A stretch of DNA of 64,000 bases, taken from Candidatus Sulfotelmatobacter sp. GTDB taxonomy: Bacteria > Vulcanimicrobiota > Vulcanimicrobiia > Vulcanimicrobiales > Vulcanimicrobiaceae. Below the pieces are notes generated by a model. That model was given only the letters and a program-made list of their open reading frames with translations, searched no databases and was not told the DNA's origin. Positions within the stretch are counted from its first letter, which is position 1. Each line of letters begins with the position of its first letter. The stretch spans positions 1-64,000 of the forward strand of contig DATJRY010000017.1 in assembly GCA_035504415.1 (NCBI GenBank), given 5' to 3'. Made by a program: the position numbers and the translations under genes. Positions 1 to 64,000 of the stretch are shown in pieces.

Positions 1-2375
1 CGACCGTCGTGGACGGCACCGCGGTGCAGCGCGTGTTCTCCTCGCAGAACGGGCGCCCCGGCGTGACGCTGCTGGTGCAGAAGGCGACGCAAGCCAGTGA
101 GGTGACCGTCGCCGACGAGGTGCTCAAAGCGATCCCCTCGCTGAAAGCGCAGTTTCCCGGCGTCGACTTCCAAGTCGCGCACGTGCAGGCGACCTACACC
201 GAGCAGCAAGTCGTCGGCGTCGAGCACACGCTGATCGAGGGGATCATCCTCACCGGGATCGTGATGCTGTTCTTCTTGGGATCGTGGCGCAACGCGATCG
301 TCGTGATGATCGCGATCCCGTCCTCGCTGCTGGTCACGCTGGCGGCGATGAAGCTGGCCCACTTCACGCTCGACACCGTCTCGCTGCTGGCGATGACGCT
401 GATCATCGGCATCCTGGTCGACGACTCGATCGTCGTGCTCGAGAACGTCGAGCGGCACTTCGAGAACGGCGAGGCGCCGGCGGTCGCGGCGGTCACCGGA
501 CGCAGCGAGATCGGCGTCGCCGCGATCGTCATCACGCTGGTCGACGTCGTCGTCTTCCTGCCGATCTCGTTCCTGCCGGGCGCCGTCGGGCTGTTCTTGC
601 GCGAGTTCGGCCTGGTCGTGACCGTCGCGACGCTGACCTCGCTGTTCGTGTCGTTCACCGTCACGCCGACGCTGGCCGGCCGCTGGGCGCTGCTCTCGCG
701 CTGGCGCCCGTGGGGGATCATCGAAGCCTTCACCGACCGCTTCGAGCGCGCGCGCTCGTGGTACGTCGACCGCGCGCTGCGCTGGGGACTGCGCAACGGC
801 CGCCTGGTGGTGCTCGCCTCGGGCCTCTCGCTGGTGCTCGCGCTGGTGCTGATCCCGCTGGGCATCGTGGGCTTCGAGTACATTCCGCCCGTCGATCGCG
901 GCGAGCTGTACCTCACCCTCAACTGGCCGGCCGGGACGCCGCTGCAGACGACGCGCGCCGGAATGCTGCAGGTCGAGAAGTACGTCGACTCGATTCCCGA
1001 CATGCAAGCCGAGGCGTCGATGGCCGGCGCCTACATGGGCCAGCTGAGCGGCTACATCGACAACGGCGCGGTCGCGCAGATCCACATCTTCCTCAAGGAC
1101 AATCGTGCGCACCCCACCGCCTACTGGGTCACCGACGTGCAGCAGCACGCGCGGCGGCTGGCGCCGGGCGCCGACGCCGTCGCGGTCCCCGCCACCGACA
1201 CGTCAGGCGGCAACAGTCAGCCGATCGACGAGGTCGTCTCGGCCGTCAACGGCGAGCCCGAAGCCGCCGCGAAGCAAGTCTATGCCGCGCTCAAGGCGAC
1301 GTCGGGCGCGATCGACGTGACGACCTCCGACCCCGGCGACGCGCCGCAGGTCGAGGTGCAGTTCAACCGCGATCGCGCGCGCGCGCTCGACGCCAGCGTC
1401 GGCACCGCCTCCACGGCGATCGAGGCGGCGTTCGGCGGCGACCTCGCGACCCAGTTCACCGGCCCCGATGGCCTCAAGGACGTGCTGGTCACCTATCCGA
1501 TCACCGCGCAGGACTCGCTGGGCGCGATCGAGGCGATCCCGGTGCGGGCCAGCAACGGTGACATCATCCACGTCGGCGACATCGCGCACCTGGTGCAGGC
1601 GCCGGCGCCGCCGATGATCATGCGCATCAATCGCCAGAACGTCGTCTACGTCGGCGCCAACCTCGCGCCGGGCGCGATCCTCTCCAACGTCCAGCGTGAC
1701 TTCGCCAAGCGGCTGGCCAAGTTGAACCTGCCCAAGACGGTGACGGTCGCGGCCGCTTCCGGCGGCAACGAGGCCTCGGTCAGCAACACGGTGACCGGCA
1801 TGAGCATCGCGCTGCTGCTCTCGATCTTGCTGGTCTACCTGTTGATGGTCGCACTCTACAACAGCTACCGCACGCCGTTCATCATCATGTTCGCCGTCCC
1901 GGTCGCCGCGGTCGGCGCGCTCGGCTCGCTGGCGCTCACCCACCAGACGCTCAACCTGTTCTCGCTGATCGGGACGGTCCTGCTGATCGGCCTGGTGACG
2001 AAGAACGGCATCCTGCTGGTCGACTTCGCCAACCATCGCATGCGCGAAGGGCTCGACCGCGTGCGCGCCATGCGCGAGGCGGCGCGCGAGCGGTTCCGGC
2101 CGATCATGATGACGACCGTCGCGATGGTGGCGGGCATGATCCCGCTCGCGCTCGCGCTCGACCCGGGCTCGCAAGCGGCGCGCTCACTCGGCACCGTCGT
2201 GATCGGCGGTCTGATCAGCTCGCTGCTGCTCACGCTGCTGCTGGTCCCGGTCGTCTACGTCGCGGTCGCACCGCGCCGCGCGCCGCTGCCGCCGGGCGAC
2301 GGCGACGGCCGCCGTACCCGGGCCGAAGAAGAGCCGACGCTGTTCGACGCCCCCACCCGAATCGCGCGCTCGTAG
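1..2375 (+). CDS. RND efflux transporter permease, 5' truncated by window edge
   Basis: Inner-membrane proton-driven exporter of the AcrB/HAE1 family, which works with a periplasmic adaptor and an outer-membrane channel. The reading frame is already open at base 3, and the first residues lie in the porter domain, so roughly the first 240 residues of a protein of about 1,030 are missing. A membrane block (TM2-6) follows, containing the TM4 motif GILVDDSIVVLEN with its paired aspartates. The second porter half follows, then a terminal block with LVTKNGILLVDFAN and RFRPIMMTTVAM. TM7 is a normal single span of about 24 residues (around base 800-880), unlike the second RND gene in this window. The stop is TAG at 2373. 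Substrate cannot be judged. Confidence 0.93.
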   Translation, partial: TVVDGTAVQRVFSSQNGRPGVTLLVQKATQASEVTVADEVLKAIPSLKAQFPGVDFQVAHVQATYTEQQVVGVEHTLIEGIILTGIVMLFFLGSWRNAIVVMIAIPSSLLVTLAAMKLAHFTLDTVSLLAMTLIIGILVDDSIVVLENVERHFENGEAPAVAAVTGRSEIGVAAIVITLVDVVVFLPISFLPGAVGLFLREFGLVVTVATLTSLFVSFTVTPTLAGRWALLSRWRPWGIIEAFTDRFERARSWYVDRALRWGLRNGRLVVLASGLSLVLALVLIPLGIVGFEYIPPVDRGELYLTLNWPAGTPLQTTRAGMLQVEKYVDSIPDMQAEASMAGAYMGQLSGYIDNGAVAQIHIFLKDNRAHPTAYWVTDVQQHARRLAPGADAVAVPATDTSGGNSQPIDEVVSAVNGEPEAAAKQVYAALKATSGAIDVTTSDPGDAPQVEVQFNRDRARALDASVGTASTAIEAAFGGDLATQFTGPDGLKDVLVTYPITAQDSLGAIEAIPVRASNGDIIHVGDIAHLVQAPAPPMIMRINRQNVVYVGANLAPGAILSNVQRDFAKRLAKLNLPKTVTVAAASGGNEASVSNTVTGMSIALLLSILLVYLLMVALYNSYRTPFIIMFAVPVAAVGALGSLALTHQTLNLFSLIGTVLLIGLVTKNGILLVDFANHRMREGLDRVRAMREAARERFRPIMMTTVAMVAGMIPLALALDPGSQAARSLGTVVIGGLISSLLLTLLLVPVVYVAVAPRRAPLPPGDGDGRRTRAEEEPTLFDAPTRIARS

Positions 2376-2386
2376 CCTCATAAATA

Positions 2387-2428
2387 TATATCAGAACCGT
2401 AGTCACGTTAAGGCGTATCTGATATAGT
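2387..2428 (+). promoter_or_regulatory. AT-rich inverted repeat and likely leaderless promoter
   Basis: An AT-rich island in GC-rich DNA. A 9-bp inverted repeat, TATATCAGA (2387-2395) and TCTGATATA (2418-2426), is separated by 22 bp. The right arm overlaps a good -10 hexamer, TATAGT (2423-2428). The downstream ATG is at 2435, about where transcription would start, so the mRNA is probably leaderless. The layout suggests an autorepressor operator for the winged-helix gene that follows. This is inferred from layout only. Confidence 0.5.
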
Positions 2429-2434
2429 TCGTGT

Positions 2435-2779
2435 ATGCGCGGCGCTGGTCGGACGCCGAAGTACCTCTTTGGATCGCGAACCCGCGAGCGGTTCTTGCGC
2501 CTCATCGGCCTGCTCGAACAGACCTATCCGGTGCAGGCTGCGAAGCTCTTGGGCGAGCCGCTCCTCTCCGTGCAACGCGTCGCGGCCGACTTCGAGCGCG
2601 ACGGGATCCTCGCCTCACGGCTGATGGGCCGCACGCGCGTCTACGAGCTGAACAAACGGTACCAGCACTACGCGACCTTGCACGATCTGCTCGCCCGGAT
2701 GGGCCAAGCCGACACCGAGCTCGTCGATGCGGTCAGCGCGACTCGCCAACGTCCTCGGCGCGCCGGGAAGGCGGTTTGA
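2435..2779 (+). CDS. small winged-helix DNA-binding protein, antitoxin-like
   Basis: A 114-residue protein. Residues about 12-75 look like a MarR/ArsR-type winged helix: a conserved SRTRERFLRLIGLL helix, a recognition-like stretch with LLSVQRVAADFE, then a wing GILASRLMGRTRVYELN. It ends 2 bp before a broken nucleotidyltransferase reading frame. A small HTH protein directly upstream of a nucleotidyltransferase is the layout of AbiE-like and related toxin-antitoxin loci, so I read it as the surviving regulator/antitoxin half. The start is ATG at 2435, with no Shine-Dalgarno but a well-placed -10, as expected of a leaderless mRNA. Exact family is unknown to me. Confidence 0.6.
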   Translation: MRGAGRTPKYLFGSRTRERFLRLIGLLEQTYPVQAAKLLGEPLLSVQRVAADFERDGILASRLMGRTRVYELNKRYQHYATLHDLLARMGQADTELVDAVSATRQRPRRAGKAV

Positions 2780-2781
2780 GG

Positions 2782-3141
2782 GTGGCCGACCGCCCGCGCT
2801 TCGCGCTCGATGCGACGCTCGTGGACGTCGCCTTCGCCGTGTCGACGGCGCTGCTCGACGCCGGCGAAAACGTCGTCCTGTGCGGCGGCAGCGCGGCAAC
2901 GTTCTATCGGTGCTCGCTCGGACGTGATCCGCGACGCACTCGCGTCGCTCGACTTCACGCGACAACCGGAAGGCCTCTACGCACATCCGCATCCGCGCCG
3001 TCGCGGCTGCGCGCGCCGGCGACTTCGATCGTGCCGCTTTCGCGACGTGGGTCACGCAGCGCGGGGAGGCCGGGCTACACACTCGCACGGCGCGACGCGA
3101 TCGTGGGCGCCATCCTCGGGCGGCCTTCGGCTCCGCGCTGA
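2782..3141 (+). pseudogene. nucleotidyltransferase remnant (frameshifts and internal deletions)
   Basis: From GTG 2782 the frame reads VADRPRFALDATLVDVAFAV and reaches VVLCGGSAATFY (ending about 2907), the typical start of AbiEii/MNT-like nucleotidyltransferases. The metal-binding D-x-D stretch that should follow is absent. Sense resumes in a second frame (about 2912-2990: SDVIRDALASLDFTRQPEG) and then in a third (about 2982-3100: AVAAARAGDFDRAAFATWV), which resembles a C-terminal helix of the same family. I infer at least two indels, with loss of the catalytic core. Three consecutive family-like segments in three frames argue for decay rather than a start error. Sequencing error could explain a frame change but not the missing catalytic block. 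Confidence 0.6.
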
Positions 3142-3152
3142 TCGGGTCGCGT

Positions 3153-4898
3153 TCAGCCGCAGCCGCAGCCGCCGCGGCGACCGGGGCGGGGGGCGAAGCC
3201 AGTGGTTTGCGGGGCGGTGGCGGCGTCGTAGACTTGGCGGCCCGACGAGTACGTCGCCAGGATGCGGCTGGCCATGATCTCCTCGGGCGGGACGCGCATC
3301 CAGTCGCGGTCGAGCACCGTGAAGTCGGCGTATTTGCCGACCGAGAGCGAGCCGATCTCGTGTTCGAGGAAGGCGGCGTGCGCCGCCCAGATCGTCATCG
3401 ACGCCAGTGCTTCGGGGCGGGTCATGCGCTGCGCCGGATACCAGCCGCCGGGGGGCTGATTCGCCTCGTCCTGGCGCGCGATCGCGGCGTGGAAGGTGCG
3501 GCGCGTGTCGACGACCTCGACCGGCGCGTCGGTGCCGTTGGCGATGATCACGCCCGTGGCGAGCAGCGAACGCCAGGCGTACGCGCCGCGCACGCGATCG
3601 GGGCCCAGGCGTTCCTGCGCCCAGCCCATGTCGCTGATCTGATGCGTCGTCTGCATCGACGGCAGGATGCCCAGCTGCGCGAAGCGCGGGATGTCCTCGG
3701 GCGCCAGCACCTGCGCGTGCTCGATCCGGAAGCGGTGGTCGTGGGTCGGGACGTCGCGCAGCGCCGCGGCGTAGGCGTCGAGCACGTTGCGGTTGGCGCG
3801 GTCGCCGATCGCGTGCGTGCACACCTGAAAGCCGGCGCGCAACGCCGCGTGCGCGACCTGGTCGATCCGTTCGGGCGGGGTGAGGATCAGCCCGCGATTG
3901 GTCGGGTCGTCGCTGTACGGCGCCAGCAACGCCGCGCCGCGCGAGCCGAGCGCGCCGTCGGCGTAGAGCTTGATCGCGCGCACGGCGAAGCGTCCGTCGG
4001 CGGTCAGGTGCTGCGGGCCGGCCGCCAGGCGCCGTTGCAGCAGCGCGTCGTCGCTGCCGGCGATCATCGCGTGGATGCGCATCGTCAGCGCATTCTCGCT
4101 GCGCAGCGCGTCGTAAGCGTCGAAGCCGTGCTGGTCGACGCCGGGCTCGCCGATCGAGGTCAACCCCCAGCGGTGGCACTCGGCTTGCGCGGCGCGCGCG
4201 GCGCGTTGCAGCTGCGCGGGCGTCGGCGGCGGCACGACGTGTTGGATCAGGTCCTTGGCGTTGTCGACGAACACGCCGGTCGGCGCGCCGCTCGCGTCGC
4301 GCAGGACGCGGCCGCCCGGCGGATCGGGCGTGCGTGCATCGACGCCGGCCAGACGCATCGCCGCCGCATTCGCCAACAGCGCGTGACCGTCGACGCGCAC
4401 CAGCACGACGGGCCGATCCGGCAACGCCGCGCTGAGCAGCTCATGGGTCGGAAAGGCTTGTCCCGGCCACAGATTCTGGTCCCAACCCGCACCGAGGATC
4501 CAGCGGTCGGGCGAGGTCGCGGCGAACGCGACGGTGCGCCGCACGACCTCCTCGTAGGTGGCGACGTGGTGCAGGTCGATCTCTTGCAGTACGGCCCCGA
4601 CGGCCAGGAAGTGCAAGTGCGCATCGATCAGGCCCGGGAGCACCGTGGCGTCACCCAGGTCGAGCGTGCGCGTCCGCCTGCCCTGCCAGGCGCGCGCGCC
4701 GTCGGCGTCGCCGACGTACACGATCCGTTCGCCGCGCACCGCGAACGCGGTCGCGCGCGGGAGCTCCGGATCGACGGTGTGGATGGTGCGCGCGGTGACG
4801 ATGAGGTCGGCGTCCCCCGCCGCCGCGACAGAGCCGGTCGGCCGAGAGACCCCGGCGGCGGTGGCGGCGAGACCGGCGAGCAGCGTGGAACGTCGCAT
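3153..4898 (-). CDS. secreted amidohydrolase (YtcJ-like)
   Basis: A 581-residue metal-dependent amidohydrolase, probably acting on an amide or formamide. Start ATG at 4898 gives a short N-terminal signal-like segment ([16 protein letters not shown]), so it is probably exported. Metal-ligand motifs of the superfamily are in order: IDAHLHF, then [24 protein letters not shown] and NGTDAPVE. The protein ends in a Cys/Gly tail (GGCGCG), which is odd for this family. The frame stays open upstream to 5099, but the signal sequence and an AAAGG-like site before 4898 favour this start. It is divergent from a small secreted gene. Substrate is unknown. Confidence 0.85.
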
Positions 4899-4947
4899 AG
4901 GGCCGCCTTTCGGGGTAGACTGTCGGTAGCTCATGCCGAGGATACCG

Positions 4948-5271
4948 ATGCGGTCGCTGCTCGTGCTCGCGCTGCTCGTGCCGGCGAGCCCGGCGGGCGC
5001 GCAAGACGCCGCCCACGTCAACCCGGTCGCTTCGAGCGGCCTGGTGACGTTCAGCGTCCCACGCTCGTTGGCGGCGTTCACCGTCCAGCGCCAGGTCACG
5101 CCCGACGAAGGGCCCCCGCGGCCGCAGTGGGGCTCCCCCGGCTACCCCGTCCCACCGGCTTTCTACCCGCTGGCCGTTCCCAACCAGGCTCGCGGACCGC
5201 TCCGGTTCGAGCCGCACATCGTCCCCGGACCGGGGCTCGTCCCGCAGACGGTCCGCCCGCCGCAGCAGTAG
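4948..5271 (+). CDS. small secreted proline-rich protein, unknown
   Basis: A 107-residue protein. It begins with a clear signal peptide (MRSLLVLALLVPASPAGA, cleavage near AQD) and continues as a short Pro-rich mature region with no domain I recognise. An in-frame ATG lies at 4933, but GAGG at 4938-4941 is spaced six bases before ATG 4948, so the later start is preferred. It sits between the divergent amidohydrolase and the CoA transferase. The proline-rich tail could span the envelope or simply be disordered. Confidence 0.55.
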   Translation: MRSLLVLALLVPASPAGAQDAAHVNPVASSGLVTFSVPRSLAAFTVQRQVTPDEGPPRPQWGSPGYPVPPAFYPLAVPNQARGPLRFEPHIVPGPGLVPQTVRPPQQ

Positions 5272-5315
5272 CCCGCGCGCAGGGGATCGCCGGCGGGGAC
5301 GGCGAGAGTGACCGC

Positions 5316-6560
5316 ATGGCGGCGAACGGCAGCGGCCCGCTCAGCGGCGTGCGCGTCCTCGATTGCGCGACGATGATCGCGGCCCCGACGACCGGCGCGA
5401 TGCTGGCCGACTTCGGCGCGGAGGTGATCAAGCTCGAACGGCCGGGCAGCGGCGACCATTCGCGGCGCTACGGCGCGCAGCGCGACGGCGTGGGCTTGTA
5501 TTGGAAGTCGCTCGGGCGCAACAAGCGCAGCGTCGCGCTCGACCTGCACGACGCGCAGGCGCAACGGCTCTTGCTGCGCTGGCTGCCGAGCTTCGACGTC
5601 CTGCTCGAGAACTTTCGCCCCGGCACCCTCGAACGCTGGAACCTCGGTCCGGAGCGGCTGCTCGAGCTGGCGCCGCACCTGATCGTCCTGCGCATGACGG
5701 CGTTCGGCCAAGACGGTCCGTATCGCGATCGCGCGGGGTTCGGGACGCTGGCCGAGGCGATGACCGGCCTCGCGTCGGTGACCGGCTGGGAGGATCGGCC
5801 GCCGCTCTTGCCGCCGGTGCCGCTGGCCGACGTCATGGCGGGCCAAGCCGCGACCGCGGCCGTCTGCGCCGCCTACGTGCGGCGGCTGAAGACCGGCGCC
5901 GGCGAGATCATCGACTTCGCGATCTACGAGGCGATCATGAAGCTGGTCGAGTCGCAGCTGATCGAGTACGCCGCCAACGGAACGCTGCACGCGCGCTTGG
6001 GCAACCGGATGGAAGACACCGCGCCGCGCGGGGCGTATCGCTGTGCCGACGGCGCGTGGGTCGCGCTCTCCGGCAGCACGCAGGAGGTCGCGGAGCGCGT
6101 GCTGCGCACCATCGGCGGCGACGAGCTGGTCGCCGATGCACGCTTTCGCACCAATCTCGACCGGGTCGCGCACGGTGAGGAGCTCGACGCGCTCTTGGCC
6201 GGGTTCTGCGCGGCGCACGCGCGCGACGAGGCGATCGCGCGGTTCACGGCCGCCGGCTGCGCGGTCGGACCGCTCGAAACCATCGACTCCGTCTTCGCCA
6301 ATCCCCAGATCGCCGCGCGCGGGTCGTTGATCGAGGTCGCCGACCCGGACCTCGGCACGGTCACGATGGCCAACGCCTTCCCGCGCTTCGCGCGCGCCGG
6401 CACGGTCGAGCCGACGCCCGCGCCGAGCGTGGTCGGCGCCGACACGGTCGAGGTGCTGGGCCGTGAGCTCGGCCTCTCGGAGGCGGAGCTCGACGAGCTG
6501 GCCGCGCGCGGCGCGATCGACGACCCGCGCTACCGGGATCGCGCAACGTCGAGGACGTAA
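5316..6560 (+). CDS. CaiB/BaiF-type (class III) CoA transferase
   Basis: A 414-residue class III CoA transferase that moves CoA between carboxylic acids. The N-terminus has the family pattern GVRVLDCATMIAAPTTGAML followed by DFGAEVIKLERPG. Further family features are LRMTAFGQDGPYRDRAGFGT and LADVMAG, whose Asp (about residue 172) aligns with the catalytic Asp of formyl-CoA transferase. The start is ATG 5316; the open frame extends far upstream as antisense of the amidohydrolase and should not be included. It leads a same-strand run with a TRAP transporter and a hydroxyacid dehydrogenase, so it probably activates or recycles CoA for an imported organic acid. Confidence 0.88.
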   Translation: MAANGSGPLSGVRVLDCATMIAAPTTGAMLADFGAEVIKLERPGSGDHSRRYGAQRDGVGLYWKSLGRNKRSVALDLHDAQAQRLLLRWLPSFDVLLENFRPGTLERWNLGPERLLELAPHLIVLRMTAFGQDGPYRDRAGFGTLAEAMTGLASVTGWEDRPPLLPPVPLADVMAGQAATAAVCAAYVRRLKTGAGEIIDFAIYEAIMKLVESQLIEYAANGTLHARLGNRMEDTAPRGAYRCADGAWVALSGSTQEVAERVLRTIGGDELVADARFRTNLDRVAHGEELDALLAGFCAAHARDEAIARFTAAGCAVGPLETIDSVFANPQIAARGSLIEVADPDLGTVTMANAFPRFARAGTVEPTPAPSVVGADTVEVLGRELGLSEAELDELAARGAIDDPRYRDRATSRT

Positions 6561-6605
6561 GGGAAAGGGCCATCGTCGCGTGCCGTTTTCCGAGGAGGAA
6601 GTTTT

Positions 6606-7616
6606 ATGCCCGTGACCCGCCAGCAATTCGTCGGAAGTTCCTTGGCGACGCTCGCCTCGATCGGCATCATCGTGCCGGCACGCGCAGCCGACCAGTTCAG
6701 TTGGAAGTACGGCAACGATCTGCCCGCCGATCATCCCACCAACCTGCGCTCGAACGAGGCCTTCGCCCGGATCGCCAAACGGACCGGCGGGCAAGTGCAG
6801 ATCAAGGGGTTCCCGGTCAGCGTGCTCGGCAGCGATCCGTCGATGCTTGCCTCGCTGCGCAGCGGCGCGATCGAGATGCTTGCGTTGCCGGGCGCCTTCC
6901 TCAACTCGGTCGTGCCGCTGGCCTCGATCGAGAACCTCGCCTACGCGTTCCCGAACCGCGAGACGGTCTTCCGCGCGATGGACGGCGACCTCGGTGCGGT
7001 GATCCGCGACGCGATCCGGGCCGCGAACATCGTGGTGTTCGACAAGATCTGGGAGAACGGGTTCCGCGACATCACCACCTCGAGCCGGGTGGTGCGCACC
7101 GCCGCCGATCTGCAGGGACTGAAGATACGCGTCTCGCCGGGCAAGATTCGGATCGACACGTTCGAGTCACTCGGCGCCTCGCCGACCCCGATCGCGCTCA
7201 GCGAGCTCTACACCTCGCTGCAGACGCACGTCGTGGACGCGCAGGAGAATCCGCTGGTCCTGATCGAGCAGCAGAAGTTCTACGAGGTCCAAAAGTACGT
7301 CGCCCTCTCCGAGCACATCTGGTCGGGGTACTGGACGCTGGTCAATCAGGACGTCTGGAACAAGATGCCCAAGAACCTGCAGGACATCGTGCAAGCGGAG
7401 CTCGCGACCTCGACGATCCAAGCGCGGGCGGACACGCAGAAGCTCAGCGAAACCGCGGCCGCCAACCTCAAGGCCAAGGGGATGGTCTTCAACGCCGTCG
7501 ACAAGCAGAGCTTCAAAGCCAAGCTGAGCGCCGCCAATTACTACAAGCGCTGGAAAGCGGAGTTCGGCGACAAGGCGTGGGCGGCGCTCGAGAAATACGC
7601 CAACAAGCTGGCGTGA
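6606..7616 (+). CDS. dctP: TRAP transporter substrate-binding protein (DctP family)
   Basis: A 336-residue periplasmic solute receptor for a TRAP-type, ion-driven uptake system. The signal peptide ends near VPARA. DctP features are visible: FPVSVLGSDPSMLASLRSGAIEML, an ENGFRDITTSSR segment, and LQGLKIRVSPG followed by LYTSLQTHVVDAQENP, which carries the conserved carboxylate-binding region. A strong Shine-Dalgarno (GAGGAAG, 6593-6599) precedes ATG 6606. The fused membrane subunit starts 4 bp after the stop, so the two are cotranscribed. The ligand is probably an organic acid, judging from family and neighbours. Confidence 0.93.
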   Translation: MPVTRQQFVGSSLATLASIGIIVPARAADQFSWKYGNDLPADHPTNLRSNEAFARIAKRTGGQVQIKGFPVSVLGSDPSMLASLRSGAIEMLALPGAFLNSVVPLASIENLAYAFPNRETVFRAMDGDLGAVIRDAIRAANIVVFDKIWENGFRDITTSSRVVRTAADLQGLKIRVSPGKIRIDTFESLGASPTPIALSELYTSLQTHVVDAQENPLVLIEQQKFYEVQKYVALSEHIWSGYWTLVNQDVWNKMPKNLQDIVQAELATSTIQARADTQKLSETAAANLKAKGMVFNAVDKQSFKAKLSAANYYKRWKAEFGDKAWAALEKYANKLA

Positions 7617-7620
7617 TCGC

Positions 7621-9513
7621 ATGGCCATAGCCGAGAGCATCATCGAGGCCGAGGTCGGCGTCCCACGGTTCGTCTTCCGGCGAGCCTGGGCCGCCGCGAT
7701 CGATCGCGCCATCGGCGCCGTCGTCGAGCCGATCGCGGCGGCCCTGGTCGTGATCGAAGTGATCATCCTGGCGGCCGGGGTCTTCACCCGCTACGTCATG
7801 GTGCGCCCGCTCGTCTGGAGCGACGAGCTCGCGACCATCTTGTTCCTGTGGCTGGCGATGCTCGGCGCGGTGATCGCGTACCGGCGCGGCGAGCACATCC
7901 GGCTCTCGGTGGTCTTGCGGCGCGCGTCGCCGCACGTGCGTGACGTGCTCGAGACGATCTCGTCGGTGGTCACCGCGCTGTTCGTCATCGAGCTGATGCC
8001 GGCCAGCGTGACGTTCTTCAAACAGGAGGAGATCGATCTCACGCCCGCGCTGAGCATCCCGCAATCGTACGTCGTGCTCGCGATCATCGTCGGCTTGGCG
8101 CTGATCCTGGTGCTGGCGCTGCTGCGTCTGTCCGAGGGGAGTCCGGGCGTCGTCGCCGGCGTCGTCGCCGCCGCGGTCGTGATCAGCGTGCTGACGTGGA
8201 TCGGGCGCGGCGCGTTCGCCGGCTTGGGCAACTTCAACCTGGTCATTTTCTTCGTCGTGATGGTCGGAGCGTTCATCACGATCGGCGTTCCGATCGCGTT
8301 CGCGTTCGGAGTCGCCACGCTCAGCTATCTGGCGATCGTGACGACCGTGCCGCTGAACACCGTCGTCGGCCGCATGGACGAAGGCATCTCGAACCTGGTC
8401 CTGCTGGCGATCCCGCTGTTCATCTTCCTGGGACTCTTGATGGATTGCGCCGGCATCGCGCGGCGGCTGGTCGAGGCGCTGGCCAGCGTCGTCGGCCACT
8501 TGCGCGGCGGCCTCTCGATCGTGCTGGTCGCGGCGATGTACCTCGTCTCCGGCATCAGCGGCTCGAAGATCGCCGACATGGCCGCGGTCGCCCCGGTGCT
8601 GTTTCCGGACATGGAGCGGCGCGGCCAGAAGCGCACCTCGATGACCGCGCTGCTGGCGGCCTCAGGCGCGATGGCCGATACGATTCCGCCCAGCCTGGTG
8701 CTGATCATCATCGGCTCGGTGACCGGCATCTCGATCGCCGCGCTGTTCACCGCCGGCCTCTTGCCGGCGTTCGTGTGCGCGGTCCTGCTGGTGATCGTCG
8801 CGCTGTGGGACGCCAAGCGCGAGAACGCGACGCTCTCGAAGGCCGCCTCGCTCCGTACCATCGCGAAGGCGTTCCTGGTCGCGCTGCCGGGGCTGGTGCT
8901 GCCGCTCTTGATCCGCTACTTCGTGGTGGCCGGCATCGCGACCGCGACCGAGGTCAGCGTCGTCGGCGTGATCTACACGATCGTCGTCGGGGTCGTGATC
9001 TACCGCGAGTTCGACTGGCGGCGCTTCTATCCGATCCTCATCGACACGGTCGCGCTGGCCGGCGCGATCCTGCTCATCATCGCCACCGCGACGGCGATGG
9101 GCTGGGCGCTCACGCAGTCGGGCTTCGCGCAGCAGCTGGCCGATCTGTTGGCGCACGCGCCGGGCGGCAAGATCGGCATCATGCTGGCCTCGGTCGTGTT
9201 CTGGATCATCATCGGCTCCGTGCTCGAGGGCATCCCGTCCGTCGTGCTGTTCGCCCCGCTGCTGTTCCCGGTCGCGAAGGCGGCCGGGATCAACGAGATC
9301 CACTACGCGATCGTCGCCGTGCTGGCGGGCGGCATCGGGCTGTTCTCGCCGCCGGTCGGGATCGGATTCTTCGGCGCCTGCGCGATCGGCAAGGCGGAGG
9401 CGGAGCACACGGTGCGGCCGCTCTTCCCGTACTTCGTCGCCCTGATCGTGGGCCTGCTGATCGTGGCCTTCGTGCCCTGGATCTCGCTCGGCTTCTTGCC
9501 CAAGACGCCGTGA
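7621..9513 (+). CDS. dctQM: TRAP transporter membrane protein, DctQ-DctM fusion
   Basis: A 630-residue fused small and large membrane subunit. Residues about 25-185 are the DctQ-like four-helix part (TRYVMVRPLVWSDELATILFLW is a DctQ signature region). From about residue 200 the DctM transporter domain begins (ITIGVPIAFAFG, LFIFLGLLMD, SGSKIADMAAVAPVL, ASGAMADTIPPSLVL, EGIPSVVLFAPLLFP, GLFSPPVGIGFF). Such fusions are known among TRAP systems. It lies 4 bp after dctP, and its TGA overlaps the GTG of the next gene by 4 bp, so transport and metabolism are tightly coupled. Confidence 0.94.
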   Translation: MAIAESIIEAEVGVPRFVFRRAWAAAIDRAIGAVVEPIAAALVVIEVIILAAGVFTRYVMVRPLVWSDELATILFLWLAMLGAVIAYRRGEHIRLSVVLRRASPHVRDVLETISSVVTALFVIELMPASVTFFKQEEIDLTPALSIPQSYVVLAIIVGLALILVLALLRLSEGSPGVVAGVVAAAVVISVLTWIGRGAFAGLGNFNLVIFFVVMVGAFITIGVPIAFAFGVATLSYLAIVTTVPLNTVVGRMDEGISNLVLLAIPLFIFLGLLMDCAGIARRLVEALASVVGHLRGGLSIVLVAAMYLVSGISGSKIADMAAVAPVLFPDMERRGQKRTSMTALLAASGAMADTIPPSLVLIIIGSVTGISIAALFTAGLLPAFVCAVLLVIVALWDAKRENATLSKAASLRTIAKAFLVALPGLVLPLLIRYFVVAGIATATEVSVVGVIYTIVVGVVIYREFDWRRFYPILIDTVALAGAILLIIATATAMGWALTQSGFAQQLADLLAHAPGGKIGIMLASVVFWIIIGSVLEGIPSVVLFAPLLFPVAKAAGINEIHYAIVAVLAGGIGLFSPPVGIGFFGACAIGKAEAEHTVRPLFPYFVALIVGLLIVAFVPWISLGFLPKTP

Positions 9514-10460
9514 GCGACGCTCCGCTGGTCGTCGTGCTGACGGCCGTTCCCACCACGGTCGTCGACCGGTTGCGCGCGCACGCCGAGGTGCTCGACGTGA
9601 GCGCGCAGCCGCGCGAGCAGTGGGACGCCGCGCTCGCACGCGCGACCGGGATCTTGGTCAGCTCGGCGACCCCGGTCGACGCGGCGCTGCTGGCGGCGGC
9701 GCCGCGGCTGCGCATCGTCGCGACCGTCTCCGTCGGCGTCGACAACATCGCGCGCGACGTCCTCAAAGCGCGCGGCATCGCGTTGACGAACACGCGCGGC
9801 TCGCTCAACTCCGCCGTCGCCGACTTGACCTTCGGGCTGGTCATCATGGGCCAGCGCGAGCTGGCGCATAACGCCGCATGGGTGCGTTCGGGCCGCTGGA
9901 TGCGGGAGGTTCCGCCCTACAGCCGCGATCTGGCCGGCGCGACGCTGGGCATTCTGGGCTTCGGCGCGATCGGCCTCGAGGTCGCGCGGCGCGCGCAGCT
10001 CAGCGGGATGCGCATCGCCTACCACAACCGTCACCGGCGCGAGGACGACGCCGTCACCGGCGCGACCTACCGCGAGTTCGACGAGCTGCTGGCCGAGGCG
10101 GACGTACTGGTCGTGCTGGTGCCGCTGGGCCCGCAGACGCGCGGGCTGTTCGACGACGCGGCGTTCGCGAAGATGAAGCCCGGCGCGGTGTTCGTCAACG
10201 TCGCGCGCGGCGCGATCTGCGATACCGCGGCGTTGCTGCGGGCGCTCGAGAGCGGCCGGCTGCGCGGAGCAGCACTCGACGTCACCGACCCCGAACCGTT
10301 GCCGCCGGAGCATCCGCTGCTGGCGCGCGACGACGTCGTCGTCGTGCCGCACGTCGGCAGCGCAACCGTGGAGACCCGCACCCGCATGGCCCTCGTCGGC
10401 GCCGACAACCTGATCGCGTTCCTGCGCGGCGAGCCGCCGCCGCTGCCGGTGAGCTTGTGA
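9510..10460 (+). CDS. D-isomer-specific 2-hydroxyacid dehydrogenase
   Basis: A 316-residue NAD(P)-dependent dehydrogenase that interconverts 2-hydroxyacids and 2-ketoacids. The nucleotide-binding motif is LGILGFGAIGLEVARRA. The catalytic Arg is in VNVARGAI (about 232), the Glu in DVTDPEPLPPEHPLL (about 261) and the His in VVPHVGSAT (about 281). It starts with GTG overlapping the dctQM stop (GTGA), so it belongs to the transporter operon and probably acts on the transported acid. Its 2-ketoacid product would suit the benzoylformate-decarboxylase-like enzyme encoded 4 kb downstream, but that link is inference. Confidence 0.92.
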   Translation: MSDAPLVVVLTAVPTTVVDRLRAHAEVLDVSAQPREQWDAALARATGILVSSATPVDAALLAAAPRLRIVATVSVGVDNIARDVLKARGIALTNTRGSLNSAVADLTFGLVIMGQRELAHNAAWVRSGRWMREVPPYSRDLAGATLGILGFGAIGLEVARRAQLSGMRIAYHNRHRREDDAVTGATYREFDELLAEADVLVVLVPLGPQTRGLFDDAAFAKMKPGAVFVNVARGAICDTAALLRALESGRLRGAALDVTDPEPLPPEHPLLARDDVVVVPHVGSATVETRTRMALVGADNLIAFLRGEPPPLPVSL

Positions 10461-11200
10461 AGCAGCTCGCGCTGGCGGGTGTGCTCGCGCTGGTGGCCGC
10501 CTCGCCGGCGCCCTCGCCGTCGCGCGCGCCGGCGCCCAAAGCCGCGGTCGGCAGCCGTTACTACACCGTCGAGACACCGCAAGCGCACTGGAATCCCGAC
10601 AGCGGCGCGTTTACCGCGTCGGGGCCGGTCAAGCTGACGCAGCCGGGGCTGGTGGCCTACGCCGACAACGCGGTCGGCAACACCAAAGACGGCACCGCGG
10701 TCTTGACCGGACACGTGCGCGTACACGACAACGGCACCAGCGGCGGCACGATCGCGGGCTCCGCCAAAGAGCCCTCGACGCTGACCTGCGACGAGCTCGA
10801 CGTCAACGGGAAGCTCGACGCCTATCGCGCGGCCGGCAACGCGCACTACGCCAGCGTCGATCGCACGGCCAGCGCCGACACGATGATCCTCGATCGCAAG
10901 CACCACAAGCTCTATCTCGACGGCGCGGTCGCGCTCTCGCAGCACGGCTCGACGCTGGTCGGCGACCGCGTCAACGTCAACTTGCGCAGCGGGCAGACCG
11001 ATGAGTCGGGCTCGCCGCTGGTCATCACCGCGCCGGCCTCGAGCGCGCCCGCACCGCGGGGCTCGGGCGCGCCGGCGACCGCGCCGCCCCACCCCGGCCC
11101 GATGCTCGCGCCGCTGCCCGGGATCACGCCGCCGCAGCGCGCGCCGGTGCCGACGCCGCTCACCCCGCTGCCGTCACCCTCGCCGTCGCACTCACCCTGA
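10457..11200 (+). CDS. OstA/LptA-like periplasmic protein
   Basis: A 247-residue protein with a signal peptide. Its beta-strand repeats are typical of the OstA/LptA/LptC jellyroll: WNPDSGAFTASGPVKLTQPG, VAYADNAVGN, GTAVLTGHVRVHDNG, and DTMILDRKHHKLYLDGAVAL. The C-terminal 70 residues are Pro/Ser-rich and low complexity. Family members carry lipopolysaccharide across the periplasm, so this supports a two-membrane cell, although a specific LPS role here is not shown. GTG 10457 overlaps the dehydrogenase stop by 4 bp. The 3' end overlaps the convergent MocR gene by 9 bp. Confidence 0.75.
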   Translation: MKQLALAGVLALVAASPAPSPSRAPAPKAAVGSRYYTVETPQAHWNPDSGAFTASGPVKLTQPGLVAYADNAVGNTKDGTAVLTGHVRVHDNGTSGGTIAGSAKEPSTLTCDELDVNGKLDAYRAAGNAHYASVDRTASADTMILDRKHHKLYLDGAVALSQHGSTLVGDRVNVNLRSGQTDESGSPLVITAPASSAPAPRGSGAPATAPPHPGPMLAPLPGITPPQRAPVPTPLTPLPSPSPSHSP

Positions 11201-12589
11201 GCGCACCACGCTCGCGAGGCGGTCGACGGCCGCATCGAGCAGCGTCTCCGGCCGCGCGAACGCGATCCGCACGTGGCGGCCGTGCTCGCCGCCGGGCAAG
11301 AACGCCGATCCGGTGACGAGCGTGACGCCGGCGCGGCCGGCGGCGCGTTGCAGCACGTCGGCGTCGGTCGCGACGTCGACCCAGATCGAGGCGCCGCCGG
11401 CCGGCGTCTCCCAGCGCCAGCGCGGAAAGCGCGTGCGCAGGCGCGCCGCCAGCCGTTCGTAGCGGCGTTTGAGCTCGGCGCTGCGCAGCGCCGCGATCGC
11501 GGCCAAGTCGTCGTGCAGCTCGATGGCGACCTGCTGCATCAAGGGCGGCGAGGTCAGATCGGCGATCGCCTTGAGCCGCGCCAGCTTCGGCGCGGTGGCG
11601 CGCGGCACGCGCATCCAGCCGATCCGGGTGCCGGCACCCGTCGTCTTGTCGAGCGAGCCCAGGGTCAGGATCGGCGCGTCGGGCGCGAACGAGGCGAGCG
11701 GGCGCGGCCACTCGCCGAAACCGCACAGCCCCAGCGCACGATCGTCGACGACGGTCACGTCGGCGCGCGCCGACCAGCGCGCCAAGCGCGCCGCCGAGCG
11801 CGCGTCGATCGTCGTGCCGATCGGGTTACGGTACGCGCTGGTCGCGTAGACGAGCGCGACGTCGGTGCCGGCGCGCTCGAGCGCGTCGAGCGTCTTCGGC
11901 TCGTCGAACATCCCGACGTCGCGGATCACCGCGCCGTGCATGCGGAAGATGTCGAGCGCGCCGGGATACATCGGCACTTCGGCGACGACCGTGTCGCCGG
12001 GCGAGAGCGCCAGCATCGCGGCCAGATAGATGGCCTGATACGCGCCTTGCGTGATGACGATCTGGTCGGCGCTGGTGCGCAGCAGCAGCGTGTGCGTGTA
12101 CCAGTCGGCGATGCGCTCGCGCAGGCCCGCCAGACCCGCCGCCACGTAGCCGGTCGGGTTGGGCCGGTGCGTCAACGCGCGGGCGAAGGCCGCGTCGATC
12201 AGCGGCTGGGCGCCCTCGGGGGTCCCCAGGAACGCGAACGAGAGGTCGAGCCCGGCCGGATCGCGGGTCGCGTACTCCCGCAGGATCGTCTCCTCGACCG
12301 TCCAGCGCGCGGCCAAGCGCGCAGCGCGTACCGGCGCCGCCAGCGCGACGTGGTCGGGTTCGGTGTAGCCGCCGGGCCGGCTGGCGACCAGCTTGCGGTC
12401 CTTGAGCTCGGCGTAGGCGGCCGTCACCGTCCCGCGGCTGATGCCCAGCGCGGCGGCCAGCCGGCGCTCCGCCGGGAGCGGTCCGTCGCCGAGCACGCCG
12501 GCGACCAGGGCGCGCTCGAGCGCGGCCGCCAGGCGCTGGGGAAGGCGCCCCGGACCCAACTCCCAACCGGTCAGGGCGGAGATGTCCAC
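11192..12589 (-). CDS. MocR-family PLP-dependent transcriptional regulator
   Basis: A GntR-type winged helix fused to a fold-type I aminotransferase-like domain. With GTG 12589 as start it has 465 residues. The HTH is at about residues 10-75 (GPLPAERRLAAALGISRGTVTAAYAEL). The aminotransferase domain contains the PLP lysine in TLGSLDKTTGAGTRIGW. An in-frame ATG at 12661 would add 24 unconserved residues and bury a perfect palindrome (12591-12614) inside the gene, so GTG 12589 is preferred. It is divergent from an aldehyde dehydrogenase gene. MocR proteins commonly control the adjacent gene and themselves, so it likely senses an amine, amino acid or PLP adduct linked to the aldehyde pathway. 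Confidence 0.88.
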   Translation of the reverse strand: MDISALTGWELGPGRLPQRLAAALERALVAGVLGDGPLPAERRLAAALGISRGTVTAAYAELKDRKLVASRPGGYTEPDHVALAAPVRAARLAARWTVEETILREYATRDPAGLDLSFAFLGTPEGAQPLIDAAFARALTHRPNPTGYVAAGLAGLRERIADWYTHTLLLRTSADQIVITQGAYQAIYLAAMLALSPGDTVVAEVPMYPGALDIFRMHGAVIRDVGMFDEPKTLDALERAGTDVALVYATSAYRNPIGTTIDARSAARLARWSARADVTVVDDRALGLCGFGEWPRPLASFAPDAPILTLGSLDKTTGAGTRIGWMRVPRATAPKLARLKAIADLTSPPLMQQVAIELHDDLAAIAALRSAELKRRYERLAARLRTRFPRWRWETPAGGASIWVDVATDADVLQRAAGRAGVTLVTGSAFLPGGEHGRHVRIAFARPETLLDAAVDRLASVVRSG

Positions 12590-12590
12590 G

Positions 12591-12614
12591 ATTGGACCAG
12601 AGTTTTGGTCCAAT
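12591..12614. promoter_or_regulatory. perfect palindromic operator between mocR and aldehyde dehydrogenase
   Basis: ATTGGACCA (12591-12599), a six-base spacer, then TGGTCCAAT (12606-12614): a perfect 9+9 inverted repeat one base upstream of the preferred mocR start and 66 bp upstream of the aldehyde dehydrogenase start. TTGGACCA-type half sites recall GntR/MocR operators. The position suggests autorepression plus control of the divergent gene. Confidence 0.65.
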
Positions 12615-12680
12615 TCCGTATTCCCTGGCTCTGGCCGCACGGGCCGCTCGCCCGGCACCATGGGAGGCGGAGGTCATACC

Positions 12681-14156
12681 ATGATCGAGACGAGCGCTCC
12701 CGGCCTGCTTCGGCCGGACCGTTGGGACGGCCGGTTCTACAGCGACGGCTGGCGTAGCACGACCGGCGGGACCGCCGACGTCCTCGACAAGTCGACCGGC
12801 GCGGTGATCGGGCGGATCGGCGTCGCCTCGGTGGCCGACGTGGCCGCGGCGAGCAAGCGCGCCGCCGACGCCTTCCCCTCCTGGGCCGCCACCGCGCCCG
12901 CGGAGCGCGCCGCGATCCTACACCGCGCGGCCGACCTGCTCGAAGCGGCGGCCGGCGAGATCTCCCCCTGGAACGTCCGCGAGACCGGCGGCATCCCCGC
13001 CAAGGCCGGGTTCGAGGTCCAGATCGCGGCCGGCGAGCTGCGCGAGTCGGCGAACCTGGTCGAGCACGAAGCGCGCCGGATCATCGAGCGGACGGCCGAG
13101 GTCGAGAGCATCGCCGTGCGCGTGCCGATCGGCGTCGTCGGCGTCATCACGCCCTGGAACATGCCGCTGATCCTGGCCATGCGCTCGGTCGCGCCGGCCC
13201 TGGCGCTCGGCAACACGGTGGTCCTCAAACCCGACCTGCAGACCGCCGTCATCGGCGGCTTCGTGATCGCCGAAGTCCTCGAACAGGCCGGCCTGCCCGC
13301 CGGCGTGTTCCACGTCGTGCCGGGCGATGCCGAACCCGGCGCCGCGTTGACCGAAGACCCGAACGTCTCGATGATCTCGTTCACCGGCTCGACCGCGGTC
13401 GGACGTCTCGTCGGTGCCGCCGCGGGGCGTTCGCTCAAGCGCGTCGCGCTGGAGCTGGGCGGCAACTCGCCGTTCATCGTCCTCGACGACGCCGACCTCG
13501 ACCTGGCCAGCTCGGCCGGCGCGTTCGGTTCGTTCTTCCACCAGGGGCAAATCTGCATGGCGTCCAGCCGCCATCTCGTGCACGAGAGGATCGCCGGCGC
13601 GTACGTCTCCAAGCTGGTCGAGCGCGCCGCGCGCTTGCCGGTCGGCGACCCGTCCGCCGGCGAGGTCGCGCTGGGACCGCTGATCAACGACGAACAGTTG
13701 GCGCGCGTGGTCGACATCGTCGATCGCACGGTGCAGGCCGGCGCGCGCGTGGTGACCGGCGCGACCCACGAGGGCCGCTTCTACCGGCCGACGGTGCTGA
13801 CCGGCGTGACGCCCGACATGCCCGCCTTCAGCGAAGAGATCTTCGGGCCGGTCGCGCCGATCACGACCTTCGCGACCGACGAAGAGGCGATCGCGCTCGC
13901 CAACCGCACCGAGTACGGGCTCTCCTCGGGAATCTACTCGGCGAACGTCGCGCGCGCCGGCGCGATCGCCGCGCGTTTGCGCACCGGGCTCGCGCACGTC
14001 AACGACCAGACCGTCAACGACGATCCGCGCATCCCGTTCGGCGGCTTCGGTGCGTCGGGCAACGGCGGCCGCTTCGGCAGCCTCTCCAATCTCGAGGAGT
14101 TCACCACCTGGCGGTGGCTGACGATCCGCCAGCGAGGGCACCAGTATCCGTTCTGA
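12681..14156 (+). CDS. aldehyde dehydrogenase (benzaldehyde dehydrogenase-like)
   Basis: A 491-residue NAD(P)-dependent aldehyde dehydrogenase. The catalytic Cys is about residue 292 (GQICMASSR), and the general base Glu is about 258 (VALELGGNSPF). The cofactor motif is FTGSTAVGR and the PWNMPL segment is present. The N-terminal WDGRFYSDGW pattern is typical of the XylC/benzaldehyde dehydrogenase group as I know it. ATG 12681 follows GGGAGGCGGAGG. The frame stays open upstream to 12441 but only as antisense of mocR. One base separates its stop from the benzoylformate-decarboxylase-like gene, so the pair forms an operon that would turn an aryl ketoacid into the carboxylate. Confidence 0.9.
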   Translation: MIETSAPGLLRPDRWDGRFYSDGWRSTTGGTADVLDKSTGAVIGRIGVASVADVAAASKRAADAFPSWAATAPAERAAILHRAADLLEAAAGEISPWNVRETGGIPAKAGFEVQIAAGELRESANLVEHEARRIIERTAEVESIAVRVPIGVVGVITPWNMPLILAMRSVAPALALGNTVVLKPDLQTAVIGGFVIAEVLEQAGLPAGVFHVVPGDAEPGAALTEDPNVSMISFTGSTAVGRLVGAAAGRSLKRVALELGGNSPFIVLDDADLDLASSAGAFGSFFHQGQICMASSRHLVHERIAGAYVSKLVERAARLPVGDPSAGEVALGPLINDEQLARVVDIVDRTVQAGARVVTGATHEGRFYRPTVLTGVTPDMPAFSEEIFGPVAPITTFATDEEAIALANRTEYGLSSGIYSANVARAGAIAARLRTGLAHVNDQTVNDDPRIPFGGFGASGNGGRFGSLSNLEEFTTWRWLTIRQRGHQYPF

Positions 14157-14157
14157 C

Positions 14158-15738
14158 GTGACGACCGCGACCGTTCGCGAGGCGACCGAGGCGCTGCTGC
14201 GCACGCTCGGGATGACGACGGTCTTCGGCAATCCGGGCTCGACCGAGCTGCGCTTCCTGCGCGAGTGGCCCGACGACTTCCGCTACGTGACCGCGCTGCA
14301 CGAAGGCAGCGCGGTCGCGATGGCGGACGCGTACGCGCAAGTGACCGGACGTGCCGCGCTGGTCAGTCTGCACTCGGCCGGCGGACTGGGCAACGCGCTC
14401 GGCACGCTGTACACCGCCGCGCGCAACCACGCGCCGCTGGTCGTCATCGCGGGCCAGCAGACGCGCGCGATGTTGCCCGGCGATCCGTTCTTGTACGCCA
14501 AGGACGCCGCCACGTTTCCGCAGCCCTACGTCAAGTTCAGCGTCGAGCCGGCGCGTGCCGCCGACGTGCCGCGCGCGATCGCGCGCGCGCACGCCATCGC
14601 CACGACGCGCCCGTTCGGACCGACCTTCGTCTCGATCCCCGAAGACGACTGGGATGCCGAAGCGGCACCGTTCCACCCGCGCCGGGTGATCGACGACCAG
14701 ACCGGCAGTCCGGCGCTGCTCGACGAGGTCGCGCTCGCGCTGGGCGGCGCGCGCGCACCGGCGATCGTCGTCGGCGCCGGCGTCGATCGCGACGGCGCGG
14801 TCGAGAGCGTCATTCGCTTGGCCGAACGGTTGACGGCGCCGGTGTGGGCCAGCGCGCTGGCGAGCCGCTGCAGCTTTCCCGAGGATCATCCGCTGTTCGC
14901 CGGCGCGCTGGCGCGCACGCGCTCGCGCGTGCGCGAGATGCTCGCGCCGAACGACGTCGTGGTCGTGCTCGGCGCACCGGTGTTCAACTTCCACGTCCAC
15001 ACCGAAGGCGCGTTCCTGGACGCGGCCACGACGCTCTACCAGCTGACCGACGATCCCGACGAGGCCGCCTCGGCCGCGATCGGAACCAGCATCCTGACCA
15101 CCCTGCGACCCGCGATGGCGCGACTGCTCGAGCGCATCCCCACCAACGGGCGCCCGTTACCCGCGCCGCGTCCGCGACCGCTGGTCGCACCGGGCAGCGG
15201 CGTTTCGATCGCCGCGCTCTTGGACACGCTCGCGCAGACGATGCCGCGCGAAGCGATTCTGGTCGAGGAAGCACCCTCGGTGCACACGACGTTGCACGAC
15301 ACGCTGCCGCTGCAGCCGGGCCGTTTCTTCACCTCGGGCAGCGGGAGCCTGGGGTACGGCTTGCCGGCGGCGATCGGTGCCGCGCTCGGCGCGCCGGGCA
15401 CGCGCGTCGTCGCGCTGATCGGCGATGGCTCGTCGCACTACGGCATCCAAGGGCTGTGGAACGCCGCTCAGCTGCACCTGCCGATCACGTTCGTCATCGT
15501 CAACAACGGCGGGTACGGTGCGATGCGCTCGTTCTCCGAGCTGCTCGGCTTCGAGCACACGCCCAGCATGGCGGTCGCGGGCGTCGACTACCTCGCGCTG
15601 GCGCGCGGCTACGGCGTCGCCGGCGTGCGGGTCGAGCGACGCGCCGACCTGCACCAGGTGCTGCGCGACGGCTTTCGCTCCGACGGTCCCGTCCTCATCG
15701 ACGTCGTCATCGAGGACGAGGCGGCGAAGCTCTACTGA
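14158..15738 (+). CDS. mdlC: thiamine-diphosphate benzoylformate decarboxylase-like enzyme
   Basis: A 526-residue ThDP enzyme that aligns along its length with benzoylformate decarboxylase. Active-site residues are matched: Ser in GNPGSTE (about 28), Glu in ALHEGS (about 49), His in SLHSAGG (72), and a His pair in FHVHTEG (279 and 281, matching the known His281). The AGQQTRAM segment is conserved. The ThDP-binding motif runs from GDGSSHYG to NNGGYG. It would decarboxylate 2-oxo-2-arylacetate to an aryl aldehyde, the substrate expected for the upstream dehydrogenase. Other 2-ketoacid decarboxylases or oxalyl-CoA-like members are possible, but the active-site set favours this call. Confidence 0.85.
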   Translation: MTTATVREATEALLRTLGMTTVFGNPGSTELRFLREWPDDFRYVTALHEGSAVAMADAYAQVTGRAALVSLHSAGGLGNALGTLYTAARNHAPLVVIAGQQTRAMLPGDPFLYAKDAATFPQPYVKFSVEPARAADVPRAIARAHAIATTRPFGPTFVSIPEDDWDAEAAPFHPRRVIDDQTGSPALLDEVALALGGARAPAIVVGAGVDRDGAVESVIRLAERLTAPVWASALASRCSFPEDHPLFAGALARTRSRVREMLAPNDVVVVLGAPVFNFHVHTEGAFLDAATTLYQLTDDPDEAASAAIGTSILTTLRPAMARLLERIPTNGRPLPAPRPRPLVAPGSGVSIAALLDTLAQTMPREAILVEEAPSVHTTLHDTLPLQPGRFFTSGSGSLGYGLPAAIGAALGAPGTRVVALIGDGSSHYGIQGLWNAAQLHLPITFVIVNNGGYGAMRSFSELLGFEHTPSMAVAGVDYLALARGYGVAGVRVERRADLHQVLRDGFRSDGPVLIDVVIEDEAAKLY

Positions 15739-15740
15739 CG

Positions 15741-16109
15741 ATGGCCGCGACGGCGGGCGTTTGCGCGCGGCTGAAGACGTTCGCACTCGGGTTTCCGGGC
15801 GCGTACGAAGACAGCCCATGGGGCGAATTGGTCGCCAAGGTCGACAAGAAGATCTTCGTCTGGCTGCCGACGCCGGACGATGACCGCGTGCGGTTGGTGA
15901 TCAAGCTGCGCGGCGACGCGCACGCCGCCGCGCTGGCCGCGCCGGGCGCGTCGCCGACGACCTATGGCTTGGGCAACGCCGGCTGGGTCACCGTGCCGCA
16001 CGTCGAGGAGTTGCCGATCGCCTTACTGCGCGATTGGATCGAGGAGAGCTTCCGGCTCGTCGCGCCCAAACGGCGCGTCGCCGAGCTCGACCGCCGGCCC
16101 TCGGCGTAG
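15741..16109 (+). CDS. MmcQ/YjbR-family protein
   Basis: A 122-residue member of the MmcQ/YjbR (CyaY-like fold) family. Diagnostic stretches are FALGFPGAYEDSPWGELVAKV, KIFVWL, RLVIKLRGDAHAAAL and a closing NAGWVTV...ELPIALLRDWIEESF. Members may bind DNA, but the function is unsettled. It starts two bases after the decarboxylase stop and is probably in the same transcript, with no obvious metabolic link. It is convergent with the following minus-strand genes. Confidence 0.8.
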   Translation: MAATAGVCARLKTFALGFPGAYEDSPWGELVAKVDKKIFVWLPTPDDDRVRLVIKLRGDAHAAALAAPGASPTTYGLGNAGWVTVPHVEELPIALLRDWIEESFRLVAPKRRVAELDRRPSA

Positions 16110-16113
16110 CCCC

Positions 16114-16404
16114 TCAGAGCGCGGCCGGCGCGCCGCGCGTGATCTCGCGGACCACCGCGATCTTCTGCAGCCCGCCGACCGAGTAGCGCTGGAAGTGCTC
16201 GGTCTCGAAATGCGCTTGCAGGTGAGCGGGACTCTCCCACTCCTCGTGCAGCCAGAACGACGTCGGATCGTCGTCGGCGCGAAACGCGCTGTAGGCCAGG
16301 CAGCCGGCCTCGCGCCGCGTCGCGGTTTGAATCGCGGTGAAGCAGCGAATCGCCTCGTCGACGTCCTCCGGCTTGAAACCGTAGCGCACGTGGAGTGCGA
16401 TCAT
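16114..16404 (-). CDS. antibiotic-biosynthesis-monooxygenase (ABM) domain protein
   Basis: A 96-residue single ABM-fold protein of the YgiN/quinol monooxygenase type. The pattern is MIALHVRYGFKPEDVDEA, REAGCLAYSAFR, SFWLHEEWESPAHLQAHFET and HFQRY. Such small dimeric proteins oxidise quinols or act on reactive metabolites. Its ATG overlaps the stop of the upstream glutathionyl-hydroquinone reductase-like gene by four bases (ATGA). Translational coupling of two quinone-handling proteins supports a shared role in quinone metabolism or detoxification. Confidence 0.75.
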   Translation of the reverse strand: MIALHVRYGFKPEDVDEAIRCFTAIQTATRREAGCLAYSAFRADDDPTSFWLHEEWESPAHLQAHFETEHFQRYSVGGLQKIAVVREITRGAPAAL

Positions 16405-17369
16405 CCGTTCCCTTCTTGGCCGGCGGCCAACTTTTCGCGCCCGTGCGGCGCACGCAAATCCTGCAGCGGACCGATCGGGACGATCCCGGTCGGGTTGATC
16501 TCGTCGTGCGTCACGTAGTAGTGCCGCTTGATGTGATCGAAGTTGACGGTCGCGGCGACGCCGTCGACCTGGTAGAGGTCGCGCAGGTATCCCGAGAGAT
16601 TGGGATAGTCGGCGATCCGCCGCAGGTTGCACTTGAAGTGGCCGACGTACACCGGATCGAAGCGGATCAGCGTCACGAACAGCCGCCAATCGGTCTCGAG
16701 CGGTCTGGGCCCGAACAGATAGCGGCGGTCGGCCAGGCGCGCGTCGAGCGCGTCGAGCGTCTCGAAGACGCGGTAGGCAGCCGTCTCGTAGGCGAGCTGT
16801 GAGGTCGCGAAGCCGGCTTGGTAGACGCCGTCGTTGACGGTCGAGTAGATGGCCGCGTTGAGCGCGTCGATCTCGCCGCGCAGCGGCACCGGGTAGAGGT
16901 CGAGCGACGCGTCGCCGAGCGCGTCGAACTCGGTCTCGAGCATCCGCATGATGTCGTCGTCCGAGTTGCTGACGATGCGCCGGGTGACCGTGTCCCAGAG
17001 CACCGGCACCGTCACGCGGCCCCGGTAGTGCGGATCCGTCGCCTGATACGCTTCGGCGAGATAGTGGAAGTGGTTGATCGGGTCGGCCGGCGAGGCGCCG
17101 GGAACCGGTCGAAACGCCCAGCCCATCTCATCGCGGATCGGGTCGACGACGGTCATTCCGATCGCATCCTCGAGCCGCTTGAGCTTGCGCACGATGATGG
17201 TGCGATGCGCCCACGGGCAGGCCAGCGAGACGTAGAGGTGATAGCGGCCGGCGACTGCCGGATAACCGGTGGCGCCGTCGGCGCTCACCCAGCCGCGGAA
17301 GGCGTCGTCTTGACGGACGAAGCGTCCGTCATCGGCTTGCTCGTGCGGAAACTGCGGCGTGACGGTCAT
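16401..17369 (-). CDS. glutathionyl-hydroquinone reductase (Xi-class GST, YqjG/Ecm4-like)
   Basis: A 322-residue Xi-class glutathione transferase. Family hallmarks are RYHLYVSLACPWAHRT with the catalytic Cys in CPWAHR, a substrate-side VPVLWDTVTRRIVSNSDDDIMRM, and the C-terminal all-helical domain (YLFGPRPLETDWRLFVTLIRFDPVY). Members reduce glutathionylated hydroquinones to free hydroquinones. The start is ATG 17369. The ABM gene downstream is translationally coupled. Whether this organism makes glutathione or another thiol cannot be judged from the window. Confidence 0.92.
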   Translation of the reverse strand: MTVTPQFPHEQADDGRFVRQDDAFRGWVSADGATGYPAVAGRYHLYVSLACPWAHRTIIVRKLKRLEDAIGMTVVDPIRDEMGWAFRPVPGASPADPINHFHYLAEAYQATDPHYRGRVTVPVLWDTVTRRIVSNSDDDIMRMLETEFDALGDASLDLYPVPLRGEIDALNAAIYSTVNDGVYQAGFATSQLAYETAAYRVFETLDALDARLADRRYLFGPRPLETDWRLFVTLIRFDPVYVGHFKCNLRRIADYPNLSGYLRDLYQVDGVAATVNFDHIKRHYYVTHDEINPTGIVPIGPLQDLRAPHGREKLAAGQEGNG

Positions 17370-17459
17370 CGGCGAGTCCCCCCTTGCGGCGCGACGAGGT
17401 CGCGGATGCGACCCCTACCGCGCCGCACGGGACGGTTCCCCCCGAACGCGTCGCCGTCG

Positions 17460-17747
17460 CTAACGAAGGTCGATTTCGTTGGCTTCGAAGCGGCCGTCGG
17501 GACGCCAGAAGCCGAGCACGCGGACGGCCATGCCGCGGGTGAGCGTCGCGCCGGTCGGGTTGATGACGGTGCCGTCGTGCTCGACGACCTGCACGCCGTC
17601 GAAGAAGCCGAAGTGGTACGGCTGCGCCCAGGAGATGCGGCCGTCGACTTGATGCGGGCCCTTGAAGCCCAGCGGTTGGGCGAAGGCGGCCGTCGGGAGC
17701 GCGATCAACGCGAGCGCGGCGGCGGTGCGGACGAAGGGTGCTTTCAT
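17460..17747 (-). CDS. small secreted protein, DUF5666-like
   Basis: A 95-residue protein with a clear signal peptide (cleavage near AFAQP). The mature part of about 70 residues has the strand pattern GTVINPTGATLTRGMAVRVLG followed by PDGRFEANEIDL, which recalls the OB-like beta-barrels annotated as DUF5666 or similar. An AAGGAG site lies eight bases before ATG 17747. It stands alone between the GST and the aldolase. Function unknown; probably periplasmic. Confidence 0.6.
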   Translation of the reverse strand: MKAPFVRTAAALALIALPTAAFAQPLGFKGPHQVDGRISWAQPYHFGFFDGVQVVEHDGTVINPTGATLTRGMAVRVLGFWRPDGRFEANEIDLR

Positions 17748-17860
17748 GGATGAGTGCTCCTTCCGCGCGGCCGGAGTAGTGAGAATCGCGCCGCGCTGAA
17801 AGCGAAACGCGCACTCGCGTGCGCGTCTCCTGAGTATCCGATGAAAATGCGAGCGTTCGC

Positions 17861-18646
17861 TCAGGTGGCGTAACTGGGGTCGGTGCGGTCGAGGAGACGG
17901 CGCATTCCGCCCCAGGCCAGTCGCGCCACGGGTGCCGTGCCGCCGCTGCCGGCCTGGCGCCGCACGACCTGTTGCACCGCGTCGGTGGGCCAGTGCAGCG
18001 CTCCGCCGCCGGCGAGGACGGCGATCTGCGTCGCACAAGCGCGCTCGAAGAAGTACATCGTGAGGAAGGCTTCGGGGATCGACGGTCCGACCGTCAGCGT
18101 GCCGTGGTTGTGCAGCAGCATCGCGTTCTTGGTGCCGAGGTCGGCGACGAGGCGCGGGCGCTCGTCGTGGTCGAGCGCGATGCCTTCGTACTCGTGCGTC
18201 GCGATCTGTCCGTTGAGGATCATCGCGGTCTGGTTGATCGGCAGCAGGCCGCTCTCCTGACACGACACCGCGACCCCGGCGACGGTGTGCAGGTGCAGCA
18301 CGCACTGCGCATCCTCACGCGCGGCGTGGATGGCGCTATGGATGGTGAAGCCGGCCGGATTGACCGGGAAGTCGGTGTGCTCGACGACTTGTCCGTCGAG
18401 GTCGACCTTGACCAGACTCGACGCCGTGATCTCCGAGAAGAGCATCCCGTACGGGTTGATGAGGAAGCGGTGCTCGGCACCCGGCAGCCGCGCCGAGATG
18501 TGGGTGAAGATCAGGTCGTCCCAACCGAAGTGCGCGACCAGGCGGTACGCGGCGGCGAGGTCGACGCGGATCGCCCACTCCTCGGGGCTCCAGCGCGCGG
18601 GCGCGGCGCCGGTGGCGGCTGGGACGGGCGTGACGAGAGCGGTCAT
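17861..18646 (-). CDS. class II aldolase/adducin-family protein
   Basis: A 261-residue zinc-dependent aldolase/epimerase-fold protein. Zinc-ligand histidines are in CVLHLHTVAG and LHNHGTLTVG, and the family segments INPYGMLFSEITASSLVKVD and PINQTAMILNGQI are present. The relatives I recall cleave or epimerise sugar phosphates or act on small hydroxyacids, but many such paralogues have no known substrate. It is followed 39 bp upstream on the same strand by the aromatic-biosynthesis fusion gene, without clear functional connection. Confidence 0.85.
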   Translation of the reverse strand: MTALVTPVPAATGAAPARWSPEEWAIRVDLAAAYRLVAHFGWDDLIFTHISARLPGAEHRFLINPYGMLFSEITASSLVKVDLDGQVVEHTDFPVNPAGFTIHSAIHAAREDAQCVLHLHTVAGVAVSCQESGLLPINQTAMILNGQIATHEYEGIALDHDERPRLVADLGTKNAMLLHNHGTLTVGPSIPEAFLTMYFFERACATQIAVLAGGGALHWPTDAVQQVVRRQAGSGGTAPVARLAWGGMRRLLDRTDPSYAT

Positions 18647-18685
18647 CGCGATCCTCCTTGTGTGAAAATCCGCTTCGCCGGATGC

Positions 18686-20488
18686 CTAACCGGCCCCCAC
18701 CAAGCCGTCCTGAAGGAGCGGGATGGCGTCCAGCTCGCGCATGACGCGGGCGAAGTCGCCGAAGGTCAGCGCTTGGTCGGCATCGCTGCGCGCCTCGCTG
18801 GGGTTCGGGTGGACCTCGACCAGCAGCCCGTGCGCGCCGACGGCCTTCGCCGCGCGGCACAGCGGCCCGATCCAGCGCCGCACGCCGACGCCGTGCGAGG
18901 GGTCGATCATGACCGGCAGGTGGGTGCGCTCGCGCAGCACCGGCACCGCCGAGAGGTCGAGCGTGTTGCGGGTCGCCGTCTCGAAGGTGCGGATGCCGCG
19001 CTCGCACAGGATGACGTTGGGGTTGCCTTCGGCGAGGATGTACTCGGCGGCCGAGAGCAGCTCGTCGATCGTCGCCGCCATCCCGCGCTTGAGGAGCACC
19101 GGGCGCTCGGTGCGGCCGACCGCGCGCAACAGGTCGAAGTTCTGCATGTTGCGCGCACCGACTTGCAGCAGATCGACCGACTGCGCCATCCGCTCGACCT
19201 GGTCGATGCTCATCACCTCGCTGACGATCGGCAGGCCGACCGAACGGCCCGCCTCCGCCAGCAGCGCGACGCCTTCGAAGCCCAGCCCTTGGAACGCGTA
19301 CGGCGAGGTGCGCGGCTTGAACGCGCCGCCGCGCAGCATCACCGCCCCGGCGGCGGCGACGGCCTCGGCCGTCGCCAGCACCTGTTCGCGCGATTCGACG
19401 CTGCACGGGCCGCCGACGACCACGAAGTGTCCGTCGCCGACGATGACGTCGCCGACCACGACGCGCGAGCGGCCGTTGAGATCGCGGCGCATCACCTTCG
19501 GTGTCGAGGACTTGGCCGGCGGCGCCGGCGCGACCGGCGGCGTCGTGTCGACGACGACGGCCGGTGCGACGCGCACGCGCGGCGGGGCCGTCGCCGCGTC
19601 GTAGCTGCCGATGACGTGCAGCACCGAGGTCACGCCACGCAGCGCGCGCAGCGCGGCGTCGAAGCGCGGTTCGCGCGCGTCGCCGTCGACGTCGGCGTAG
19701 AACGAGTATTGGTGCGTCGCGCCCAGCCGCGACTTGGAGTCGAGCTTCGAGCAGTTCAGCCCGTGATCGCCCAGCACCGAGAGCACGCGACCCAGCGCGC
19801 CCGGCTCGTCGGCGACGCCGAACACGATCGAGGTCTTGCGATTGGTGAAGTGTTCGGCCGGTTCGAAGTCGGCTGCCGGCCCACGTGCGTTGCGGGCACG
19901 GAACAGGATGAAGCGGGTGAAGTTGTCGGGGTGGTCGGCGATCGTGCCCGCCAGCTCGATCAACCCGAAGCGCTGCGCGGCGGCGGCCGAGGCGATCGCG
20001 CCGCGGGCCGGATCGGCGGCCGCGGCGACGTCGCGCGCGGCCAGGCCCGTGTCGGGCACCGGGATCCGGCGCACGTCGGGCAGGGTGGCGAGAAAGCGGC
20101 CGCACTCGGCCAGCACCACCGGATGCGAGTCGATCTCGCGCAGGCCGTCCAGCGTCGCGCCGGGCACCCCGAGCAGCTTGTGATCCATCCGCCAGGTGAT
20201 CTCGGCGAGCAGGTCCAGCTCGTATTCGGCCAGGACGTCGTAGCCTTCGCGGATCGTCCCGGCGATCGCGTTGTCGACCGGCAGCAGACCGACGTCGGCG
20301 CGGCCGGAGAGCACGGCGTGGGCGACGCCGCGGTACGTCGGCTGCCCCTGCGGGGTGAACGTGACGCCGCGCCGGCCGGCGTAGCTTTCGAGCACCGCGT
20401 GCGAGTACGAGCCCTCGATCCCTTCGAAGGCCGCGCTCATCGTCAGGTTCGGGGTGCCGGTCGGATCGGGCAGCGTCTGGGCGTCCAT
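18686..20488 (-). CDS. prephenate dehydratase-ACT-DAHP synthase fusion
   Basis: A 600-residue protein joining the last-but-one step of phenylalanine synthesis to the first step of the shikimate pathway. Residues about 20-200 are prephenate dehydratase ([28 protein letters not shown], and the catalytic TRF in DNFTRFILF). An ACT domain spans about 215-290 ([26 protein letters not shown]). A Pro/Ala/Val-rich linker follows (about 300-330). A type I-beta DAHP synthase occupies about 335-595 ([52 protein letters not shown]). The central ACT domain could let phenylalanine inhibit both activities. Upstream lies an aromatic leader peptide and terminator, so the gene appears to be attenuated. Confidence 0.93.
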
Positions 20489-20500
20489 CGTGATCTCCGG

Positions 20501-20532
20501 AAAAAAGAGCCCCTCGCGTCGGCGAGGGGCTC
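20501..20532 (-). terminator. intrinsic terminator of the aromatic attenuator
   Basis: On the minus strand an 11-bp stem (GAGCCCCTCGC pairing with GCGAGGGGCTC; arms 20522-20532 and 20507-20517) with a four-base loop is followed at once by six T residues (20501-20506). It lies 12 bp before the start codon of the PheA-AroF fusion and after the aromatic leader peptide, the position of an attenuator terminator rather than a gene end. Confidence 0.88.
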
Positions 20533-20560
20533 TGTTAGTGCGGGTCCGTCGGGACTCGGG

Positions 20561-20632
20561 CTACACAGGCTCTCCGCGCCGCGGCGCTTGCCGAGCGTAA
20601 AAGTACCAGTAGCCGAAGGTCCGGGCGGTCAT
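20561..20632 (-). CDS. aromatic-rich leader peptide (attenuator)
   Basis: A 23-codon open frame, ATG 20632 to TAG 20561, not previously called because of its size. Residues 6-12 read FGYWYFY: two Phe, three Tyr and one Trp in seven codons, very unlikely by chance in this GC-rich genome because these are AT-leaning codons. A CGGAG element lies about four bases before the ATG. About 28 bp after its stop comes the intrinsic terminator, then the PheA-AroF fusion gene. This is the classic layout of transcription attenuation by ribosome stalling at scarce charged tRNA-Phe/Tyr/Trp. The alternative antiterminator pairing was not established. Confidence 0.82.
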   Translation of the reverse strand: MTARTFGYWYFYARQAPRRGEPV

Positions 20633-20641
20633 GTACTCCGT

Positions 20642-20670
20642 TTCCTATCACGGGCACGGGAACGCGTCAA
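20642..20670 (-). promoter_or_regulatory. candidate promoter for the attenuated aromatic gene
   Basis: On the minus strand TTGACG (20665-20670) is followed, after 17 bp, by TAGGAA (20642-20647), a good -35 with a weak -10. Transcription would start only a few bases before the leader peptide ATG, so the leader mRNA might be nearly leaderless. Confidence is limited by the -10. Confidence 0.35.
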
Positions 20671-20763
20671 TGGGGCCGGGATGAAAGCCGGCTTACCGAC
20701 CGACGGCGTCCCGGCTGGTACGATTGCAGCCGAACCGGCTCGGCGCCGGTCGTGGGAGGAGCC

Positions 20764-21435
20764 ATGATCTCGATGCACTGGTCCCATCGCTGGGTCCTCG
20801 GCGCGGCACTGGCCGCGCTGCTCGCCCTGGGCGGGCGCGCCTTCCTCACGCCGGCCGCCGCCGACGCGCCCCCGCCGGCCGGCACCGAGCGGGCGGTCTT
20901 CGCGGGCGGCTGCTTCTGGGGGATGGAGCTGGTCTTCGACAACGTCCGCGGCGTCGTGCGGGCGACCCCGGGATTCGCCGGCGGCAGCGCCGCCACCGCG
21001 CACTACGAGATCGTCAGCACCGGCACGACCCACCACGCGGAGTCGGTCGAGGTCGTCTACGACCCGCGCGTCGTCTCGTACCAGCAGCTGCTGCAGGTCT
21101 ACTTCCGGGTCGCGCACGACCCGACCGAGCTCGACCGCCAAGGCCCCGACGAGGGGACCCAGTACCGCTCGACGGTCTTCTACGCCAACGACGCGCAGCG
21201 CGCGCAGGCCCAGGCGGCGATCGCGCAGCTGACCGCGCAGCACGTCTTCCCGGCACCGGTCGTCACCACGCTCGAGCCGCTGCACGGCTTCTATCCGGCC
21301 GAAGCCTACCATCTGCACTACGCGGTGCGCCACCCCGACGACCCGTACATCGTCGTCAACGACCTACCCAAGCTGGCGCACCTGCGCGCGGCCTACCCGC
21401 AGCTGACCAAGCCGCAGCAAGCCGCCATCCGCTAG
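20764..21435 (+). CDS. msrA: peptide methionine sulfoxide reductase A, exported
   Basis: A 223-residue MsrA that reduces methionine-S-sulfoxide in proteins. The catalytic Cys is residue 50 in AGGCFWGME, with family segments GFAGGS, HAESVEVVYDP and LLQVYFRVAHDPTELDRQGPDEGTQYRS, and the C-terminal EAYHLHY. A hydrophobic N-terminal segment (VLGAALAALLALGG) before the catalytic domain suggests export or membrane anchoring. ATG 20764 follows GGGAGGA; the in-frame start at 20752 lies within that ribosome-binding site. It is divergent from the aromatic attenuator. The B-type partner is encoded elsewhere in this window (41.8 kb), so the two are not an operon. Confidence 0.93.
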   Translation: MISMHWSHRWVLGAALAALLALGGRAFLTPAAADAPPPAGTERAVFAGGCFWGMELVFDNVRGVVRATPGFAGGSAATAHYEIVSTGTTHHAESVEVVYDPRVVSYQQLLQVYFRVAHDPTELDRQGPDEGTQYRSTVFYANDAQRAQAQAAIAQLTAQHVFPAPVVTTLEPLHGFYPAEAYHLHYAVRHPDDPYIVVNDLPKLAHLRAAYPQLTKPQQAAIR

Positions 21436-21559
21436 TCCGGCCGCGCGCCGCCACGCCCGGGCACCGGCCGGGACGCGGCTGTGGACGCGGTGGACAAAAC
21501 GGTGGGCGGCGCAGGTTTGAAAAACCGCCGGCGGCGGGCACTAGCGCCGCGCCCGCGGG

Positions 21560-22789
21560 TCAGAACAGGCGCGGGTGGCGGCCGCCGGCGATGATCTCCG
21601 CGCAAATGGCCCGCGCCCGATCGACCTGTTCGGGCGGGGCGTGGACGAACAGCTTGCGCCAGTAGGCCTTGCCGGACAGCTTGGCGATCAGGTCCGAGGC
21701 GGTGCGGGCGTCGACCACCCGGCCGGTCAGCCGGACCCGGACCGTCGGCGCGACCCCGGCCGTCCCCAGCGGCAGCCGGTGGAGGAGCTGCTCCTGCGAG
21801 TCGGCCCACACGTCCGCACCCCAGCGGTCCCGGAGGGCGCGCTCGCACTCTTCGAAGGCGTGCAGGTCGCGCTCGGCGTTGAACTCGGCCGCCAAGCCGT
21901 AGAAGGTCTCGCGCTCGCGCAGCGCCCGCGCGCTCTCGCCGGGCGCGTCGCGCAGCGCGTCGAGCACGCGGAAGTCGTCCCAGGCCAAGAACTCGTCGAT
22001 CGCGTCGAGCGCGCGCGGGTTGGGCCACAGCTCGCGCAGCACGTCGTTGAGCACGCGCTCGAACGCGCGCGTCGTGTGGTGGAAGTAGACGCTGGCGAAC
22101 ATCATGTAGCGCGCCAGCACGAACGACTCCAGCGCGACGACGCCGCGACCGTCGACGCCCAGCTCGCGGCTGCCCTCGATCTCCAGGATGCGCAGCGACG
22201 CCAGCAGCTGCGCGGCGTCGTACGTCCCGCCCGAGACGCCGGTGAAGTACGCGTCGCGCAACAGGTAGTCCATGCGGTCGGCGTCGAGGTTGGGTCCGCT
22301 GACCAGCTCGCGCAGCACGGCGTTCGTCGCCGGGTCGCCGACGATCAAGCCCAGCACCGCGCTCGGGTCGACGTCGAGCGCCGTCAGCGCGTCGGCGATC
22401 TCCCCGCGCTGCAGGATCGCTTGCGTGCGCAGCTCGTGCCGCACGCCGAGCACCGCTTCGCAGGCGTGCGAGAACGGCCCGTGTCCGACGTCGTGCAGCA
22501 GCAGGGCGGCGCGCAACAGGCGCCGCTGTTCGGCGATCTCGCGGGCGGAGTCGAAGGCCTCGGGCGAGTGCGCGCAGAGCGCGTCGAACGCGCGCGTCCC
22601 GGTCGCCAGCGCGCCGAGCGCGTGCGAGAAGCGCGAATGCTCGGCCGACGGGAACGCGAGATAGGCCAACCCCAACTGACGCAGTCGGCGCAAGCGTTGC
22701 ACGGTCGGCGTGTCGAGCAGAGCCACCTCGCCCGCGTCGAGGTCGATGAAGCCGTGGACCGGATCGTAGATGCGCTTGGGCCGCGCCAC
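21560..22789 (-). CDS. HD-domain phosphohydrolase, dNTPase/SAMHD1-like
   Basis: A 409-residue HD hydrolase related to deoxynucleotide triphosphohydrolases (YwfO/SAMHD1-type). Signatures are RIYDPVHGFIDLD, LRRLRQLGLAYLAFPSAEHSRFSHALG, the HD motif in LLLHDVGHGPFSHACE, and DADRMDYLLRDAYFTGV. It probably hydrolyses dNTPs or another phosphorylated nucleotide in the cytoplasm. GTG 22789 places VARPKRIYDP at the N-terminus, as usual for the family; the longer open frame upstream is antisense of dnaG. It is divergent from dnaG with a gap of about 67 bp, fitting a nucleotide-supply and replication neighbourhood. Confidence 0.9.
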   Translation of the reverse strand: MARPKRIYDPVHGFIDLDAGEVALLDTPTVQRLRRLRQLGLAYLAFPSAEHSRFSHALGALATGTRAFDALCAHSPEAFDSAREIAEQRRLLRAALLLHDVGHGPFSHACEAVLGVRHELRTQAILQRGEIADALTALDVDPSAVLGLIVGDPATNAVLRELVSGPNLDADRMDYLLRDAYFTGVSGGTYDAAQLLASLRILEIEGSRELGVDGRGVVALESFVLARYMMFASVYFHHTTRAFERVLNDVLRELWPNPRALDAIDEFLAWDDFRVLDALRDAPGESARALRERETFYGLAAEFNAERDLHAFEECERALRDRWGADVWADSQEQLLHRLPLGTAGVAPTVRVRLTGRVVDARTASDLIAKLSGKAYWRKLFVHAPPEQVDRARAICAEIIAGGRHPRLF

Positions 22790-22856
22790 GAGGGATCGAC
22801 TGCACCGCCGGCTGGGCCGGGACCTCCGACCGCGGGGGGCGAATCCAAACGCCGAC

Positions 22857-24623
22857 GTGCGTGTCGACGACGGAGTCAAGCGGGAGATCCTGGCGCGCAC
22901 CGACATCGGCGAGGTGATCGGGGCGTACGTCGCCCTGCGCAAGCGCGGCAACGATCTGGTCGGACTGTGCCCGTTCCACGGCGAGAAGACGCCCTCGTTC
23001 CACGTCCATCCCGACCGCGGTTTCTTCAAGTGCTTCGGCTGCGGCGTGGCCGGCGACGCGCTGACGTTCGTGCAGAAGCACGAGAACGTCGGCTTCCTCG
23101 ACGCGCTGCGCGTGCTCGGCAAGCGCGTCGGCGTCGAGCTGCAGGACGAGGACCCGCGCGCGGCGCGCGTTCGCAGCGAAAAAGAGGCGATCTACCACGC
23201 CAACGAGGTCGCGCGCGCGTGGTTCCACCGCATGCTGCTCGACCCGCGCGAAGGCGCGCCGGCCCGCGCCTACTGCGAGGGGCGCGGGATCAGCGCGGCC
23301 ACCATCGAGGCGTTCTCGCTCGGGTTCGCGCCCGACCGGTGGGACGGGCTGGTCGACGAGCTGCGCGCGAACGGCGTCGACCTCGCGCTGGCGGCGAAGG
23401 GCGGGCTGCTCAAGCCCAGCCAGCGCGGCGGCTGGTACGATTTCTACCGTGGCCGCCTGATGATCCCGACGCTGGCGACCACCGGCGAGACGATCGCCTT
23501 CGGCGGCCGCGCGCTGGGCGATCAGGAACCGAAATACCTCAACACGGCGACGACGCCGGTCTACACCAAGGGACGCCATCTGTTCGCGCTCAACGTGGCG
23601 CGGCGCGCCGCCGCGAAAGACGACGCGGCGATCGTGGTCGAGGGCTATCTCGACTGCATCGCGCTGCACCAGGCCGGCTTCGCCAACGCGGTCGCGGTAC
23701 TCGGCACCGCGTTCACCCCCGAGCAGGCGCGCGAGCTGCGCCGCGTCGCCGCGCGCGCGATCCTATGCTTCGACGCCGACGCCGCCGGTACGGAGGCGCT
23801 GCTCAAGTCGATCGACGTGTTGGCCGCCGAAGGCGTCACGCCGCTGGCGCTGCGGTTGCCCGACGCCAAGGATCCCGACGAGTTCGTGCGCCGCAACGGC
23901 GCCCCGGCGTTCGCGGCGCTGCTGGCCGCGCCGCTGACGGCGACGCAGATCAAGCTCGACGCCGAGATCGACCGCCGCGGGACGTCGATGGACCGCGGAA
24001 CGATGGCCCGCTGGGCGGAGGAGACGATCCGCCGCCTCACCCCGCAGGCCGAGTGGGACCGCCAGCGCGTCTATTTGGCCGGCCGGCTGGGGCTCGCGCC
24101 GGACGATCTGCGGCGCGCCCGCCTGATGATCAACCCGGCCCATTTCGTTCCCCGCTCCGACGGGGCGCGTGCCTCGCGCCACATCACGCCGGACATGATG
24201 GAGCGGCCGACCTTCGAGCGCGAGGTGCTGTGCATCGTGCTCGACGAGCCGACCCTGCTGGCCGAGTACGCCGAGCGGATCCCGGCCGAACGCTTCGATC
24301 AGCCGCATCTCCGCAGGATTTGGGAGACCCTGTGTGGGCACGCTCGCTCGCTCACGCAACCATCGGACGTGCACGCACTGTTGGCAGGTGATGAAGACGC
24401 GGCGGTGACGCTGGCGTCGGTCTCCGGGATCGTACAATTTGCCGATACCGAGGAGCGGCGCGCGAAATTGGACCGCGTCGTCGCGCGCTTTGCGCGTGAC
24501 GACGCCGAACGCCGCTACCGAGAGGTCGGTGCCCGGATCGATCGCCATTTCGAGGCGGGCGAGCCGGTGCCGACCGACCTCCGCGCCGAACACGCGGCGC
24601 TCGCCGCAGAACTGAAAGGATGA
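22857..24623 (+). CDS. dnaG: DNA primase
   Basis: A 588-residue replication primase that makes RNA primers at the fork. The N-terminal CHC2 zinc ribbon is intact (CPFHGEKTPSF...FFKCFGCGVAGD). The catalytic core shows YNTATTPVYTKGR-like spacing (LNTATTPVYTKGRHLFALN). The Toprim motifs are VVEGYLDCIALHQAG and ILCFDADAAGTEAL. A C-terminal helicase-binding-like region follows (RFDQPHLRRIWETL). GTG 22857 (VRVDDGVKREILARTDI) is chosen because the family starts just before this helix. rpoD follows 62 bp downstream, the dnaG-rpoD order of the macromolecular synthesis operon. Confidence 0.97.
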   Translation: MRVDDGVKREILARTDIGEVIGAYVALRKRGNDLVGLCPFHGEKTPSFHVHPDRGFFKCFGCGVAGDALTFVQKHENVGFLDALRVLGKRVGVELQDEDPRAARVRSEKEAIYHANEVARAWFHRMLLDPREGAPARAYCEGRGISAATIEAFSLGFAPDRWDGLVDELRANGVDLALAAKGGLLKPSQRGGWYDFYRGRLMIPTLATTGETIAFGGRALGDQEPKYLNTATTPVYTKGRHLFALNVARRAAAKDDAAIVVEGYLDCIALHQAGFANAVAVLGTAFTPEQARELRRVAARAILCFDADAAGTEALLKSIDVLAAEGVTPLALRLPDAKDPDEFVRRNGAPAFAALLAAPLTATQIKLDAEIDRRGTSMDRGTMARWAEETIRRLTPQAEWDRQRVYLAGRLGLAPDDLRRARLMINPAHFVPRSDGARASRHITPDMMERPTFEREVLCIVLDEPTLLAEYAERIPAERFDQPHLRRIWETLCGHARSLTQPSDVHALLAGDEDAAVTLASVSGIVQFADTEERRAKLDRVVARFARDDAERRYREVGARIDRHFEAGEPVPTDLRAEHAALAAELKG

Positions 24624-24685
24624 CCCCACCCGACGGAGACTGAATTCAAGTCGACCCGGATCGTAGAAAGGGGGTGAACACCAGC

Positions 24686-25852
24686 ATGGCCCGCACCAAG
24701 AAAACAGCCGCAGCCGCCGACGCGCCGGCGCCGTCCCTCGAAGAGCAGATCAAAAAGCTCCTCACCGCGGGGAAGAAGCGCGGCTCGCTGACGTACGAAG
24801 AGATCAACGCCGTCTTCGACAACGTCGAGGACGTCGCTCCCGAGCGCATGGACGACCTGCTCGAGGAGATCGCGTCGCTCGGCATCGAGATCGTCGAAGA
24901 GCAGGCGAAGGAAGACAAGCCGGCCGATCGCGACGAGCCCGAAGAGGTCGCGGTTGCCGCTGGTCTCGCCCTCGACGACCCCGTTCGCATGTATCTCAAG
25001 GAGATCGGGCGCGTCCCGCTCCTTTCGATGGACGACGAGCGGCGTTTGGCGATGGCGATCGAGGCCGGCGAGAACGAAGTCCTCAAGAACGGCACGGCCG
25101 ACAATCGCATCGTGCTCGACGGCGAAGAGGCGAAGCGCAAGCTGACCGAGGCCAACCTGCGCCTGGTCGTCTCGATCGCGAAGAAGTACGTCGGCCGCGG
25201 CATGCTCTTCCTGGACTTGATCCAGGAAGGCAATCTCGGTTTGATCCGCGCGGTGGAGAAGTTCGACTACCGCAAGGGCTACAAGTTCTCGACCTACGCG
25301 ACGTGGTGGATTCGCCAAGCGATCACGCGCGCGCTGGCCGATCAAGCGCGCACGATTCGCATCCCCGTGCACATGGTCGAGACGATCAACCGTCTCATCA
25401 AGATCAGCCGGCAGCTGCTGCAAGAGCTGGGCCGCGATCCGACGGTGGAAGAGATCGCCAACGAGATGGGGCTCACGCCCGAGAAGGTCCGCGAAGTCAT
25501 CAAGATCTCGCAGGAGCCGATCTCGCTCGAGACCCCGATCGGCGAAGAAGAAGACTCGCACCTGGGCGACTTCATCGAAGACCAGGAAGCGGTCGCGCCG
25601 GCCGAGGCCGCCAGCGTCATGCTGCTCAAAGAGAAGATGCAGGACGTCCTCAAGAACCTCACCGAGCGCGAGCGCAAGGTGCTGGTGCTGCGCTTCGGGC
25701 TCGAAGACGGCCACCAGCGCACGCTCGAGGAAGTCGGTCAGGAGTTCGGCGTCACCCGCGAACGCATCCGCCAGATCGAAGCCAAGGCGCTGCGCAAGCT
25801 GCGCCACCCCAGCCGCGGCAAAGCCCTCAAAGACTACTGGTCCAACGAGTAA
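24686..25852 (+). CDS. rpoD: primary RNA polymerase sigma factor
   Basis: A 388-residue group 1 sigma-70. A short region 1.1 (about residues 15-80) is followed by [21 protein letters not shown]. Regions 2.1-2.4 contain [29 protein letters not shown] and [20 protein letters not shown]. Region 3 has [14 protein letters not shown], and region 4.2 the [36 protein letters not shown] at 24674 is in frame, but GGGGGTGA (24671-24678) is an excellent Shine-Dalgarno for ATG 24686. Its length is like that of the shorter primary sigmas of Terrabacteria. It directs housekeeping transcription, so standard -35/-10 promoters are expected here. Confidence 0.97.
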
Positions 25853-25856
25853 CGGT

Positions 25857-25886
25857 CGGCCGCGCACCGCGCGGCCGCTTCGTTTT
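25857..25886 (+). terminator. rpoD intrinsic terminator
   Basis: A 9-bp perfect stem (CGGCCGCGC, 25857-25865, with GCGCGGCCG, 25869-25877), a three-base loop and a trailing CTTCGTTTT tract lie just after the rpoD stop. It also touches the end of the convergent minus-strand gene. Confidence 0.8.
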
Positions 25887-26668
25887 CAAGCGTCGGTCGG
25901 GCAGCCGAAACCGTCGTACTCGCCGCCGTGCTCGCGCGCAAAGGCCTGCCACCGCGCGACCTGCGGCGCGATCGCCGGAAAGGACGGGACGCTCTGCTGC
26001 ACGATCGTCAACAGCGCGCTGCGGAAGAGCGGCGCATCGAGCGTCGCGGTCAGCCCGTCGGCTTCGAGCGCGGCAAGCGCGGCCCGAGCGCGCTTCTTGT
26101 CGCGAAACAAAAGCGCGTGGTCGAACGGCCGCGGCTGCGTGACGTCGGCGACGTGGGAGCGTATGACGCCCAGGAGACGGCGGCTCGTCTCTTCCTGATC
26201 GATCTTCGGGTCGATGGGCGGCGGCAAGCCGAACGTTTTCGCGAGCGCCGCCTCGAACGTGCGAACGTCCGCAGGGATGTAACGCGGTGCGGTCGACCAT
26301 TCCCGTTGGTCGTCCGCTCCGTCAACAGGTGCTTTTTCAATCGCCGTCAAGCTGACGGGATCGAAGACGACGAACAGCGGGGAGCCGTCCTTCGCGGTGG
26401 TGGCAAAGCGCGGCGGCGGCTCGCGGACGATGTCCGCGGACGTCGATACGATCGGCCAGGAGCCGTCGCGCAACGCGTAGTCGTCGACGATCCAGAGCGC
26501 CTCGCCGGCCAGCTCCCATCCCTCTTGCGTCCACGGCGGCGAGAGCGTCGTGCAAAAGATGCGCTCGTGACTGCTCGACGCCTTGACGATTCCGATGATC
26601 TTGGCAGTGTCGAGGGGCACGATGAAGGTCGTGCCGACCGGGATCGGTGGACCGACGGGGAGTTGCAC
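25886..26668 (-). CDS. two-part protein with RraB-like C-terminal domain
   Basis: A 260-residue protein. The C-terminal third (DHALLFRDKKRARAALAAL, closing with REHGGEYDGFGCP) matches my memory of RraB/DUF695 proteins, which in enterobacteria inhibit RNase E. The N-terminal half (VGTTFIVPLDTAKIIGIV, WELAGEALWIVDDYALRDGSW) resembles the beta-rich Imm26-type fold found in polymorphic-toxin immunity proteins; this is a weak call. GTG 26668 overlaps the stop of the upstream gene by one base (TAGTG). It has no signal peptide, unlike its operon neighbours. RNA-decay control or immunity are possible roles; neither is shown. Confidence 0.5.
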   Translation of the reverse strand: MQLPVGPPIPVGTTFIVPLDTAKIIGIVKASSSHERIFCTTLSPPWTQEGWELAGEALWIVDDYALRDGSWPIVSTSADIVREPPPRFATTAKDGSPLFVVFDPVSLTAIEKAPVDGADDQREWSTAPRYIPADVRTFEAALAKTFGLPPPIDPKIDQEETSRRLLGVIRSHVADVTQPRPFDHALLFRDKKRARAALAALEADGLTATLDAPLFRSALLTIVQQSVPSFPAIAPQVARWQAFAREHGGEYDGFGCPTDA

Positions 26669-27456
26669 TACTTCGGTGTTGCTCCGGCGCCGCAGCCGTA
26701 TGCTGCCGCGACGACAGTCGGCGTGAGCGCCTGCTCCGCTGCGGCGATGCGTCCCTGGTCGACGTCGAGCGCGCGCAGGATGTGGTCGTACGGCGTGTTC
26801 CCAAGCGTGTTCGACGTCGCGAGCTTGCGCGGATCGAAGCTGGAGATCGGGCTGTAATCCGGTAGGCCGGCGGTATCGAGGAAGTTGGGCGGATCGGTCG
26901 GCGAGGCCGGCAACGGCGTCGCGTTCGAAGGGCCGGTCGCGCTCTGGATCTGCGAGGGAAGGTCGCTGCGCATCTGGCCCATCTGCTCGGTCTCGAGCAG
27001 CCCGTCGACCAGGTTCAGCGCGTCGTTCTGGCGGTCGCGAGCGGCGCGCAGCTGCGACTGCAGCAGCGCGGCCTCTTTGTCGTCGTCGGTGGCGGGCGCT
27101 TTGGGGAAGCGGCTGGGATCGTTGAGCAGCTTGTCGATCACGCCCACGTTGTGCGCCAGCGACAGCACGACTTTGCCCAAGTAGACGCGGTCCAGGTCGA
27201 GCGCTTGGGGCGTCGAGGTCACGGCGTCGTGCGACATCTTGGCCAGCGCACGATGACCGGCGCCCAGCAGCGCGTCGTCGTTCATCAGCCCGTGCACGGC
27301 CGGCGCGACGTTGCCGCGTACCGTGTCGCAGAAGCCCTTGCTGTGCGTGCCGCCGATCGTCGGCGGCGGCGTCGCGTCGTTCGCGGCGAACGAGCCGCTC
27401 GGCGCGACCAGCAGCACGGCGAGGGCGAAACCGAGCGCGCCGGCGGTTTGCTTCAC
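26668..27456 (-). CDS. secreted protein of unknown function
   Basis: A 262-residue protein with a signal peptide (cleavage near GSFAAND). The mature protein is mostly helical by composition, with two cysteines (GFCDTV near the N-terminus, YGCGAG near the C-terminus) that could form a disulfide, and a Pro-rich stretch around residues 170-190. I recognise no family. GTG 27456 overlaps the upstream stop by 4 bp and its own stop overlaps the next start by 1 bp. Coupling to two other exported unknowns suggests one envelope-associated complex or process. Confidence 0.6.
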   Translation of the reverse strand: MKQTAGALGFALAVLLVAPSGSFAANDATPPPTIGGTHSKGFCDTVRGNVAPAVHGLMNDDALLGAGHRALAKMSHDAVTSTPQALDLDRVYLGKVVLSLAHNVGVIDKLLNDPSRFPKAPATDDDKEAALLQSQLRAARDRQNDALNLVDGLLETEQMGQMRSDLPSQIQSATGPSNATPLPASPTDPPNFLDTAGLPDYSPISSFDPRKLATSNTLGNTPYDHILRALDVDQGRIAAAEQALTPTVVAAAYGCGAGATPK

Positions 27457-28145
27457 ATGTCCTCGCCTTTCCCGGCGTGTGCGCTCGGCACGACGCTGGG
27501 GTTCTTGTCGGCGAACTGGCCGAGCGGGTTGGGCACGACCCAGATCGAGACGTCTTCGATCGCCGGGTAGAGGAAAACGGTGCGCACGCTGGCGGCGTCG
27601 GGAGCGAGGCCGAGCTTGACCAGACCGGCCGCGTTCGGATGGTCCGGATCGCCGACGGTCGCGTACGTGCTGACGCGCACGGCTTTGCCATAGGTGCAGT
27701 GTGCGCCCGTGCACAGGACGTAGTGCACGTGTGCCGGGATCTTGAAGAAGCGTGCCGGCGCGATCCCGAGCAGCGTCGGCGGCCCGTTGGGCGAGAGACT
27801 TTGCAGCGTGCTGTAGTCGGCGCCGATCAGCCGGCCGTTGACGTCGTACCAGAGCTGCGCGGGGTGCGCGACGTCGGGTGAGACCCAATCGGCGACGTTC
27901 ACGTAGCTGATCGCGCCGGTGCCGTCCTCATTCGTGTAGCGGACGTAGCCGGCGCGCTGCGCGTCGGCGATGGTGGCGTACCGGCTCGGCAGCACCCGCA
28001 TCATCTGCGCCAAGAACGCCGCTTCGGCGGCGTTGGGCGCGGGCGCCGGCGTGGCGGGCGCCATCGGCATCGTTTGGGCGGTCGCCGACAGCGGGCTGCA
28101 CAGCAGCACGGCAGCGAACAGAGCGGACCAGCGGCGTGCGATCAT
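27453..28145 (-). CDS. secreted protein of unknown function
   Basis: A 230-residue protein with a signal peptide (cleavage near SATAQTM) followed by an Ala/Pro linker. The mature domain contains SRYATIADAQRAGYVRYTNEDGTGAISYVN and a segment with two cysteines (YVLCTGAHCTYGK). This looks like a compact extracellular domain, but I cannot name it. It is the first gene of a tightly overlapping three-gene run and is translationally coupled to the next. About 30 bp separate it from another secreted unknown upstream, so four genes may be cotranscribed. Confidence 0.6.
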   Translation of the reverse strand: MIARRWSALFAAVLLCSPLSATAQTMPMAPATPAPAPNAAEAAFLAQMMRVLPSRYATIADAQRAGYVRYTNEDGTGAISYVNVADWVSPDVAHPAQLWYDVNGRLIGADYSTLQSLSPNGPPTLLGIAPARFFKIPAHVHYVLCTGAHCTYGKAVRVSTYATVGDPDHPNAAGLVKLGLAPDAASVRTVFLYPAIEDVSIWVVPNPLGQFADKNPSVVPSAHAGKGEDM

Positions 28146-28175
28146 GACGCGCGCTTCGCGGCCGTCAGCGGCGGA

Positions 28176-28838
28176 TCATGTGCCGGGGGGCGCGCTCGAC
28201 GCGGCGGCGGTTGGCGCTGCGGCGGTCGGCGCTGCGCTGGGCGTCTCGCTCGGTGACGAGCTCGGTGCGGCGGTGGGGCTGGCCGTCGGCGTCGGGTGCG
28301 GGCTCGGGCCGCGGCGGCGTCCACCGCCCGCGTTGAACGGCGGAGCGGTGCGGGCCGGCGTCGGCGTGTAGGCCGAAGTCGGCAGGTCGTTCGAGAGCCG
28401 GAACGGGAACGGCGTGCGGATCGAGAGCCGTTCGCCGACACGCACGACTTGCGCCCGGGTGACGGCGTTGAGGACCGTGCCGGGGACGGTGGGAAAGGGC
28501 ACGCTGTCCGCCGTGACGGGCAGGAGCCCGGCGACGGTGTTGAAGTTGCGCAGCGCCACGATGCGGTGCTGCTTGTGGTCCGGCGACTCGAGGCTGCCGA
28601 GGATGAGCTCGGCCTTCGTTCCCGCGGCGGCGACGACCATCGTGCCCAACATGAGCGCGTCGCGCAGGTGAACCGGAACGACCGTGCCTTCGCGAGCGCC
28701 GGGACCTAGGGTCCCGTCGGAAACGAAGACGACCGGCGTCCCGATCGCGAGGATGTCGGACGCGGGCTGGGCCCGCGCCGTTTCCCAGATGGCAACCAAA
28801 AGCAGGAAGGCCGTCGCGATGACGGCCGTCCGGCGCAC
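28176..28838 (-). CDS. secreted protein with low-complexity Pro/Ser/Ala tail, unknown
   Basis: A 220-residue protein with a signal peptide (cleavage near ARAQPA). An all-beta-looking domain of about 110 residues includes GTPVVFVSDGTLGPGAREGTVVPVHLRDAL and RVGERLSIRTPFPFRL. From about residue 150 it is a Pro/Thr/Ser/Ala tail that ends the protein and may tether it or be disordered. The family is unknown to me. It precedes the three-gene run at 25.9-28.1 kb on the same strand and follows the KGG-repeat gene by 14 bp. Confidence 0.55.
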   Translation of the reverse strand: MRRTAVIATAFLLLVAIWETARAQPASDILAIGTPVVFVSDGTLGPGAREGTVVPVHLRDALMLGTMVVAAAGTKAELILGSLESPDHKQHRIVALRNFNTVAGLLPVTADSVPFPTVPGTVLNAVTRAQVVRVGERLSIRTPFPFRLSNDLPTSAYTPTPARTAPPFNAGGGRRRGPSPHPTPTASPTAAPSSSPSETPSAAPTAAAPTAAASSAPPGT

Positions 28839-28852
28839 ACCCGGGATGGAGA

Positions 28853-29191
28853 TCAGGAAGCCTTCTTCTCCGCTTCCGCGGCTTCGGCGGCGGCCTTCTT
28901 GCCCTGTTCGATCAGAGCTTTGACCTTTTGCCCGCCCTTCTGGCCGATGGTCTCGTAGAACTCCGGGCCGTAGCGGTCGCGAGTTGCCTCGCCGCCCTTC
29001 TTGCCGCCCTTCTTGCCGATCGCCTCGTAGAACGCATGACCGTGCGCCTTCTTGGTGGCTTGGCCACCTTTGCGCCCGATCATCTCGTAGAACTCGGGAC
29101 CGTACTTTTTCTTGACGGTCTCGCCGCCTTTTTGGCCGGCTTCGCGGACAGACATGCCGCTACCGGGCTTCCGTTCGGGGGTGCTGGACAT
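28853..29191 (-). CDS. KGG-repeat general stress protein
   Basis: A 112-residue, highly charged protein built of KGG repeats (QKGGETVKKKYGPEFYEMIG, RKGGQATKKAHGHAFYEAIG, KKGGKKGGEATRDRYGPEFY, QKGGQKV), the pattern of GsiB, YciG and fungal con-10 hydrophilin-like proteins. These accumulate under stress or desiccation and are mostly disordered. It ends in a Lys/Ala/Glu-rich helix. An alternative start is the ATG at residue 13 (MSVREAGQKGG), which would remove a Ser/Pro-rich leader. It is divergent from the cyclophilin gene. Confidence 0.88.
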   Translation of the reverse strand: MSSTPERKPGSGMSVREAGQKGGETVKKKYGPEFYEMIGRKGGQATKKAHGHAFYEAIGKKGGKKGGEATRDRYGPEFYETIGQKGGQKVKALIEQGKKAAAEAAEAEKKAS

Positions 29192-29279
29192 CAGTGGGGG
29201 TGAACCTCGTGGATGATAATCGACCTATCTCAGTAACGTAAGCGAACCTTCTCTTGTTGTCGGTTGCTTGGGGGCCTAA

Positions 29280-30758
29280 ATGAAGGTTCGGAGATTGGTC
29301 CTCGCCGCTGCGGTCGTTGTTGCGGCGAGCGCCTCCCTCATGCCGGTTTCCGCTGCCCCCGCAGGGGAGGAGCCGGGGTACCGGCGGCTGGTGGAGCTCG
29401 AAAGCACCCGGACGTTCTCTGACGTTCTGACCGCTGCATTGGCATCCGGAGATCCCGATGTTGCGGGACGGGCAGCGCTCGCGCTCGGGAGGACCCGAAG
29501 CGCGCGAGCGGCCGGGCCTCTATTTAACGCGACCGCCGCGCGAGTCGTTCCCGTTCGAGCGCTCGCCGTGTACGGATACGGTTTACTTTGCGGAGCGGTG
29601 AATGTTCCGTTGGAGCCCATCGCTCGCTCGCTCCATGATCCAGCCGGAGCAGTCCGGGTTGCGGCGGCCGATGCCGCCTGGCGGGCCAAGGTCGCCGATC
29701 GTCCGGGCAGCGTCGCGTTGCGGGTTCCGCTGCTCGCGCTGCTGCGATCCGACCCGGACCCCGTCGTCCGGTCCCGGGCTGCGATTGCCCTGTCGGGCTG
29801 GCGGGAGGGGCCGGACGGCATCTGGATCGCCGATGCGATCCAGCATGCGTTCCATGCCGAGCAGAATCGCACGGTCCGCTGGGCTGAGGCTTGGACGCTC
29901 CGGCGGGCGTACGCGATAACCACCGCCCCGGCCACCGTGCGGACGGGGCTGCGGGACCCCGACGAGCTGGTCCGCATCCAGTTCCTGGACCTCGAGGCGC
30001 GCCGTCACGACCGCGACGGGCTGGCATGGGTGACGCCGCTCGTGCGCGACCCGTCGTGGCGGGTCGCCGAGCAGGCGACCGAGACCGTGCGGGTGCTCGA
30101 GGGCAAGCCCCGCACCGAGCACCTCACCGCCATTCCGGACGGCGTCGTGACGCCCACGCCCGCGCCCGTCGATACCGAGCCGGCACTGCCGCGGCCGGCC
30201 GGACTGGGCCCGCCGCGCGCCCCGACCGCCGCCGACGCGCGGCTCGATGTGCCGCTGCGTCCGTCGACCAGCGCGCTGATGGACGGGCCGATGCCGGGAC
30301 CGCACCCGCGCGTGCGCATCGGCACGACCGAAGGGACGATCGTCGTGCGGCTGTATCCCGAGTGGGCGCCGTTGACCGTCGCCAACTTCTTGCATCTCGT
30401 CGATCGCGGTTACTACGACGGCTTGCGGTTCTTCCGCATCGTGCCGGACTTCGTGGTGCAAACCGGTGATCCGACCGACACCGGCGACGGCGACGCCGGC
30501 TACACGATCCCCGCCGAAGAGAACCCGTTGCCGCAACGCGCGGGCGTCATCTCGATGGGGCTGAACTACACCGACGGGCCGCATCCCGGGCCGATTCGCG
30601 ACTCGGCCGGCACGCAGTTCTACATCACGCTCTCACCGCAGCCGCACCTCGATCGCGACTTCACCGTCTTCGGCGCGGTCGAAAGCGGTTTCGCGACGCT
30701 CGGCCGCCTGACCGAGAGCGATCGCATGACCCGCGTCGAGCGCCTCTCCGACGACTAA
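29280..30758 (+). CDS. exported cyclophilin-type peptidyl-prolyl isomerase with HEAT-like repeats
   Basis: A 492-residue protein. A signal peptide ends near VSAAPA. Residues about 40-280 are HEAT-like helical repeats (DPDVAGRAALALGRTRSARA, DPAGAVRVAAADAAWRAKV, DPVVRSRAAIALSGW). A Pro-rich linker follows. The C-terminal cyclophilin domain (about 335-490) has GTIVVRLYPEWAPLTVANFLHLV, GLRFFRIVPDFVVQTGDPT and GTQFYITLSPQPHLDRDFTVFG. It catalyses proline isomerisation, presumably in the periplasm, with the HEAT array as a client- or partner-binding scaffold. The stop overlaps the convergent proline dehydrogenase gene by four bases. Confidence 0.9.
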   Translation: MKVRRLVLAAAVVVAASASLMPVSAAPAGEEPGYRRLVELESTRTFSDVLTAALASGDPDVAGRAALALGRTRSARAAGPLFNATAARVVPVRALAVYGYGLLCGAVNVPLEPIARSLHDPAGAVRVAAADAAWRAKVADRPGSVALRVPLLALLRSDPDPVVRSRAAIALSGWREGPDGIWIADAIQHAFHAEQNRTVRWAEAWTLRRAYAITTAPATVRTGLRDPDELVRIQFLDLEARRHDRDGLAWVTPLVRDPSWRVAEQATETVRVLEGKPRTEHLTAIPDGVVTPTPAPVDTEPALPRPAGLGPPRAPTAADARLDVPLRPSTSALMDGPMPGPHPRVRIGTTEGTIVVRLYPEWAPLTVANFLHLVDRGYYDGLRFFRIVPDFVVQTGDPTDTGDGDAGYTIPAEENPLPQRAGVISMGLNYTDGPHPGPIRDSAGTQFYITLSPQPHLDRDFTVFGAVESGFATLGRLTESDRMTRVERLSDD

Positions 30759-31642
30759 CGAGAGAGCATCGAGCGCAGGGCGAAGAAGGCGTTCTCGGGG
30801 CGTTCGGTGATGCGGCGGTAGAAGTAGCCGGCCCAGTGCGTTCCGTACGGCACGTACACGCGCAGCCGCCAGCCGTCGGCGACGATGCGCCGCTGTACGT
30901 CGGGCCGCACGCCGTAGAGCATCTGGAACTCGAAGCGGTCGGGGCCGATGCCGCGCTCGCGGGCGAACCGCTGGACCGCGGTGATCAGGCGTTCGTCGTG
31001 CGTCGCGATGCCGGGATACATGCCGTGCTCGAGCAGCGACTCCGCTTCGCGCAAGTACGCGCGGCGAATCGTCGGCATGTCCTTGTAGGCGATCGCGGCC
31101 GGCTCCGCGTAGGCGCCCTTGCACAGCCGCACGCGCATTCCGGCCGCGATCGCGCGCTCGACGTCGTCGGGCGTGCGCCGCAGGTAGGCCTGGAGCACCG
31201 GACCGACGGCGCGTCCTTCGCCGAACGCCTGGTCGACGATGCGCAGGGTCGCGTCGGTGACGGCGCTGCCCTCCATGTCCACGCGCACGAACGGATCGGG
31301 CGTGGCGGCCGCGGCGTCGCTGATCGCGCGCAGGTTCGCGAGCGCGATCTCTTCGCCGACCAACAGGCCGATCGCGCTCAGCTTCACCGAGACGTTGGTG
31401 TCGACGCCCGATCCACGCACCGCCGCGAGCAGTTGCAGGTACGCGTCGCGCGTGCGCTCGGCTTCGGGCAGGGACACGACATCTTCGCCCAGGAAGTCGA
31501 GCGTCGCGCTCATCCCGTGCTCGTTCAGCGTCCGCACCGCCGACAAGGCGTCCTCGGCGCTCTCGCCGGCGATGAAGCGTTTGGCCAAGAAGAAGAATCG
31601 CCGCTGAAACGCCGGGGTTTGGATAACGTCGAGGACTGCCAC
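30755..31642 (-). CDS. proline dehydrogenase
   Basis: A 295-residue FAD-dependent proline dehydrogenase, which oxidises L-proline to pyrroline-5-carboxylate. Family motifs are present: SVKLSAIGL, RVDMEGSAVTD, RLCKGAYAEP, ATHDERLI, FEFQMLYGVRPD, RVYVPYGTHWAGYFYRRITERPEN. The length matches the monofunctional, PutB-like form of Gram-positives, Deinococcus and relatives rather than proteobacterial PutA. No pyrroline-5-carboxylate dehydrogenase lies next to it; the aldehyde dehydrogenase at 12.7 kb does not look like one. Confidence 0.95.
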   Translation of the reverse strand: MAVLDVIQTPAFQRRFFFLAKRFIAGESAEDALSAVRTLNEHGMSATLDFLGEDVVSLPEAERTRDAYLQLLAAVRGSGVDTNVSVKLSAIGLLVGEEIALANLRAISDAAAATPDPFVRVDMEGSAVTDATLRIVDQAFGEGRAVGPVLQAYLRRTPDDVERAIAAGMRVRLCKGAYAEPAAIAYKDMPTIRRAYLREAESLLEHGMYPGIATHDERLITAVQRFARERGIGPDRFEFQMLYGVRPDVQRRIVADGWRLRVYVPYGTHWAGYFYRRITERPENAFFALRSMLSR

Positions 31643-31775
31643 GAGCGGCGCCCTTCGGGCAGGCGGCGGCGCCCCCCTCGGGTACGAGCGGGGAGGGCTG
31701 AACCGGACTATTGCTTATCAGGACTTTTGCATTTGGCGGATAGGCGAGGGACCCGCGCGGCGGGAACGAGGGATC

Positions 31776-32171
31776 ATGGCGTGGCGCGTCCTGGTCGCAG
31801 ACGACGACCCGGAAATCTGCACCCTGATCAAGACGATCCTCTCGAAGGGGCCGTACGACATTACGCTCTGCAACGATGCCGAGAGCGCGCTGGTGCACAT
31901 CCAGCGCGAGGAGCCGTACGACATCCTGATCAGCGACTTCATGCTGCCGGGTATCTCGGGGATCGAGCTGATCACGCAAGTGCGCCAGAACGCCGCGACC
32001 GCGCGCATGCCGATCGTCATGATCAGCGGCCACAGCAACTACGCGATGGACGCGCGAGCCAAGTCGGCCGGCGCGAACGCGTTTCTGAACAAACCCTTCA
32101 CACTCTCGCAGCTGCGAACGACCGTTCATCAGCTCTTGACCGACCCGCTCCAGTCCGTCCTCGGCGCGTAA
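31776..32171 (+). CDS. stand-alone response regulator receiver protein
   Basis: A 131-residue CheY-like receiver domain without an output domain. The acidic triplet is D9-D10-D11 (VADDDPE), the phosphoacceptor is D54 (LISDFMLPG), and the conserved Thr/Ser and Lys positions are in VMISGHS and LNKPF. It ends shortly after the receiver fold, so it signals by protein contact. No histidine kinase is adjacent. GAGGGATC precedes the ATG. mntP follows after 19 bp, possibly in the same transcript. Confidence 0.93.
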   Translation: MAWRVLVADDDPEICTLIKTILSKGPYDITLCNDAESALVHIQREEPYDILISDFMLPGISGIELITQVRQNAATARMPIVMISGHSNYAMDARAKSAGANAFLNKPFTLSQLRTTVHQLLTDPLQSVLGA

Positions 32172-32190
32172 CGCCGCGGTTCGCGCGCCG

Positions 32191-32763
32191 GTGACGCTCG
32201 CGGCGCTCGCGAAGATCGTCGTGGTCGCGTTCTCGCTCGGGCTCGACGTCTTCGCGGTCTCGGTCGGGGTCGGGATGCGCGGCACCGGCGGCGCGCTCAA
32301 GGTCCGCATCGGGCTGGCGTTCGCGACCGCCGAGGTGTCGATGACGCTGATCGGCGTCGGCATCGGCCGGGTGGCCGGGCACCTGCTCGGGGAGGGGGCC
32401 GCGTACTTGGGCTTCGCGGCGCTGGTCGGCGTGGGCTGTTACATGATCCACGAGGCACGAGCGCAAACGGAACCGGGCGATGGCTTCGACCTCTCGCGCG
32501 GCTGGGGACTCGTCCTGGGCGCCCTCTCGATCAGCTTGGACTCGCTGGGGATCGGTTTCTCGATCCTCTTCATCGGCGTGCCGCTGGTGGTCAGCATCGT
32601 CTGCATCGCCGTCGCCTCGCTCGTCTCGACCACGCTGGGGCTGCTGCTGGGGCGCCGCATCGGCGCGATCGGCGAGGAGAAGGCCGCGCTCGGGTCGGGC
32701 GTCGTCCTGATCCTGACGGGCCTGGCGTTCGGTGTCCTCAAGTACTTTCACGTCGGCGGCTGA
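32191..32763 (+). CDS. mntP: manganese efflux pump MntP-like
   Basis: A 190-residue, six-span membrane protein of the MntP family (formerly DUF204). It has the two inverted signature motifs with membrane aspartates, FSLGLDVFAVSVGVG and SISLDSLGIGFS. It likely exports Mn2+ across the inner membrane. GTG 32191 starts just after the receiver gene. I saw no room for an Mn-sensing yybP-ykoY riboswitch in the 19-bp gap, so regulation would be from further upstream. Its 3' end overlaps the kamB-like start. Confidence 0.9.
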   Translation: MTLAALAKIVVVAFSLGLDVFAVSVGVGMRGTGGALKVRIGLAFATAEVSMTLIGVGIGRVAGHLLGEGAAYLGFAALVGVGCYMIHEARAQTEPGDGFDLSRGWGLVLGALSISLDSLGIGFSILFIGVPLVVSIVCIAVASLVSTTLGLLLGRRIGAIGEEKAALGSGVVLILTGLAFGVLKYFHVGG

Positions 32764-33643
32764 GTCGCTCTACGCGCTGGCGACGAGCGCGGCGCGCAGC
32801 GTCGTCGTGGTCGGGACGGCGAAGAACGCCGGCAAGACGACGACCTGCAACGCGCTGCGCGCGATCGCGTACCGCCGCGGCGTGCCGGTCGCGCTGACGT
32901 CGATCGGACGCGACGGCGAGCCGGCCGACGCGCTCGACGGCGAGGCGAAGCCGCGCGTGCGGCTGGCGGCGGGGACGCTGGTCGCGCTGGCGGCCGGGGT
33001 CGTGCCGCGAACGCCGGCGCTCGAGATCCTCGAGACGGGCGCGTCCGGCGCGTTGGGCGCGACGGTGTTCGCCCGCGCGGTGCTGCCGACGGTGTGCGAG
33101 ATCGCCGGCCCGCCGACCGCCGGGGCGATGCGCGCCACCATCGACCGGCTGTGCGCGCTCGGTGCGGGGCCGGTGCTCGTCGACGGTGCGATCGACCGGG
33201 TCGCCGCGCTGGCCGGCGGTGACGACGCGGTCATTGTCGCGACCGGGGCGGCCAGCGGCACGACCGTCGCGCGCGTCGCCGCGGCGGCCGCCGACGTCGT
33301 CGCGCGCCTGACGATCCCCGGCCGCGATCCCGTCAACGAACGCGCGCGGGTCGTGCTGCTGGCCGGCGCGCTCGACGCGCGCGACGCCGAAGCCCTATTG
33401 GCCGACGCGGCCGGGGCGACGGTCGTCGTCGAGGATCCGACCCGCATCGCGATTCGCGGCGCGCTGCTGGCGCGCGTGCGCGCGGTGGTCGATCTCCGCT
33501 GTGAGCGGCCGCTGCGCGTGGTCGCTTGCACGACCTCACCGGTCGGCCGCGAGACGACGCTCGCGCCGCGCGCGCTGGTCGAGGCCGTCGCGCGGGCGAC
33601 CGGACTGCCGACGTTCGACGTCGTGGCGGACCTGGTCGCGTGA
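32732..33643 (+). CDS. kamB: KamB-like aminomutase reactivase subunit (P-loop)
   Basis: A 303-residue protein with an early P-loop (GTAKNAGKTTTCNAL), then TSIGRDGE and PRVRLAAGTLVA, a pattern I associate with KamB of lysine-fermentation clusters. KamB with the MutS-like KamC is annotated as the reactivase of B12- and PLP-dependent lysine 5,6-aminomutase. GTG 32732 overlaps mntP by 32 bp; no better downstream start precedes the P-loop. The kamC-like gene follows with a 4-bp overlap. No kamD/kamE mutase genes are in the window, so the client enzyme is unknown. Confidence 0.75.
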   Translation: MSSSTFTSAAESLYALATSAARSVVVVGTAKNAGKTTTCNALRAIAYRRGVPVALTSIGRDGEPADALDGEAKPRVRLAAGTLVALAAGVVPRTPALEILETGASGALGATVFARAVLPTVCEIAGPPTAGAMRATIDRLCALGAGPVLVDGAIDRVAALAGGDDAVIVATGAASGTTVARVAAAAADVVARLTIPGRDPVNERARVVLLAGALDARDAEALLADAAGATVVVEDPTRIAIRGALLARVRAVVDLRCERPLRVVACTTSPVGRETTLAPRALVEAVARATGLPTFDVVADLVA

Positions 33644-35202
33644 TCGTCGACGCCGCGACCGCCGAACGTATCGGCCTCGATTGGCTGCGCGCGGCGCTGG
33701 CGCCGGTCGGCGCGTTCGGTCGCCGCCACGACGAGCAGGTCGCGCCGTACGGGCCCGGCGACGAGGACGCGGCCCGCGCCGAGATCGTGCGCGTCGTGGC
33801 GGCGGCGGCGTCGCTCGACCCGCACGGCGTCGCGCGCGTGCGCGCCGCGCTGCGCGCGGTTCCCGAGCCGACGCCGATCGTGGCGCGCGCGCGCGTCGGC
33901 GACCCGCTCGGCGACGTCGACTTCTACGAGTTGGGCCGCTTGGTCGACGCGCTCGACGCGTTCGCGCGCGCATGGGACGGCGCCGGCGGTGCACCCGAGG
34001 GGCGGCCGCCGCGGCTCGACGCGCTCCGTGCGGTGCTGGCCCCGGGCCGCGCCCAAGCGGGCTTCTACCTGGCCGATGCGTTCGGCGCCGGCCTGCGTGC
34101 CGCGCGCCAAGCGTATGCGATCGCGCAAGCCGACCTCGAACGGCGGCAAGCAGCGCTCGCCGCCGAGGTGCGTGCGATCTGCGGCGTCGACGCGGTCGGC
34201 GAAGAGTTCGTCGTTCTGCGCGACGCGTACGCGGGTCCGCTGCCGGCCGGCGTGCACGTCGTGCGCGAGACGCCGACCTATCGGCTCGTCTCGCTCGCGC
34301 TGATCGCCCCCGAGCGCGATGCCGCGTTGACCGCGCTGAGCGAAGAAGAAGAGCGCGCGCGGCGCGCGTTGGCCGAACGCGTCGCTGCTCACGCCGAGCC
34401 GATCGCCGCGGCGACGCGCGCGCTCGGCGCGCTCGACCGTTTCTTGGCGCGGGTCGCGTTCGCGCAGCGCTGGAGCGGCTGCGTCCCGGAGTTCGGCGCG
34501 GACGTTGCGTTCGACCAGGCCACCTTCGCGCCGTTGGCGGAGGCGCTGGCGGCTCGCGGCCGCCGCTACACGCCGCTCTCGCTCGCGCTGGCGAACGTCG
34601 CGGTGCTGACCGGACCGAACATGGGCGGCAAGAGCGCGGCGCTGGCCACCACCGGATTCCTCGCCGCCTGCGTCGCGCTGGGCGCGCCGCCGCCCGCGCG
34701 CAGCCTGCGCCTGCCGCTGTTCGCGCAGATCGCGTGGGTCGGCGGCGACGGGCCGGCCGAGCGCGCGCGGCTGCTCTCCTCGTACGCCGCGGAGGTCGTG
34801 CGCGCGCGCGAGGTGCTCGGCGTGGCCGGTCCGCGCGCGCTGGTGCTGATCGACGAGTTCGCGCGCACGACCGGGCCGCGCGAGGGCAAAGCGCTGCTGA
34901 TCGCCTTTCTCGAGGCGGTGCGCGCGCGCGGCGCGTTCGCGCTCTGCGCGACGCACTTCGACGCGATCGCCGAAGCCGCCGGGGTCGCGCACCTGCGCAT
35001 CGCCGGCGTGCGGGACGAGCTGCTGACGTCGATCGACGCGCGCGACCTCGATGCCGCGCTCGATGCGATCAACGCCGCGATGGATTACCGCGTCGTCGCC
35101 GCGCACGAGTCGCGCGCGGCCTCCGACGCGCTTGCGCTGGCCGCGCTGCTCGGCGTGGACCCCGCCTTGGTCGCGCGCGCCCGCGAGCTGTACGGGCCTT
35201 AG
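33640..35202 (+). CDS. kamC: KamC-like reactivase ATPase (MutS-related)
   Basis: A 520-residue protein whose C-terminal half is a MutS-type ABC ATPase: Walker A GPNMGGKSAAL, signature-like ARLLSSYAAEV, Walker B ALVLIDEFARTTGPREG and ATHFDAIAE. It lacks the mismatch-recognition domains of MutS and is much shorter than MutS2, which fits KamC, the ATPase partner of KamB. GTG 33640 overlaps the kamB stop (GTGA), so the two are translationally coupled. It is convergent, with a 4-bp overlap, on the gamma-glutamyltransferase gene. Expected role: exchanging damaged cobalamin in an aminomutase; the mutase is not here. Confidence 0.78.
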   Translation: MIVDAATAERIGLDWLRAALAPVGAFGRRHDEQVAPYGPGDEDAARAEIVRVVAAAASLDPHGVARVRAALRAVPEPTPIVARARVGDPLGDVDFYELGRLVDALDAFARAWDGAGGAPEGRPPRLDALRAVLAPGRAQAGFYLADAFGAGLRAARQAYAIAQADLERRQAALAAEVRAICGVDAVGEEFVVLRDAYAGPLPAGVHVVRETPTYRLVSLALIAPERDAALTALSEEEERARRALAERVAAHAEPIAAATRALGALDRFLARVAFAQRWSGCVPEFGADVAFDQATFAPLAEALAARGRRYTPLSLALANVAVLTGPNMGGKSAALATTGFLAACVALGAPPPARSLRLPLFAQIAWVGGDGPAERARLLSSYAAEVVRAREVLGVAGPRALVLIDEFARTTGPREGKALLIAFLEAVRARGAFALCATHFDAIAEAAGVAHLRIAGVRDELLTSIDARDLDAALDAINAAMDYRVVAAHESRAASDALALAALLGVDPALVARARELYGP

Positions 35203-36812
35203 AGCCCCAGCGCGAGCGAGTCGGCGCGCGGGTCGGCGCCGCCGGCCAAGGTGCCGCGCTCGTGGTCGACCGCGATCGCGTGCGCGTGGCCCATCGCGTT
35301 CTCGTAGGGCCCGAGCGGCGCGACCTTGTGGCCGCGGCGCTCCAAGCCCGCGACGACGTCGTCGGGCATGCGCGACTCGACGATCACCAGCTCGCCCGGC
35401 TTGAGGTCGGGACGTTCCGTCAGCGTGTGACGGCCGTAGATCCAGCGCGGGAAGTCGAGTGCACGCTGCACGTCCAGGCCGCGGTCGGCGTACTGGTGCA
35501 AGAACTGCAGCTGGATCTGCGGTTGGCCGTCGCCGCCCATCGTCCCGAACACCAGCTCCGGCTTGCCGTCGCGCAAGAACATCGGCGGCGAGAGCGTGCT
35601 GAGTGGACGCTTCCCACCCGCGTAGACGTTCGGCGTCCCGGGGACGGTGGTGAAGTACGCGCCGCGGTTCTGCAGCACGACGCCGGTGCCGGCGACGACC
35701 AGTCCCGAGCCGAAGTTCATGTAGAGGCTCTGGATCAGCGAGACGGCCATGCCGTCTTCGTCGACGACGCACAGAAAGATCGTCCCCCCGCGATCGGCGC
35801 TGGGGGCGTGCAGCGAGGCGTGGTCGGGATCGATCTCGGCGCGCAGCGCGGCCATCCGTTCCGGCGCGAGCAAAGCGGCGACGCCGGAGTCGCCGAAGGC
35901 GGGATCGCAGAAGGTCGTATCGCGGATCGCGATCGCGCGCTTCATCGTCTCGACCGCGAGATGGTGCCACAGCGGCTGTTCCGCTTGCGCGTCGTTCGCC
36001 AGGGCGCCGGCGGCCAAGAGCAGCAGCGCGCCTTGCGAGTTCGGCGGGTGCGCCAACAGCTCGCCACCGCGCCAGGCGATGCGCAGCGGCGTCGTCGGCT
36101 CGGTGCGGTGCGCGGCCAGGTCGTCGAGCGTCATGCGGCTGCCGCCGGCACGCAGCGTCGCGACGATCCGTTCGCCGATCGCGCCGGTGTAGAACGCGTC
36201 CGCGCCGCCGGCGCGGATCGCCGCGATCGTCGCGGCGAGGTCGGGATTGCGCAGCACGTCGCCGGCACGCGGGAGGCGTCCACCGGGCAGGAAGATCGCC
36301 GCCGCGGCGGCGTCGGCGCGGAGCATCGCCGCGTTGAGCGCGACGTAGTTGGCGACGACGTCGGTGACCGCCCACCCGTCGCGCGCGAAGCGTTCGGCCG
36401 GCGCCAGCAGCTCGTCCAAGCCGAGCGTCCCGTGCGCGCGCCCGACGTCCTCCCACGAACGCACGCCGCCGGGAACCGAGACCGCGAGCGCGCCGCGCTC
36501 GGGCAGCGCGCCGCCGGGCAGCGCGTCGAGCGACGCCGTGCGCGGCGTGCGACCGCTGCCGTTGTACGAGACCGTGCCGGTGCGCGGATCGTGCACGATC
36601 CAGAAGGCGTCGCCGCCCAGACCGCAGCTGGCGGGGTAGGCGACGGCCAGCACCGCGTTGGCGGCGATCGCGGCGTCGACGGCGTTGCCGCCGCGCCGCA
36701 GCATCTCGAGCCCGGCGTCGGTGGCCTGCGCGTGCGGGGTGGCGACCATGGCACGGGTCGAGCGCGCGACCGCGCGTGAGGGCCAGGCGGTCACAGACGT
36801 GTCGGTCGGCAT
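35199..36812 (-). CDS. gamma-glutamyltransferase family protein
   Basis: A 537-residue Ntn-hydrolase precursor of the gamma-glutamyltranspeptidase family. The N-terminus has MVATPHAQATDAGLEMLRRGGNAVDAAIAANAVLAV. The self-cleavage point is probably the Thr of DRGGTIFLCVVDEDGMAVSL, after which VLQNRGAYF, RPLSTLSPPM and GTMGGDGQPQIQLQ follow. It lacks a clear signal peptide, so it resembles cytoplasmic YwrD-like or 7-ACA-acylase-type members. The start is ATG 36812; the longer open frame to 37511 is antisense of the next gene. It is divergent from kce, with 42 bp between starts. Confidence 0.9.
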   Translation of the reverse strand: MPTDTSVTAWPSRAVARSTRAMVATPHAQATDAGLEMLRRGGNAVDAAIAANAVLAVAYPASCGLGGDAFWIVHDPRTGTVSYNGSGRTPRTASLDALPGGALPERGALAVSVPGGVRSWEDVGRAHGTLGLDELLAPAERFARDGWAVTDVVANYVALNAAMLRADAAAAAIFLPGGRLPRAGDVLRNPDLAATIAAIRAGGADAFYTGAIGERIVATLRAGGSRMTLDDLAAHRTEPTTPLRIAWRGGELLAHPPNSQGALLLLAAGALANDAQAEQPLWHHLAVETMKRAIAIRDTTFCDPAFGDSGVAALLAPERMAALRAEIDPDHASLHAPSADRGGTIFLCVVDEDGMAVSLIQSLYMNFGSGLVVAGTGVVLQNRGAYFTTVPGTPNVYAGGKRPLSTLSPPMFLRDGKPELVFGTMGGDGQPQIQLQFLHQYADRGLDVQRALDFPRWIYGRHTLTERPDLKPGELVIVESRMPDDVVAGLERRGHKVAPLGPYENAMGHAHAIAVDHERGTLAGGADPRADSLALGL

Positions 36813-36854
36813 GCGCGCCGGGTTCGCGCGGGTGTGACGTGGAAGCCTGCGCGG

Positions 36855-37679
36855 GTGGACCCGTTGATCATCACCGTCGCGCCGATCGGCGCCGAGGTCA
36901 TGCCCGATCAGACGCCCTATCTGCCGGTCACGCCGGCGCAGCTGGGCGAGACCGCGCGCGCGATCCGTGCCGCCGGCGCGAGCATCGTGCACGTGCACTG
37001 CCGCAACGACGACGGGTCGAACACGCATGACGTGGGGCGCTTCCGCGCCGCCGCGCAGGCGGTGCGCGCCGCGAGCGACCTGATCGTGCAGTTCTCGACC
37101 GGCGGCGCGATCGGGATGACGCCGGCCGAGCGCGCCGCGCCGCTGCAGCTGCGGCCCGAGATGGCGACCCTGACCTGCGGCAGCGTCAACTTCGGCGACG
37201 ACGTCTTCGAGAACACGTTCCCGATCATGCGCGACATCGCGGCGAAGATCGCCGAGTACGGCGTCGTCCCCGAGCTCGAGATCTTCGATCTCGGGCACCT
37301 CGCGAACGCAAAACGGCTCGCCGCCGAAGGCGCGATCCGTTTGCCGGCGCACGTCGACTTCGTGCTGGGCGTCCCCGGCGCGCTCGACGCAAGCGTCGAA
37401 AATCTCGTTGCTTGCGTGCAAGCGCTGCCGTCCGGCTGTACGTGGTCGGTGGCGGGAATCGGGCGCATGCAGCTGCCGCTGGCGACCGTCGCCGTCGCGA
37501 TGGGCGGGCACGTCCGCGTCGGGCTGGAGGACAACCTCTACTACAGCCGCGGCCGGCTGGCGCGCAACGAAGAGCTGGTGGCGCGCGTGGTGCGCATCGC
37601 CGCGGAGCTCGGTCGCCCCGTTGCCACGCCCGACGAAGCCCGCCGCTTGCTCGGCATCAGGACCGCAACCGCCGCATAA
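36855..37679 (+). CDS. kce: Kce/BKACE-type beta-keto acid cleavage enzyme
   Basis: A 274-residue zinc enzyme that condenses a beta-keto acid with acetyl-CoA, like 3-keto-5-aminohexanoate cleavage enzyme of lysine fermentation. With GTG 36855 the key residues fall on the family numbering I remember: E14 (TVAPIGAE), zinc ligands H46 and H48 (IVHVHCR), then FSTGGA, and the acidic pair in RVGLEDN near the end. That is why I prefer 36855 to the in-frame GTG 36834. Members act on varied beta-keto acids, so the lysine link rests on the nearby kamB/kamC-like genes. Confidence 0.87.
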   Translation: MDPLIITVAPIGAEVMPDQTPYLPVTPAQLGETARAIRAAGASIVHVHCRNDDGSNTHDVGRFRAAAQAVRAASDLIVQFSTGGAIGMTPAERAAPLQLRPEMATLTCGSVNFGDDVFENTFPIMRDIAAKIAEYGVVPELEIFDLGHLANAKRLAAEGAIRLPAHVDFVLGVPGALDASVENLVACVQALPSGCTWSVAGIGRMQLPLATVAVAMGGHVRVGLEDNLYYSRGRLARNEELVARVVRIAAELGRPVATPDEARRLLGIRTATAA

Positions 37680-37744
37680 ACCCCAGGAGTCGCTTCCGGA
37701 CGGCCGGAACAGAGGTCGGTTCGTTCCCCCGGGAGGGCCCGTTT

Positions 37745-38719
37745 CTGTTCACCTACGTCGTCCGGCGGACGTTGCAGAGCATTCCTCTGCTCTTGCTCGT
37801 CTCCATCGTGATCTTCTCGATCCTCCAGGCCGCGCCCGGTGGTCCGCTCACGCCGTACCTGCAAAATCCGCATTTGACGGAAGCCGACATCGCTCGGCTC
37901 AAGCACAACCTCGGGCTCGATCAGCCCGCGTACGTTCAGTACCTCAAGTGGTTGTGGCAAGTGGTGCACGGCGACTTCGGCTGGTCGATGTCGAACTCGG
38001 AGACCGTCACGCAGGCGATCCTCGAGCGCGTTCCGGCGACGCTCGAGCTGATGGGCGCTTCGCTCGTCATCTCGGTCGGGCTGGGCGTCGTGTTCGGCAT
38101 CCTCAGCGCCGTCAAGCAGTATTCCTGGGTCGATTACCTGATCACGACGTTCGCCTTCTTCGGCCAGTCGATGCCGGTCTTCTGGTTCGCCGTCATGCTG
38201 CAGCTGCTGTTCGCCGTCTACGGCGTTCCGGTCGGCTTCGGCTACAAGATCCAGCTGCCGTCGGCGGGCTTGAGCGACTACGATCAGTTCGTGCTCGGTG
38301 ATCGCTTGCGCCACCTGGTGCTTCCGACGATCGTCCTCTCGCTGGCGTTCCTGGCGCAGTACAGCCGCTTCATGCGCAGCTCGATGCTCGAGGTGATCCG
38401 CACCGACTACATGCGGACCGCCGCCGCCAAGGGCGTCTCGCGGTTGGGCGTCATCTTCAAGCACGGCCTCAAGAACGCGCTGATCCCGCTGGTCACGGTC
38501 ATCGCGCTCACGCTGCCGGGCCTGGTCGCGGGCGCCGTCGTCACCGAGACGATCTTCGCCTGGCCCGGGATGGGCCGGCTGTTCCTCAACGCCCTGCAGC
38601 AATTCGATTTCGCGCTGCTGATGGGCTACCTGATGATGGTCTCGTTCTTCGTCGTGTTCTGCAACCTGTTGGCCGACGTGTGTTACGCCTGGCTCGACCC
38701 GCGCGTGAAGTACACCTGA
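37745..38719 (+). CDS. dppB: peptide/nickel ABC transporter permease, DppB-like
   Basis: A 324-residue inner-membrane permease of the Dpp/Opp/Nik family, with FTYVVRRTLQSIPLLLLVS at its N-terminus, GDFGWSMSNSE, the EAA-type loop DYMRTAAAKGVSRLGVIFKHGLKNALIPLVT, and ETIFAWPGMGRL. No ATG, GTG or TTG is suitably placed. A GGGAGG site (37731-37736) points to CTG 37745, which gives the usual family N-terminus, so I propose a rare CTG start. dppC follows with a 1-bp overlap. No binding protein or ATPase genes are alongside, so the rest of the importer is elsewhere or the permease is shared. Confidence 0.88.
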   Translation: MFTYVVRRTLQSIPLLLLVSIVIFSILQAAPGGPLTPYLQNPHLTEADIARLKHNLGLDQPAYVQYLKWLWQVVHGDFGWSMSNSETVTQAILERVPATLELMGASLVISVGLGVVFGILSAVKQYSWVDYLITTFAFFGQSMPVFWFAVMLQLLFAVYGVPVGFGYKIQLPSAGLSDYDQFVLGDRLRHLVLPTIVLSLAFLAQYSRFMRSSMLEVIRTDYMRTAAAKGVSRLGVIFKHGLKNALIPLVTVIALTLPGLVAGAVVTETIFAWPGMGRLFLNALQQFDFALLMGYLMMVSFFVVFCNLLADVCYAWLDPRVKYT

Positions 38720-39633
38720 TGGCGACGACGCTGCCGCTCGCGGCCGCCACCGCCGACGATTTCGTTCCCTCGAAGAACACTGTCTGGCGGCGCTTCCGCC
38801 GCCACAAGGTCGCGCTGGCGGGAATCGTCGTCCTCGCGTTGCTCGCGCTGATCGCGATCTTCGCCAAGCTGCTGGCCCCGCAGGACCCCAACTACATCGA
38901 CCAGGTCCACTGGCAGGGTTATCCGCTCGCCCCCGGCGTCGCCGGGCACATCTTGGGCACCGACGAGGTCGGGCGCGACTTGCTCTCGCGCTTGATGTTC
39001 GGCGCGCAGATCTCGCTGACCGTGGCCTTGTTCGCGGTCATCATGGAGATCGTGATCGGTACCGTGCTCGGCGCCGTCGCCGGCTACTACGGCGGGTGGA
39101 TCGACTTCGTGCTGATGCGCGTCACCGACGTCGTGCTCTCGATCCCGCTCTTGCCGCTGCTGCTGGTCATCACCGCGATCGTCGAAGCAACCTCGACCAA
39201 GGCCGCGCTGAGCTTCTTGGTCATCGTGCTGATCATCGGGGGCCTCTCGTGGCCCTCGGTCGCGCGTCTGGTGCGCGCCTCGTTCCTCTCGCTGCGCGAG
39301 CGCGAGTTCGCCGAGGCGGCGCGCGCGGTCGGCAACCGCGACGGCCGGATCATCTTCCGCCACCTGCTGCCCAATGCCGTCGCGCCGATCATCGTGCAGG
39401 CGACGCTCGACGTCGCGAACGTCATCATCCTCGAGTCGACCCTATCGTTCCTGGGCTTCGGCATCCAGCCGCCGACGGCGTCGTGGGGCAACATGCTGGC
39501 CAACTCGCAGAGCAACATCACGCAGGCGCCCTGGGCCGCGATCTTTCCGGGGTTGTGCATCTTGATCACGACGCTGGCGATCAACTATGTTGGTGATGGA
39601 TTGCGCGACGCGCTCGACCCCAATACGCGGTAG
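38719..39633 (+). CDS. dppC: peptide/nickel ABC transporter permease, DppC-like
   Basis: A 304-residue partner permease. The N-terminal cytoplasmic stretch (WRRFRRHKVALAG) leads to the first span. LGTDEVGRDLLSRLMFGAQISL is the DppC signature. The EAA loop is REREFAEAARAVGNRDGRIIFRHLLPNAVAPIIV, followed by ESTLSFLGFGIQPPTASWGNML and the closing YVGDGLRDALDP. Its ATG overlaps the dppB stop (TGATG), so the two are translated together and should form a heterodimer for uptake of peptides or similar solutes. The missing dppA/dppD/dppF genes are the notable feature. Confidence 0.94.
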   Translation: MATTLPLAAATADDFVPSKNTVWRRFRRHKVALAGIVVLALLALIAIFAKLLAPQDPNYIDQVHWQGYPLAPGVAGHILGTDEVGRDLLSRLMFGAQISLTVALFAVIMEIVIGTVLGAVAGYYGGWIDFVLMRVTDVVLSIPLLPLLLVITAIVEATSTKAALSFLVIVLIIGGLSWPSVARLVRASFLSLREREFAEAARAVGNRDGRIIFRHLLPNAVAPIIVQATLDVANVIILESTLSFLGFGIQPPTASWGNMLANSQSNITQAPWAAIFPGLCILITTLAINYVGDGLRDALDPNTR

Positions 39634-39654
39634 CCGCTAGACGGAGGGATCGCG

Positions 39655-41268
39655 ATGTCCCAGGCACGCCTCATCGTCCTGGTCGCCGTCACGGCGCTGG
39701 CGGGATGCGGTGCCGGGCAGAGCGTCCCTGGGACGCATCGTGACGCCGCGTCGAAGACGCGGGTAGCGCTGCGCATCACGATCCCGCACGCGAGCGCGCC
39801 GAACCAGGTCGGGCGGCGGCCGGCATATGTCTCGCCGGCGACGCAGAGCGCGACGGTCGACGTCACACCGCAGGGCAGCACGACACCCGTCGGCGGCTAC
39901 CCGCAGACGGTCGGGCTCACGCCGAGCTCGACCGGCTGCACCTCGTCGCTCGCGAGCACCGTCTGTACCCTCACGCTGAGCGTCGGTGCGGGAAGCTACG
40001 CGCTCACGCTGACGACGTACGACGGTGCGAATGCGACCGGGAACGTGCTTTCGGCTGCGCAGAGCGTGCCGTTCACCGTGCTCGCGGGGCAGGCGAACGC
40101 GGTTGCGGTAACGCTCGGCGGCGTTCCGGCCGGCGTCGCGTTCCTCTCGGGCAGCGCGGCGCTGACGGGATCGGCCCAGGCCGGATACCAACTGGCGTTC
40201 GGCGCGACGGCCGCGAACCTGTCGGTCTTCGGCGTCGATGCCGACGGCAACGTCATCCTGGGCGCCGGGGCGCCGGCGGTGAGCGTCACCAGCGGCAGCG
40301 CGCAGGTCGGCGTGAGCGGGCCGGCAACGGCGTCGCCGAACCTGGTGGAGCTGGCCTCGAACGGGCAGAGCGCGCCGGTCACCTTGACCGCAACGGTCAC
40401 CCCCGCCGCGACCAGCGGCGCGAACGCCGTGAGCGCAACGGTGGTGGTCAGCGTCCCACCGGCGAAGACGCTCTACCTCGTCCAGCTCGTGGGGAGCTCC
40501 GTCTACACCTACGACCAGCAAGGGGATCAGCAGGCGCTGCAGTTTTTCTGCAACGGCTGCGGCGAGGCCGAAGGGATCGCCTACGATCCGGTCGACCAGC
40601 TCGTCTACGTGTCGACCGTGCAACCCAGCGTGAACGCGTACAGCGCGGCGGGCGGCGCGTTGCAGCCGCTGAGCGGCGGTTTCCCGGGCCTGAGCGTCCC
40701 GCAAGGGATCGCGTACGACAGCGGTAACGGCCTGCTCTACGTCGTCGACGACCTCGCCGGCACGGTGCGCGCATACAACGAGCAAGGAAGTCAACAAACG
40801 CTCAGCGGGACGTTTCCGGGGCTCTCGTTCCCCGAGGCGATCGGGTACGATCCCGACAACGGCCTACTGTACGTCTCGCAAGATAGCGCGATCCTCGCGT
40901 TCGATCAGAACGGCAACCCGCAATCGACCAGCGGCGGCTTCCCGAATCTCACCGCGGCGCCGACCGGCATCACGTACGATACCGGAAACCGCCTCCTGTA
41001 CGTGAGCAACGAGGGCTACCAGCGCAACATCGGCCAGTTCGTCAACACGGTGACGGCGTACGACGCGCAGGGCGATCAGCAGCCGCTCAGCGGCGGCTTC
41101 CCGAACCTCTACAATCCCATCTCGATCGCGTACGACGCGGCGAACGGGCTCATCTACGTGGTGAACGAGTACAGCATCAATGCGTATGACGCGCAGGGGA
41201 ATCAGCAGACGCTGAGCGGGACGTTTCCGAACCTCGACGCGCCGGAAGCGATCGCGGCCGTGCCGTGA
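39655..41268 (+). CDS. lipoprotein with Ig-like and beta-propeller repeats
   Basis: A 537-residue lipoprotein with lipobox VTALAGC at the N-terminus. Residues about 40-270 are strand-rich and Thr/Ser-rich, probably Ig-like. From about residue 275, six repeats of about 45 residues each contain GIAYDxxNxLLYVxx followed by VxAYDxQGxQQxLSGxFPxL, which is a beta-propeller of the NHL/YncE kind. It should sit in the outer or inner membrane facing the periplasm or outside, and bind a ligand or partner; no enzyme motif is seen. GGAGGG precedes the ATG. It is similar in design to the NHL lipoprotein at 48.9-50.5 kb. Confidence 0.82.
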   Translation: MSQARLIVLVAVTALAGCGAGQSVPGTHRDAASKTRVALRITIPHASAPNQVGRRPAYVSPATQSATVDVTPQGSTTPVGGYPQTVGLTPSSTGCTSSLASTVCTLTLSVGAGSYALTLTTYDGANATGNVLSAAQSVPFTVLAGQANAVAVTLGGVPAGVAFLSGSAALTGSAQAGYQLAFGATAANLSVFGVDADGNVILGAGAPAVSVTSGSAQVGVSGPATASPNLVELASNGQSAPVTLTATVTPAATSGANAVSATVVVSVPPAKTLYLVQLVGSSVYTYDQQGDQQALQFFCNGCGEAEGIAYDPVDQLVYVSTVQPSVNAYSAAGGALQPLSGGFPGLSVPQGIAYDSGNGLLYVVDDLAGTVRAYNEQGSQQTLSGTFPGLSFPEAIGYDPDNGLLYVSQDSAILAFDQNGNPQSTSGGFPNLTAAPTGITYDTGNRLLYVSNEGYQRNIGQFVNTVTAYDAQGDQQPLSGGFPNLYNPISIAYDAANGLIYVVNEYSINAYDAQGNQQTLSGTFPNLDAPEAIAAVP

Positions 41269-41274
41269 GCGTCC

Positions 41275-41729
41275 GGCGGGAGCGCGTACAGGCCGCGTCC
41301 CCAGCGCGGCGATCTGCCGGAGCTGCGCGTCGGCGGTCGGCCGCAGGTCGATTCCGCTCACCTCGCGCCGGCGCGTCGTACCGAGCCGCGCGAGCGCGTT
41401 CAGCGTAGCGTCCAGACGCGCGGCGGGCACGCCGGAGCGCAGGGTGACGGGCAGGGCCCCGGATGCGCGTGCGTGCAGGAGCGCGCGTGCCGCCGCGGCC
41501 GCCGGCGCCGTGACCTCCAGCGTGAGCCGTGCGCGCAGGGCGATCAAGGGCGGCCGGCCGTCGGGGGCGCGGAAGACGACCGTCATGGGCGCCGCGGTCG
41601 GCGCGGCGCGCTCGGCCGCGGCTTCGCGAGCCTCGTAGGCTGCCAGTGCGCGGTGAAGAAGGCTTCGAACGCGAGCCGGTCGCGACCCGAGATGCGCTCG
41701 AGCAGCGCCCGGTCCTCGGCGTCGCTCAT
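41275..41729 (-). pseudogene. fused remnants of an ECF sigma factor and a DUF4349-like protein
   Basis: This stretch of nearly 500 bp without an intact gene holds debris. From ATG 41729, with a fair GAGGG site, 29 residues read like an ECF sigma N-terminus (DRALLERISGRDRLAFEAFF then TAHW). The sense then ends abruptly. In another frame, upstream of an internal ATG at 41586, runs LAAYEAREAAAERAAP and onward to LRARLTLEVTAPAAAAARAL, GVPAARLDATLNALARLG and EVSGIDLRPTADAQL. These are typical of DUF4349 proteins, often encoded as partners of sigma factors. I infer a deletion that removed most of the sigma gene and the 5' part of its partner. The C-terminal end is also missing. Confidence 0.5.
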
Positions 41730-41771
41730 CCGGCCCTCATACCGCTTGGTCGAGGGCCGGCAGGCAACGGT

Positions 41772-42173
41772 TCAGCCTTCGCGGGTCGGGGTGAAGTCGA
41801 GCGCCAGCGAGTTGATGCAGTAGCGCTCGCCGGTCGGGCGCGGGCCGTCGGGGAAGACGTGGCCCAGGTGCGAGTCGCAGGCCGCGCAGCGCACCTCGGT
41901 CCGGCGCATGCCGTGGGAGGTGTCCTCGATCAGCGTCACCCGGTCGCCGGCCTTCGGCTCCCAGAAGCTCGGCCAGCCCGAGCCGCTGTCGTACTTGGCG
42001 TCGGAGGCGAAGAGCTCGGCGCCGCAGGCGCCGCAGCTGTACGTCCCCGCATCCTTCTTGTGGTAGAGCGCGCCGGTGAAGGCTCGCTCCGTGGCGCCCT
42101 CGCGGAGGACCGCGAAACGGTCCGGGGAGAGCTCCGCGCGCCACTGCGCGTCGGTCTTGTTCTGGAGGTCCAT
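41772..42173 (-). CDS. msrB: peptide methionine sulfoxide reductase B
   Basis: A 133-residue MsrB that reduces methionine-R-sulfoxide. The two zinc CxxC pairs are in CGACGAELF and [13 protein letters not shown]. The substrate-side segments are SGSGWPSF and GMRRTEVRC, and the catalytic Cys is in [11 protein letters not shown]. No signal peptide, so it is cytoplasmic, unlike the msrA product encoded at 20.8 kb. It lies 18 bp downstream of the Fur-family gene on the same strand, so it is probably part of an oxidative-stress transcript. Confidence 0.96.
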
Positions 42174-42191
42174 ACACCTCCTAGAACACCG

Positions 42192-42602
42192 TCAGGGGTG
42201 CGCCGCGGTGCAGGTCGAGCAGCGCCCGGTGAAGGTCACGGCTTCGTCCTCGATGGCCACCCCGTACCGCTCGGCCAACGCGCGACGGGTGGCGGCGGGG
42301 ACGGCGAAGTCGAGATCGGCGATCGTGCCGCAGGTCGCGCAGCGGAAGTGGGCGTGCGGCGGCGCGGCGGGTTCGTAGACGGCGGACGCCTCACCGGGGA
42401 CGTCGATCTTCATCACTGCGCCCTGCTCGTGCAGGCGGGCGAGGCCACGGTGAACGGTGGCAAAGCCGATCCGGGGCTGGCGGGCGCGGGCCCGCAGCCA
42501 GATCTCTTGGGCGGTCAGGTGGTTGCCGTGGCCGGCCTCCTCGACCACCTCCAACAACGTCCGATAGTTGGGGGCCAAGTCTGTCGGATCGGCGGTTGAC
42601 AC
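42192..42602 (-). CDS. Fur-family regulator, PerR-like
   Basis: A 136-residue Fur-family repressor. The winged helix spans about residues 10-75 (HLTAQEIWLRARARQPRIGFATVHRGLARL). The dimerisation domain carries the metal histidines (PPHAHFRCATCG) and two CxxC motifs (CATC, CSTC) for a structural zinc. Facing a peroxiredoxin gene with about 97 bp between starts and followed by msrB, it is best read as a peroxide-responsive (PerR-type) regulator. A Zur or Fur role is not excluded. I could not pick out a convincing PerR box between the two genes. Confidence 0.87.
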   Translation of the reverse strand: MSTADPTDLAPNYRTLLEVVEEAGHGNHLTAQEIWLRARARQPRIGFATVHRGLARLHEQGAVMKIDVPGEASAVYEPAAPPHAHFRCATCGTIADLDFAVPAATRRALAERYGVAIEDEAVTFTGRCSTCTAAHP

Positions 42603-42699
42603 CGAGTGCGGGATGGGGTAGCCTCCGGGAGTGAAATCCGTTCTCAGTCAGTTATAGGCGAGTTCGGCTCCCAACACAAGAGTTTTTCGGAGGTTTTTT

Positions 42700-43254
42700 G
42701 TGCTAGCGAAGGTCGGTCAGCCGGCGCCCGCGTTCACCCTGCCGTCCACCAAGGGCGCGACCAGCGCCAAGGACCTGGGTCAGGAAATCAGCTTGTCGGA
42801 CTACCAGGGCAAGTGGTTGATCTTCTTCTTTTATCCGCTCGATTTCACGTTCGTGTGCCCGACCGAGATCACGGCGCTCTCGGACCGCTACGAGGAGATC
42901 AAGGACCTCGACGCCGAGGTGCTGGGCTGCTCGACGGACAGCGTCCACTCGCACTTCGCGTGGCTGAACACGCCGCGTGAGAAGAACGGCATCGCCGGGA
43001 CGGCCTATCCCCTGGTCGCCGACTTCACCAAGGAAGTCAGCCGCGCGTACGGCGTGCTCGACGAGGCGACCGGTGCCGCCCAGCGCGGGCTGTTCATCGT
43101 CGATCCCGAGGGCGTGCTGCGCTACGCGGTCGTGACCAACGACAACGTCGGCCGCTCGGTCGAGGAGACCCTGCGGGTCCTCCAGGCGCTCCAGACGGGC
43201 GGGCTGTGCCCGGCCGAGTGGACGCCGGGTAAGCAGCTGCTCAAGGTCGGCTGA
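42700..43254 (+). CDS. 2-Cys peroxiredoxin (AhpC/Prx1-like)
   Basis: A 184-residue peroxiredoxin that reduces H2O2 and organic peroxides. The peroxidatic Cys is C53 in FTFVCPTE and the resolving Cys is about 170 in GGLCPAEW, so it is a typical 2-Cys enzyme. Other motifs are GKWLIFFFYPLDF, GCSTDSVHSHFAW and YPLVADFTKEV. GTG 42700 is preceded by CGGAGG at the right distance. The thioredoxin-like gene starts five bases after its stop and may encode its reductant. It is probably controlled by the divergent Fur-family protein. Confidence 0.95.
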   Translation: MLAKVGQPAPAFTLPSTKGATSAKDLGQEISLSDYQGKWLIFFFYPLDFTFVCPTEITALSDRYEEIKDLDAEVLGCSTDSVHSHFAWLNTPREKNGIAGTAYPLVADFTKEVSRAYGVLDEATGAAQRGLFIVDPEGVLRYAVVTNDNVGRSVEETLRVLQALQTGGLCPAEWTPGKQLLKVG

Positions 43255-43259
43255 CGACC

Positions 43260-43727
43260 ATGCCGCTCCGGACCGGATCCGACATGCCGTCGCTCGACGG
43301 CGTCTCGACCTGGATCAACGGCGGCGCACCGAGTGACGAGGAGCTGGCCGGCAAGCCGCTCCTCGTCCACTTCTGGTCGGTGAGCTGCTACATCTGCCAC
43401 AACGTCGCCGCGGACGTCGCCGCCTGGCAGGCCGAGTACGGTCCCCAAGGCCTTGAGTTCGTCTCGGTCCACCAACCGCGCGGCCCCGAGGAGCTCGACG
43501 TCGCCGCCGTGACCGAAGACGCGCGGGGCCCGATGGGGATCACCTGGCGCACCGCGATCGACAACGAGCACGCCATCGTGCAGCGCTACGAGAACCAGTT
43601 CGTTCCGGCGTACTACCTGTTCGACCGCGACCACAAGCTGGTCCATCGCCAAGCGGGCGACCGCGGGTTCGAGCGTCTGCACGAGAAGATCGCCGCGCTG
43701 CTAAAGGAAGACGCGACGGCCGCCTGA
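43260..43727 (+). CDS. thioredoxin-like (TlpA/ResA-type) protein
   Basis: A 155-residue thioredoxin-fold protein with an active site CYIC (SVSCYICHN), the segment GKPLLVHFWSVS before it, and the cis-Pro region FVPAYYLFDRDHKLVHRQAG. It resembles TlpA/redoxin proteins but has no signal peptide, so it is probably cytoplasmic. It follows the peroxiredoxin gene by five bases and likely reduces it or another thiol partner. The CYIC centre differs from the common CGPC/CPHC types. Confidence 0.85.
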   Translation: MPLRTGSDMPSLDGVSTWINGGAPSDEELAGKPLLVHFWSVSCYICHNVAADVAAWQAEYGPQGLEFVSVHQPRGPEELDVAAVTEDARGPMGITWRTAIDNEHAIVQRYENQFVPAYYLFDRDHKLVHRQAGDRGFERLHEKIAALLKEDATAA

Positions 43728-43742
43728 GAGGAACCGTACCTC

Positions 43743-43771
43743 TTGTGGCACCGCCCCCGGCCGTGTAGACT
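43743..43771 (+). promoter_or_regulatory. promoter of tRNA-Leu
   Basis: TTGTGG (43743-43748), a 17-bp spacer and TAGACT (43766-43771) fit a primary-sigma promoter. Transcription would start near 43778, about 36 bases before the mature tRNA. Confidence 0.55.
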
Positions 43772-43813
43772 ATCGAGGTTGTCGGGGGCGGCTTGCCGTT
43801 CCCGGGACCCCGT

Positions 43814-43900
43814 GCGCGAGTGGCGGAATTGGTAGACGCACTAGCTTGAGGGGTTAGCGGGAGCGATCCCGTGCTGGTTCAAATCCAGTCTCGCGCACCA
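43814..43900 (+). tRNA. tRNA-Leu (anticodon GAG)
   Basis: An 87-nt cloverleaf with a long variable arm. The acceptor stem GCGCGAG (43814-43820) pairs with CTCGCGC (43890-43896), then discriminator A and an encoded CCA (43898-43900). The anticodon stem CTAGC/GTTAG encloses loop TTGAGGG with anticodon GAG, which reads CTC/CTT. The T arm contains GGTTCAAATCC. A terminator follows at once. Confidence 0.97.
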
Positions 43901-43909
43901 CGTTCGAAG

Positions 43910-43939
43910 AGCCCGACTCGGTACGGAGTCGGGCTTTTT
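43910..43939 (+). terminator. intrinsic terminator after tRNA-Leu
   Basis: AGCCCGACTC (43910-43919) pairs perfectly with GAGTCGGGCT (43926-43935) around a six-base loop and is followed by a T tract. It ends the tRNA transcript. Confidence 0.9.
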
Positions 43940-44098
43940 CGCGCAATGTACGGCCGCGGGACCGCACAAGAGGCTCGCTTGAGCTGCTAGAGAGACAATT
44001 AAACCAACACTTTACCGAAATGGGGGTGACCGCGAACACGCTCTGGTGGATACTCAGCGTAGACGGTCAGCGCCCGGCCGTCTCGTCGGGGGTGCGGG

Positions 44099-44133
44099 GC
44101 GAACATACGGACGTTCGCCGGTGAAAACCGGCG
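44099..44133 (+). other. hairpins in the 5' region of the DUF4382 lipoprotein gene
   Basis: The roughly 250 bases between the tRNA terminator and the lipoprotein gene contain an AT-richer patch (about 43995-44025, possibly the promoter) and then folded DNA. GCGAAC and GTTCGC form an imperfect inverted repeat (44099-44118). A perfect 7-bp stem, CGCCGGT (44116-44122) with ACCGGCG (44127-44133), is capped by a GAAA tetraloop. This may be a structured leader RNA. It does not match a riboswitch consensus I know. Confidence 0.4.
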
Positions 44134-44187
44134 GCGGGTTGCCAGAGAAGGCGGCTCTTAGCGACCGCGATCGCTACCGTTTCCGAG

Positions 44188-45159
44188 ATGGGTTTGAGGA
44201 TGAAAGCACTCCCGATCGCCCTGACGCTCGCACTCCTCGCCGGGTGCGCCGGGTCGTCGACCTCGCTCCCCACGGCCAGCACCCCCAAGAACACCTCGTC
44301 CTCGACGCATCACCTGCAGACCAAGACGCAACTCGTCAAGGTGAAGAAGTCCACGCAGCGTGGTTTGCGGATGCCGAAGAACTCCGTCGGCGGTGTCGGC
44401 GGCCTTCTGGTCAGCATCATCGTCGATCTGCTCGACGCGCCGCTGGCGGACGGCGGCAACGACGCGCAAGTGAATATCGGCCTGGTCGGGATCAACGCGC
44501 TGAGCAACGGCGTGGCGACGCCGATCGTCGCGAACCAGACGCCGCAGGTGGTCAATTTGCTTGCCCTGCAGAGCACGGCCGAGCAATACGCCGCGAGCCT
44601 ACCGGCTGGAAGCTACGATACGCTCCAGTTGGTCGTCGATCCGACGACCTCGAGCGTGGTGTATCAGGGCCAGACGTACCCGGTCCAGTTCGGAAGCCTC
44701 ACCAGCGATCCGACCAGTTACGTCGGCATCGATGCGCCGGCCACGTTCGGCAGCGACGGGAGCGCGAACATAACGCTGACCGCCGACTTCAACGTGCTTG
44801 AATCCGTCGCGCTCGACGGCGCCATCGCGAACATCGACCCGCAGCTGGTCACTGCGACAAATGCCTCGGACGTCTCGGGTACGATCCTCAACGCCGCCGG
44901 CTTGCCGGTTTCCAGTGCGGTGGTGCTCGCGCTTGACGCGAACGGAAACGTCCTGAACTCGACGATCTCGGCGAACGACGGCACCTTCACGCTGCATGCG
45001 CTCTCAGCCGGCAGCGCCACTCTGGTGGTCCAGAATGCTTACGTCTCGGCGAGCGGCGAGTCCGTCTCCGCCGACGGCGCTGATGCGACCGCGCCATCGC
45101 CCTTGCCACTGGCGATCCCGGGTGGCAACACGATCAATATCGGCTCGCTGACGGACTAG
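44188..45159 (+). CDS. DUF4382-type lipoprotein
   Basis: A 323-residue lipoprotein with lipobox LALLAGC. Residues about 68-225 match the DUF4382 pattern as I know it (GLLVSIIVDLLDAPL, VNLLALQSTAEQYA, LPAGSYDTLQLVVDP, SVVYQGQTYPV). The C-terminal part (about 230-305) is a carboxypeptidase-regulatory-like beta-sandwich (VSGTILNAAGLPVSSAVVLALDANGN). It is probably an extracytoplasmic binding or structural protein. A second ATG at 44200 (MKALPI) is also possible. The LuxR-type gene begins four bases after its stop, so the two are likely cotranscribed. Confidence 0.8.
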   Translation: MGLRMKALPIALTLALLAGCAGSSTSLPTASTPKNTSSSTHHLQTKTQLVKVKKSTQRGLRMPKNSVGGVGGLLVSIIVDLLDAPLADGGNDAQVNIGLVGINALSNGVATPIVANQTPQVVNLLALQSTAEQYAASLPAGSYDTLQLVVDPTTSSVVYQGQTYPVQFGSLTSDPTSYVGIDAPATFGSDGSANITLTADFNVLESVALDGAIANIDPQLVTATNASDVSGTILNAAGLPVSSAVVLALDANGNVLNSTISANDGTFTLHALSAGSATLVVQNAYVSASGESVSADGADATAPSPLPLAIPGGNTINIGSLTD

Positions 45160-45163
45160 CCCC

Positions 45164-46726
45164 ATGGCCTCTGCGACGGATCAGGACGTCGTTGAGCCAG
45201 CGGCGTCCAGTCTCCGACGTGCTCTCCTTGCCGTGCGCGCTGCACGGTACGGCGAGGCCGCCGAGATCCTCAACGGCTGTCAGGAGTGGCCGGAACACGT
45301 TCGTGACAACGCGATCGCCCTGAAGGCCGACGCACTCGGTCGGGGCGGCAGCTACGTGGCGGCGCTCGAGTGGCTGACCGGCGTCGCCGATATGGTGACG
45401 ACCCCGGCCGGCAAATTCGGCTATGAGATCGCACTCTGCCGTGCGTTCACGAACGTCCGCGATCTCGATTCGGCTCGTGCACATGCTGCCACGGCGGAAA
45501 AGTTCGTCGACTCGGACCCGCACGGTGCGCTCACACTGGCTTACCAACGTTCGCGCCTGGCGTGGTTCGCGCAAGAGTTCGATCCGCACAACCTGGACGT
45601 CGCCGCTTCGGTCACGCATCCCGATCCGACGGCGGCAATGTGCGCGCTCATGATCCGCGCGTGGCACCACGCGGGTCTCGGCGATCTCAAGTCGCAGATC
45701 GCCGACCTCCGGCTGGCGCTCGCTATGATCGACCTCGAGACCGAAGACGCGTTGGACGTCGGGGTTCTTGCGACGATCAGCCACGCGCTCGCACGGGTCG
45801 CGTTCGAGACTTCCGACGCGGTTGCGCTGGCGGACGTCCGCGCCCGCTTCGAGCAGATCGAGTGGTCGGAGGGCGTGCGGGTCGAGCGCTTCCAAACGCT
45901 GCGCATCTTCGGCTGGGACTCGTTCATGTGCGGTCGTCCCGGGCCGGCGCAATGGTCCTTCAAGGAAGCGCGGCAGTGTGCGCCGTCCACCGCCTGGGAA
46001 GTCATGGCACATCTGGACCGCGCCTTCGTAGCGAGGATTGCGCGCAACGAGCCGTGGGCACTGGAAGAGCTTGCAGAAGCCGTCCGGCTCAGCCACGCCG
46101 TACAGTGGGAATCGACCTTCAACGAAGAGCGCCTCGCGCTGCTGACCCTGGCGACGCTCACTGCTCCGAGTAACGCGGCACGCGCTCAACGCTACGCTGC
46201 GACCTTCGCCGCGCTCGGCACCGACTCGGTGCAGGCAACGTTCGCGATTTCGCACGCCGATCGTCGCGCTCGAGCCTTCGCCCGCTACGCGCAAGGCCAA
46301 ATCGACGCAGTACTCGGGCATCTTGCGGCCGCGGAGCGGGCTTTCCGCGACGCCTACGAGATCTTCGTCTCGATCGACTATCAGTTCCAGGCCGCCATGA
46401 CGAGCATCGCGCTCGCCGAAGTCACCGGCGAGCCGAGCTGGCGAGAAAAAGCCGCCGCTCACGCGGCGCACTATCCGAACAGCCCGCTCGCGCAGCTGCC
46501 GAAGACCGGTGCCGGACTCGAGCCGGCCATGCCGGCGACGCTCTCGCCGTTGCAGAAGCAGGTCGCGCACGCGCTGGCCGGCGGGGCCGAGGTCGGGGAC
46601 CTCTCGCGTTCGCTCAGCCGCAGCATTTACACCATCGAGCGACAGATCGCCGCCGTCTACCAGGCCTTCGGGGTCAAGACGCGCTCGGAGTTCCTCGCCT
46701 CGGCGCGCGCGCTCGGAATGGCGTAG
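45164..46726 (+). CDS. TPR-like regulator with C-terminal LuxR-type HTH
   Basis: A 520-residue protein. Residues about 10-440 are helical, TPR-like repeats, with several helix-turn-helix pairs rich in Ala/Arg. The last 60 residues (LSPLQKQVAHALAGGAEVGDLSRSL then SIYTIERQIAAVYQAFGVKTRSEFLA) form a LuxR/GerE-type HTH in which the usual GLSNKEIA has diverged to AEVGDLSRSL. No N-terminal ATPase or receiver domain. It probably acts as a transcription regulator whose TPR array senses a peptide or protein. It sits between the DUF4382 lipoprotein and a c-di-GMP protein. Confidence 0.78.
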   Translation: MASATDQDVVEPAASSLRRALLAVRAARYGEAAEILNGCQEWPEHVRDNAIALKADALGRGGSYVAALEWLTGVADMVTTPAGKFGYEIALCRAFTNVRDLDSARAHAATAEKFVDSDPHGALTLAYQRSRLAWFAQEFDPHNLDVAASVTHPDPTAAMCALMIRAWHHAGLGDLKSQIADLRLALAMIDLETEDALDVGVLATISHALARVAFETSDAVALADVRARFEQIEWSEGVRVERFQTLRIFGWDSFMCGRPGPAQWSFKEARQCAPSTAWEVMAHLDRAFVARIARNEPWALEELAEAVRLSHAVQWESTFNEERLALLTLATLTAPSNAARAQRYAATFAALGTDSVQATFAISHADRRARAFARYAQGQIDAVLGHLAAAERAFRDAYEIFVSIDYQFQAAMTSIALAEVTGEPSWREKAAAHAAHYPNSPLAQLPKTGAGLEPAMPATLSPLQKQVAHALAGGAEVGDLSRSLSRSIYTIERQIAAVYQAFGVKTRSEFLASARALGMA

Positions 46727-46728
46727 CG

Positions 46729-48888
46729 ATGCTGGTGGTGGTGTTGGCCCTGGTGGCCGCGGGCGGGCTGGCCGGCACGGTGGTGTGCGCGCTGGCGATT
46801 CGTCGCGCGCGCGTCGCCGAACGCTCGGCGCAGCGACTCGCGGCGGACGCGGTCGAGCGGCGCTTCAACGTCCTCGAAGCGGTCGCCGACGGCATCTACA
46901 TCATCGACGAGTCGTTCGTCATCACCCACGTCAACGAAGAGGCGGAGCGCCTCTTGCGCTCGACCTCGATCGAGCTGGTCGGCTCGCGTCTCGACGAGGT
47001 GGTCGACCCGTTGGCCTCCGAGCTCGTCCCCGACATCGCGATCGCGCGCAAGACCGGCGAGGTCCTCGAGCACAGCTACGAGTTCTCGGCGGCAGACCGC
47101 ACCGTCGAAGTGCGCATCAAACCGGCCGCACGCGAGACGCTCGTCTACCTGCGCGACGTCTCGGCGCGCGCGCGCGCCGCTACCCGGCTCGAGGAGAGCG
47201 AGCAGCGCCTGCAGCTGGTCACCCAGAACGTCGACGCCGTGCTGTGGACGGCCGGTCGCGACGCGCGCTTCAGCACCGTCACCGGCGGCGCGCTCGACGA
47301 GCTGGGCTTGCGCAGCTCGGACCTGTTGGACGAGCCGGTCGACCTGCTGGTCGCGCGGCGCTACCTCGACGAGGCGTTCACCGGCGTTCCGGTGCGCGCC
47401 GAAGCGCCGCACGGTGAGCGCTGGCTGCGCCATCATCTCGAACCGATCATCGACCACCGCTACGGCGACGTCAACGGCGCCGTCGGCGTCTCGATCGACA
47501 TCACCGAGCTCAAGCGTGCTGAGCAGCGCGCCTGGGAGGCCGCCAACCGCGACCGGCTGACGGGCTTGCCCAACCGGCTCGCGTTGGAAGAGTCGCTCGG
47601 CGAGCTGCTGGTGCGCGAAGGCCGCGACGGCAAGGAAAGCCGCTTCGCGCTGTTGTTCGTCGACGTCGACCGTTTCAAGGCGATCAACGACACGCTCGGC
47701 CATGACGTCGGCGACGAAGTGCTGCGCATCGTCGCCGACCGCATCGCGCAGGCCGTGCGCGAGGGCGACGTGGTCGCGCGGCCGGGCGGCGATGAGTTCA
47801 TCGCGTTGTTGCCGCGCATCGCCAGCGTCGCCGACGTCGACATCGTCGCGCAGCGCATCATCCGGCTCGTGCGCCGGCCGATCGCGCTGGGCGGCCGCGA
47901 GATGGTCGTCGGCGCCAGCATCGGCGTCGCGCTCTTCCCCGAGCACGGGCGCACCACGCGCGCGCTCGTCTCGCGCGCCGACATGGCGATGTACCGCGCC
48001 AAGCGCGCCGGCGGCAACGTCCACGCGCACTTCGAGCCGGCGATGGAATCCGAGGCCGCCGAGCGTCTCACCGTCGAGACCGAGCTGCGGCGCGCCCTCG
48101 AGCGCGGTGAGCTGCGCGTGCATTACCAGCCGATCGTCGAAACCGAGACGACGCGCCTGGTCGGCTGCGAGGCGCTGGTGCGCTGGCAGCACCCGCACCG
48201 CGGCCTGCTCTTGCCCGAGCACTTCCTGGGCGTCGCCGAGGAGACCGGGCTGATCGTCGAGATCGACCGCTGGGTGATCGCCGAGGCGATGCGCGACGCC
48301 GGCGCGCTGCGCGCGGCCATCCCCGATTTCGCGCTGGCGGTCAACGCCTCGCCGCGCGCGCTGCGTATTCCCGGCTTCGGCGAGGAGATCGTCGACACCG
48401 CGGCCCGGCACGGCTTTCCGCTCGAAGCGCTCACGCTCGAGATCACCGAGCAGATCGCGGTCGACGCGTCGGCGGTGCCGCTGCTCGACGGATTGGCCGC
48501 GGCCGGCGTCACGCTGGCGATCGACGACTTCGGCGTCGGCTACAGCTCGCTGGCGTACCTCGCTCGGCTGCCGATCGGCGTGATGAAGCTCGACCGCTCG
48601 TTCCTGAGCGGCATCACCGACAACCCGCGCAGCCGGCTGCTGGTACGCTCGATCGTGCAGATGGCGCAAGGCCTGGCGCTGCAGGTCGTCGCCGAGGGCG
48701 TCGAAGCGGACGACGAGCTGCGCTTCGTCCGCTCGATCGGGTGCGACTTCGCACAGGGCTACTGCTTCTCCAAGCCGCTCCCGCTCACCGAGCTGGTCGC
48801 GCTCCTGGCCCGCGAGCAGGGCGACGTGCGCCGTCCGCGCCCGCGCGCGGCGACGCCGCTCGTCTCCGCCGCCCGAGTCGCGATCTAG
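46729..48888 (+). CDS. PAS-PAS-GGDEF-EAL cyclic-di-GMP protein
   Basis: A 719-residue membrane-linked signalling protein. An N-terminal span (residues about 1-25) is followed by two PAS domains (about 45-150 and 160-265). The GGDEF domain has an intact catalytic motif RPGGDEF and DRLTGLPNR at its start. The EAL domain keeps its catalytic set: CEALVRW, NASPRAL, EITEQ, DDFGVGYSSL, KLDRSF, AEGVE. Both synthesis and hydrolysis of c-di-GMP are therefore possible, with PAS sensing setting the balance. It starts two bases after the LuxR-type gene, so the two may work as one signalling unit. Confidence 0.95.
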   Translation: MLVVVLALVAAGGLAGTVVCALAIRRARVAERSAQRLAADAVERRFNVLEAVADGIYIIDESFVITHVNEEAERLLRSTSIELVGSRLDEVVDPLASELVPDIAIARKTGEVLEHSYEFSAADRTVEVRIKPAARETLVYLRDVSARARAATRLEESEQRLQLVTQNVDAVLWTAGRDARFSTVTGGALDELGLRSSDLLDEPVDLLVARRYLDEAFTGVPVRAEAPHGERWLRHHLEPIIDHRYGDVNGAVGVSIDITELKRAEQRAWEAANRDRLTGLPNRLALEESLGELLVREGRDGKESRFALLFVDVDRFKAINDTLGHDVGDEVLRIVADRIAQAVREGDVVARPGGDEFIALLPRIASVADVDIVAQRIIRLVRRPIALGGREMVVGASIGVALFPEHGRTTRALVSRADMAMYRAKRAGGNVHAHFEPAMESEAAERLTVETELRRALERGELRVHYQPIVETETTRLVGCEALVRWQHPHRGLLLPEHFLGVAEETGLIVEIDRWVIAEAMRDAGALRAAIPDFALAVNASPRALRIPGFGEEIVDTAARHGFPLEALTLEITEQIAVDASAVPLLDGLAAAGVTLAIDDFGVGYSSLAYLARLPIGVMKLDRSFLSGITDNPRSRLLVRSIVQMAQGLALQVVAEGVEADDELRFVRSIGCDFAQGYCFSKPLPLTELVALLAREQGDVRRPRPRAATPLVSAARVAI

Positions 48889-48894
48889 CCGCTT

Positions 48895-48916
48895 CGCCGT
48901 CCGCTACCGGACGGCG
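48895..48916. terminator. possible bidirectional terminator between convergent genes
   Basis: A perfect 8-bp stem, CGCCGTCC (48895-48902) and GGACGGCG (48909-48916), encloses a six-base loop between the convergent GGDEF-EAL and NHL lipoprotein genes and overlaps the stop codon of the latter. It has no T tract, so termination is uncertain. Confidence 0.4.
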
Positions 48917-50502
48917 ATCCCTCCCGGCTCGGGGACGTCCGCGCCGACGATCAGTCCGCCTCCGGACGTTTGCGGATACGGCGGATAGATGACGATCATG
49001 CCGCCGAAGAAGTTTGCCGCGAAGACGTAGCCGGCCGAGTCGACGGCGATCGCGCCGACCGAGGTCAGGTCGAAGGTCCAGCTGGTGAGCGGCGCAACGT
49101 TGGTCGCGCCGCTCGGGTTTGCGGCGTACATCGTTACGCGCTGCGCGTTCTGCGTGTTGGTGACGTAGATACGTCCCTGTCCGTCCAGCGCGACGCCGCC
49201 GGGCGCCGTGATCCCGGTGTTCGAGCCGGCGAGCGTCGCGATGGGCGCGCTGGTCACGCTGCCGGACGGACTCGCCGCGAACACGTCGATCGCGTTCGTC
49301 TCGATGTCAGAGACGTAGACCTTGCCGGCCGCGTCGACGGCGACGCCGGTGGGTTCTTGCAGGGTCGTGCTGCCACCGCCGATGACGGCCAGCGGCGCCT
49401 CGGTCAGATTGCCGGTCGGATGCGCGGGATAGACGAGGACGTCGTGGCCGCCGAAGTTCGCGACGTAGATCTTGCCCGACGCGTCGACGGCGAGTGCCGA
49501 GGGCTGGTTTAGGTTCGCATCGCTGATGACGGCTTGCGGCGTCACGGTGCTCGATCCGCCCGCGTAGGGCGCGAAGACGGAGATCGTGCTGTTCGCGCCT
49601 TGCACGTTGACGTTGAGCACGTAGATGTTGCCTGCGGCATCCAACGCGACCGCTTCGGGGAGCATCGCGCTCGGCGCGAAGCTCAGCACGCCTTGTGGCA
49701 CGAACGGCAAGTACGGTTGAGATTCGAAGACCGAATAGACGGTGACCGCGCCGCTGTTCGTGCCGGCCGGGACGATCGTGCTCGCGTTCGGGTTCGCGAT
49801 GTACACCGCTCGCGGCGTGGGAGAGGGGGTCGGCGTGGGCGTGGGCGTCGGCGTCGGCAGCGCGGCGCTGACGGTGAAGACCGCGAAGAGCAGCGGCTGG
49901 CCCGCGGTGACGGTGATGGGCCGTGCCGACGAATCGAAGGTCAGCGTGTTCGAGATGACCTGCGGCGGCCCGCTGATCGTCGTCCAGCCGGCGCTCGCGT
50001 TGGTCGGATCGTAGAAGGCCACGTAGGAGAGCGTCGGGGCCGTGTCCGCCGGATCCGCGATCGAGAACGACGGCGGGCCCGGGAACGAGACCGTCGCCGA
50101 GGTCGCGACCGAGAAGTAGAGCAGGCCGGCGACGTTCTGGCCACCGATTGCCGCCGGCTTGCGGTGGAGGGCCTGCAGCGTCGGGGTTCCCGGCAGCGGC
50201 GCCGCCGAGAGGGTGACGGTGAGCGTCGCACTTCCGCCCGTGGTCTGGGGGAACTGCACCAAGCCCCCGACGGTGCTGTTCAGTGCCAGATTGGCAAGCT
50301 GGGCGCTGCTCGGCGTGGGGCCGACGGACACCGTCGCAGCGTCCGTCTCCGGCGTCGGGGTGGGGCTCGGGGTAGCGAGCGTGCCGGGCAGCTTGGGGCT
50401 GACGCTGCCGCCGCCGCCACCACCTCCGCCGCCGCAGGCGGCGAGCAACGTCAGAAGGGCGAGCGCGAAAAACGCTCGGCCCGACAACGCCCGGCTGGAC
50501 AT
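48904..50502 (-). CDS. NHL-repeat lipoprotein with polyglycine tether
   Basis: A 532-residue lipoprotein. The lipobox cysteine (LLAAC) is directly followed by nine glycines and a Pro/Thr-rich stretch, a flexible tether. A beta-rich domain follows (about 60-215), then a PT-repeat linker of about 15 residues. The C-terminal NHL propeller (about 240-530) has six repeats of the type PxAVALDAAGNIYVLN, ALAVDASGKIYVANFGG, GVAVDAAGKVYVSD, GVALDGQGRIYVTN, AIAVDSAGYVFAAN. ATG 50502 has a GGAGG site; the open frame to 50538 does not. It is probably a surface-exposed binding protein. Its design parallels the lipoprotein at 39.7 kb. Confidence 0.85.
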   Translation of the reverse strand: MSSRALSGRAFFALALLTLLAACGGGGGGGGGSVSPKLPGTLATPSPTPTPETDAATVSVGPTPSSAQLANLALNSTVGGLVQFPQTTGGSATLTVTLSAAPLPGTPTLQALHRKPAAIGGQNVAGLLYFSVATSATVSFPGPPSFSIADPADTAPTLSYVAFYDPTNASAGWTTISGPPQVISNTLTFDSSARPITVTAGQPLLFAVFTVSAALPTPTPTPTPTPSPTPRAVYIANPNASTIVPAGTNSGAVTVYSVFESQPYLPFVPQGVLSFAPSAMLPEAVALDAAGNIYVLNVNVQGANSTISVFAPYAGGSSTVTPQAVISDANLNQPSALAVDASGKIYVANFGGHDVLVYPAHPTGNLTEAPLAVIGGGSTTLQEPTGVAVDAAGKVYVSDIETNAIDVFAASPSGSVTSAPIATLAGSNTGITAPGGVALDGQGRIYVTNTQNAQRVTMYAANPSGATNVAPLTSWTFDLTSVGAIAVDSAGYVFAANFFGGMIVIYPPYPQTSGGGLIVGADVPEPGGIAVR

Positions 50503-50520
50503 GGTGGCCTCCGTTCCTCT

Positions 50521-50551
50521 ATACCGGCAGCACGACACCGATACCGGTATC
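50521..50551. promoter_or_regulatory. palindrome GATACCGGTATC upstream of the NHL lipoprotein
   Basis: A perfect 12-bp palindrome (50540-50551), with an additional half-site ATACCGG at 50521-50527, lies 38 bp upstream of the lipoprotein start in the 227-bp divergent region shared with the RND gene. It may be a regulator binding site. The rest of this intergenic region shows nothing clear. Confidence 0.35.
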
Positions 50552-50729
50552 TGTACGCGTCATCCCGTCTGTAACACGATTCCGTCCGCCGAGCAAGCTA
50601 GCAAAAGAACGAATGCGGCAGCTCTTAAGGAATGCGTAGTTACAACGGCGAATTTCGTTGGTCGGGGCGAAACTCGGGCCGCGGGTCCGGCGTAGCTTCG
50701 GGCGACCGACGAGAGGACGGTCTCTCCGT

Positions 50730-53700
50730 ATGTGGTTGACGCGATTTTCCATCAAGCGCCCGATCATCGTTGCCATGCTGTTCATCGCGATCGCGGCGTA
50801 CGGCATCGCGTCGTATTTCGCGCTCGGCAAGAACTCGCAGCCGAACGTGAATTTCCCCGTCGTCGTCGTGATCGCCAACTATCCGGGCGCGTCGCCGGCC
50901 GAGATGGAGCGGCTGGTGGTCAAGCCGATCGAAGACCAGATCGACGGCATCGAGCACCTCGACGAGATGACCGCGACGGCCCAGGAAGGCTCCGCGGTCG
51001 TGGTCGTGCAGTTCAAGCTCGGGACCGACCTCGATTTCGCGGCCATCGACGTGCAGCGCCGCGTCGACACGGCGCGCGTGTACATGCCGACCGACCTCGA
51101 TCCGCCGGTGGTGCAGAAGAACGGTGCCGACGCACCGGTGGTGACCTACGCCGTCGACTCGAAGACGCTCAACGCGTCGGCGCTGGCCGACCTGCTGAAC
51201 AACAGCGTCGAGTCCGACATCCGTCACATCCCGACCGTGCAGAGCGTCGACCTCGAAGGCGCCGCGGTGCGCGAGTTCGACGTCGACGCCGACCCGCTGC
51301 GTCTGATGGGCGCGGGCGCGACCCTCTCCGACGTCTTCAACGCGATCCAGCAGAACAACAGCAACCTCCCGGGCGGGCGCGTCGACGCGCCGACGGTCGA
51401 GACCGCGGTCTCGGTGCACGCCGAGATCAACTCGGCCGCCGACATCGCCGCGCTGCCGCTGCCGATCACGACCGGGCTGCTCGTCCAGGGCAGCACGCTC
51501 AAGATCGGCGACGTCGCGACCGTCACCGACACGCACCAGGAGCAGCGCCTGATCTCGCACATGAACGGCCATCCCGGGCTGATCATGGACGTCAACCGCA
51601 CCATCAGCTCCGACGAGGTCGGCAGCACCAAGATCGTGCGCGACGGGATGATCGGGATCGAGAAGAAGTACCCGCAAGTCGAGTTCCACGAGCTGTTCGC
51701 GCCGGCCGACTACACCCAAGCCTCGCTCAACGGCGTCAACCAGTCGCTGATCGAGGGGATCGTCCTCACCGCGATCGTGCTGATGCTCTTCCTGCACGCC
51801 TGGCGCAACGCGCTGGTGGTGATGGTCGCCATCCCCGCCTCGCTGTTCGCGACCTTCATCGTGATGCGGCTGCTGAACCTCACGCTGGACAACATCTCGC
51901 TGATGGGGCTCTCGCTCACCATCGGGATCCTGGTCGACGACTCGATCGTCGTGCTCGAGAACATCACCCGACATCGAGACCTGGGTCAGGCGCCGGTCGA
52001 CGCCGCGATCAGCGGACGCACCGAGATCGGCGGCGCGGCGATCGCGATCACGCTGGTCGACGTCGTCGTCTTCCTGCCGCTGGCGTTCCTGTCGGGCTTC
52101 GTCGGCCAGTACCTGCGCGAGTTCGGCATCGTCGTCACGGTCGCGACGCTGTTCTCGCTGTTCGTCTCGTTCACGCTGACGCCGGTGCTGGCCGCCAAGT
52201 GGTCGGTGCTCAAGCGCTCGAGCGCGCCGCCGCCGTACCTGATCTGGTTCCAGGCCGGCTTCGAACGCCTCACGGCCTGGTACAAGGAGCGCGCGCTGCC
52301 GGTGGCGCTGCGCCATCGCTGGCTGATCTTCTGGATGAGCGGTGTCGCGGTCCTCAACGCGTTCAGCCTGCCGGCCGGTCCGGCCGCGATGGCCGTCTTC
52401 GCGGTGGCCGATCTCGCGATCGCGCTGGTCGTCGTCGGCGGCTGGATGATCGTCGGGCGCGTCTTCGACGGCCGGCTGATCTCCTCGCGCGTGTTGCTTG
52501 CGATCGTTGCCGGCTTGGCCGCGCTCGTCACGCTCGCGTTGACGCTGGGCGGCCTCGCGCAGCACGCCATGCCGCTGGTGGTCGTCAGCGGACTCCTCAC
52601 GCTCGCGTTCGCTGCTCTCGCGTTTCTGGTCGGCTCGGGTCGCCGCCGGATCAGCGGCGGAATCCACGTCGCCTTCCACCAGGGCGGCTCGAACGCGAGC
52701 GTCGCGGGCTTGGTCGGCATCGCGGCCGTGCTGTTCGTGCTCTCGATGACCCAGAGCTCGGTGCAATCCGAGTTCGTTCCCGACGCGAAGACCGGGCAAA
52801 TCCACGGTGACCTGACGTATCCCGTCGGCACGCCGCTGGCGATCACCGAGCGCGCGCTGGTGCGGATCGAACGCGCGGTGCTGGCCGACGAGCCGGGCGA
52901 GATCGACACCGTGCGCACCTACGCGGGCAGCAAGCCGGACGGCTGGGGCGAGACCGACGGCGGTTTCACCGGCAACTTCAACATCACGCTGCGCAAGGAC
53001 AAGCGCCGCGATCAAGACGTCGTGGTCGCGAAGCTGCGCCAGATCCTGCCCGCGCTGGCGCCGGGGGCCGAAGTGACGGTCTCCGGCCGCGGCGGCGGCG
53101 GCAGCGGTTTGCCGATCTCGTATACGCTCTCGGGGCCGCCCGACCAGATCGGCGTGGCGGCCGACAAGCTCGCGGCCTACATCCGCTCGCTGCCGGGCAC
53201 CGTCAACGTGCAGACCGGTGCCGAGCTCGACGCACCGCACCTGACCGTTCGCGTCGATCCGGCGCGGGCCGCGGTCCTGGGCGTCTCGCCGGGTGCGGCG
53301 GCCGCGGTGGCGCGCGCGGCCGTCGGCGGCGTCGTGGCCACCAAAGTGCGCACCTGGAACGGGCTGGTCAACGTCCTCTTGCAGTACCCGATCAAGGATC
53401 GCAACTCGATCGCCGAGATCGAGCGCATCCCGGTGCGCTCGAACGACGGCACGACCATGGTCCCGCTCAGCCGCGTCGCGACCTTCACCTGGGACCGTGC
53501 GCCCACCAAGATCGAGCACGTCGACAAACAGGTCATCGTGCGCGTCAACGGTGACATCGATCACGACAAGACCACGCTCGGCGCGGTGACCAGCAAGATC
53601 GACGCGCAGCTCAAGGTACCGGGCTTCCTGCCGACCGGCGTGACGACCGGCCTCGAGGGCGACACCAAGTTCTTCAAAGAGTTCACCGACTCGATGACGT

Positions 53701-54284
53701 TCGCGCTGATCACCTCGATCTTGCTGATCTACTGCTTGATGGTGATCTTGTACGGTTCGTTCTTGACGCCGTTCGTGATCATGTTCTCGATCCCGGTCGC
53801 CATCATCGGTGCGCTGCTCGCCCTCGCGATCACCCACCAGACGTTCAACATCTTCTCGTCGATCGGCATGGTGATGCTGTTCGGGCTGGTGGCGAAGAAC
53901 GGCATCCTGCTGGTCGACTACGCCAACACGCTGATCAAACGCGGCTTGACCTTCGCGGAAGCGATCGTCGCCTCGGGCGGCACTCGCTTGCGGCCGATCA
54001 TGATGACCACCTCCGCCATGGTGTTCGGCATGCTGCCGCTGGCGCTCGGTCGCACCGAAGGAGCGGAGTTTCGCCAATCGATGGGCGTCGTGCTGATCGG
54101 AGGGTTGCTCTCCTCGCTCTTCCTCACGCTGTTCCTCGTGCCGGCGACCTACGTCACCGCCAATCGCTTGGCGGAATGGCTGCGCTCCGGCCGTCACGCG
54201 GAAGACACGCAAGCGGACGAACGTCCGGCGCGAGACGACGGCCCCTCGCTTCCGCGTGTGCCGGCCGGTGCGTTCAACGATTAA
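50730..54284 (+). CDS. RND efflux transporter permease with enlarged TM7 region
   Basis: A 1,184-residue HAE1/AcrB-type exporter, about 150 residues longer than usual. Family motifs are normal: MWLTRFSIKRPIIVAML at the N-terminus, GILVDDSIVVLENITRH with both TM4 aspartates, LRPIMMTTSAM and VAKNGILLVDYAN. Where TM7 should be a single span, residues about 530-680 hold five hydrophobic segments (starting WLIFWMSG, AAMAVFAV, VLLAIVAG, AMPLVVVS and ASVAGLVG). The odd number keeps the topology of the second periplasmic half. No adaptor or outer-membrane channel gene is next to it. A stalk-domain protein follows after 92 bp. Confidence 0.94.
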   Translation: MWLTRFSIKRPIIVAMLFIAIAAYGIASYFALGKNSQPNVNFPVVVVIANYPGASPAEMERLVVKPIEDQIDGIEHLDEMTATAQEGSAVVVVQFKLGTDLDFAAIDVQRRVDTARVYMPTDLDPPVVQKNGADAPVVTYAVDSKTLNASALADLLNNSVESDIRHIPTVQSVDLEGAAVREFDVDADPLRLMGAGATLSDVFNAIQQNNSNLPGGRVDAPTVETAVSVHAEINSAADIAALPLPITTGLLVQGSTLKIGDVATVTDTHQEQRLISHMNGHPGLIMDVNRTISSDEVGSTKIVRDGMIGIEKKYPQVEFHELFAPADYTQASLNGVNQSLIEGIVLTAIVLMLFLHAWRNALVVMVAIPASLFATFIVMRLLNLTLDNISLMGLSLTIGILVDDSIVVLENITRHRDLGQAPVDAAISGRTEIGGAAIAITLVDVVVFLPLAFLSGFVGQYLREFGIVVTVATLFSLFVSFTLTPVLAAKWSVLKRSSAPPPYLIWFQAGFERLTAWYKERALPVALRHRWLIFWMSGVAVLNAFSLPAGPAAMAVFAVADLAIALVVVGGWMIVGRVFDGRLISSRVLLAIVAGLAALVTLALTLGGLAQHAMPLVVVSGLLTLAFAALAFLVGSGRRRISGGIHVAFHQGGSNASVAGLVGIAAVLFVLSMTQSSVQSEFVPDAKTGQIHGDLTYPVGTPLAITERALVRIERAVLADEPGEIDTVRTYAGSKPDGWGETDGGFTGNFNITLRKDKRRDQDVVVAKLRQILPALAPGAEVTVSGRGGGGSGLPISYTLSGPPDQIGVAADKLAAYIRSLPGTVNVQTGAELDAPHLTVRVDPARAAVLGVSPGAAAAVARAAVGGVVATKVRTWNGLVNVLLQYPIKDRNSIAEIERIPVRSNDGTTMVPLSRVATFTWDRAPTKIEHVDKQVIVRVNGDIDHDKTTLGAVTSKIDAQLKVPGFLPTGVTTGLEGDTKFFKEFTDSMTFALITSILLIYCLMVILYGSFLTPFVIMFSIPVAIIGALLALAITHQTFNIFSSIGMVMLFGLVAKNGILLVDYANTLIKRGLTFAEAIVASGGTRLRPIMMTTSAMVFGMLPLALGRTEGAEFRQSMGVVLIGGLLSSLFLTLFLVPATYVTANRLAEWLRSGRHAEDTQADERPARDDGPSLPRVPAGAFND

Positions 54285-54345
54285 AAACAGATAGAAACGA
54301 CGAAGCGCACGCGCATCGAATCCGGCCCTACGGGTAAACGCCCTT

Positions 54346-54376
54346 CCGTCATCATCTGACGGAGGAGCCTTCCCCG
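54346..54376 (+). promoter_or_regulatory. small hairpin overlapping the ribosome-binding site of the stalk-domain gene
   Basis: CCGTC (54346-54350) and GACGG (54358-54362) pair around a seven-base loop. The right arm overlaps the start of the GGAGGAG Shine-Dalgarno (54361-54367) for ATG 54377. It could slow translation, or be incidental. Confidence 0.3.
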
Positions 54377-55525
54377 ATGCCATTTCCCACCACAGCTGCG
54401 CGGCTGACTGCGGTCGCGACGGCCGCCGTGCTCGCCACGGGCCTCGTGCTGCCGGCCTTCGCGCAAGACGACGGCGGTCCGGTCAGCGTCACGGTCAACG
54501 GAAATCCCGTCCAACTGACCCCGCCGCCGACCGAACGCGCCGGCCGCGTTTTCGTGCCACTGCGCGGCGTGTTCGAGAACCTCGGCGCGACGGTCGTCTA
54601 CGCGAACGGTCAGATCAACGCGAGCGATCACCGTCATACCATCTCGTTGCACGTCGGTTCGACCGACGCCGTCGTCGACGGTCAGCAGCAGACGCTCGAC
54701 GTCGCGCCGTTCATCATCGGCGCGTCGACCTACGTGCCGCTGCGCTTTATCTCGCAAGCGCTCGGCGCGCGCGTGAATTGGGATAACTCGAACCGCGTCG
54801 TCGCGATCGCGATGGCCGGACCGGGCCCGGGTCCCAACGGACCGCCGCCCGAAGTCGTGCGTCCCAACCCCGACCAGAACGCCAACGTCAGCCCGGTGCG
54901 CCTGACCGATCAGCTGCCGCGCCCAGACACGACGGTGCGCGCCGAGCGTCCGACCGTGCAGGCGACCTTCGTCGACGGCAACGTCGATCCGAACGCCGTC
55001 AAGGTGTTCTTCGACGGGCGTGACGTGACGAGCACCGCGTACGTTTCGGGCCACGGCATCACCTACACGCCGGCCTCGCCGGTGCCGTCGGGCTCGCACG
55101 AAGTGCGCGTCGTCGGCGTCGACCGCGCCGGAGCGCGCTTCGAGCGCTCGTGGCACTTCCAGATCGGTGACCGGACGGTGGGCGAAGTCGCCCCCCGGCC
55201 GATCGCCATCGTCGGCGTCTCGCCGGCTCCCGACCAGTCCGTCCCGGGCGCGTTTCGCGTCCGGGGCCGGACGGCTCCCGGCGCGACCGTGACGATTCAG
55301 GTCGGGCTCACCCCGCGTGAGGCGGATTTCCTGGCCGCGCACGGCGACGAAGCCGGCAACGACAACGTCCAGAACACCGTCACCGCCGGTCCGGACGGCG
55401 TCTTCGACTCACCGGTCGACTCCGGCGCACCGCCCGGCAGCCTCCTGGGGATTCAGATCAGTGCGATCGATCCGGCCACCGGTGGCCACGCCGACCCGGT
55501 CCGCTACGTGGTCCACGTCCACTAG
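54377..55525 (+). CDS. exported stalk-domain (copper amine oxidase N-terminal-like) protein
   Basis: A 382-residue secreted protein. A signal peptide ends near PAFAQDD. Residues about 35-145 match the copper amine oxidase N-terminal-like 'stalk' domain (VTVNGNPVQLTPPPTERAGRVFVPLRGVFENLG and TYVPLRFISQALGARVNWDNSNRVV). After a Gly/Pro linker come two beta-sandwich segments (about 190-265 and 285-382) of Ig-like appearance (PNAVKVFFDGRDVTSTA, PSGSHEVRVVGVDRAG, GRTAPGATVTIQV). Such domains occur in cell-envelope proteins of Firmicutes and Eremiobacterota-like bacteria. The amine oxidase catalytic domain is absent. It is likely a structural or surface-binding protein. Confidence 0.85.
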   Translation: MPFPTTAARLTAVATAAVLATGLVLPAFAQDDGGPVSVTVNGNPVQLTPPPTERAGRVFVPLRGVFENLGATVVYANGQINASDHRHTISLHVGSTDAVVDGQQQTLDVAPFIIGASTYVPLRFISQALGARVNWDNSNRVVAIAMAGPGPGPNGPPPEVVRPNPDQNANVSPVRLTDQLPRPDTTVRAERPTVQATFVDGNVDPNAVKVFFDGRDVTSTAYVSGHGITYTPASPVPSGSHEVRVVGVDRAGARFERSWHFQIGDRTVGEVAPRPIAIVGVSPAPDQSVPGAFRVRGRTAPGATVTIQVGLTPREADFLAAHGDEAGNDNVQNTVTAGPDGVFDSPVDSGAPPGSLLGIQISAIDPATGGHADPVRYVVHVH

Positions 55526-55528
55526 GAC

Positions 55529-56221
55529 TCAGGCGGTTTTCTCGACCCACGCGATCGCGCGCGCGAGGATCTCCGGTTGGCGCTCTGCCCACAGCGCGAG
55601 CCCCGCGCTCGAGGTCGCCGCATAGACGAAGACCTCGGACGGGGGTCCGGCGACGCTGGTGAACGCGCCGGCTGACTCCGCCGAGACCGCGTCGTCGCCG
55701 CCGTAGAGCAGGTAGCACGAGCGCGGCGCGAAGGCGCCGGCGCCGCCGAGCGCCCGCGCGCGGGCCTCGTCGAGCGAGATGCAGACCGTGGTGACCCCGC
55801 CCCAGCCGCGGCCGGCGCCCGCATAGGCCAAATCGGCGCCGAATCCCGCCCCGATCAGCGCGACCCGCCCGGCTTCGTGTTTGGGCTGGCGAGCGGCGAA
55901 CGCGACGGCGGCGCGAACGTCGGCGGGATGCACGTGCGAGGAGGTCAAGTCGAACGGGTCGGCTTTGAGCAGGGCGTGGCGCATGTCTTGTCTCACCGAT
56001 TCGCCGTGGCCGCGCAGATCGAAGCTCAACACGTTCCAGCCGCGGGTACGGAACAGCGGCAGGTACGGATCCCAGCCGTGCCGGTCGCCGTCCGCGTCGT
56101 GCACGAGGATCGCCGTCAACCCGCTCTCGGCGTGACTTTCGACGTACGTGCCGCGAATGTGCACGCTGTCTTCGGTGAGGAAAGTCACGGAACGTCCCAC
56201 GTGCAACGGCCCGTGCGTCAT
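55529..56221 (-). CDS. alpha/beta-hydrolase-fold protein lacking the nucleophile serine
   Basis: A 230-residue protein with an alpha/beta-hydrolase layout: TAILVHDADGDRHGWDPYLPLF, SFDLRGHGES (oxyanion/strand-4 region) and LLYGGDDAVS near the expected acid. The nucleophile elbow reads LIGAGFGADLA, so the usual GxSxG serine is replaced by glycine and the enzyme may be inactive or non-hydrolytic. Its ATG at 56221 is only five bases from the divergent SDR start at 56227, leaving no room for promoters unless they lie inside the neighbouring genes or one start is wrong. Confidence 0.75.
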   Translation of the reverse strand: MTHGPLHVGRSVTFLTEDSVHIRGTYVESHAESGLTAILVHDADGDRHGWDPYLPLFRTRGWNVLSFDLRGHGESVRQDMRHALLKADPFDLTSSHVHPADVRAAVAFAARQPKHEAGRVALIGAGFGADLAYAGAGRGWGGVTTVCISLDEARARALGGAGAFAPRSCYLLYGGDDAVSAESAGAFTSVAGPPSEVFVYAATSSAGLALWAERQPEILARAIAWVEKTA

Positions 56222-56226
56222 ACCGC

Positions 56227-56994
56227 GTGAGTTCCGGCGCAGGCGTGCAGCGGCCTCCTCGGGTCGTCTTGGTAACCGGCGGAGCGGGCGGGTTGGGACG
56301 CGGACTCGTCGTCGCGGCGGCGCAAGCCGGCGACCGCGTCGCGTTCACCCATCGGCCGGGCGGCACGCCGCCCGACGCGACGCTCGCGTCGGCGCGGCCG
56401 TTCGACCCGAACGTGCTCGCGCTGCCCGCCGATCACCTCGATCCCGCCACCGCGGCGCGGGTCGTCGCCGCGGTGGAAGCCGCGCGCGGGCCGATCGACG
56501 TGCTCGTCCACGCGGTCGGGCCGATCGTCGTCAAACCGTTCGCGCGCTCGACGCCCCGCGACTACGAGGCAATGCTGGCCGGAAACCTCGGTTCGGCCGT
56601 CGCGCTGGCGTTCGCCGTCCTTCCCGGGATGCGCGAGCGGCGCTTCGGGCGACTGATTTTCTTCGGAATGAATGGTTCGCAGGTCACGCAACCGGCCAAG
56701 AACATGGCGCTCTACGCCGCGGCGAAGGCCGCGGTGGTGACGTTTGCACGTACGCTGGCGTTGGAAGAGGCGGCGTTCGGCATCACGGTCAACGTCATCG
56801 AGCCCGGTGATATCCGGGACAAGCATGCGGATCGCGCGGCGGCGCGAGCGATCGCGGCGACCAATCCGACCGGGCATGCGGGCTCGTGGGAAGACGTCGC
56901 GGCCGCCGTGCGTTTCGCGACCGACGAGGCGAACGGATTTCTCAACGGCATGGTCATCGGCGTCAACGGTGGGCTCACGGAGGCCCACGAGTGA
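56227..56994 (+). CDS. short-chain dehydrogenase/reductase
   Basis: A 255-residue classical SDR. The cofactor motif is VTGGAGGLGRGL, the NAG-like position reads HAVGP, and the catalytic Tyr-Lys pair is YAAAK (YxxxK) preceded by a Ser-like region FFGMNGSQ. The C-terminal VIGVNGGLTEAHE is typical. It resembles SDRs of the FabG/YkvO group. GTG 56227 is the start given by the frame; the first conserved strand begins about 12 residues later. The glycosyltransferase-like gene overlaps its stop by four bases (GTGA), suggesting a joint role in an envelope sugar or lipid. Confidence 0.87.
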   Translation: MSSGAGVQRPPRVVLVTGGAGGLGRGLVVAAAQAGDRVAFTHRPGGTPPDATLASARPFDPNVLALPADHLDPATAARVVAAVEAARGPIDVLVHAVGPIVVKPFARSTPRDYEAMLAGNLGSAVALAFAVLPGMRERRFGRLIFFGMNGSQVTQPAKNMALYAAAKAAVVTFARTLALEEAAFGITVNVIEPGDIRDKHADRAAARAIAATNPTGHAGSWEDVAAAVRFATDEANGFLNGMVIGVNGGLTEAHE

Positions 56995-58619
56995 AGCTCA
57001 AGTACGCGACGTGGATCATCGTCGCGTTGGTCACCGTGCTGCGCGCGATCGCGGCGGCCAAGGTGCCGCTGACCGGCGACGAGGCCTACTACTGGGAGTG
57101 GAGCAAGCACCTCGCGCTCGGCTACGCCGACCATCCGCCGATGGTCGCCTACTTGATCTTGCCGTTCGTGTGGTCGACCGCGAACCCGTTCTGGATCCGC
57201 TTCTTGTTCCTGGTCTGCGGCGTCGTCGCGACGCTGGCGGCGGCGGCGACCGCGCGCCGGCTGGCCGGCGACGAACGCGCGGGCCTGGTGACGGCGCTGG
57301 CGATGACGCTGGCGCCGATGTGCTCGGTGCTTTCGGTGATGGCGACGCCGGACGGTCCGCTGATGGCCGGTTGGGCGACGTGCTTGTATTTCACCGTGCG
57401 CGCCGACCAGACGCGCGCGCGTCGCGACTTCGCGCTGCTGGGGTTGGCGATCGCGTTCGCGCTGCTCTCGAAGATGTTCGCCTGGGCGCTGGTCGCCGGC
57501 ATCGTCGCGTGGTCGCTCGCGCCCGCACGGCGGCCGCTGTGGCGGCAGGGCCTGGGCATCTCGTTCGGGATCGCGTTCGTGCTGCTGGTGCCGTTTCTGG
57601 CCTGGAACGCGACGCACCACTGGGTCACCTTCGCCTTCGCGTTCCAGCAGCGCCACGTTCCGCAGCCCTCGCTGATCCGGCCGCTGACGTATCTGGTCGC
57701 GTGCGCCGGCGCGTACTCGCCGGGACTCTTGATCGCCGCGCTGTTCGTGGCCGCGCGTCCGCGCAACGCGCTGGTCGGCTGGACCGCGATCCCGCTGACC
57801 GCCCTGCTGCTGCTGCTCAACTTCCACGAGCGCATCGAGCTGCACTGGATCATCGGCCCGTACGTCTCGCTCTCGGTCGGCATGGGGCTGGCGCTGCTCC
57901 CGCTGGCGCAACGCACGCGCGTGCTGTGGGCCAGCGCCGCCGCGGTGCCGGCGCTGGTGCTGGTGCCGCTGCTGTTCATCGCCGCCGCGTTTCCCGGTCC
58001 GCTCTACGAGCAGTTCCGCAAGACCGGCTCGACGCTGCGCAACGACGGGCCGTTCGAGATCTTCACCTATTGGCCGCTGGCGCAAGACGTGCGCCGCATG
58101 GCCGACGCGAACGACGCCATCGTCGTCACCGACGGCTACGGCTTCTCCTCGCAGATGGACTACGAAGCGGGGATCGCGCCGGTGTTCATCGGCTACAACG
58201 CGCAAGGCCAGGAGGCCAAGCGCTGGTACGATCCCGACATGCACCCGGCGCGCATCCTGTTTCTCGACAAAGAGGCGTTGGTGCCGACGCCGGGCCGGCC
58301 CGAGACCTATCCCGGCCGGCCCGATTTCGCGCGCCGGCTCGCCGCCGCGTGCGGCGCGGTGCGACCCGGTCCGGAGCTCGAGTACTCGTACACGGATCCG
58401 ACCGGACACAACGTCCCGGCGCGGCGTTACTTCGTGACCTGGTGTGACGCTCCGCGCCCCGACGCGTTGCGCATCTTGCGCTGGGACGTACCGCTGCCGC
58501 CCCAGCGTCGTCGGTCACGGCCGCGGCAAAGCCGTAGCGGACTTCGTCAGGCGGGAGCGGCATCGAAGACCCGGCGCGCGATCGCGAGCGCCGTATTCGC
58601 CGTCGGCCATCCCGAATAG
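56991..58619 (+). CDS. GT39-like membrane glycosyltransferase (ArnT/PMT family)
   Basis: A 542-residue polytopic membrane protein. The family's acidic motif region is LTGDEAYYWEWSKHLALGYADHPPMVAYL, in the first extracytoplasmic loop. Many spans follow, then a C-terminal periplasmic domain (from about residue 350) with DAIVVTDGYGFSSQMDYE. It probably transfers a polyprenyl-linked sugar to a lipid or protein outside the membrane. GTG 56991 overlaps the SDR stop. The last 30-odd residues are Arg-rich and antisense to the CMD gene, so the natural end may have been lost; the two genes overlap by 73 bp convergently. Confidence 0.88.
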   Translation: MKLKYATWIIVALVTVLRAIAAAKVPLTGDEAYYWEWSKHLALGYADHPPMVAYLILPFVWSTANPFWIRFLFLVCGVVATLAAAATARRLAGDERAGLVTALAMTLAPMCSVLSVMATPDGPLMAGWATCLYFTVRADQTRARRDFALLGLAIAFALLSKMFAWALVAGIVAWSLAPARRPLWRQGLGISFGIAFVLLVPFLAWNATHHWVTFAFAFQQRHVPQPSLIRPLTYLVACAGAYSPGLLIAALFVAARPRNALVGWTAIPLTALLLLLNFHERIELHWIIGPYVSLSVGMGLALLPLAQRTRVLWASAAAVPALVLVPLLFIAAAFPGPLYEQFRKTGSTLRNDGPFEIFTYWPLAQDVRRMADANDAIVVTDGYGFSSQMDYEAGIAPVFIGYNAQGQEAKRWYDPDMHPARILFLDKEALVPTPGRPETYPGRPDFARRLAAACGAVRPGPELEYSYTDPTGHNVPARRYFVTWCDAPRPDALRILRWDVPLPPQRRRSRPRQSRSGLRQAGAASKTRRAIASAVFAVGHPE

Positions 58620-58873
58620 AACGCCAGGTGCGTGATCAGGGCGACGATCTCTTCGCGGGTGACGCCGTTCTCGAGCGCGCGCTGCAGATGGAACGGCAGC
58701 TCGTTGACCCGATAGAGGGCGACGAGTGCCGCGACGGTGATGAGGCTGCGGTCACGAAGGCCGAGCTCCGGGCGCCGCCACACGTCGCCGAAGAGCACCT
58801 TGTCCGTGTATTCCGCCAGCGCGGGGGCGAGGTCGCCGAAGGACGCCCGCGCGGCAGTCGGTTCGTCAGCCAT
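58547..58873 (-). CDS. carboxymuconolactone decarboxylase (CMD)-family protein
   Basis: A 108-residue CMD/AhpD-like helical protein. The pattern is [67 protein letters not shown]. It has no CxxC pair, so it is closer to 4-carboxymuconolactone decarboxylases than to AhpD peroxidases. It overlaps the upstream cupin gene by eight bases. Cupin-CMD-SDR operons near HTH regulators are common in acidobacteria and actinobacteria, often in redox or aldehyde metabolism; the substrate here is unknown. Confidence 0.88.
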
Positions 58874-59261
58874 GATATTGCTCGTCGGAGACCTTCTCGA
58901 GCCAATCGACGTTGCGCCCGTCGAGCGTCTCTTGGATCGCGATGTGCGTCATCGCGGTCGTCGGGCCGGCGCCGTGCCAATGCTTCTCGCCCGGTTCGAT
59001 GATCACCACGTCGCCGGGCCGGATCTCCTCGACCGGACCGCCCCAGCGCTGCACCCGACCGCAGCCGGCGGTGACGATCAAGCGCTGCCCGAGCGGATGC
59101 GTGTGCCACGCGGAGCGCGCGCAGGGCTCGAAGGTGACGGCGCCCGCGCTCACACGCGACGGATCCGCGACCGCGAACAGCGGATCGATCCGTACGCTGC
59201 CGGTGAAATTCTCTTGCGGCCCCGCGGCCGACGGTTGTGCGCCGGGATGCTGAACGTTCAC
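58866..59261 (-). CDS. manganese cupin, hydroxynitrile-lyase (GtHNL)-like
   Basis: A 131-residue single-domain cupin closely resembling the (R)-selective hydroxynitrile lyase of Granulicella tundricola: [59 protein letters not shown] and [15 protein letters not shown]. The metal ligands are His-His-Gln in HTHPLGQ and His in KHWHGA. GTG 59261 follows AGGAGGCC and gives the same length as that enzyme. It would make or cleave cyanohydrins such as mandelonitrile, though the native role of this group is unsettled. It is followed by the CMD gene and preceded by an SDR gene on the same strand. Confidence 0.82.
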
Positions 59262-59272
59262 GATCTGGCCTC

Positions 59273-60037
59273 CTAGTGCACCGTGTACCCGCCGTCGACC
59301 ACCAACGCGTGACCGACGACGAGGCTTGCCGCGGAGCTGCACAGCCACAGGACCGCGTCGGCGATCTCCTCGGGGCGGCCGAGCCTGCCGATCGGAACCT
59401 GCGTCAGCATCGCCGCGAGCGCCTCGGTCTGGCCGGCGGCCTTCATGCGATCGCTCATCGGCGTGTCGATCATCCCGGGGCAGATCGCGTTGACGCGGAT
59501 TCCCTTGGCCGCGTATTCGAGCGCCGCGCTCGTCGTGAGCCCGATGACGCCGTACTTCGCGGCGTGATACGTTCCGCGCCCCGCGCCGCCGACGATGCCG
59601 CCGATCGACGAGCAGTTGACGATCGCGCCGCCGCCCTGCCGCAGCATCTGCTGCAGCTCGAACTTCATGCAGCTCCAGACGCCGCGCAGATTGACGGCCG
59701 TCACGCGATCGAAATCCTCGCGAGTGGCGTCGGCGGTGTCGGCGAGGACGTTTTGGATCCCGGCGTTGTTGTAGGCGGCGTCGAGCCGCCCGAAGGTGGC
59801 CACCGTGCGCTCGATCATCGCCGCGACCTGGGCGTCGTCCGTCACGTCGCAGCGAATCGCGAGCGCGCGGTGATCGCGGGCGGCGAGCTCGTCGGCGGCC
59901 GAGCGAACCGCCGCCTCGTCGACGTCCGCCAGCACGACGGCGGCGCCGGCTTGCGCGAACGCCTTCGCCGTCGCGAGCCCGAGCCCGGAACCGGCGCCGG
60001 TGACGAGCGCGACCTGATTGTCGAATGAGATGTTCAT
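59273..60037 (-). CDS. short-chain dehydrogenase/reductase
   Basis: A 254-residue classical SDR with [26 protein letters not shown], an active-site Ser in [10 protein letters not shown] and the YHAAK catalytic pair, then [14 protein letters not shown] and the closing [12 protein letters not shown]. The Asp at the end of the second strand (VVLADVDE) favours NAD over NADP. It leads an operon with the cupin and CMD genes and is divergent from an MmyB-like regulator, which probably controls it. Confidence 0.93.
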
Positions 60038-60107
60038 CGCCGCCAGTCTACGGCGGCGGGACGGCCGGAGAAACAGACTCTCGGAACGTACCTTCGGCAG
60101 TGTACGG

Positions 60108-60953
60108 ATGAGCGATCACGAGCGGCGATCCGAGCTGCGGCGCTTCCTCAAAGACCGGCGAGCGCGTATCAGCCCGGCCGAAGCCGGGCTACCCCCGACC
60201 GGTCGTCGCCGCGTTCCCGGCTTGCGCCGTGAAGAGGTGGCGAGCCTCGCGGGGATCGGCGTATCGTGGTACACGGCCCTGGAGAGCGGCGACGCCGCGG
60301 GCGTCTCGGAAGAGACGGTCCTGGCCATCTCCGAAGCGCTGCGGCTCTCGCCCTCGGAGCGCACCTACTTGCTCACGCTGACCGGACGCTTGCCGGTCGC
60401 GGACGAGCAGGCGAGCGGGCCGCGCGCGCTCCTCACGGAGACGATGCGCGCGCTCGCGTTTCCGGCCTACATCATCACGGCCTCGTGGGACGTGGTCGCG
60501 TGCAACGACGCGTTTCGCCTCGTCTGGGGCATCGAGGAACGCGAGCTTCCCTTCAATGCGGTCGAGCGGTTGTTCATGGAACCGGCCGCACGTCGCATGC
60601 ACGGGAAGTATTTCGTGGACAACGTCGCGCCGATCGTCGCGATGGTACGTTCGGCCGTCGGGCGGCGTCCGCACCTCGACACCCTGCAGCGCCTGCGCGC
60701 GAAGCTCGTCGCCGACCCGGAGACCCTGCCGCTGTGGAATGCCTACGAAGTGAGAGATCCGCTCGTCCCGAACCGGGCGACGATCGAATCTCCGCTCGGC
60801 CGGTTCAGCTACGAGGCGCTGACCTTGGCGAATCCCGGCGAAACATCGGGACTGGTCGTGCACGTCCCCGACAGCGAAGGGCGCGCTCTCTTGGCGCGCG
60901 CGGCACGCGGCGATGAGTCGGTAGACGGGAGGCCCTCATACCGGCGCGAATGA
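60108..60953 (+). CDS. XRE-family regulator with MmyB-like ligand domain
   Basis: A 281-residue regulator. The N-terminal XRE helix-turn-helix (residues about 10-90) contains RRRVPGLRREEVASLAGIGVSWYTALESG, a signature of the MmyB-like group. The C-terminal domain (about 105-275, ITASWDVVACNDAFRLVWG onward) is the MmyB-like PAS-related sensor that binds a fatty-acid-like ligand in characterised cases. ATG 60108 lies 70 bp from the divergent SDR start, and regulators of this type usually control the neighbouring SDR gene. The M1 peptidase gene begins nine bases after its stop. Confidence 0.92.
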   Translation: MSDHERRSELRRFLKDRRARISPAEAGLPPTGRRRVPGLRREEVASLAGIGVSWYTALESGDAAGVSEETVLAISEALRLSPSERTYLLTLTGRLPVADEQASGPRALLTETMRALAFPAYIITASWDVVACNDAFRLVWGIEERELPFNAVERLFMEPAARRMHGKYFVDNVAPIVAMVRSAVGRRPHLDTLQRLRAKLVADPETLPLWNAYEVRDPLVPNRATIESPLGRFSYEALTLANPGETSGLVVHVPDSEGRALLARAARGDESVDGRPSYRRE

Positions 60954-60962
60954 CGGCGCTTC

Positions 60963-63475
<2,513 letters not shown>

Positions 63476-63479
<4 letters not shown>

Positions 63480-64000
63480 GCCGCACCGTGCTCAAGCTCG
63501 CCGTCGCGTTCGCGCTGGCGGCGCTGACGGCGTGTGCCCAACCGGCGCCCGAAGCGTCACCCTCGCCCGCACCCGTGCCCGCGGCCGCCACGATCGCGAC
63601 GGTGCCGCACGCACCCGCGTGGAGCGCGAGCGACGTGCGCGCGCTCGACGCGCAATTGCAGCGCGTGCTCGCACCCTCGGCGCTCGCCACTAGCGGCGTC
63701 GCGATCGTCGACGCCGCCGGACGCCCGCTGTTCGAGCGGCGCGAGCGCGTGCCGGTGGCGCCGGCCTCGACCTTCAAGCTGCTGGTCGCGACCACCGCGC
63801 TGACCGTGCTCGGGCCCGACTACCGCTTCACCACCATGCTCGAGAGCGAGGACGATCCGGTCGACGGCATCGTCCGTGGCGCGCTGTACCTGGTGGGCGG
63901 CGGCGATCCGACGCTCACGCGCGACGACCTGCGGGCCGGCGTCGGCGCGCTGGCGCGCGCCGGCATTCACGCGGTCGACGGCAGTTTGGTCGCCGACGCC
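63476..64000 (+). CDS. dacB: PBP4-type D-alanyl-D-alanine carboxypeptidase lipoprotein, 3' truncated by window edge
   Basis: The first 175 codons of an S13-family penicillin-binding protein, still open at 64000. GTG 63476 overlaps the upstream stop (GTGA). The N-terminus has a lipobox-like LAALTAC, then a Pro/Ala linker. The catalytic SxxK is in PVAPASTFKLLVATTAL, preceded by GVAIVDAAGRPLFERRE and followed by YLVGGGDPTLTRDDL, all typical of DacB. It trims peptidoglycan peptides in the periplasm. Its start is supported by the overlap and the lipobox; the SxN and KTG motifs would lie beyond the window. Confidence 0.88.

Follow-up and report, generated by a model that had tools for sequence, protein, structure and literature searches.

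A putative aromatic leader-peptide attenuator upstream of a prephenate dehydratase-DAHP synthase fusion gene in Candidatus Eremiobacterota

The fusion gene and its leader region

The window, by which we mean the whole 64-kb stretch of DNA analyzed here, carries on its minus strand a gene that joins a prephenate dehydratase domain (PF00800) to a class I DAHP synthase domain (PF00793), with an ACT-like domain between them whose match to PF01842, at 26.6 bits, falls just below the cut-off of 27 (Table 1). It is the sole DAHP synthase found in the genome, with one class I match and no class II enzyme found, and the one entry enzyme of the aromatic amino acid pathway; a second prephenate dehydratase is present. 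An earlier note on this DNA had argued that a leader carrying aromatic codons would suit control of the first shikimate step; finding no other DAHP synthase agrees with that argument.

Upstream of this gene we observe the 23-codon frame that the note had described, with FGYWYFY at residues 6-12 (two Phe, three Tyr and one Trp, with the Trp codon, number 9, at the cluster's center). Exactly one stop-to-stop frame in the window has at least six aromatic residues in seven, and it is this leader ORF; none of 20 random windows generated from a first-order Markov model contains such a frame. The frame is followed by a terminator stem, AGAGCCCCTCGC / GCGAGGGGCTCT, with a CGAC loop at 20533-20506 and a T run that reaches 20501, 12 bp from the fusion ATG. 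The stem had been described as a perfect 11-bp one; it is perfect, has its T run and lies at the claimed distance from the gene, but it comprises 12 pairs. Its fold has a z of -6.6 against dinucleotide shuffles. The whole leader folds at -63.1 kcal/mol (z -3.8), with the ORF and the terminator as separate hairpins.

Table 1. Features of the fusion-gene locus and further candidate leaders of the same genome
Feature	Position	Strand	Remarks
Prephenate dehydratase - ACT - DAHP synthase fusion gene	18686..20488	-	Pfam; own Shine-Dalgarno; 600 aa
-35-like element TTGACG	20665..20670	-	TTGAC at matching position in 26/26 fusion-gene leaders
-10-like element TAGGAA	20642..20647	-	9 nt upstream of leader start codon; weak consensus match
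Leader ORF MTARTFGYWYFYARQAPRRGEPV	20632-20561	-	23 codons; ATG 20632-20630; TAG ends 20561; aromatic leader kept in relatives
Putative regulatory codons 6-12 (F G Y W Y F Y) of leader ORF	within 20561..20632	-
Predicted antiterminator 5' arm (segment 2)	20556..20582	-	overlaps leader ORF end and stop codon; RNA duplex prediction, swap tests
Predicted antiterminator 3' arm (segment 3)	20519..20543	-	overlaps terminator 5' arm
Intrinsic terminator	20501..20533	-	12-bp stem, CGAC loop, run of U; fold -25.8 kcal/mol; compensatory changes in relatives
Candidate leader MSRPYLLAWYFGCTALVSVELGNA	C11:437273		before aroA
Candidate leader MLVRLVLVLVRVLLAVLIDDRRDAFA	L198		before ilvC; ilvB and leuA-like gene downstream, same strand, within 5 kb
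Candidate leader MFASSSIIIASRIIIAAPPGRRAASA	L202		before ilvA-like PLP enzyme
Candidate leader MTRCRMMTTTTMTTTLGEGRSRSTYA	L207		before homoserine dehydrogenase (hom)
Candidate leader MIRTTAASMMRMMRTRTSGRRYFVLR	L200		before Cys/Met-metabolism PLP enzyme (metB/Y)
Candidate leader MSFTCCLSMMQCSTGLRTRRSATS	L205		before sulfite/nitrite reductase (cysI)
Candidate leader MRSMSCRLAMSMCCSPGGRPGSV	L197		before ssuA-like binding protein
Candidate leader MFETGRSAMCCCLCRPRTGRPGFSLA	L201		before 1-Cys peroxiredoxin

The promoter-like elements lie close to the leader start codon. Leader start codons were picked by hand ahead of the promoter analysis, and in 61 of 65 leaders of the same type (94%) a -10 element ends 6-11 nt upstream of the start codon, as against 18% in shuffled upstream DNA; the window's own TAGGAA is not called by a simple promoter scan. 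The earlier note had also pointed to a Shine-Dalgarno-like CGGAG. This sequence does occur, at 20640-20636, yet it is doubtful as a ribosome-binding site, for it sits between the -10 element and the start codon. By the same placement, and judging from promoter spacing in a window whose own -10 is weak, the leader is probably transcribed as a leaderless or nearly leaderless mRNA. Anti-Shine-Dalgarno pairing of -5 kcal/mol or stronger occurs in one of the 26 fusion leaders, the window's own, versus 88% of main genes. The design suggested for this phylum is one of leader ORFs that lack a Shine-Dalgarno sequence, followed by main genes that are led by one.

Conservation of the leader among relatives

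The host, a little-studied bacterium from soil, belongs to the phylum Eremiobacterota/Vulcanimicrobiota, and the named relatives that the fusion protein brings up belong to Candidatus Eremiobacterota. Within the phylum, 149 genomes were searched, and 34 of them, every one from the window's own family, have long matches to the fusion. Upstream DNA could be read at 33 loci. An aromatic-rich leader ORF followed by a GC-rich hairpin is present at 27 of them, counting the window's own (26 analyzed in detail, plus L192); L011 is cut off upstream, and L013 has an assembly gap within the leader. Loss of the reading frame in relatives had been named beforehand as grounds for refutation, and the frame is instead kept. 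Examples include MSVQTWSYRYFYASCDARRRGRPLP, MLATASFYAYYFYWVESPLG, MSRSSYAYWYFSRPAGPV and, at locus L004, MAVTSWFYRYFYAECAALRRGRPLP, and the element is present in G005, a single-contig relative from the window's genus. The terminator lies 92-122 nt from the start codon across the 26 leaders, and most hairpins in relatives have a U- or pyrimidine-rich tail, with weak tails in a few. In the closest relatives an excess of third-position change is not demonstrable, with minority letters numbering 6, 5 and 7 at codon positions 1, 2 and 3.

The element is dispensable, because at six loci, all from genus g18 (L021, L026, L032-L035), the fusion gene has neither leader nor terminator. Some of these six have a TATTAAC-like box just before the fusion start, and the main gene there is possibly leaderless. 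Nor is the leader tied to the fusion, because leaders likewise precede DAHP synthase genes that are not fused, in families f2 and f3 and in one case in the window's family (MSTSPRSYFAYWYFTGAHRRSG, MMMHQAAWASYYRYGWPIRPVGTPLR, MTTRSTTFAYAYFSRPSGSAGGRVRAR). A scan of 420 nt upstream of distant fusion homologues from Myxococcota, Chloroflexi, Actinomycetota, Krumholzibacteria, Diapherotrites and Aerophobetes shows no aromatic leader, a weak negative because for several the match begins inside a longer ORF. These relatives include L039-L042, L044, L046, L085 and L086 (the Diapherotrites member being a bin), and in some the upstream sequence reads on and, by eye, is chorismate mutase domain-like.

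A predicted antiterminator competing with the terminator

The earlier note had proposed a search for a competing antiterminator and for covariation in the terminator, and both are found. RNA duplex prediction places the best partner of the terminator 5' arm at the end of the ORF in all 26 leaders, starting at ATG+42 to +60 and ending at about +77 to +94. In the window the antiterminator fold reaches -29.4 kcal/mol (z -3.1). A 1:2 protector hairpin is predicted in most sequences, with a mean z of only -1.07.

A MAFFT alignment of all 26 leaders was set aside, as it misregistered the two terminator types. Pairs were therefore counted on A2, an alignment of 13 sequences, and the main test for covariation dispensed with an alignment, swapping partners between leaders. 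Arms pair with their own partners at a mean of -28.2 kcal/mol versus -24.2 kcal/mol for permuted partners. With one sequence per genus, none of 5000 permutations reaches the own-partner pairing, and p is 0.001 when the window's genus and its two nearest (g1, g29 and g19) are removed. When the target columns are scrambled identically in all sequences, the effect is gone (0/300). On A2, terminator covariation is strong (0/500 shuffles), with compensatory changes in relatives, and antiterminator covariation on this MAFFT alignment is modest (15/500 shuffles, or 62/500 for pairs changed on both sides), with the proviso that related sequences can exceed such shuffles. Versions of the antiterminator slid out of register pair in 23-48% of A2 cells, versus 78% in register.

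The arm is also placed as attenuation would need it. Across the 26 leaders, the median distance from the cluster's last aromatic codon to the antiterminator arm is 15 nt, and the stop codon falls inside the arm in 25 of them, so that a stalled ribosome would leave the arm free and a finishing ribosome would cover it.

A proposed attenuation mechanism

In the E. coli trpL and pheL leaders, segments 2:3 and 3:4 pair in alternative folds, the regulatory codons lie upstream of segment 2, and the stop codon falls within segment 2. The window element has this architecture in common with them. It differs in that trpL and pheL each respond to a single amino acid and have leader ORFs led by a Shine-Dalgarno sequence. 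The sequence analysis covered the ORF and how well it is conserved, the terminator and the antiterminator that covaries, the distances between these parts, and the promoter-like elements by the start codon. From it we observe a short aromatic-rich ORF, an intrinsic terminator before the gene, and a predicted antiterminator that is mutually exclusive with that terminator. On this basis the window element is very likely a ribosome-mediated transcription attenuator controlling the PDT-DAHP synthase gene, and the conserved aromatic frame, the terminator and the covarying antiterminator bear out the earlier note's proposal of such attenuation. From the same features we infer the transcript ends, the stalling, the read-through and the dominant one among the three amino acids.

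Under the proposed mechanism, RNA polymerase would start at the leader ATG or a few bases before it, and a ribosome would follow on the leaderless or nearly leaderless ORF. If charged Phe-, Tyr- or Trp-tRNA were scarce, the ribosome would stall at codons 6-12, some 15 nt short of the antiterminator arm; the arm would then be free to capture the 5' half of the terminator, and transcription would enter the PDT-DAHP synthase gene. Were the tRNAs charged, the ribosome would reach the stop codon inside the arm and cover it, and the terminator would form. If this is true, low aromatic amino acids would switch on the sole entry enzyme of the aromatic pathway through a leader and a conditional stop of transcription.

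The same parts could conceivably work otherwise. The leader ORF might act on initiation or translation of the fusion gene, by coupling or reinitiation, with the hairpin a constitutive partial terminator, or the terminated RNA or peptide might act in trans, as documented for the leader products rnTrpL and peTrpL of S. meliloti (PMC7298713). We think this improbable: the ORF end pairs with the terminator arm specifically and covaries with it, as an antiterminator needs; the fusion gene, like 88% of main genes, has its own Shine-Dalgarno sequence, so that coupling is not required; and beyond the aromatic cluster the leaders share little peptide identity, which speaks against a trans-acting peptide.

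Amino acids likely sensed by the leader

The earlier note had proposed that Phe, Tyr and Trp supply is read jointly. By content this holds for the window leader, but only 15 of the 26 leaders contain all three aromatic amino acids. Tyr occurs in 25 leaders, Phe in 23 and Trp in 19 (Trp is absent from seven, Phe from three and Tyr from one), and codon totals come to 79 Tyr, 47 Phe and 22 Trp. These counts lend weight to a tentative but serious alternative, in which the leader works but senses mainly Tyr, along with Phe, the Trp codon being incidental rather than part of a three-way aromatic sensor. The aroR leader of C. glutamicum, with its Phe-Tyr-Phe motif, points the same way, as it answers Phe limitation only (PMC11802643). 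Against it stand the position of the window's Trp codon amid the cluster, the leaders that do contain all three aromatics, and the frequent presence of Trp in the aroA leaders of the genus.

Codon choice in the leaders is also skewed. The Phe and Tyr codons less used by the fusion genes, TTT and TAT, are enriched in the leaders relative to those genes (Fisher p 5e-14 and 2e-5, respectively). This is suggestive of selection for slow codons, a hint rather than proof because local base composition may differ.

The putative attenuator would guard the genome's only DAHP synthase, within a fusion with prephenate dehydratase, and the leaders of many relatives carry all three aromatics. A three-aromatic leader offers a direct test of whether a single attenuator integrates three end products.

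Comparison with known leaders

Attenuation is a textbook mechanism, but it is documented in few phyla. Comparable leaders before DAHP synthase genes are already reported from Corynebacterium and Acholeplasma, which amends the earlier note. In C. glutamicum, the aroR leader upstream of aroF acts by ribosome-stalling attenuation (PMC11802643, PMC4046766). Compared by description, it likewise places aromatic codons in a leader peptide before a DAHP synthase gene; unlike the window leader, it has no Trp in its stated motif and responds to Phe and not Tyr, and its aroF is unfused, one of two DAHP synthases, and from another phylum (PMC11802643). In Acholeplasma, a leader has been proposed for the uORFC-13-1 motif upstream of aroF, which shares with the window a short uORF with one or more Phe codons, an intrinsic terminator before a DAHP synthase gene and promoter elements nearby (PMC8632094). 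It differs in having Phe only and a ribosome-binding site, and in being limited to Acholeplasma and environmental sequences. The trpL transcript of S. meliloti begins at the leader ATG (PMC7298713), as we infer for the window; that leader has Trp only, precedes trpE(G) and belongs to Alphaproteobacteria.

We found no open-access papers linking Eremiobacterota with leader peptides. The mechanism is the known one of trpL and pheL; its phylum-wide use appears undescribed, and the scale of the regulon appears to be the newer part.

Further candidate leaders in the genome and phylum

A covariance model, R1, was built from 13 fusion leaders and run over the phylum and over this genome, where it finds 10 distinct places at E 0.3, nine of them with a leader ORF, the window's included; being trained on fusion leaders, R1 gains from a shared terminator type. 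The codons of these leaders suit the pathway of the gene downstream: F/Y/W before DAHP synthase and aroA, L/V/I before ilvC, I before ilvA, T and M before hom, M before metB/Y, C/M before cysI and the ssuA-like gene, and C before the peroxiredoxin. This agreement is evidence separate from the R1 score. In orthologous leaders from other species of the genus, the amino acids are kept while the rest of the peptide varies.

Such switching of amino acid with pathway among sibling leaders also bears on a further reading of the window, that a ligand-binding riboswitch or T-box lies upstream of the gene and the ORF is fortuitous. The strong fold of the leader RNA would suit this reading, which we nonetheless regard as highly improbable: the aromatic codons are kept while codon choice and surrounding sequence vary, and no Rfam family reaches its gathering score at the window or in 13 other loci. 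The best Rfam leader family at the window, Leu_leader, scores 27.2 bits against a threshold of 50, mostly on the terminator.

Returning to leader-peptide attenuation, the candidates listed above, before aroA, ilv, hom, met, cys and ssuA-like genes, suggest that a largely uncultured phylum may rest much of its control of amino-acid and sulfur genes on this mechanism. We consider it reasonably likely that near-leaderless leader-peptide attenuators, some of them composite sensors, are the default genome-wide control of amino-acid and sulfur assimilation in Eremiobacterota/Vulcanimicrobiota, with at least nine in this genome. Mycobacteria, a group rich in leaderless transcripts, have uORFs with Cys clusters before cysteine and sulfur genes, which the cysI and ssuA-like leaders resemble, though the amino acid differs from that of the window leader (PMC4633059). 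The Cys leaders of Actinobacteria have no conserved terminators (PMC1262725).

The aroA gene (EPSP synthase) has its own aromatic leader and terminator, conserved in the genus (L199, L217, L226, L227, L232), and is a candidate second shikimate-pathway attenuator. Leaders before ilvB, leuA-like and trpE genes are seen in relatives. The genome's own trpE and hisG have no recognisable leader, and no Trp leader is seen upstream of trpE in the window's genus (L131, L132, L134-L136, L143), whereas trpE of family f3 relatives does have one. Trp-rich leaders such as MKTHAQAWWWWASARRLAHVQALT, with terminator-like hairpins, precede trpE in relatives at L116-L118, L124, L138, L140 and L142. Several of the trpE loci from the window's genus have a long imperfect inverted repeat (TCTCGGC...TAGCCAG...GCCGAGA) of varying stem that adjoins a -10-like box.

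Among CADD-like enzymes, some reportedly use a Tyr of their own. At L234 and L193, Tyr-rich leaders (MLVRTYAYGYYYYGYSAESRSRTVLLA and MFASHLASTSYYYGRFDRSRPR) precede a gene that by eye resembles PqqC/TenA/CADD-like proteins; the downstream gene at L234 has no Pfam match at 1e-8. At L233, an aromatic leader, MWTLGSYGYSFYYCRLRGW, precedes a type I chorismate mutase gene (PF07736).
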